Below are positions 1 through 24,064 of a stretch of DNA of 24,064 bases, piece by piece. The stretch's first letter is position 1, and every line of letters starts with the position of its first letter. The notes under the pieces were generated by a model. It did not search any database and was not told the DNA's origin. It saw only the letters and a program-made list of their open reading frames with translations. Location: the IMG/VR virus record IMGVR_UViG_3300036828_000801, positions 1 through 24,064 of that record. One strand, 5' to 3'. The position numbers and the translations under genes are program-made. This stretch comes from a virus.

Positions 1-1
1 C

Positions 2-67
2 GACAACGTCAAGCTGCTGAGACAGACTTCAGAAAACAATTGGGCCAGTGCGTTGGAACAGAGATGA
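2..67 (+). CDS. 3' end of an unidentified upstream gene (partial)
   Basis: Frame 2 is open from the window edge to a TGA at 65-67 and encodes a 21-residue C-terminal peptide ending WASALEQR. Its stop overlaps the ATG at 64 in an ATGA arrangement, the same junction used at 7084, 21248 and 22881 in this window, so this is probably the real end of the preceding gene, translationally coupled to the methyltransferase. The fragment is too short to identify. From its position in a head module it could be a terminase or another packaging gene, but that is inference only. Confidence 0.5.
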   Translation, partial: DNVKLLRQTSENNWASALEQR

Positions 68-621
68 GAATCGAAACCATATGGCCTTCGATGCTTGTGA
101 ATGGACAATTTTCCAAGTATCTTGGAGCTACAGAATGTTCCATTCTGATAGACTTGGTCAAGAGCGTCGAACCAAAGGTGATGATAGAGTTCGGGTGTAA
201 TCTCGGGATCACCGCCAAGCGGATTCTGGAAAATGTTCCAACGTTGGAGAAATACATCGGAATAGATGTTGAGTCAAAATATAAAACAACTTTGAAATGT
301 CAGCGAGAAGAAGTTCCAGATGCAGCTGGATGTTATGCAAATGACTCGCGATTTCATCTTTTAATTTGTCCAACTCAATGTTTGACAGAGAATGATCTGG
401 AGCCTTGTGACGCGGTGTTCATAGACGGTGATCATAGTTTTTATGCAGTAAGGCACGAGAGTCAGATTGCCAGAGATTTGGTCAGACCAGGTGGAATCAT
501 AATATGGCATGATTTTCAAAATCCAGCAGTGGAAGTTACTGCGGTATTGACTGGACTTGAAGCAGAGGGCTGGCCGATAGTGGGACTGAAGAATTCTTGG
601 TTGGCTTATATGAGGAGATAA
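64..621 (+). CDS. Class I SAM-dependent methyltransferase-like protein
   Basis: A 185-residue Rossmann-type protein. Motifs seen: IEFGCNLG at residues 41-48 (SAM-binding glycine loop after strand 1), YIGIDVE near 64-70 with the acidic residue ending strand 2, FIDGDHS at 119-125, and PGGIIIWHDF at 142-151. This pattern belongs to the Methyltransf_24 / cephalosporin-hydroxylase-like group often found in phages; the substrate is unknown. The frame is open upstream to position 1 with a TTG at 40, but I chose ATG 64 because it forms an ATGA overlap with the preceding stop and has GGA at 55-57 and GAG at 61-63 upstream. It is cotranscribed with the capsid gene four bases downstream, so it may modify a virion component or the host surface; this is inference. 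Confidence 0.8.
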   Translation: MRIETIWPSMLVNGQFSKYLGATECSILIDLVKSVEPKVMIEFGCNLGITAKRILENVPTLEKYIGIDVESKYKTTLKCQREEVPDAAGCYANDSRFHLLICPTQCLTENDLEPCDAVFIDGDHSFYAVRHESQIARDLVRPGGIIIWHDFQNPAVEVTAVLTGLEAEGWPIVGLKNSWLAYMRR

Positions 622-625
622 AACT

Positions 626-2872
626 ATGCCTATGAAGCCACACAAGGACGAGAGCCAGAGTGATTTCATGGCCAGATGCGTGCCAGAAATGATCGGAACT
701 GGATCTGACAAAAGGCCTCAGGAACAGGCCGTCGCCATCTGCTATGACATTTGGCGGAATAAAGACAAACAGATGCCAGATCCAGGCGATTATGAAGATG
801 ACGAGGAAGATGATTTCATATCCGACTGTGTTGATGAGATTGGCAACGAAGACGTTTGTCAGATGCTTTGGGAGGATCGCTCTGTAGCTGCCGCCGGGAT
901 CAGGCACAAGACCCATGATGGCAAGGTCAATGGAATGGAGTTTATCTTGTCCGATGAGACGCCGGATCGCATGGATGACATCATCATGAGCGATGGTTGG
1001 GATTTCAAGCATTTCAAGAAAAACCCAATAGCTCTGTTTGGACATCGTTCAGATTTTCCGATCGGGAAATGGAACAATATCCGTGTAGAGAATAAGAGTT
1101 TGATGGCCAATCTCGAGTTTGCTCCAGAGGGTACAAGCGAGAGAATTGACGAAATCAGGAGGCTGGTTGACGCCGGCATCTTGAAGGCGGTCTCTGTTGG
1201 TTTCAAACCAAAGGAGAGTAAGGCAAGAGAGGGCACCGATTGGGGTTCGATTTATATGAAATGCGAACTGGTGGAATGCAGCGTAGTTGCAGTTCCGGCT
1301 AATCCGAACGCGCTGGCTGTAGCCAAGAACTTGAAAATTTCACCCGAAACTATAGGCATGATCTTCGCCGGGCAAGGCAAAGAAGATGGTGTCAAGCGTC
1401 AAGGGTTTCGCGGCGGGCATGCCAAAAGTAGTCGAAACGGAAAGGGCAGACCCATGTCTAGCCTAGCTCAGCGTATCATAGACCTGGAGACAGCGATCAC
1501 TTCCAGGCGTGATGAACTCGAGGCTCATCTCGAGAAGATTGACGACAGCAATGTGAGCAATACAGATCTTGAGACTACTACGAGGCTTAATGATGATATT
1601 GCTCAAATGGAAAAGACTAGAGAGACCTGGATCAACAGCGAGAGGCTGTTGGCCAGAAGCACTGGACCTGATGGTTCTCGCGCTCTCAGCACTGTGGTTC
1701 ACAGGCAAGAGACTACACCGGTGGCTCCGGCGGTAATCTCGAACCGAAGGAAGGACAGCATCGATGTGCTGGATCTGTTTATCAAGGCCGGCACCTTGGC
1801 TTATTTTGCCAAGTCAGCTGGAAGCACTCTGGAGGCTGCAAGGTCGAAGATCGCTCAGCGTCATCCGGAATATATGGATGAAGCTACCAAAATCGTGGCA
1901 GATATCGTGCTTAGAGCGGCGTCGGCTCCGGCTTTGACCACTGTTGCAGGTTGGGCTCAGGAACTTGCGCAGACTACCTACGCGGCTTTGATGCCTTTGC
2001 TCATGCCTCAGGCCATTCTTACTCGTTTGGCTCCCAAAGGAATTTCACTCAGCTTTGGAGCTGCTGGCAGGATCGTCATTCCTACTCGCAATCGAACGCC
2101 AACTCTTGCTGGATCGTTCGTTGGTGAAGGTTTGGCTATTCCGGTCAGGCAGGGAGCGTTCTCCAGCCAAACGCTTACTCCGAAGAAGATGGCAGTGATC
2201 ACTACCTGGACCAGGGAAATGGACGAGCATTCCATTCCAGCGATCGAGGGATTGCTCAGAGAGGCTATTCAGCAGGATACCAGCGTGGCAGTTGACACTG
2301 TTCTCATCGACGCCAATGCTGCCACTACGGTCAGGCCAGCTGGCCTGTTAAACGGCGTGGGCGTGACGACGGCTACTGCTGGCGGTGGCATCGCCGGTCT
2401 TGTAGGTGACATTGTCGGGCTTATCAACGCGATCAGCACTGCCACTTTCGGCAATGTTCGCAACTTGGTTTGGCTCGTCAATCAGACTGACATGCTCAGG
2501 GCGTCTCTATTGTCCGCGGCAAATACCGGCATCTTCCCGTTCCGCGATGAAATTCGCGGCGGCACTTTGGCTACCATTCCGTTCATCGCCTCTGCTACAG
2601 TTACGGCAAAGACGATGATTTTGGTGGACGCCGCTGATTTTGTGGTTATCGGCGGTGATGCTCCCAGGATGGAGATGTCTGATCAGGCTACTCTTCACAT
2701 GGAAGATACCAGTCCACAGGAACTCGTTGCGGCTCCGTCTCCGGGCACGGTCGCTGTTCCTCAGCGCTCGCTGTTCCAGACTGATTCGCTGGCTCTGAGG
2801 ATGGTACTGCCTTTGAACTGGGTGCAGCGCCGGGCTGGTACCGTCGCTTGGACTCAAAACGTAACTTGGTAA
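626..2872 (+). CDS. Fused HK97-type prohead protease and major capsid protein
   Basis: A 748-residue fusion. Residues 1-82 hold two short Cys/Trp motif copies (D13-W43 and D63-W82). Residues about 88-235 are an S78 prohead protease: His140 in FGHRSDFPIGKW, Ser190 in LKAVSVGF, and an acidic residue in ELVE (Glu214 or Glu217) are the likely catalytic positions. Residues 277-345 are charged, predicted coiled coil, like the HK97 delta (scaffolding) domain. Residues about 375-748 are an HK97-fold capsid protein, with a typical N-arm/E-loop region and the ending LPLNWVQRRAGTVAWTQ. GAGGAG at 612-617 serves the start. In most HK97-like phages protease and capsid are separate genes of roughly 200 and 400 residues. 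A second start at 1454 (ATG after AAAGGG) could make capsid alone, otherwise autocleavage must free it. Confidence 0.93.
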   Translation: MPMKPHKDESQSDFMARCVPEMIGTGSDKRPQEQAVAICYDIWRNKDKQMPDPGDYEDDEEDDFISDCVDEIGNEDVCQMLWEDRSVAAAGIRHKTHDGKVNGMEFILSDETPDRMDDIIMSDGWDFKHFKKNPIALFGHRSDFPIGKWNNIRVENKSLMANLEFAPEGTSERIDEIRRLVDAGILKAVSVGFKPKESKAREGTDWGSIYMKCELVECSVVAVPANPNALAVAKNLKISPETIGMIFAGQGKEDGVKRQGFRGGHAKSSRNGKGRPMSSLAQRIIDLETAITSRRDELEAHLEKIDDSNVSNTDLETTTRLNDDIAQMEKTRETWINSERLLARSTGPDGSRALSTVVHRQETTPVAPAVISNRRKDSIDVLDLFIKAGTLAYFAKSAGSTLEAARSKIAQRHPEYMDEATKIVADIVLRAASAPALTTVAGWAQELAQTTYAALMPLLMPQAILTRLAPKGISLSFGAAGRIVIPTRNRTPTLAGSFVGEGLAIPVRQGAFSSQTLTPKKMAVITTWTREMDEHSIPAIEGLLREAIQQDTSVAVDTVLIDANAATTVRPAGLLNGVGVTTATAGGGIAGLVGDIVGLINAISTATFGNVRNLVWLVNQTDMLRASLLSAANTGIFPFRDEIRGGTLATIPFIASATVTAKTMILVDAADFVVIGGDAPRMEMSDQATLHMEDTSPQELVAAPSPGTVAVPQRSLFQTDSLALRMVLPLNWVQRRAGTVAWTQNVTW
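1441..1456 (+). promoter_or_regulatory. Internal Shine-Dalgarno and ATG within the protease-capsid fusion
   Basis: AAAGGG at 1441-1446 lies seven bases before an in-frame ATG at 1454-1456. That ATG begins the segment MSSLAQRIIDLETA, exactly where the delta-like coiled coil starts and after the protease domain ends. Initiation here would give a 472-residue capsid precursor without the protease, allowing excess capsid over protease from one ORF. The sequence shows the site; its use is inference. Confidence 0.5.
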
Positions 2873-2882
2873 GGAGACAAAC

Positions 2883-3158
2883 ATGACCAAATATGCAGAT
2901 GATCCATCAACCGAGAATGCCAAGAAGGCGCTAGAGGCTGATCGCAAGATTTCCGAAAAGTCGAAAGCAGAGTTTGCTGATCGTTCCAAAGGCAAACCTA
3001 CTCCGACTCAGGAGGAAAATGACATGTCAGCTCTTGGCGCTCACATTCTTGAACATGAGGCTGATGGAAGTGATCCTGATCCTTATATCGGCAAAAACCT
3101 GGAGGCTACTGCTCCGAGAGCATATCAGACCAAGGCGTCGACTCCAAAATCGAGTTAA
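2883..3158 (+). CDS. Small acidic protein of unknown function between capsid and portal
   Basis: A 91-residue hydrophilic protein with a very good ribosome site (AAGGAG at 2871-2876). It has no membrane segment or signal peptide. It is Lys/Glu-rich in the first 30 residues and carries the segment KPTPTQEENDMSALGAHI near 38-55 and EADGSDPDPY near 59-68, then a basic Ser/Thr-rich end. I recall similar short proteins next to capsid genes in phages and prophages but know no function. Position suggests a head accessory or assembly factor; the sequence alone does not show this. Confidence 0.75.
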   Translation: MTKYADDPSTENAKKALEADRKISEKSKAEFADRSKGKPTPTQEENDMSALGAHILEHEADGSDPDPYIGKNLEATAPRAYQTKASTPKSS

Positions 3159-3162
3159 TTGA

Positions 3163-4578
3163 ATGCGTTCGTTGATCGCAAACACCTTAAGATCTGTTCT
3201 TAAGGCAGTCGAGGGCAGCTATCGTCCTGGGCCATATTATTTGCCAATTACAGGAGGTTGGCTTCCACAAGGTGCCGCGATCAATTGGTGGCAAGAAGGC
3301 TACAACCCTCTTTACGCTTCAACGTGTTCTGCCATGGTGGAGGCTTGCGTGTCTGCATACGCGCAAACGGTCGCCATGTGCCCGGGGGACCATTGGCGAC
3401 TGAACTCCAAGGGCGGGCGAGACAGAGTGAAGAATTCTGCTCTCGCCCGCATCTTGAGGCATCCTAATGCTTATCAATCCATCAGCGATTTTATGCTGAA
3501 TATCGTTAGATCGCTTTACTTAACTGGTAACGCTTACGCGTTGGCTTTGAGAAACGACCGCTATGAGATTTCCGAACTTCACCCGATGAACCCAGACATA
3601 TCGTATCCACGCTTGGCAGTCAACGGAGAGATATTTTATTGGCTAGGTGGCAATGATGTCATGGCCAAAATGTTGAACGAGGAATATCTTGTTGTTCCCA
3701 TGAGGGATGTACTTCACATCAGACTCCATGTGGAAAAGAAACGTTATCCAACTCCGCTGGTAGGAGAATCCCCGATCATTTCGGCTTATGGTGACATAGG
3801 AGTGTCAGAAGCCATAGCCAGACAACAAACTCAGTTCTACATGAACGAGGCCAGGCCATCGGCGGTTTTATCTACAGATTTGGTCTTGGACAAGGATCAG
3901 GTTCAGGCGCTTCGCGATCGTTGGAATGATCAATCAAAGGGTTTGGCTCAAGGTGGCACTCCGATATTGACCGCTGGTCTTAAGGTTCAACCTTGGGCAT
4001 TCGGAGGTAAGGACGCTGGCACTGCAGAAATGCTCAAGCTTTCCAACGAACACATCGCGTTGGCGTTCAGGATACCGTTGCAAATTTTAGGTTTGGGCGG
4101 TACGACGTACTCCTCCACGGAATTGTTGATGCAAAGCTGGATCGCCATGGGTCTGGGCTTTTGCCTCAATCACGTGGAGGAGGCGTTCGGCGTTTTGTTT
4201 CAGCTTAAAGGTCAGCCGGATGAATATGTTGAGTTTGATACTGCCTCTCTGTTGAGGTCAGCTTTCAAGGAAAGAATTGAAGGTTTAGCCAGAGGTGTTC
4301 AAGGTGGCATTTACGCTCCCAACGAGGCCAGAAATCTGGAGGGTCTCGAGGCCGTACCATTTGGAGATGAACCTAGAGTTCAACAGCAAGTTGTTCCATT
4401 AAGTGCTGCCGAAAAAATACCGGCGCCACCACCGGCTCCTCCAGCGGCTGGACCAGCGGATAAACCAATACCCAAGCCACCTCCTGAGAAAGATAATCAT
4501 GATGACATCCAACGGGAAGTCAGAAACCTTCTTAGGCTCACCGAGTCCATTGGACAAAGGCGAAGAAATTCTGCTTGA
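3163..4578 (+). CDS. HK97-family portal protein
   Basis: A 471-residue portal: the dodecameric ring at the capsid vertex through which DNA is packaged and ejected. Family signs are the N-terminal YASTCSAMVEACVSAYAQTVA helix, LTGNAYALALRN, the block RDVLHIRLHVEKKRYP, GESPIISAYGDIGVSEAIARQQ, and the late segment FRIPLQILGLGGTTYSSTELL. The last about 65 residues are Pro/Ala-rich and then charged. Its start has only a weak upstream GAG and sits four bases after the previous stop, so it may depend on coupling. It follows the protease/capsid gene, whereas in HK97-like phages portal usually precedes protease and capsid. Its 3' end overlaps the collagen-like gene by about 80 bases in another frame. 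Confidence 0.93.
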   Translation: MRSLIANTLRSVLKAVEGSYRPGPYYLPITGGWLPQGAAINWWQEGYNPLYASTCSAMVEACVSAYAQTVAMCPGDHWRLNSKGGRDRVKNSALARILRHPNAYQSISDFMLNIVRSLYLTGNAYALALRNDRYEISELHPMNPDISYPRLAVNGEIFYWLGGNDVMAKMLNEEYLVVPMRDVLHIRLHVEKKRYPTPLVGESPIISAYGDIGVSEAIARQQTQFYMNEARPSAVLSTDLVLDKDQVQALRDRWNDQSKGLAQGGTPILTAGLKVQPWAFGGKDAGTAEMLKLSNEHIALAFRIPLQILGLGGTTYSSTELLMQSWIAMGLGFCLNHVEEAFGVLFQLKGQPDEYVEFDTASLLRSAFKERIEGLARGVQGGIYAPNEARNLEGLEAVPFGDEPRVQQQVVPLSAAEKIPAPPPAPPAAGPADKPIPKPPPEKDNHDDIQREVRNLLRLTESIGQRRRNSA

Positions 4579-5710
4579 CGCGTGGCGGGTTGCTCTCGCG
4601 GAGACGCTCGACAAACAACAGATGGAGTGGGAGCGTCATTGTAAGTTGATGGAAGCTCAGTCATCTGCGATCATCTCCAGGTTGGAGGCTCAGGTTGCCA
4701 CGCTCAATGAGCGGATCAATTTCAGATTGGCAGAGCTTAAAGATGGAAAGGATGGTGAGCCTGGTTCGGCTGGTCCTCCGGGAGCAATTGGGCCGGCCGG
4801 TCCCGCAGGTGAGTCAGGACCAAAAGGTGATACAGGGTTAAAGGGTGACGCGGGTGATCCAGGCGAGCACGGTAAGCAAGGTGAACAAGGCTTGCGTGGT
4901 GAGGCTGGTATCAACGGCGATCCTGGTGAAAAGGGTGATCCAGGCGAGAAGGGTGACGTTGGACCAATTGGCGATCGTGGTCCCGAAGGGTCTTCAGGGG
5001 AGCGGGGCGAGAAAGGTGATCCTGGTCCTCAGGGTGAATGTGGTCAACGAGGCGAAAAGGGTATTGGAGGAAAAGATGGTGAAAAAGGTGAAAAAGGTGA
5101 AAAAGGCGAGAAAGGCGATCGTGGCAGTCAAGGTGAAAGAGGCGAAAAAGGTGACCAAGGCCAAATTGGCAAAGACGGTGAATCAGGGAAGGATGGGTCG
5201 CCGGGGTTCTTGAGGGAAGTCAGACAATTTATCTCGGGCGGTGTCAACTATCGCAGTGATCTTGTAATTCACAATGGCAGCACTTATCAGGCTAGATGCG
5301 ATACGGCTCAAGCTCCTCCTCACGAGGATTGGGCTTGCATTGCTTCGGCTGGAAAAAATGCTGTAGTACCCATGATCAAAGGCACGTGGAAGGATGACGC
5401 TGTCTATAATTTCTTGAACATGGTGGCGCTTAATGGCTCCAGTTTCATCGCCAAGTGCGATGATCCTGGACCTTGTCCCGGAGATGGCTGGCAGTTGATT
5501 GCCAGTGCTGGCAAGCCTGGCAGACCAGGTCAGAAGGGTGATCATGGAGAACGGGGATTATCAGGCATAACCACTGTGGTGACGATGGCATTCAAGGGCT
5601 GGCGAATAGATCGAGAGAATTACACTATCATTCCGATTTTGGATGATGGATCTGAAGGAGCAGCTTTGCATCTTCGAGCTTTGTTTGAGCAATACGACGG
5701 AGAGCGTTGA
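4502..5710 (+). CDS. Collagen-like structural protein with two carbohydrate-binding-like modules
   Basis: About 402 residues. Residues 1-80 include a predicted coiled coil (from LLDAWRVALAETLDKQQ to LNERINFRLAEL), a likely trimerisation region. Residues 82-234 are 51 uninterrupted Gly-X-Y triplets rich in GEK, GDP and GER, typical of bacterial and phage collagen-like triple helices. Next come two similar modules at about 241-284 and 292-337, each with Y/F-x-A-x-C-D, a Pro-rich turn, W, and IASAGK, resembling small Trp-containing carbohydrate-binding (CBM5/12-type) modules. A short six-triplet collagen stretch at 337-354 and a C-terminal beta-like tail follow. The adjacent ATG codons at 4499 and 4502 are preceded by GAG at 4486-4488; the open frame upstream to 4403 lies inside the portal gene and is less likely. 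Its place among head genes suggests a capsid fibre, which is inference. Confidence 0.85.
   Translation: MTSNGKSETFLGSPSPLDKGEEILLDAWRVALAETLDKQQMEWERHCKLMEAQSSAIISRLEAQVATLNERINFRLAELKDGKDGEPGSAGPPGAIGPAGPAGESGPKGDTGLKGDAGDPGEHGKQGEQGLRGEAGINGDPGEKGDPGEKGDVGPIGDRGPEGSSGERGEKGDPGPQGECGQRGEKGIGGKDGEKGEKGEKGEKGDRGSQGERGEKGDQGQIGKDGESGKDGSPGFLREVRQFISGGVNYRSDLVIHNGSTYQARCDTAQAPPHEDWACIASAGKNAVVPMIKGTWKDDAVYNFLNMVALNGSSFIAKCDDPGPCPGDGWQLIASAGKPGRPGQKGDHGERGLSGITTVVTMAFKGWRIDRENYTIIPILDDGSEGAALHLRALFEQYDGER
4745..5203 (+). repeat. Gly-X-Y collagen triplet-repeat region
   Basis: Nine-base periodicity encoding 51 Gly-X-Y triplets without interruption. The most regular part, 5081-5116, has four consecutive nine-base units (GAAAAAGGT, GAAAAAGGT, GAAAAAGGC, GAGAAAGGC) encoding GEK, and could expand or contract by slippage in steps of one triplet without changing frame. 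Confidence 0.9.
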
Positions 5711-6354
5711 TGGCAGATCGCGTCATAAATGTGCTTACTCCCGCCACAGTTTTTGATTTGATTTCCTTGGCTGAAATGAAAATCCTGATTGGAATTCCGC
5801 CAACTGATACCACTCAGGATGCGGTGTTGCAGGAGTACATAACCCAATATTCTGACGTGGTTTCCACGGTATGTAACAGAGTGTTCGCCTACGAAAAAGT
5901 CAGTGAGACTTGGCAATGTGTCATCAATGACGATTGGAATTCTATGAAGCGATTGTTCGTGAGTCACTATCCCATTGACTCAACTGCGACATTAACAGTT
6001 GAGAGCCCTACCGGCAGCACGCTTGACCCGTCGACTTACGTCGTGGAAAATAAGTCGGGAAAGATCGAACTTCTGGGCACGAGTTCTGAACCTATCAAGG
6101 TGACTTATTCCGGAGGCTATGTAGTGCCCACTGCTACGCCTCCAGCATTGAAACAAGCCACGGCATTGATGGTGAGAGAAGGTCAGGCCCTAATGAACAG
6201 ATTGGCAGTGATTGGAATACGGAGCATTTCTCACAAGGATAGCAGGGTGATGTATTTCGACGCTACTCAACAGGGCAAGGGATTGTCAGTGCAGGGGATC
6301 ATAGGAGGAGCTGTCAACAGCCTGCTTATGCATTACGTGAGGCTAGAGGTCTGA
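5710..6354 (+). CDS. Head-tail connector protein (gp6 / phiE125 gp8-like)
   Basis: A 214-residue protein resembling the phage head-tail connector (adaptor) family, which forms a ring beneath the portal. The N-terminal part (LISLAEMKILIGIPPTDTTQDAVL followed by an alpha-helical YITQYSDVVSTVCNRVF segment) is the usual short helical bundle. The middle is beta-rich (TYVVENKSGKIELLG, PIKVTYSGGY), followed by a C-terminal helical part (PALKQATALMVREGQAL). ATG 5710 is preceded by GGAGAG near 5699-5704 and overlaps the previous stop by one base; a TTG at 5707 is in frame but is a poorer start. It is the first of four small neck genes. Confidence 0.8.
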   Translation: MADRVINVLTPATVFDLISLAEMKILIGIPPTDTTQDAVLQEYITQYSDVVSTVCNRVFAYEKVSETWQCVINDDWNSMKRLFVSHYPIDSTATLTVESPTGSTLDPSTYVVENKSGKIELLGTSSEPIKVTYSGGYVVPTATPPALKQATALMVREGQALMNRLAVIGIRSISHKDSRVMYFDATQQGKGLSVQGIIGGAVNSLLMHYVRLEV

Positions 6355-6749
6355 TGTTGGATGTATCTGTGGAAGCGAGCGGATTGATCGAGAAGTTTGG
6401 CTCGATGATCAAGAAGCTTGGAGAATTTCCCAAGCACATGGGAGATGAGCTGACCGATTGGCAAGTTCAAGACATGCATCGCCATTATCCGAATACAGAG
6501 ACGCCGGATGAAAATACCGTAGAAACGGATATTTGGCCAACTTCGAGGACGACAGATCTGCGGAATAAAAAGAAGGTTAAAAAAATCATGATAGCTCGCA
6601 AGCGACAGATCGGCAGAAAGATTATTAGCGGAAAAACCGGGATTTTGGTCAGATCCAAAATTCAAAGACCAATCCTGAGACTTGTTCTTTATGAGAAATT
6701 GGTCAAAAGAATGGATGACTTGATGACGGAGCAACTGACATGGCAGTGA
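6354..6749 (+). CDS. Small basic neck or tail-completion protein
   Basis: 131 residues, start overlapping the previous stop in TGATG. The first half is helical and mixed-charge (LIEKFGSMIKKLGEFPKHM) and the second half strongly basic (NKKKVKKIMIARKRQIGRK). Its position, between the head-tail connector and a head-closure-like gene, is where gpG/HK97 gp10-like virion morphogenesis proteins lie, and the short size and basic charge fit. I do not recognise a specific family motif, so the functional name rests on position. Confidence 0.65.
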   Translation: MLDVSVEASGLIEKFGSMIKKLGEFPKHMGDELTDWQVQDMHRHYPNTETPDENTVETDIWPTSRTTDLRNKKKVKKIMIARKRQIGRKIISGKTGILVRSKIQRPILRLVLYEKLVKRMDDLMTEQLTWQ

Positions 6750-7087
6750 ATTTTTCAACATTGGTCTACATGCCAAATCAGGATGTGTTTGGTCGTCCGG
6801 TGACTTTCACGTCAACATTGGGCAATTCATATTCTGGAACGAACAGGGGCATATATGACAGTCGCACATTGAACGTGCTGCTCGAGGATGGCAGCATAAT
6901 GTCGGATCAGGACACTATCCTGGATATCAGAGCGAGCGAGTTCAGCGTGCTTCCGGTTCAGGGTGACATTATAAACATTCCTCCTGAACCAATATCTGGA
7001 TTGCCTGAACTTGGATCATTCACGATTACTGATGTGTATCACAATGGTGGCGGCGAGATAACGTTAACATTGAAGAAATTCATATGA
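6740..7087 (+). CDS. Head-closure / head-tail joining-like protein
   Basis: 115 residues, beta-rich throughout. The segment DTILDIRASEFSVLPVQGD, then IPPEP, then FTITDVYHNGGGEITLTLKK, fits the small beta-barrel head-tail attachment proteins (lambda FII or Phage_attach-like) that plug the connector. It overlaps the preceding gene by ten bases and the next by an ATGA junction, as expected of a coupled neck cassette. Confidence in the exact role is moderate; the fold type is inferred from pattern and position. Confidence 0.7.
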   Translation: MAVNFSTLVYMPNQDVFGRPVTFTSTLGNSYSGTNRGIYDSRTLNVLLEDGSIMSDQDTILDIRASEFSVLPVQGDIINIPPEPISGLPELGSFTITDVYHNGGGEITLTLKKFI

Positions 7088-7713
7088 TCACTGAGACTCA
7101 TAGCTCGGCGCTTGATATTCGAGACGCCATGTATAACGTGGTGACTGCAGATCCATTTTTTCGTGGTTACACGTTTCGCAAAACAAAGATGTATCCGGTT
7201 CAATCTGATCTAATTCCATATCTTGGCGTGTATGTCGTCGACGAAGTTATGGTTCCAGATGGAGACGCGAACGCCGGATGTATCAGATTCAACCATACGG
7301 CTCGAGTTGGATTTTCCGTAATTCAGAGTGGCAGCGATCCAGTCGCATTGGAAGTATGCATAGATTCAGCCTACTTGAAACTTATGACCCTGCTTTGGAC
7401 TGACATCAAACTGATGAATGCGCTGGTCAACAACAATCCAGAAGGCGTTGGCATTGAGAGCGTGATCAGGGGATCAAGACGTCATGTCTTTGGATCAACC
7501 GGTTTGAACAATGAAACTCCGTTCGCAGAGCTTCAGTATGAGGTCAATTGTTTTAGCAGAAGTGAATGGTATCCAGATATCACCGATATGCTGGATGAGA
7601 TTGACGTTACTACCGGCGTCAAGGCTGGAGATACTCAGACCGAAATGAATCAGCGCCAGCAGGTTAGTGTCAAATACATGATGCAGGTGCTCAGAGAAGC
7701 GAGGAGAAGTTAA
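7084..7713 (+). CDS. Tail terminator-like / tail completion protein
   Basis: 209 residues. The N-terminal helix (SALDIRDAMYNVVTADPFF), then PYLGVYVVDEVMVPDGD, then an ARVGFSVIQSG strand and a long helix (EVCIDSAYLKLMTLLW), ends in a beta strand containing ELQYEVNCFSR. This alternation is typical of the tail terminator fold that caps the tail tube beneath the neck. It immediately precedes the sheath module and starts in an ATGA overlap with the head-closure-like gene. No single signature residue proves the family. Confidence 0.65.
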   Translation: MITETHSSALDIRDAMYNVVTADPFFRGYTFRKTKMYPVQSDLIPYLGVYVVDEVMVPDGDANAGCIRFNHTARVGFSVIQSGSDPVALEVCIDSAYLKLMTLLWTDIKLMNALVNNNPEGVGIESVIRGSRRHVFGSTGLNNETPFAELQYEVNCFSRSEWYPDITDMLDEIDVTTGVKAGDTQTEMNQRQQVSVKYMMQVLREARRS

Positions 7714-7716
7714 GTT

Positions 7717-7980
7717 ATGGTGAAGATAAATCCAAGAATCGTAATGAAAGGGCGATCTGACATGCCGAAATCATCATCTGTCCCTGGCGTTCGCGTCGAG
7801 CCTGCTGATGGTGAAGGTTTCACCGCAGCTGACATGCGAAAGTTGCTCAGACATCCCACGGCCGGTGGCTTTCGCGCCGAGGGTGACATCGAGTGGCCCA
7901 ATGATACATTCACTTTTAGGCGATTGAAAGATGGATCGATCAAGTTGTCTGAGCAAAAGCAGTCTGATGAAAAATCTTGA
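7717..7980 (+). CDS. DUF2635-like small protein upstream of tail sheath
   Basis: 87 residues. The segment PGVRVEPADGEGFTAADM, then PNDTFTFRRLKDGSIKL, matches the pattern of the DUF2635 proteins found just before the sheath gene in Mu-like phages, in which a conserved aromatic plus RRLxDG ends the domain. GAGGAG at 7701-7706 serves ATG 7717. A second ATG at 7762, with AAAGGG at 7747-7752, would begin nearer the conserved part (MPKSSSVPG), so a shorter 72-residue form is possible. The molecular role of the family is unknown. Confidence 0.75.
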   Translation: MVKINPRIVMKGRSDMPKSSSVPGVRVEPADGEGFTAADMRKLLRHPTAGGFRAEGDIEWPNDTFTFRRLKDGSIKLSEQKQSDEKS

Positions 7981-8003
7981 AAGATTGAAGAGGAGATAGA
8001 CCG

Positions 8004-9590
8004 ATGCCAATCAGTTTTTCCAACATTCCTTCGAATATCAAGGTGCCACTCTATTGGGTCGAAGTTGATCCGAGCAGGGCTGGTCTTTCCAGCATCAACC
8101 TGATTGGCCTGATGGTTGGCGTTAAGATTGCAGCTGGAACTGCGGCTGCTGATACTCCGATTCCGATCGGGAGTCAGGCTCAGGCCGATGCTGCCTTTGG
8201 TGCAGGTTCCGAGTTGTCGAGAATGTTTCAGGCATACTATGCCAATAATTTCGCCAATGAAGTTTGGGGCTTACCGGTGGCCGAGCCAACTGGTGGCAGT
8301 GCCGCGACTGGTACTATTACCATCACTGCTGCCCCGACTGCGGCCGGGACCATCAGCCTCTACATCGCTGGCTCTCCGATTCCAGTTAATGTCATGACTA
8401 CGGATACGCCAACCACGATCGCGGCTGCGATTGCATCTGCTATTACCAACTACTATTTGATCAACAATGTTGATGCGCTGCCAGTGACTGCGACGGCTGC
8501 GGTTGGGGTTGTGACGCTGACTTCCAAGTTCAAGGGCGTTAATGGCAACGAGATTTCGGTCCAACTGAACTATTACGGGTCGATCGGTTCGGAGGTGACG
8601 CCGATCGGTCTTGGTATTACGTTGCCGGCAACTGGCTTCTTGACTGGTGGCGTCGGTGTGCCAGTGTTCACGAACGCAATCAGTAACATTCAGAAGCAGA
8701 ATTTTGAATATGTCGCGATGCCATACACTGACAGCAATTCGTTGGTCGCGTGGGAGCAAGAATATGGCTTCACTGATACTGGTCGTTGGGGATGGGAGCG
8801 CCAGCAGTTTGGTCACGTTTTCAATGCCAAGCGTGGCACTTATGCCACTCTTCTGACGTTCGGTGCTACCAACAATAGCGGAGTGATGTCGATCATGTCA
8901 TTCGAGCTATCGACGGCATCACCAATGTTTGAATGTGCGGCGGCTTATGCGGCCAAGGCGCAACGCGCTTTGATTAATGATCCGGCGAGACCGCTGCAAT
9001 CGTTATCGCTGAACCAGATCAAGGTTTGTGCGCTTATCGATAGGATGAATTTTCCGGAGTTGAACGCGCTGGCAGACAATGGCTTGGCGATCCAAGAAGT
9101 CGGAACTGACAATCAGCCGATGATTCTGCGTGAACAAACTACTTATCAGCTCAATCTTTATGGCGCGGCAGATGATGCCTATGAACTAGTGACCACGCTT
9201 GCCACGTTGGCTAAATTGCTTCGTAATCAGAAGTACGCCATCACCAGCAAATTCCCGAGGCACAAGCTGGCCGACGATGGTACCAAGTTCGGGCCAGGTC
9301 AGGCTATCGTGACGCCAGGTATTATCAAGGCCGAGCTGGTTAATGAATATCAGATGGATATGTGGAACGGCCTGGTTGAGAACCTCAGAGCGTTCAAGCA
9401 GAACTTGATCGTAGAGCGCGATCCTAACGATCCTAATCGTGTCAATGTGCTCTATCCGCCTGACCTGATCAACCAGCTCCGCATCTTTGCCGTGCTGGCT
9501 CAATTCCGGCTTCAGTATGATAGAGGTATCGACACGGCAATCATCGGTCAGGCACCTGGCCCGTTCCAAGCTTCATCTGGCAACCCATAA
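8004..9590 (+). CDS. Contractile tail sheath protein (Mu gpL-like)
   Basis: 528 residues, close to the length of Mu gpL (about 495). The N-terminal VPLYWVEVDPSRAG, the inserted Ala/Thr-rich beta domain at about residues 95-215, and the C-terminal block with ERDPNDPNRVNVLYPPDL and NQLRIFAVLAQFRLQYD are characteristic of the Mu-type sheath. The protein forms the outer contractile cylinder that shortens to drive the tube through the host envelope. AGAGGAG lies upstream of the start. Its presence makes this a myovirus-type tail. Confidence 0.95.
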   Translation: MPISFSNIPSNIKVPLYWVEVDPSRAGLSSINLIGLMVGVKIAAGTAAADTPIPIGSQAQADAAFGAGSELSRMFQAYYANNFANEVWGLPVAEPTGGSAATGTITITAAPTAAGTISLYIAGSPIPVNVMTTDTPTTIAAAIASAITNYYLINNVDALPVTATAAVGVVTLTSKFKGVNGNEISVQLNYYGSIGSEVTPIGLGITLPATGFLTGGVGVPVFTNAISNIQKQNFEYVAMPYTDSNSLVAWEQEYGFTDTGRWGWERQQFGHVFNAKRGTYATLLTFGATNNSGVMSIMSFELSTASPMFECAAAYAAKAQRALINDPARPLQSLSLNQIKVCALIDRMNFPELNALADNGLAIQEVGTDNQPMILREQTTYQLNLYGAADDAYELVTTLATLAKLLRNQKYAITSKFPRHKLADDGTKFGPGQAIVTPGIIKAELVNEYQMDMWNGLVENLRAFKQNLIVERDPNDPNRVNVLYPPDLINQLRIFAVLAQFRLQYDRGIDTAIIGQAPGPFQASSGNP

Positions 9591-9607
9591 CAGAGGAGAA
9601 TTAACTC

Positions 9608-9976
9608 ATGGCACAACGTTTTGCTGGAATCGCCTTTTTAACCGTGGACGGCACGCAGCTCGCCTTACGCGGTAATTTTACTGTAAGTCCAAGCTCGGTC
9701 GAGCGAACCATGATTGCAGGTCAGGATGGCGTTCACGGCTATCAAGAACTGCCTCGGGTGCCGTACATCGAAGGTGATTTGTCCACTATTCCAGGTCTTT
9801 TGCTCGAGGACCTTGAGACCGAGACTGACGTGACTGTAGTGGCTCAGTTGGCTAATGGCATGCAGTACACATTGACTGGCGGAACTTGCAAATGTGGCTT
9901 CGAGAACAATACTCGAGACGGCCAGGTCAGGGTCAGGTGGGAAGGTCTCGCCTGTCAGGAACTATCTATCGTGTGA
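9608..9976 (+). CDS. Tail tube protein (Mu gpM-like)
   Basis: 122 residues, the normal size for Mu-type tube proteins. RFAGIAFLTVDGTQLALRG, then RVPYIEGDLSTIP, and TDVTVVAQLANGMQYTLTGG define the beta-barrel that stacks in rings inside the sheath. It follows the sheath gene directly, as L-M do in Mu, and has a strong GAGGAG ribosome site. The two cysteines in GTCKCGF are unusual but not diagnostic. Confidence 0.93.
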   Translation: MAQRFAGIAFLTVDGTQLALRGNFTVSPSSVERTMIAGQDGVHGYQELPRVPYIEGDLSTIPGLLLEDLETETDVTVVAQLANGMQYTLTGGTCKCGFENNTRDGQVRVRWEGLACQELSIV

Positions 9977-9984
9977 GGTGAACT

Positions 9985-10479
9985 ATGACGGAACAATTGG
10001 AGAAGGGAAACGGCGGCGCACGAATCAAAGAGGGTTTTATTCCTGAAACGCCGCCGCTTGAGCCACCGCTTTCTGCGACGCCTCAGACGCCGTTGCCATC
10101 TCAAATAAAGTCGGAGGCTCCAAAGTTAGAACCTCCGATCAGCGAGGTTGATAAAATTCGAAAAGAAATTTCCGAAAACGCAGAAAGTTGGCCAATCACT
10201 GTTCAACTTTTGTATCGTTCCATCAACAATGGCCAAGGTGAGACAGTAAATTCTTTGACTTTCCGCGAACCCAGAGCCAGCGAAATCAACAGGATTGGCA
10301 ATCCTACGCGGATGTTGTGGGATGGAGAGATCATCATCGAAGAGCGCAAGATGACTTACATCATGGGCGCGCTCTGCGGCATCCTTCCGCCTTTGCTGGA
10401 GGCGATGGACCCTCGCGACTGGAACAGTTGCGCCTTGAGGCTTCGCAAATTTTTTTTACCCGATCTGCGGGGGTGGTGA
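9985..10479 (+). CDS. Tail assembly chaperone, short form
   Basis: 164 residues. The first 60 residues are Pro/Glu-rich and low-complexity; from about residue 65 the protein has beta-hairpin plus helix content (WPITVQLLYRS, LTFREPRASEINRIG, MTYIMGALCGILPPLLEAM) typical of the gpE/gpG-type or DUF-type tail assembly chaperones of contractile phages. It lies between tube and tape measure genes, the fixed place of this protein. A run of eight T near the 3' end (10450-10457) is where ribosomes can shift by -1 into the longer product. These chaperones bind the tape measure before tube polymerisation and are absent from the virion. Confidence 0.88.
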   Translation: MTEQLEKGNGGARIKEGFIPETPPLEPPLSATPQTPLPSQIKSEAPKLEPPISEVDKIRKEISENAESWPITVQLLYRSINNGQGETVNSLTFREPRASEINRIGNPTRMLWDGEIIIEERKMTYIMGALCGILPPLLEAMDPRDWNSCALRLRKFFLPDLRGW

Positions 10480-10643
10480 CTACCGTCATAGATGATGGAA
10501 TGATCCTGGATTGTTATCGGCTGGCTGCTCATTATAAACTCGACCCTCGCATCTTCCTCGAAATGCCAATCAGCGAAGTGCAACTTCATCTCGCCAGAAC
10601 AGCTCAATTAGAACGAATGAGAGCCGCGGAGTCTGGAGAATAA
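9985..10643 (+). CDS. Tail assembly chaperone, long form made by -1 frameshift
   Basis: After decoding TTA at 10456-10458, slipping back one base lets translation continue as TRSAGVVTTVIDDG and on to a TAA at 10641-10643. This gives about 219 residues: 158 shared plus 61 new (LDCYRLAAHYKLDPRIFLEM, QLHLARTAQLERM). The new domain is helical and would be the part that contacts the tape measure protein. The -1 frame has no convincing start of its own here, and its ORF overlaps the short form by more than 150 bases. This E/E' or G/GT arrangement is conserved in tailed phages. Confidence 0.85.
10452..10458 (+). promoter_or_regulatory. Programmed -1 ribosomal frameshift heptamer T_TTT_TTA
   Basis: In the frame of the short chaperone the codons are AAA TTT TTT TTA CCC, so T_TTT_TTA at 10452-10458 is a canonical X_XXY_YYZ heptamer, one of the most efficient known. 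A small stem CCCG(10459-10462)/CGGG(10468-10471) follows at once, but it is only four base pairs; a stimulatory structure is not certain. Confidence 0.88.
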
Positions 10644-12983
10644 ATGGCTGTAGAAGATCAAGAACTTCGTCTTAAGGTCGTACTGGACGATCAGGCTTCT
10701 GCTGGCTTGGCTAGGCTCAAAGGTAGCGTCACCGAATTGACTTCTGGTCAAGCCGCCGCCAGCATGGAGAAGTTCAAGCGAGGTCAGGCCGAGATAGGTG
10801 AAGGCATCAAGAAGCTGACAGAGCTGGCTACCGGCGGCGAGCGGGCCATGCTTGGCTTCATTGGCAGGTTCGGCGCGTTAGGTGTCGCTGCCGCAGGTTT
10901 GGGCACCGTGTTGACTTCAACGGCGCTGAAGCTGGCTGATCTAGCTGATAAAGCAAAATTGAGCGGTCTTGATCCAGCTCGTATGAAAGGATTCGTCGAT
11001 CAGCTCGAGAAGGCCGGCGTGGCTAGCGACGTGGCTAGCGAAAGTGCGACTCGTTTCGCAGGAGCTTTGGCCGATCTGTCGCGGTTTGGAAGTCAGCGGT
11101 ATCAAGCTCTGCTCAACATGGCAGGCACTCACAAGGCTGAAATGATCGCTGGCATTCGCGAAGTTGAAAGAGCCGCCACGATAGAGGAGAAGTTCAATAA
11201 GGCCAGAGAGCTTGCAGATAACGTAGCAAGATATCGTCACGACGAAGATATTAGGCGGGGCAAGGATGAGACTGTTGCGGCAGCAGATGCAGCAAAGGCA
11301 CGGATCGAGTTCTACCAAAAACTGACCGACATGGATCCAAGCACTTTGTTGCTTCGGAACATGGAAAATCTGACTGACGCCGAGAAGAAACGCAATGAGG
11401 CATTGTTGGATAACGCTCGCAAGATCAAGACATCGCTAGATGAATTAAAAAAATCAACCGAGCTAGTTGGCGAGTCGTTGATAAAGGCATTTGGGCCAGA
11501 CCTCGCTAGAACGCTAAAACAGGACGCCGAGGACCTTGAGTGGATAGTCAAGTCGGTCGAAAAACTGAAAGGTTTCTTCACTGACAAACCTGCCACTGGT
11601 CCCAATGCACCGCCCGGCACTTTCGGTGATTTAATACCCAAGCTCTTTGGCGGAGGAGCCGCCCCAGGCCCAGGTTTTACCGAAGAGCAGCGTCAACAGG
11701 GCGCGGAAAAATTCAGAAGCGGCCAGGGCACGAGGTTAGCACCGAATGGTTCTTCCGTAGGACCTGGTACTGGCGAGGGTGCTCATGAATCGCCGCCGCC
11801 GCAAGGTGGTGCTGCGCCGCATGCTGCTGCGGCTACCGGAGATCGTGCGAGTCGCATTGTCGAAGGCAAGGCAGCTATAGCCGATCAACTTCGAAAGGAA
11901 GGTGTACCCGAAGCCAATATTCCAGAGGCCGCAAATCTTCTTGCCGGACAAGCGCTGGCGGAAAGCGGCTTCAACCCGACAGAATCTCATGATCGAGGTA
12001 CTGGATACGGTATTTATGGTGCGCGCAACGAACGTCGCAGTGCAATGCTGAGTTGGATGAAGGAACAGGGTTATGCGCCCAGCAGTCTCGAAGGGCAGTC
12101 TCGCTATATGGCGCATGAAGCCATGTCTGGAAAATATCCTAAAACCAGAGAATCATTGACCGGAGCCGAGCCTGGTTCTCGTCAGGCTAGAACGACTGCC
12201 ATCACCAGAGAATTTGAAGCGCCGCGCATCATCAATCCCAGAACTGGTTTTGTTGGCGAGGCGGCTGCGACAATGGCGAAAGTACCATCTGCAGCGCCAG
12301 ATGCTGCTTCGCAGCCGATTCCTCCCGGTGGTGGCGGCAAGTATGAGGCTGGTGCTTCTTTGGCTGGTGTTAATCCCAGACTTGCTGCCGCTATACAGGG
12401 TGCTGGCGCTTATCTTCCGGAAGGTTACACGGTAAAGCCGTCATCCGGTTTTCGTGGTGGCACCATGCAAAGCTATCACGGCAAAGGTTCAGCCATTGAT
12501 GTTCAAATTTACGACCCTTCAGGTCGAAAAATCACCAATCGAGGTGATGATCCAGAAGCAGTAGCTATTTATCAGAGATATGCTCAAGGTGTTAAGACGT
12601 GGGCTACGGCTAATGATCCTGAATTGGTTTCAAGATTGGGCTGGGGTGGCGCGTTCGGCACTCAGCTTGGTGGTGGTGGTGTTCCTGATCTGATGCATTT
12701 TGATCTTGGTGGTTCGCGTGGCAGAATGAGACCTGAGCGACAAATGGGTAGGCTGCCGTTATTGTCTTCGATTGACAATGATCGCGCGGCGGTAGATGCG
12801 GCAAAGAGTCAAAACGTCAATGTCAATGCCACCGGCAAGTTGACAGCTAACATTAACGCACCGCCGGGCACCAATGTCACCGCCAGTGGCGATGGTTTAT
12901 TCAAGAAAACCGAGGTTAATCGCCAAACTCAAATGGCTCCGGCGGCGGTCGGGCCAGAAATTGGCGGCGGAGGAGATTTTTAA
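10644..12983 (+). CDS. Tape measure protein with tail lysozyme and M15-type peptidase domains
   Basis: 779 residues. Residues 1-310 are helical with a hydrophobic segment at about 68-96 (FIGRFGALGVAAAGLGTVL), typical of tape measure proteins. Residues 315-400 are a Gly/Pro-rich linker. Residues 405-535 match the phage tail lysozyme type: ANLLAGQALAESGFNP places the catalytic Glu at 440, followed by GYGIYGARNERR. Residues 570-695 resemble an M15 D,D-peptidase: SYHGKGSAID (His612, Asp619) fits SxHxxGxAxD, and DLMHFDLGG gives His685 as third zinc ligand. The protein would set tail length and locally cut peptidoglycan by glycan and peptide hydrolysis. Two hydrolase types in one tape protein are uncommon. 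GGAG lies just before the start. Confidence 0.87.
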   Translation: MAVEDQELRLKVVLDDQASAGLARLKGSVTELTSGQAAASMEKFKRGQAEIGEGIKKLTELATGGERAMLGFIGRFGALGVAAAGLGTVLTSTALKLADLADKAKLSGLDPARMKGFVDQLEKAGVASDVASESATRFAGALADLSRFGSQRYQALLNMAGTHKAEMIAGIREVERAATIEEKFNKARELADNVARYRHDEDIRRGKDETVAAADAAKARIEFYQKLTDMDPSTLLLRNMENLTDAEKKRNEALLDNARKIKTSLDELKKSTELVGESLIKAFGPDLARTLKQDAEDLEWIVKSVEKLKGFFTDKPATGPNAPPGTFGDLIPKLFGGGAAPGPGFTEEQRQQGAEKFRSGQGTRLAPNGSSVGPGTGEGAHESPPPQGGAAPHAAAATGDRASRIVEGKAAIADQLRKEGVPEANIPEAANLLAGQALAESGFNPTESHDRGTGYGIYGARNERRSAMLSWMKEQGYAPSSLEGQSRYMAHEAMSGKYPKTRESLTGAEPGSRQARTTAITREFEAPRIINPRTGFVGEAAATMAKVPSAAPDAASQPIPPGGGGKYEAGASLAGVNPRLAAAIQGAGAYLPEGYTVKPSSGFRGGTMQSYHGKGSAIDVQIYDPSGRKITNRGDDPEAVAIYQRYAQGVKTWATANDPELVSRLGWGGAFGTQLGGGGVPDLMHFDLGGSRGRMRPERQMGRLPLLSSIDNDRAAVDAAKSQNVNVNATGKLTANINAPPGTNVTASGDGLFKKTEVNRQTQMAPAAVGPEIGGGGDF

Positions 12984-12986
12984 GCC

Positions 12987-13592
12987 ATGTCAACGATCAT
13001 GGACATCCATCTGCCGTTCAGGGATGCGTTGTTGACTGCGTCATACAAGGGCGCTCCGTTCTTTTGCGAGGCAAATGCCAGGAACAATGGTCGCAGGATC
13101 ATCACTCATGAATTTCCGAAAAAGGACATTCCTTATTCGGAGGATATGGGTCGGCGGGCCAAGGTTTTTACGCTAAGAGGATATTGCATCACTTATCCTT
13201 CCACCTTGGAAGGCGGCGCCGGCGGTCTCTACAACATCGATTACCGGGTAGCCAGAGACAATTTGTTGTTTCAGTTAGAGTCAAGTGGACCAGGCATCCT
13301 GGTATTGCCGACGCTGCCGGCCGAGAATGTCGTTCTTACTCGCTACAGATTGACCGAGGAAGATAACAAGGGCGGTTATTGCTCGTTCGATTTGGAGTTT
13401 GCCGAGTTTGGTCTTGATCCCCAGGTATTGACCCAGTCTGCGAATGTCTCCCAGGTATTGAACACCGCGGCCGATACGCTTCGCAAACAATCCGCTTTGA
13501 ACATGGCTGGGTCGAATCCTGCAACTCCACCGCCTGATACGCCTTCGTTCAGTGATCGATTTCCTCAACAACAGCGTTTGATGGCGAGATAA
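12987..13592 (+). CDS. DNA circularisation protein N, N-terminal part (Mu gpN-like)
   Basis: 201 residues. The segment PFRDALLTASYKGAPFFCE, then NGRRIITHEFPKKD, SEDMGRRAKVFTLRGYCI and YNIDYRVARDNLLFQLES, follows the DNA_circ_N domain. In Mu, gpN is a baseplate-proximal tail protein and the name comes from the P22-like annotation. It ends with a TAA directly before the ATG of the next gene. The family is normally one protein of roughly 400-490 residues; here it stops after the N-terminal domain plus a linker rich in Pro and Gln. Confidence 0.85.
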   Translation: MSTIMDIHLPFRDALLTASYKGAPFFCEANARNNGRRIITHEFPKKDIPYSEDMGRRAKVFTLRGYCITYPSTLEGGAGGLYNIDYRVARDNLLFQLESSGPGILVLPTLPAENVVLTRYRLTEEDNKGGYCSFDLEFAEFGLDPQVLTQSANVSQVLNTAADTLRKQSALNMAGSNPATPPPDTPSFSDRFPQQQRLMAR

Positions 13593-14261
13593 ATGGAAAA
13601 GTCTGATGCAATAGAGGCTGATGGAATTGTGCAACGAATGCTGCTTAATCTTTCCGGGATCATAATCGGGACCGGGAATGCGGCAGTTCAAGCCAAGATG
13701 GCCATCGGGTGGTTGCAATCGAATGCCTTGATCCAGCTTTACTATGATCAGATCGGCGTGCCTTTGGATTATTGCTTCGACCAGGTGCGTCAAACTGGCT
13801 GCTCGCTTCCGCAGATGGAGACGGTAAGGTTGGCATTGGTGGCGGAAAATCCTCAGTCGTTGGGTGCGACCATGATCAGGGATCGTAGCATTCATCTCGC
13901 GTTCGCTCAGGAAGGCAAAATCATCTCAACGATGGTGTTCACCAGCCGTCAAGACGTAGATGCATTGATTCAGGCGATCCAAATTCCGTTTAACGAATCG
14001 GAGGAAGTAACCGCAGACACCATGTCTGGAGCTGATTATATTGCGTTGATTGAGTTGAGGGCTGCGATCGTTGATTATTTGGTATCCACCGCCAGACCTC
14101 TGCCGTCTATGCTGACTTATCAGTTTGCTCAATCTCTTCCAAGCTTGATCATCTCTCAACGGCTTTACGGTGATGCTAGTCGCTATGATGAAATTCGACA
14201 AGAGAACAAGGTGGTTCATCCAGCTTTCTGCCCGTTGATCGGTCAGGCATTGTCGGCATAA
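13593..14261 (+). CDS. C-terminal counterpart of gpN-like tail/baseplate protein
   Basis: 222 residues in the same reading frame as the preceding gene, separated only by one TAA. The content is helical (ALIQAIQIPFNESEEV, ADYIALIELRAAIVDYLVSTARPLP) and the end (SLIISQRLYGDASRYDEI, then RQENKVVHPAFCPLIGQALS) contains the common phage motif in which a short helix with LYGDASR and NxVxHPxF closes gpN-like proteins. Together the two ORFs span 424 codons, about the length expected of one gpN. Position between tape measure and hub supports this. GAGA lies just upstream, so independent initiation by reinitiation is plausible. Confidence 0.8.
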   Translation: MEKSDAIEADGIVQRMLLNLSGIIIGTGNAAVQAKMAIGWLQSNALIQLYYDQIGVPLDYCFDQVRQTGCSLPQMETVRLALVAENPQSLGATMIRDRSIHLAFAQEGKIISTMVFTSRQDVDALIQAIQIPFNESEEVTADTMSGADYIALIELRAAIVDYLVSTARPLPSMLTYQFAQSLPSLIISQRLYGDASRYDEIRQENKVVHPAFCPLIGQALSA

Positions 14262-14271
14262 GGGGAAGATG

Positions 14272-15480
14272 ATGGCTGATGAAGCGCCTCCTAAGCGGGT
14301 TATCATAACCGGCGGGACGACGGAACAACCACCATCTCAATATACCGAGCCGACGCGTCCGACTAATGCTTCGATGAGCAAGGAGCAAGCTACCATTATC
14401 GTCGGCGGCATCAATTTTATGGATTGGGAGAGCGTGTTCGTCAAGTTGCGGTGGGGTGACGCCTTCTCGTATTTCAAATTCACCAGCGTGGAACGAGATA
14501 CACCTTCCAATATGTTTTACAAGCTTCAGTTTATGCCTAGCACGCCATGCCTGATCAATCTCGGCGGCGTTGACGTCATCGATGGCGTTATCGAGATTAG
14601 ACAGGTGGCTTACGACTCGGAACAACACGGCATCGAACTTCAAGGTAAGAGTTTGACTGCGAAAGTAGCTCACAGCAGCGTTAATACTACTACTGGCAGC
14701 TTCGACGGCATGACGTTCAAACAGGTTGCCGACAAGGTGCTCAGCACCTATGGCAGCAAGATCATTCCGATCGGAACGTTGAACAGTATTCCGTTTGATA
14801 AATTGCAGAACCAACCGGGTGAGTCGGTCTGGGATTTCTTGGAACGGATTGCACGCCCGCGTGGCATTATCTTGGGCAGCGATTCATTCGGCAATTTTCT
14901 GGCTATCGGCGATCACGCCAATCCGGTGCTCAACACTCAGCTGATCGAAGGTCAGAACATCAAGAAAATGCAATGCATTTTCGAGGATACTGTAACCTTC
15001 AACGAATATGTGGTAGCGGCGCAGTCTCCTGCCAGCGACGGCAATTCAGGCACTGCCGCCAGCGAGTTGCGTGGCAGTTGGGGTGGCACAGGTTGGCCCG
15101 GCAGTCTGCTGATCACGCCGTCCGAGCAACCGGTGAAGAGCATCCAAGAGGTGATAGATCGTGCCAAGAATGAGTCTGTGTGGCACGAAGGTACCAAGAT
15201 CGAGGCGACAGTCACGGTTCAAGGTTGGTTCAGAGATGACAGCAACGTGTGGTGGCCAGGCGACAACGTCTTCGTTTATTCTCCGATGTGTCCGTTGGAC
15301 ATGATGATGACGATTCAGGATGTCACATTTACTCAAACGCCGCAAGGTGGCACTGAGACCACGTTGTTCTTGAAACAACCGTGGGCGCTGCTTGATGAGT
15401 CGGTTAATCCTGGCAGTCCCGTAGCAAGCAATCTTCCTAAACAGACCCAACCGGGAGCCGGCATCCCGCCAACACCATAG
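14272..15480 (+). CDS. Baseplate hub protein (Mu gpP / gp44-like)
   Basis: 402 residues, near the length of Mu gp44 (379). Segments VFVKLRWGDAFSYFKFT, IDGVIEIRQVAYDSEQHGIEL, GMTFKQVADKVLSTYG and GESVWDFLERIARPRG are typical of the gpP/gpD-type hub that joins the tube to the spike. GGGGA at 14262-14266 sits five bases from ATG 14272 but only two from the adjacent ATG at 14269, so I chose 14272. It ends with TAG, showing that all three stops are used in this phage. It has a 30-residue hydrophilic N-terminal extension. Confidence 0.9.
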   Translation: MADEAPPKRVIITGGTTEQPPSQYTEPTRPTNASMSKEQATIIVGGINFMDWESVFVKLRWGDAFSYFKFTSVERDTPSNMFYKLQFMPSTPCLINLGGVDVIDGVIEIRQVAYDSEQHGIELQGKSLTAKVAHSSVNTTTGSFDGMTFKQVADKVLSTYGSKIIPIGTLNSIPFDKLQNQPGESVWDFLERIARPRGIILGSDSFGNFLAIGDHANPVLNTQLIEGQNIKKMQCIFEDTVTFNEYVVAAQSPASDGNSGTAASELRGSWGGTGWPGSLLITPSEQPVKSIQEVIDRAKNESVWHEGTKIEATVTVQGWFRDDSNVWWPGDNVFVYSPMCPLDMMMTIQDVTFTQTPQGGTETTLFLKQPWALLDESVNPGSPVASNLPKQTQPGAGIPPTP

Positions 15481-15491
15481 AGGGTTATACG

Positions 15492-16436
15492 ATGCATAGA
15501 GCCACGCCAGCCAATTCCTCGTTCCGCGGTTATGTCGCCGGTGGCGCGCGAGTCACTGTTCCTAACGTCGATGATAGCAAACTGATGCAGGAATCGACGG
15601 GTAATTTCATGGCCAATGAATCACGTAGCGCGATCGAGGCTCCGCAGAACTACGGCTTTACCAGCGTTGTGAGAGATGCAGACAAGAATGGTCAAGGCCA
15701 GATCACCGGCAGCGCCGAGACTTTCGTCAGCTTTATGGGCGGCAACCGGAGTTTTCCCGTGTTGGGAAATATGGATGATCGCCGTTATCGCTTGAAGGAT
15801 TTGAAAAAGGGCGATGTAGGAATGTTCGATTATCTGCAGCATCAGCTTCATATGAATAATGATGGAGTGTTTCTCACCGGTCGCAACGATAAGAAGCTCA
15901 AACTTCAACTGGCTGATCCACCGCAACAACAGCAGTCATCGCAGCAAAGAGGCCAGCAACAACGCTACACTCAATCTGGCAAACAATATCTGCAGATGAC
16001 TAAAGATAAGACCGATCTTGCACATGACCAGAAGATCGACTATGAGACCCCTTTGCACTCGTTCATGCAATCAGCTTCTGCAACCACGTTTGATGCGTCC
16101 AGCTATTTGGTTCAAATTTTTGGCAGCAAGTTTACGGGCGGCTACGGTTATTTCATGAAGCAGGTGACTGCTGCACCGCCGACTTCACCATTTCATCTGT
16201 CAACCAAAAACTATATTGATTCAATCATTAGTGGACTTGGCTTCACGATGCCATCGTTACCTTCTTTGGGGTTGCCGCCGCTTCCTCCTGGAGTTACGCT
16301 CCCTCCCGGCTTCACGATTCCAATGGAAGCAGAACTGGTTTCGTCTCAGACATCACTGACATGGGTTGATGAACTTTCACGCAGATTGAATGCTATCGAG
16401 GCAAGACTAGCCGCGATCGAGGAAAAGATTGGCTAA
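15492..16436 (+). CDS. Baseplate spike / assembly protein V (Mu gp45-like)
   Basis: 314 residues. PQNYGFTS at 51-58 and RYRLKDLKKGDVGMFDYLQHQ near 98-118, with FLTGRNDKKLKLQLA near 127-141, match the Mu gp45 OB-fold and beta-helix shaft. A Gln-rich stretch (145-157), a middle region with FDASSYLVQIF, a Pro-rich segment (SLGLPPLPPGVTLPPG) and a coiled-coil end (LSRRLNAIEARLAAIEEKIG) follow. Mu gp45 is shorter (about 197 residues), so the last half is an extension likely forming a trimeric tip or a link to the fibres. The spike pierces the outer membrane. Confidence 0.87.
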   Translation: MHRATPANSSFRGYVAGGARVTVPNVDDSKLMQESTGNFMANESRSAIEAPQNYGFTSVVRDADKNGQGQITGSAETFVSFMGGNRSFPVLGNMDDRRYRLKDLKKGDVGMFDYLQHQLHMNNDGVFLTGRNDKKLKLQLADPPQQQQSSQQRGQQQRYTQSGKQYLQMTKDKTDLAHDQKIDYETPLHSFMQSASATTFDASSYLVQIFGSKFTGGYGYFMKQVTAAPPTSPFHLSTKNYIDSIISGLGFTMPSLPSLGLPPLPPGVTLPPGFTIPMEAELVSSQTSLTWVDELSRRLNAIEARLAAIEEKIG

Positions 16437-16951
16437 TGGCGATCGTTGTCCCTCCAGATATAAGAACGGTTCAGAATACTTTTTTTCCACAGTATTCTGT
16501 GACGATCGATTGGCAATTGCTTTCCGACGGCACATTGGATGACAGTATGGCTTTGGCAACCGCGATGGTAGTCGCGTTAGGTACCAACAAGTTGTCTGAT
16601 CCCACCGACATCTTGCCTGATCCTGACTCTACGAACAGGGAGGGATGGTGGGGAGACATGGACGCTGATACGATTTGGAATGGGTGGCCGATCGGGTCCA
16701 GATTGTGGTTGCTGAAGAGAAGTTCGATCACTCCACCAGAGGCGAAGTTTGGAGCAACTCAGTCCTGGGTGATGAATTATATCAGGGAAGCTTTGCAACC
16801 GTTTATTGATCGCAAGATCGCAAGTCGTTTCGAGATATTGTCAATGAGAATAGACAAACAACAAATCGACGCGGTGATAAGGGTCTATCGAGGTCCGCTT
16901 GCGGCGATCGACCTGATGTATCAACTGCTCTGGCAAGGGATTATGCCGTAA
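16436..16951 (+). CDS. Baseplate wedge protein (Mu gp46-like)
   Basis: 171 residues, a normal length for the GP46 family. REGWWGD at 68-74 and GSRLWLLKR at 87-95 are the family's defining motifs. The start overlaps the stop of the spike gene (TAATG) and its own stop overlaps the start of gp47, so the three genes are coupled. In the baseplate this protein is the gp25-like wedge component joining sheath and gp47-like wedge. Confidence 0.9.
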   Translation: MAIVVPPDIRTVQNTFFPQYSVTIDWQLLSDGTLDDSMALATAMVVALGTNKLSDPTDILPDPDSTNREGWWGDMDADTIWNGWPIGSRLWLLKRSSITPPEAKFGATQSWVMNYIREALQPFIDRKIASRFEILSMRIDKQQIDAVIRVYRGPLAAIDLMYQLLWQGIMP

Positions 16952-18039
16952 TGCCATGGTCAACTCCAGCGCTGAGCGAAGTTCGCTCCTTGGTCAGGGA
17001 CTCGATCCACGGCTCGTTGCCTGGCAGCGACGCTACGATTCCAAACAGCGTGTTAAGGGTGATGAGCGATTCCCAAGGCGCACTGTGCTTTCTGACTTTG
17101 GAGTACATCGATTGGCTTTCGCTTCAACTGTTGCCAGATACGGCAGAAACAGAGTGGCTGGACAGGCACGGTAATATCTGGCTTGTCAACTCTGATGCCA
17201 CCACCGGCAGGAAGCAAGCCACGCTGGCCACTGGTACCGTGACCGCCACCGGGACGGTCGGAAGCGTCGTTCCTGCCGGCTCTCTGTTGGGAGGTACGGG
17301 AAGTTCGGCTTTGGCTACCTATCAGACCACTTTAGCCGCCACCATTGGTTCAGCTGCAACAGACGTTTCGGTAACCGCTCTGACAGCAGGTACCGTTGGC
17401 AACCTAGATTCAGGAGATACGCTTGGCTTCTTGGTTCCTTTGCCTGGAGTGGATCAATCAGTTACGGTAGTAACGATAGATGGAGGTGTTGACACTGAGA
17501 CTGACAATGAGCTTAGGAGCCGCATTCTTAGGCGAATTCAGCAGCCGCCGATGGGTGGCGACGCAACTGATTATGAAAACTGGGCATTGGCCGTCCCTGG
17601 CGTGACTAGGGCTTGGTCTGCTCCGAACGGAATGGGAGCTGGCACCGTGATTGTGTGGTTCTTGATGGATGATTTAAGAGCCAGCGACAATGGATGGCCG
17701 ACTCCTGCAGATGTCAGTACTGTGGCTGATTACATCGACACAGTTAGACCTGTCACTGTCAAAGATTGCTACGTGGTAGCTCCGATCAAACAACCACTGA
17801 ACATCACTATCCAGAACCTGGTGCCGAATATTGCCGAGGTTCAGGGAGAGATAGAAAACAGCCTCGATAGCATGTTGATGGAAAAGGCTTCTCCGGGCCA
17901 GACCATCTTTGCCGCGTGGATCAGTAGCGCTATCATGAACGCGCCGTCGGTTGTTTCGTTTACTTTGATCACAAATGCGGATGTGCCGATGGCTTCTGTC
18001 GGCAACATGGCGATTCTTGGGACTATTCTTTATGAGTGA
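16951..18039 (+). CDS. Baseplate J-like wedge protein (Mu gp47-like)
   Basis: 362 residues against 361 in Mu gp47. EWLDRHGNIWLV near 67-78, TAGTVGNLDSGDTL, the segment VDTETDNELRSRILRRIQQPPMGGDATDYENWA and AVPGVTRAWS are the standard baseplate J signature. The protein forms the wedge iris around the hub. TAATG coupling precedes it and an eight-base overlap with the gp48-like gene follows. Confidence 0.95.
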   Translation: MPWSTPALSEVRSLVRDSIHGSLPGSDATIPNSVLRVMSDSQGALCFLTLEYIDWLSLQLLPDTAETEWLDRHGNIWLVNSDATTGRKQATLATGTVTATGTVGSVVPAGSLLGGTGSSALATYQTTLAATIGSAATDVSVTALTAGTVGNLDSGDTLGFLVPLPGVDQSVTVVTIDGGVDTETDNELRSRILRRIQQPPMGGDATDYENWALAVPGVTRAWSAPNGMGAGTVIVWFLMDDLRASDNGWPTPADVSTVADYIDTVRPVTVKDCYVVAPIKQPLNITIQNLVPNIAEVQGEIENSLDSMLMEKASPGQTIFAAWISSAIMNAPSVVSFTLITNADVPMASVGNMAILGTILYE

Positions 18040-18946
18040 CCGCCACATTCGCAGATCTGGAAGCGACTATCGGGAAGCTTTTTTATCGCTGTTGCCCAAC
18101 GGGCAGGCGTGGCCGAAACGATTCATCGACACCGTGCTGTGGCAAACCTGCGATGGCCTGTGCGAGTATTGGGGATTCGTGGACGGCAGGGCGGCAGACC
18201 TCCTGGAACAGGAGAGCGATCCGCGAATTACCACAGAGCTGCTGCCGGACTGGGAACGTAATTGGGGATTGCCTGATCCGTGCTATACCGCGCCGCAGAC
18301 CGTAGCTGCCAGGCAAATCGCGCTGGTTCAGCGCATGACCATGGAGGGAAGTCAGTCCAGACAGTTCTATATCAACTTTGCGGCAGAGCTCGGCTATACA
18401 ATCACAATCACAGAGTATCGTCCGTTCATGGTGGGACTTGACAGGTGCGGCGATAATCGGGTCTACGGCGACGGTACCAACCCGATGTTCAACACGACAT
18501 TTGTGATGGGTTATCTCCCAGTGTATGATACAAATGGCTTGCGAGTTCAAAATGGAGAGCTAAGCGAATATCCCAATTACGGATTGGGACCTGTGGAAAA
18601 CAGATATTTTTGGACCGTTCACGTTCATCAGTCTGATCTTCAATGGTTTAGATGTGCTTCTGGGCAATGCGGCATTGATCCATTTTTGCGCATCGGATAC
18701 TCGAAAGACCTCGAATGCATCTTGGCGCGATGGAAGCCGGCACACACGCAAATCATATTTGACTATTCAGGAGTATGGATCGGTCAAGGCAATGCACATG
18801 GTGTTGGTGCTATAAACGCTGTGTCGCAACCATTCGCTTCGGTCGGCAATGCGGCCGGTCATGTCACCGTGAGTGGTGTTGGCAGTTCAACAGCGACTAT
18901 GACAGGTAATGCTTTTGGCGTCGGCACGGCAATTGGAATACATTAA
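18032..18946 (+). CDS. Mu gp48-like / DUF2313 baseplate protein
   Basis: 304 residues with ATG 18032 overlapping the gp47 stop by eight bases; an in-frame ATG at 17975 lies inside gp47 and is less likely. LLPNGQAWPKR at 20-30 and LARWKPAHTQIIFDY near 240-254 mark the two ends of a DUF2313 protein, which links the wedge to the tail fibres. The Mu protein is about 190 residues, so this one has an enlarged middle (with repeated aromatic and Cys residues such as GLDRCGDNRVYGDG) and a Gly/Ala/Val-rich tail (HGVGAINAV, GVGSSTATM) that may fold as a small beta structure or fibre contact. Confidence 0.87.
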   Translation: MSDRHIRRSGSDYREAFLSLLPNGQAWPKRFIDTVLWQTCDGLCEYWGFVDGRAADLLEQESDPRITTELLPDWERNWGLPDPCYTAPQTVAARQIALVQRMTMEGSQSRQFYINFAAELGYTITITEYRPFMVGLDRCGDNRVYGDGTNPMFNTTFVMGYLPVYDTNGLRVQNGELSEYPNYGLGPVENRYFWTVHVHQSDLQWFRCASGQCGIDPFLRIGYSKDLECILARWKPAHTQIIFDYSGVWIGQGNAHGVGAINAVSQPFASVGNAAGHVTVSGVGSSTATMTGNAFGVGTAIGIH

Positions 18947-18958
18947 GGAGCCAATTAG

Positions 18959-20302
18959 ATGTTGTACAATCAACCTTTCGATAAGCCGCCTGAAGTCATC
19001 TATGGCGACACGCCTTACATCAACGGCAATCCGGCCACTGGACAGCCAGGTTCAATCCCGTCTGCGGCAAGTATCGAATATCCACAACGCGAGATTGTCA
19101 ATGTCATTAGAGCGGCTGGCATTGGTCTGACACCGACGAACTCTGACCTAACTCAATTGCTTCACTCGTTGAAGAAGATCGACGTTTTTAATGTGTTCAA
19201 GAGTGCGGTCAACGCTGGCACGGCGTCGGCGTGGATCGCAAACGTCCCATCCATTATTGATACATTGGCTGCTGGCGTGGCATTCTGGTTCAAGCCTACT
19301 TTCGCTGCGGTCGGCATCACGACGTTGGCATTCAATGGAGTCACCAATCAGGTCGTGAGAAATGATGGTTCGCAAATTATTCAAGGTCTGTTTCCAGCCA
19401 CCGCCTGGCTGTTGATGCTGTTCGATGGCACCGTTTGGCAAATCATTGCCGGCGCTACCGGAGGAACTGGACTCGGCGGTTCGACATTGACTGCGCCGCA
19501 ATTTTTTTATGTCAACGGAACGACTGGCAACGATACGACTTTTGACGGCACTTCTGCCACCGTGGTCGCGGGCACGCCGCATGGTCCGTATGCGACCATT
19601 CAAATGGCACTTAACCAAGTGCCAAAGTACAATTTGAATGGCTACAGCATCACCATTTTTGTTGCGGCTGGCACTTATGCTCGCGGTCAGTTGACGCCGG
19701 TCAACGGAGCCGGATCGATTTTTGTTACTGGCGACAAGGTTACGCCATCCAACGTTCAAGTCAACGGTGTCAACAGTTCTGCCTTTCTTGGGAGTGGCAC
19801 TGTTGGTCAATGGCAGATCGAAGGTTTTTCCGTCTCTGCGTCCGGATCAGCTCCTGGTGATCCGATCGCAGGCGTTTGTTGTGCCGGCGGGGCTCAGAAA
19901 ATTTTGATTGGGAATATGATTTTCAGGGCGTGTGGTCAAGCCCACATCTGGGTTGCAGATGGTGGTGTTGTCGTTAACGTAGCCAGTTGTGGATGGACCG
20001 TTACCGGTGGTGCCGGCAGTTTTATGGGCACTCAGACTGCCGGGTCTCAGATTGTCGCTAATCCATCCGGTTCACCGTCCCTGACAATCGCAAATGCGGT
20101 CACTTACACCAACTGCTTCGTCAATTCGGCGTCGCTTGGACTGATTTCTATGGCTTTCACTTCGATCACCGGAGCGGCCAACGTCACCGGCACGAAATAT
20201 TTAGCTACGCTGAACGGAGTGATTTACTCGTTCGGCAATGGCGTCAATTACTATCCCGGTACTGTCGGTGGCAGTCTTTCCAATGGCGGTCAATATGCTT
20301 GA
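18959..20302 (+). CDS. Tail fibre protein with probable beta-helix domain
   Basis: 447 residues. The N-terminal part (FDKPPEVIYGDTPYINGNPATG, then SIPSAASIEYPQREIVNVI) looks like a baseplate-attachment domain of short fibres. From about residue 181 the sequence FYVNGTTGNDTTFDGTSA, then GPYATIQMALNQVP and ITIFVAAGTY starts a right-handed parallel beta-helix, as in pectate-lyase-fold fibres; the rest is Gly/Asn/Ser/Thr-rich. It follows gp48-like and precedes the fibre assembly gene, the slot of S and U in Mu, so it is the likely main receptor-binding fibre. TAAGGAG serves the start. No catalytic residues can be assigned. Confidence 0.8.
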   Translation: MLYNQPFDKPPEVIYGDTPYINGNPATGQPGSIPSAASIEYPQREIVNVIRAAGIGLTPTNSDLTQLLHSLKKIDVFNVFKSAVNAGTASAWIANVPSIIDTLAAGVAFWFKPTFAAVGITTLAFNGVTNQVVRNDGSQIIQGLFPATAWLLMLFDGTVWQIIAGATGGTGLGGSTLTAPQFFYVNGTTGNDTTFDGTSATVVAGTPHGPYATIQMALNQVPKYNLNGYSITIFVAAGTYARGQLTPVNGAGSIFVTGDKVTPSNVQVNGVNSSAFLGSGTVGQWQIEGFSVSASGSAPGDPIAGVCCAGGAQKILIGNMIFRACGQAHIWVADGGVVVNVASCGWTVTGGAGSFMGTQTAGSQIVANPSGSPSLTIANAVTYTNCFVNSASLGLISMAFTSITGAANVTGTKYLATLNGVIYSFGNGVNYYPGTVGGSLSNGGQYA

Positions 20303-20316
20303 AGGAGCAAACAAAA

Positions 20317-20904
20317 ATGTTTCCATATGACTGGTATTGGCTGGCAGACGATGGTCGCCTGTATTCCAGCTCAGCTCAGATGCAAGTAGTACCAGATGAT
20401 CAGAAATATCAGGACTGGGTTGAAGCTGGAAATACGGCATCGTTTTGGCCTCGCGATGAAACTGGCGAACAAACTGACGCTGAGCTTCAAAGTGTGTTGT
20501 TCGAGTACAGGCTTGCCGTCGATCTTAAGGCGTACGCCTTCATGTTAAGGGATCAGAAAGAACACGATGGAATGACGGTGACGACGGTGCCGGGGATAAC
20601 TCAGAGTCGCACCGATTCCTATACCCAGGAGCTGCTTTCTCGCTATCACAATGCTGTATTGAACAACGCGAGTTTCGTGGCAATGTGGGTATTGCCGGAT
20701 CGCAGTACGTTGAAGTTGAACAAAAAAGCAATTACCGATTTTTTTGTAGAAATGACTGAGTTCACAACCGAGACATACGGCACTTATGCGACAGTGATAG
20801 ATGGCATTGACAACGGCACCATCACCACAATCGGACAGATCGATACCGCCTTCGGGATAAAGTTGGCCAGAAGCAAGCGGGTGGACATCGGATGGCAATC
20901 GTAA
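20317..20904 (+). CDS. Tail fibre assembly / DUF4376-like protein
   Basis: 195 residues. The start at 20317 is preceded by AAGGAG at 20302-20307; a TTG at 20299 in frame is less likely. WYWLADDGRLYSSSAQ at the N-terminus is typical of fibre-assembly-type proteins that begin with a small strand-rich module. The C-terminal helical part (SRYHNAVLNNASFVAMW, then TLKLNKKAITDFFVEM and TEFTTETYGTYATVIDGI) resembles DUF4376. Such proteins chaperone trimerisation of fibres and are usually adjacent to them. Exact family assignment is moderate. Confidence 0.72.
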   Translation: MFPYDWYWLADDGRLYSSSAQMQVVPDDQKYQDWVEAGNTASFWPRDETGEQTDAELQSVLFEYRLAVDLKAYAFMLRDQKEHDGMTVTTVPGITQSRTDSYTQELLSRYHNAVLNNASFVAMWVLPDRSTLKLNKKAITDFFVEMTEFTTETYGTYATVIDGIDNGTITTIGQIDTAFGIKLARSKRVDIGWQS

Positions 20905-21251
20905 TAATCACCACAGAGAATGACGCGGATTTTATCTGCGGATTCACCTATCAGTATGTCGACTCAACTGGCACGGTCACTGGCCCAGTGGATTTGACTG
21001 GTGACACGATGCAAATGGGTCTTCGCAAGAATGCCGCTGACGTCGATGAGCTGTTGCTGCTGACCACCCAGAATGGCGGTCTCATTGTCACCAGTCCATC
21101 GGCAGGTCAGTTCACGGTGACCATTACCAAAGCTCAATTAGTTCAATTGCCTGTAGATACGTTCGATCACTCATTGATTCGATTTCATGGCACCCAGACT
21201 TTGCGAATCTGGTCTGGCACCTTGACCAATACGCCTGGAGCCAGTCGATGA
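20892..21251 (+). CDS. Small beta-rich baseplate/fibre protein (BppU N-terminal-like)
   Basis: 119 residues, overlapping the preceding gene by 13 bases. ENDADFICGFTYQYVDS, then PVDLTGDTMQMGLRKNAAD, then GQFTVTITKAQLVQLP and the final TLRIWSGTLTNT describe a single beta-sandwich, resembling the N-terminal domain of BppU-type upper baseplate proteins, which anchors receptor-binding components. It ends in an ATGA overlap with the collagen-like fibre gene, suggesting stoichiometric coexpression. Assignment is by pattern only. Confidence 0.6.
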   Translation: MAIVIITTENDADFICGFTYQYVDSTGTVTGPVDLTGDTMQMGLRKNAADVDELLLLTTQNGGLIVTSPSAGQFTVTITKAQLVQLPVDTFDHSLIRFHGTQTLRIWSGTLTNTPGASR

Positions 21252-22501
21252 CCATCAATGTCACGGTTACTCCAGATCAGCCGGTCGTCATCACCCAGGA
21301 TGATCCGACAGTTGCCGTGATAGTTACTCAAGACAGCCCGGTTCAGATCATCGACGTCAATGAGCAGGGTCCTCCTGGTCCTGTGGGTCCTGTTGGCCCG
21401 ATAGGGCCACGCGGCAATGCCACTCTGTATGGTTCTGGTCCGCCGAACTTTGCCACTGGCGTCAATGGTGACTTCTACATAGATACCACTGCTAATTTCC
21501 TTTACGGGCCAAAAGCTGGCGTCTGGCCCTCAGGCGTTTCGCTGGTTGGTCCTCAAGGCCAACGCGGAAGTTTGTGGTACGTCGGCTCAGGAGCGCCTGG
21601 CACCATCACCGGGCAAGTCAACGGCGATAATTATCTCAACAGCGTAACCGGCGATGTCTGGCAATTGCTCGGCGGGACGTGGACCATAGATGGCAGTATC
21701 CAAGGTCCGGTCGGTCCGACTGGCGCAACCGGTGCAACTGGTGCTGCTGGAGCAACGCCACACGGGTATCTGTTTGGATTGACACTCTCTAACGTTTCAG
21801 CCGGAACTTTCAGCGTTGCTGCCGGCGAAGCTTTCGACAGCACTTTTACTGCCATCATGACACTTGCATCGTCGATTTCCAAAACCAATGTAGCGTGGGC
21901 GGTGGGCACCGGCAACGGGGCGTTGGATACCGGGCTTATCGCGACTGGCTGGTATCACGTCCACGAAATCAAGCGGCTCGACACCAATGTCGTGGATATT
22001 GCGATTTCCCTGAGTGCAACTGCGCCGACCTTTGGAGTCAACATTCCGGCAGCCTACACGAAGTCGCGCCGAATTGGCGCGATGCTCTTTAACATTTCGA
22101 CGGGGTGGGTGCTGTTCTCGCAGAACGGCGACGAGTTTTTATGGGCGACACCGTTTGGAGATTACAATGCACTATCGGTTGGCACGACCGCTCAACTTTT
22201 GACATTATCTGTCCCTTCGGGAGTGAAAGTCACGGCGTTGTTCAATGCCGACATGGTGTCGAACACAGCAGGCACGTTGGCTCTGTTTAATTCTCCCGAT
22301 CAAACATCAGTCGCTGCGAACGCTGTCATAGGCAATTTCCAATTATACGTGTCGGTTGCCACTCTCGCTGATGGTGCGCAGCTTGCAATACGAACCAACA
22401 CTGGCAGTCAAGTTCGATGCGTGTCAAGCGCGACTGCGGCTACTTGCACTGTGTCCGTAGCGACGCAGGGATGGATCGACACCAGAGGACGGCTACAATG
22501 A
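21248..22501 (+). CDS. Collagen-like tail fibre protein
   Basis: 417 residues. The N-terminal beta-rich region repeats similar strands (QPVVITQDDP, TVAVIVTQDSP), followed by a Gly-X-Y stretch (EQGPPGPVGPVGPIGPRG, about 39-57). An interrupted middle holds two similar modules (LYGSGPPNFATGVNGDFYID and LWYVGSGAPGTITGQVNGDNYLN). A second triplet run (GPVGPTGATGATGAAGA) precedes a C-terminal about 240-residue beta-rich head ending CTVSVATQGWIDTRGRLQ. This is the usual layout of phage fibres in which a triple-helical shaft carries a trimeric receptor-binding head. The second collagen-like protein of this window, it belongs to the tail-tip cluster by position. Confidence 0.8.
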   Translation: MTINVTVTPDQPVVITQDDPTVAVIVTQDSPVQIIDVNEQGPPGPVGPVGPIGPRGNATLYGSGPPNFATGVNGDFYIDTTANFLYGPKAGVWPSGVSLVGPQGQRGSLWYVGSGAPGTITGQVNGDNYLNSVTGDVWQLLGGTWTIDGSIQGPVGPTGATGATGAAGATPHGYLFGLTLSNVSAGTFSVAAGEAFDSTFTAIMTLASSISKTNVAWAVGTGNGALDTGLIATGWYHVHEIKRLDTNVVDIAISLSATAPTFGVNIPAAYTKSRRIGAMLFNISTGWVLFSQNGDEFLWATPFGDYNALSVGTTAQLLTLSVPSGVKVTALFNADMVSNTAGTLALFNSPDQTSVAANAVIGNFQLYVSVATLADGAQLAIRTNTGSQVRCVSSATAATCTVSVATQGWIDTRGRLQ

Positions 22502-22528
22502 CGGGGGACGAGATGGGGTTGAGGAATC

Positions 22529-22753
22529 ATGCTTGCTGTTATTGTTTTGTTGATCCAGTTGCATGCGCTCGACGGCTCGACGATCGAGGTAAACCCTGAC
22601 GCCATTGCCTCCCTGCGTGGTCGCTCGACTCACGACGGACATCTGCACAAGAATGCCAATTGTCTGGTCAACACCACGGACGGCTTGCATCTATCGGTCA
22701 CGGAAACCTGCAGCGAGGTGTTGCGGGAGATAGCCAAAGAAAAAACCAAATGA
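22529..22753 (+). CDS. FlbD/SwrD-like small protein
   Basis: 74 residues, with GAGGA at 22521-22525 close upstream. The pattern IQLHALDGSTIEVNPDAIASL at residues 9-29, then a second hairpin with CLVNTTDGLHLSVTETCSEVLREI at 45-68, is the layout of FlbD/SwrD family proteins: hydrophobic strand, L-x-G, VNP-x-x-I, a later DG-x-x-x-V and a terminal helix. In bacteria that family is linked to flagellar motor function; small phage copies have no established role. The first ten residues are hydrophobic but too short to call a signal peptide or holin helix. I am moderately sure of the fold and not of the function. Confidence 0.6.
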   Translation: MLAVIVLLIQLHALDGSTIEVNPDAIASLRGRSTHDGHLHKNANCLVNTTDGLHLSVTETCSEVLREIAKEKTK

Positions 22754-22770
22754 TCAAGGGAGAAGCAGCC

Positions 22771-22884
22771 ATGGCAGAAACATACGATCTGTGGCTCAGA
22801 AGCGTCGTTTCTTCCGTGGATGCGATGGTGCTGACCTGGCTGGCAAGCGTGGCCTTGTTCATGAAAGTCGGTCAGGTTGAATGA
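22771..22884 (+). CDS. Small hydrophobic peptide, possible membrane protein
   Basis: 37 residues with one hydrophobic stretch (VDAMVLTWLASVALFMKV), which could just span a membrane. ATG 22771 is served by AAGGGAG at 22757-22763, an excellent ribosome site. An upstream in-frame ATG at 22750 forms an ATGA overlap with the FlbD-like gene and would add seven residues. It ends in an ATGA overlap with the next gene. By position and size a small accessory membrane peptide (holin-like or otherwise) is possible but no family is recognised. Confidence 0.55.
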   Translation: MAETYDLWLRSVVSSVDAMVLTWLASVALFMKVGQVE

Positions 22885-23339
22885 ATCAGCTCGAAATCAG
22901 TTTTGGTTCGCCGCTTCGGATCATCGTTGCAAACGAACCACCTGCTGCGTCTGAAATAATTTCTGTTTTGACGATATGGTACGAAAGTTTCAAGATAACG
23001 TGCAAAGGAGACGCCATGTACAATCTGCCAGTAGATCACACCGTTCGCATGCAAGTTGTCTACCAGGACGCAGAAGGCAACCCGGCGGCTGTCGACTCCG
23101 TCAGCTGGGCATCCTCGGACGAGGCTGTTGCCACCGTTGCGGAAGATGCCACTGATGCCACCATCATCACGGTCACACCTGTTGGACCGATCGGTCAGGT
23201 TCAGGTCACGGCTACTGCAGATGTCGATTTGGGCGCTGGCGTAAAAAATCTTCTGACGACCGCCGACATCACCATGGTTGCTGGCGAGGCTGTTTCCGGC
23301 ACCATTGCACCGTTGGGGCCGCCTGTCCCAAAGGCCTAA
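22881..23339 (+). CDS. Ig-like (Big_2-type) domain protein
   Basis: 152 residues from ATG 22881, which overlaps the previous stop in ATGA; an internal ATG at 23016 with a perfect AAGGAG five bases upstream would give 107 residues. The part after 23016 is one bacterial Ig-like domain: HTVRMQVVYQDAEGNPA, then VSWASSDEAVATV, then QVQVTATADVDLGAG. Such domains decorate phage virions and can bind surface carbohydrates. The first 45 residues have no recognisable domain. The gap of 131 bases that would remain if only 23016 were used is atypical for this tightly packed operon, so both starts may function. This is the last gene before the terminator. Confidence 0.7.
   Translation: MNQLEISFGSPLRIIVANEPPAASEIISVLTIWYESFKITCKGDAMYNLPVDHTVRMQVVYQDAEGNPAAVDSVSWASSDEAVATVAEDATDATIITVTPVGPIGQVQVTATADVDLGAGVKNLLTTADITMVAGEAVSGTIAPLGPPVPKA
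23005..23018 (+). promoter_or_regulatory. Strong internal ribosome binding site of the Ig-like gene
   Basis: AAGGAG at 23005-23010 precedes ATG 23016 by five bases. It is among the best ribosome sites in the window and stands exactly where the Ig-like domain begins, so it may be the main start. Confidence 0.65.
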
Positions 23340-23400
23340 AAAAGCCTAGCTGTCAGTTTCTGATTGGTTTTGTTGGGTTGTTCGCGTTCTCCCTCCCTGA

Positions 23401-23417
23401 AGCCCGCAGCTCGGGCT
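23401..23417 (+). other. Small hairpin ahead of the operon terminator
   Basis: AGCCCG (23401-23406), loop CAGCT, CGGGCT (23412-23417): a perfect six-base-pair stem. It lies 13 bases before the terminator stem. It has no T-run of its own, so it is not a terminator by itself; it may stabilise the 3' end of the late transcript. Confidence 0.45.
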
Positions 23418-23430
23418 ATGGGAACCTTGT

Positions 23431-23472
23431 CCCCTTGCTCTTGCCTCCTTCTTCGAGCAAGGGGATTTTTTT
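23431..23472 (+). terminator. Rho-independent terminator of the late operon
   Basis: CCCCTTGCTC (23431-23440) pairs perfectly with GAGCAAGGGG (23455-23464) across a 14-base loop and is followed by A and seven T (23466-23472). The reverse strand has no T-run after the stem, so it works only for plus-strand transcription. It ends the virion operon 92 bases after the Ig-like gene. Confidence 0.93.
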
Positions 23473-23682
23473 GTGTCTGGAAGTCACTGGTAAGTTTTTT
23501 TCCCTCTTCCCATCCTTCTCTACCTGGCAGGTGGAAAGCCTACAGGCCAGCCTCCTGGCAGCTCTGCCAACCGAAGGTAAATTGGTAAAGATTTCTAGAT
23601 AAATTCTAATGAACCAGCTTGTCCGACTTTGCGAATCCGGCGAATCACTGAAACGCCACAACAGATTCATGTCAGGCGTTTG
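23473..23682. other. Intergenic region between the operon terminator and the convergent gene
   Basis: No convincing gene in about 210 bases. It holds three short inverted repeats: ACCTG/CAGGT at 23522-23532, TGGCAG/CTGCCA at 23556-23569 and AAACGCC/GGCGTTT at 23651-23657 and 23675-23681 (17-base loop). The last sits just beyond the stop of the minus-strand gene but has no T-run on that strand. Open frames here are short, lack ribosome sites and cross the terminator or oppose each other. Confidence 0.6.
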
Positions 23683-24057
23683 TCATTTCTTTGGGCCCAC
23701 CATCAGCGAGTCTGGAAGTGGGATGGCAAACGACGGCTTCCAGAGGTGGAGGCAATAGGGGTGGCAATTGACGTAGACCGATTTGGGCGGGTGAAGCTGC
23801 ATCACCGCTTCTTCGTCGTCCCAGAACAAATCTTTCACGAAGCACATCTCTGCCCAGACTGGGCATCGGTTCTCGAGGGAAACAGAAACATGCTCCCACC
23901 CGGTTTGGTCGTGTGGACCCGAGGAGATGATCCTGAGCACGTTGTTGTTCAAGAACCTGATGACGAAGGCTCCCATTAAGCCGTCTGCCATCATGGAGGC
24001 GTAGGGTCCGGTTCTTATCCGTCCTTTCTCCAATATCAACGGTGTGATTTTTTTCAC
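23683..24057 (-). CDS. DUF7694-like protein of unknown function
   Basis: 124 residues if the GTG at 24057 is the start; the frame remains open to the window edge, so the gene could begin further out, or at a later codon, because family resemblance starts near GRIRTGPYAS (residues 12-21). Motifs seen: WEHVSVS at 54-60, MCFVKDLFW at 71-79, HPPKSVYVN at 89-97 and HPYCLHLWKP at 99-108. These Trp/His/Cys-rich blocks are characteristic of a small protein found in phages and proteobacterial prophages that I recall as DUF7694. Function is unknown. It runs opposite to the virion operon and is the first gene of a convergent unit. Confidence 0.78.
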   Translation of the reverse strand: MKKITPLILEKGRIRTGPYASMMADGLMGAFVIRFLNNNVLRIISSGPHDQTGWEHVSVSLENRCPVWAEMCFVKDLFWDDEEAVMQLHPPKSVYVNCHPYCLHLWKPSFAIPLPDSLMVGPKK

Positions 24058-24064
24058 GTCACTT

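Follow-up and report, generated by a model that had tools for sequence, protein, structure and literature searches.

Protease-Capsid Fusion Gene and Its Domains

The locus analyzed here encodes an S78 prohead protease, a delta-like coiled coil and an HK97-fold capsid protein in a single ORF, which raises the question of whether a protease domain is carried by every shell subunit or whether the gene gives two products. The analyzed window is the whole 24,064-base virus record IMGVR_UViG_3300036828_000801. According to the ORF list and the Pfam and PHROG profile searches, it contains a head-and-contractile-tail cluster with the order methyltransferase-like ORF, protease-capsid fusion, small ORF, portal, collagen-like fiber, connector, sheath and tail lysozyme (Table 1). 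The collagen-like fiber ORF (4403-5710) overlaps the end of the portal gene, and comparison with relatives indicates that its true start is probably further downstream.

The uninterrupted 748-codon frame described in the initial annotation was borne out by the ORF reading. A frame error or an assembly artefact as the source of the fusion was ruled out, as about 80 contigs share the fusion frame. The protease-capsid fusion as such is of a known kind, represented by phrog_617 and by the Pseudomonas phages PAJU2 and MD8, and the arrangement as such is not unusual, as NCBIfam and PHROGs already contain such families. The PHROG 617 profile spans both domains (residues 103-748 against positions 27-626 of 626, E 2.3e-82). 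The cut-off of NCBIfam NF045541 (prohead protease/major capsid protein fusion protein) was not reached (41.6 bits vs. 525); the window fusion is thus of the same kind and lies outside the NF045541 family.

Table 1. Positions of features in the window and of the second capsid gene (capsid2) in related loci (L numbers).
Feature	Position	Strand	Basis or remark
Methyltransferase-like ORF (Methyltransf_24)	40-621	+	Upstream of fusion; between second capsid gene and fusion in relatives
AGGAG Shine-Dalgarno (SD) of 5' start (ATG 626-628)	613-617	+	Duplex energy -9.4 kcal/mol
Protease-delta-capsid fusion ORF, 748 aa, ATG start	626-2872	+	Single uninterrupted 748-codon frame
N-terminal helical region, residues 1-88	626-889	+	Four predicted helices; first half absent in many relatives, where the ORF starts near residue 46
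S78 (HK97-type) prohead protease domain, residues 100-240	923-1345	+	Pfam, NCBIfam, conserved catalytic residues
Protease residue H140	1043-1045	+	Invariant
Protease residue S190	1193-1195	+	Invariant
Protease residue E214	1265-1267	+	At least 90% conserved
Protease residue E217	1274-1276	+	Invariant
Disordered linker, residues 249-276	1370-1453	+	Low model confidence; sequence poorly conserved
Internal SD-like GGAAAGGG	1439-1446	+	AAAGGG at 1441-1446 inside it
Internal in-frame ATG (M277), start of predicted 472-aa delta-capsid product	1454-1456	+	Conservation, SD, split relatives
Delta-like coiled coil, residues 277-347	1454-1666	+	AlphaFold2 model; helices 279-304 and 312-345
Second disordered stretch, residues 348-377	1667-1756	+	Low model confidence
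HK97-fold capsid domain, residues 378-748	1757-2869	+	Profile matches; 8gta_A E 1.8e-5
91-aa ORF directly 3' of fusion	2883-3158	+	Conserved in relatives; no family match
Portal protein	3163-4578	+	PF04860, E 1.1e-67
capsid2	L001:558-1610; L005:1181-2245; L006:1177-2250; L042:3833-4891; others		Upstream of fusion

As for the protease part, PF04586 (Peptidase_S78) matches residues 132-232 (E 5e-9; 36.9 bits vs. a gathering score of 21), and the TIGR01543 score was under the cut-off of that profile (43.1 vs. 59). The catalytic residues proposed earlier (His140, Ser190 and Glu214/217) were confirmed in 52 homologues in which conservation was scored. The Pfam score and these conserved His, Ser and Glu residues identify the domain as a predicted S78 prohead protease. 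The N-terminal region preceding it (626-889) resembles a degenerate repeat (FMARC...AICYDIW and FISDC...CQMLWEDR).

The proposed HK97 fold of the C-terminal part was likewise upheld by profiles. PF05065 (Phage_capsid) matches residues 460-686 (E 2.8e-9; 37.2 vs. 24.2 bits) and TIGR01554 scores 40.0 bits against a cut-off of 27.5, which places this part among predicted HK97-fold major capsid proteins. The AlphaFold2 model of the fusion has low confidence at residues 249-277 and 347-377; the first of these stretches and the helices that follow it (279-304 and 312-345) put the internal ATG at a domain boundary and give the order protease, linker, delta hairpin, linker, capsid. The model is poor over residues 433-576 and 673-732 (pTM 0.29). 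A structure search returned HK97 and similar capsids at the top with weak E-values (best PDB match 5wk1_A, E 2.2e-3); over the capsid, the model is too weak as proof of the fold, and the profiles were used instead. Residues 348-377 are the putative region of maturation cleavage, because the delta-less capsid paralogue of related phages begins approximately there.

Putative Internal Start Codon in the Window and Its Family

The initial annotation had proposed that AAAGGG and an in-frame ATG at the protease/delta boundary serve as an internal start for the capsid. Both elements are at the positions given there, and GGAAAGGG is the better reading of the motif. The comparison set of the window family consisted of 80 IMG/VR loci and two Bradyrhizobium genome loci encoding relatives. 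The internal ATG is kept in 79/79 sequences with a readable boundary, including the window: 76 have it in the same column and three have it one codon away, with the SD shifted as well. The loss of AAAGGG/ATG in homologues, which the annotation had named as evidence against its proposal, was therefore not observed. M277 is present in 51 of the 52 alignment rows, whereas conservation of residues 267-276 is mostly below 65%.

Upstream of the ATG, members of the family have GGAAAGGG, AGAAGGGG, GACAGGAGGGG or a similar sequence. In two loci (L010 and L011), a GAAAGGG run occurs in another reading frame, so that the encoded peptide is NERV rather than NGKG. For 44 representatives sharing less than 80% identity, the anti-SD energy averaged -5.9 kcal/mol at the internal start vs. 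-2.0 kcal/mol for 917 other in-frame ATGs (p 9e-15), and columns 277-278 had the lowest mean anti-SD energy among 706 alignment columns. The SD of the family also exceeds that of synonymous shuffles keeping the peptide (excess -1.72 +/- 0.42, p 4e-4). The window's own SD (-4.6 kcal/mol) showed no excess over synonymous shuffles of its own linker, and the case thus rests on the comparison and not on this copy alone. One subclade (L061, L069-L072 and L080) has a weak SD.

Distant Fusion Families and Split Relatives

The best full-length database matches to the window fusion were distant fusions with 25-27% identity. Four such fusions (RHph_X2_26, FSL SP-016, PPompW and PAJU2) were inspected, and in each of them the aligned boundary carries an ATG accompanied by an SD. 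Scans with three of the four yielded 180 more loci; in the three distant families, which are ~25% identical, 69, 80 and 12 loci are fused. A start codon was found at the boundary in every ORF longer than 450 aa (72/72, 80/80 and 15/15, counts that include a few split genes). In all four families, including that of the window, the anti-SD energy minimum lies 5-6 nt upstream of the ATG. AGGAGG is the usual SD in PAJU2-like phages, with a mean energy of -9.2 and an excess over synonymous shuffles of -2.44 +/- 0.27 (p 2e-9); the excess in RHph-like phages had p 0.03. The SD core occurs in three different reading frames across the fusions, which indicates that the nucleotides are kept and not the peptide. 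In three families (window, PAJU2-like and SP-016-like), the RNA has less structure near the internal start than elsewhere in the gene. In addition, the ATG before the coiled coil of the Lactococcus phage Nocturne116, which has also been suggested to carry a fusion (PMC8306868), is preceded by AAAAGGAAAATGAAAAT. Taken across these families, an internal start seems to characterize S78 protease-capsid fusions in general.

More evidence was obtained from 14 relatives that have the protease and the capsid protein as separate ORFs. In all 14 split loci, the capsid start lies at most two codons from the residue homologous to the internal ATG and is accompanied by an SD. In L120, L145, L156 and L251, the upstream frame has a stop 3-12 nt before the first start, and in L260 and L267 the protease and capsid frames overlap by 4 nt. 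L254, L260 and L267 differ from fused loci by a frame and could be sequencing errors, while the other split loci have clear stops. A capsid tree that included 13 of the split loci contains at least seven changes between the fused and split states. The split relatives are the strongest single argument, as the internal site of the fused genes corresponds to a true gene start, that of the capsid, in close relatives.

Second Capsid Gene in the Window Clade

The initial annotation had supposed that one message would fix the stoichiometry without a second gene. This has to be revised, as most close relatives, where their upstream sequence extends far enough, have a separate HK97-fold capsid gene of ~355 aa upstream of the fusion, with neither protease nor delta (capsid2). 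In L006, it is placed after the terminase large subunit gene. An apparent absence of capsid2 from L010 and L011 proved wrong, the gene being ~9 kb upstream of the fusion in these contigs; several large structural or fiber-like ORFs lie between the two genes (L010:193-3990, L011:33-4020). A divergent capsid2 is located on the opposite side of the fusion in L068, and two delta-less capsid-like ORFs occur besides the fusion in L056 (1-1312) and L057 (2-1688), giving three capsid-like genes per locus. Capsid2 was not found in the records L061 (76.6 kb) and L080 (45.6 kb).

The window record opens a short distance upstream of the methyltransferase-like gene, which separates capsid2 from the fusion in relatives. 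L001, which is 92% identical, carries capsid2, and the window's own phage is likely to have this gene beyond the record edge. Weak glycosyltransferase-9-like matches were noted between both capsid genes in several relatives (L006:2219-3430, L020:1378-2529); together with the Methyltransf_24 gene, these genes may represent virion modification cargo.

Capsid2 aligns with the fusion from about the putative cleavage region onward, and a search with its model hit encapsulin and HK97-type folds (E from about 1e-6 to 2e-4). The capsid domain of the fusion is more conserved than capsid2 in 171/171 locus pairs (mean 74% vs. 57%), so judged from these alignments capsid2 evolves faster. Two capsid paralogues in one phage are also known as gp23 and gp24 of T4 (PMC3185693), a possible parallel for capsid2; both T4 proteins lack a protease and their roles are known. 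As a separate observation, a further capsid-like stretch was detected in the genome of Bradyrhizobium sp. SRL28, which contains locus L083 (genome G020, contig C241:64344-65495), as two matched pieces with a stop inside one of them.

Proposed Expression of the Fusion Gene and Alternatives

The ORF, its domains, the start and SD conserved in four diverged families and the homologous capsid start in split relatives are direct observations. On this basis, the fusion ORF is very probably a dual-product gene with internal initiation (a probability of roughly 0.85), and the internal start for the capsid put forward earlier is strongly supported by its conservation, the position of the SD, its recurrence in distant fusions and the split homologues. 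Ribosomes starting at 626 would produce the full protease-delta-capsid protein, and those starting at ATG 1454 would produce the 472-aa delta-capsid precursor. Since both products would have the same delta and capsid domains, they could co-assemble into one procapsid, and the covalent attachment would bring the protease inside the shell. The protease would then remove the delta and protease parts, presumably by cutting within residues ~348-377, and the shell would mature.

As for the ratio of the products, the claim that many capsid subunits and few fusions are made finds no support in the sequence, as the stronger SD in the window is that of the 5' start (-9.4 vs. -4.6 kcal/mol). The capsid product therefore need not dominate. 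The internal SD is stronger than the 5' SD in 9/36 members of the window family vs. 25/36 PAJU2-like phages; here the 5' start was picked as the best of several candidates, which biases the comparison toward the 5' SD, and SD energy alone does not equal the initiation rate.

A different reading takes the gene as encoding a polyprotein only, with all subunits made as the full fusion, the protease cleaving itself off and removing delta after assembly, and the internal ATG unused. The PAJU2 fusion has been read as an autocleaved polyprotein (as cited in PMC8306868), and the protease, scaffold and capsid of MD8 have been read as one gene (PMC8508860); an internal start is not mentioned in these published readings. 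The single uninterrupted frame, the invariant catalytic residues, the disordered linkers (249-277 and 347-377), which suit cleavage, and the stronger 5' SD are all compatible with a polyprotein. We consider it improbable nevertheless, because it predicts neither the boundary ATG and SD kept in four families, nor the SD excess over synonymous shuffles, nor the coincidence of this site with the capsid gene start in split relatives, and it would place a protease domain on every shell subunit. It is still harder to regard the ATG and SD as an inactive relic of an ancestral separate capsid gene. Split relatives do exist and interconvert with fused ones, so that fusions come from, or become, two genes; but the start is kept in homologues down to ~50% identity and across ~25% identical families while the linker peptide is rewritten, and the SD is stronger than protein coding requires. 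An equally remote explanation places the cause at the protein level, a basic/glycine linker peptide (flexible hinge or cleavage site) imposing purine-rich codons and the Met being structural. K or R at residue 273 and G at residue 274 are indeed common in the window family, and amino acids explain the window's own SD, yet the peptides vary between families (QEG, KKGNN, RKES, NERV) with the SD staying at 5-6 nt and using three frames.

The presence of capsid2 leads to another possibility, which is compatible with internal initiation and which we find rather doubtful: in the window clade, capsid2 would be the main shell protein and the fusion gene mainly a protease-scaffold carrier or a minor (e.g., vertex) capsid, so that the internal start would not set the main stoichiometry. 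Three points agree with such a role: where the upstream sequence is long enough, most clade members have capsid2 ahead of the fusion; its model has HK97-fold matches; and the 5' SD of the fusion gene is strong. The higher conservation of the fusion capsid domain in every locus pair argues against it, and the two loci without detected capsid2 (L061 and L080) imply that the fusion alone can suffice. Returning to the dual-product gene, its broadest form combines two statements, namely that S78 protease-capsid fusions are generally dual-product genes and not polyproteins, and that the window-clade shell is built as a mosaic from two HK97-fold proteins, in which the fusion-derived capsid brings delta (scaffold) and the protease and the delta-less capsid2 is incorporated without having a scaffold domain itself. 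We put forward this combination tentatively and regard it as less probable than not.

In the literature searched, no report of an internal start in protease-MCP fusions was found; subscription papers may differ. Hundreds of related phage genes retain the internal start signal. If it acts as proposed, annotated capsid "polyproteins" of this type would need to be re-read as two proteins per gene, and two ribosome-binding sites of a single message would control the dose of protease in the prohead. Dual products would be a simple means by which fused phages avoid placing a protease on each shell subunit. With the stronger SD being the internal one in PAJU2-like phages and the 5' one in the window family, their protease loads would be predicted to differ, and the delta-less capsid2 of the window clade raises the separate question of two-protein shells.

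Comparison with Known Systems

PAJU2 and the PHROG 617 fusions resemble the window gene in having an S78 protease, a delta-like coil and an HK97-fold capsid in one ORF and, as seen in the present comparison, the same internal ATG with an SD. The window family differs from them in its additional helical region at the N-terminus, in the lower strength of its internal SD and in the second capsid gene that most clade members possess. MD8 gp5 also encodes the protease, scaffold and MCP in one gene (PMC8508860); in contrast to the window gene, its protease is ClpP/S49-like, and its internal start candidates, M185 and M220, are ambiguous.

HK97 has the same domains in the same order, as gp4 (protease) and gp5 (delta-capsid), and the predicted internal product corresponds to gp5 with delta. 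These are two separate genes in HK97, whereas here one frame with a putative internal start would encode both.

In phage lambda, the protease gene C contains an in-frame internal start for the scaffold Nu3; the internal product is thus the scaffold, the capsid protein E is separate, and the protease belongs to the S49 family. The likeness consists in a single frame that yields a protease fusion and, through internal initiation, a shorter assembly protein, as predicted for the window gene. The latter differs in that its internal product would be the capsid and its protease is of the S78 and not the S49 type. The conserved start codon and SD at a domain boundary, by which a C/Nu3-type arrangement can be recognized, are present in the window gene and its relatives and mark it as a candidate of this type.
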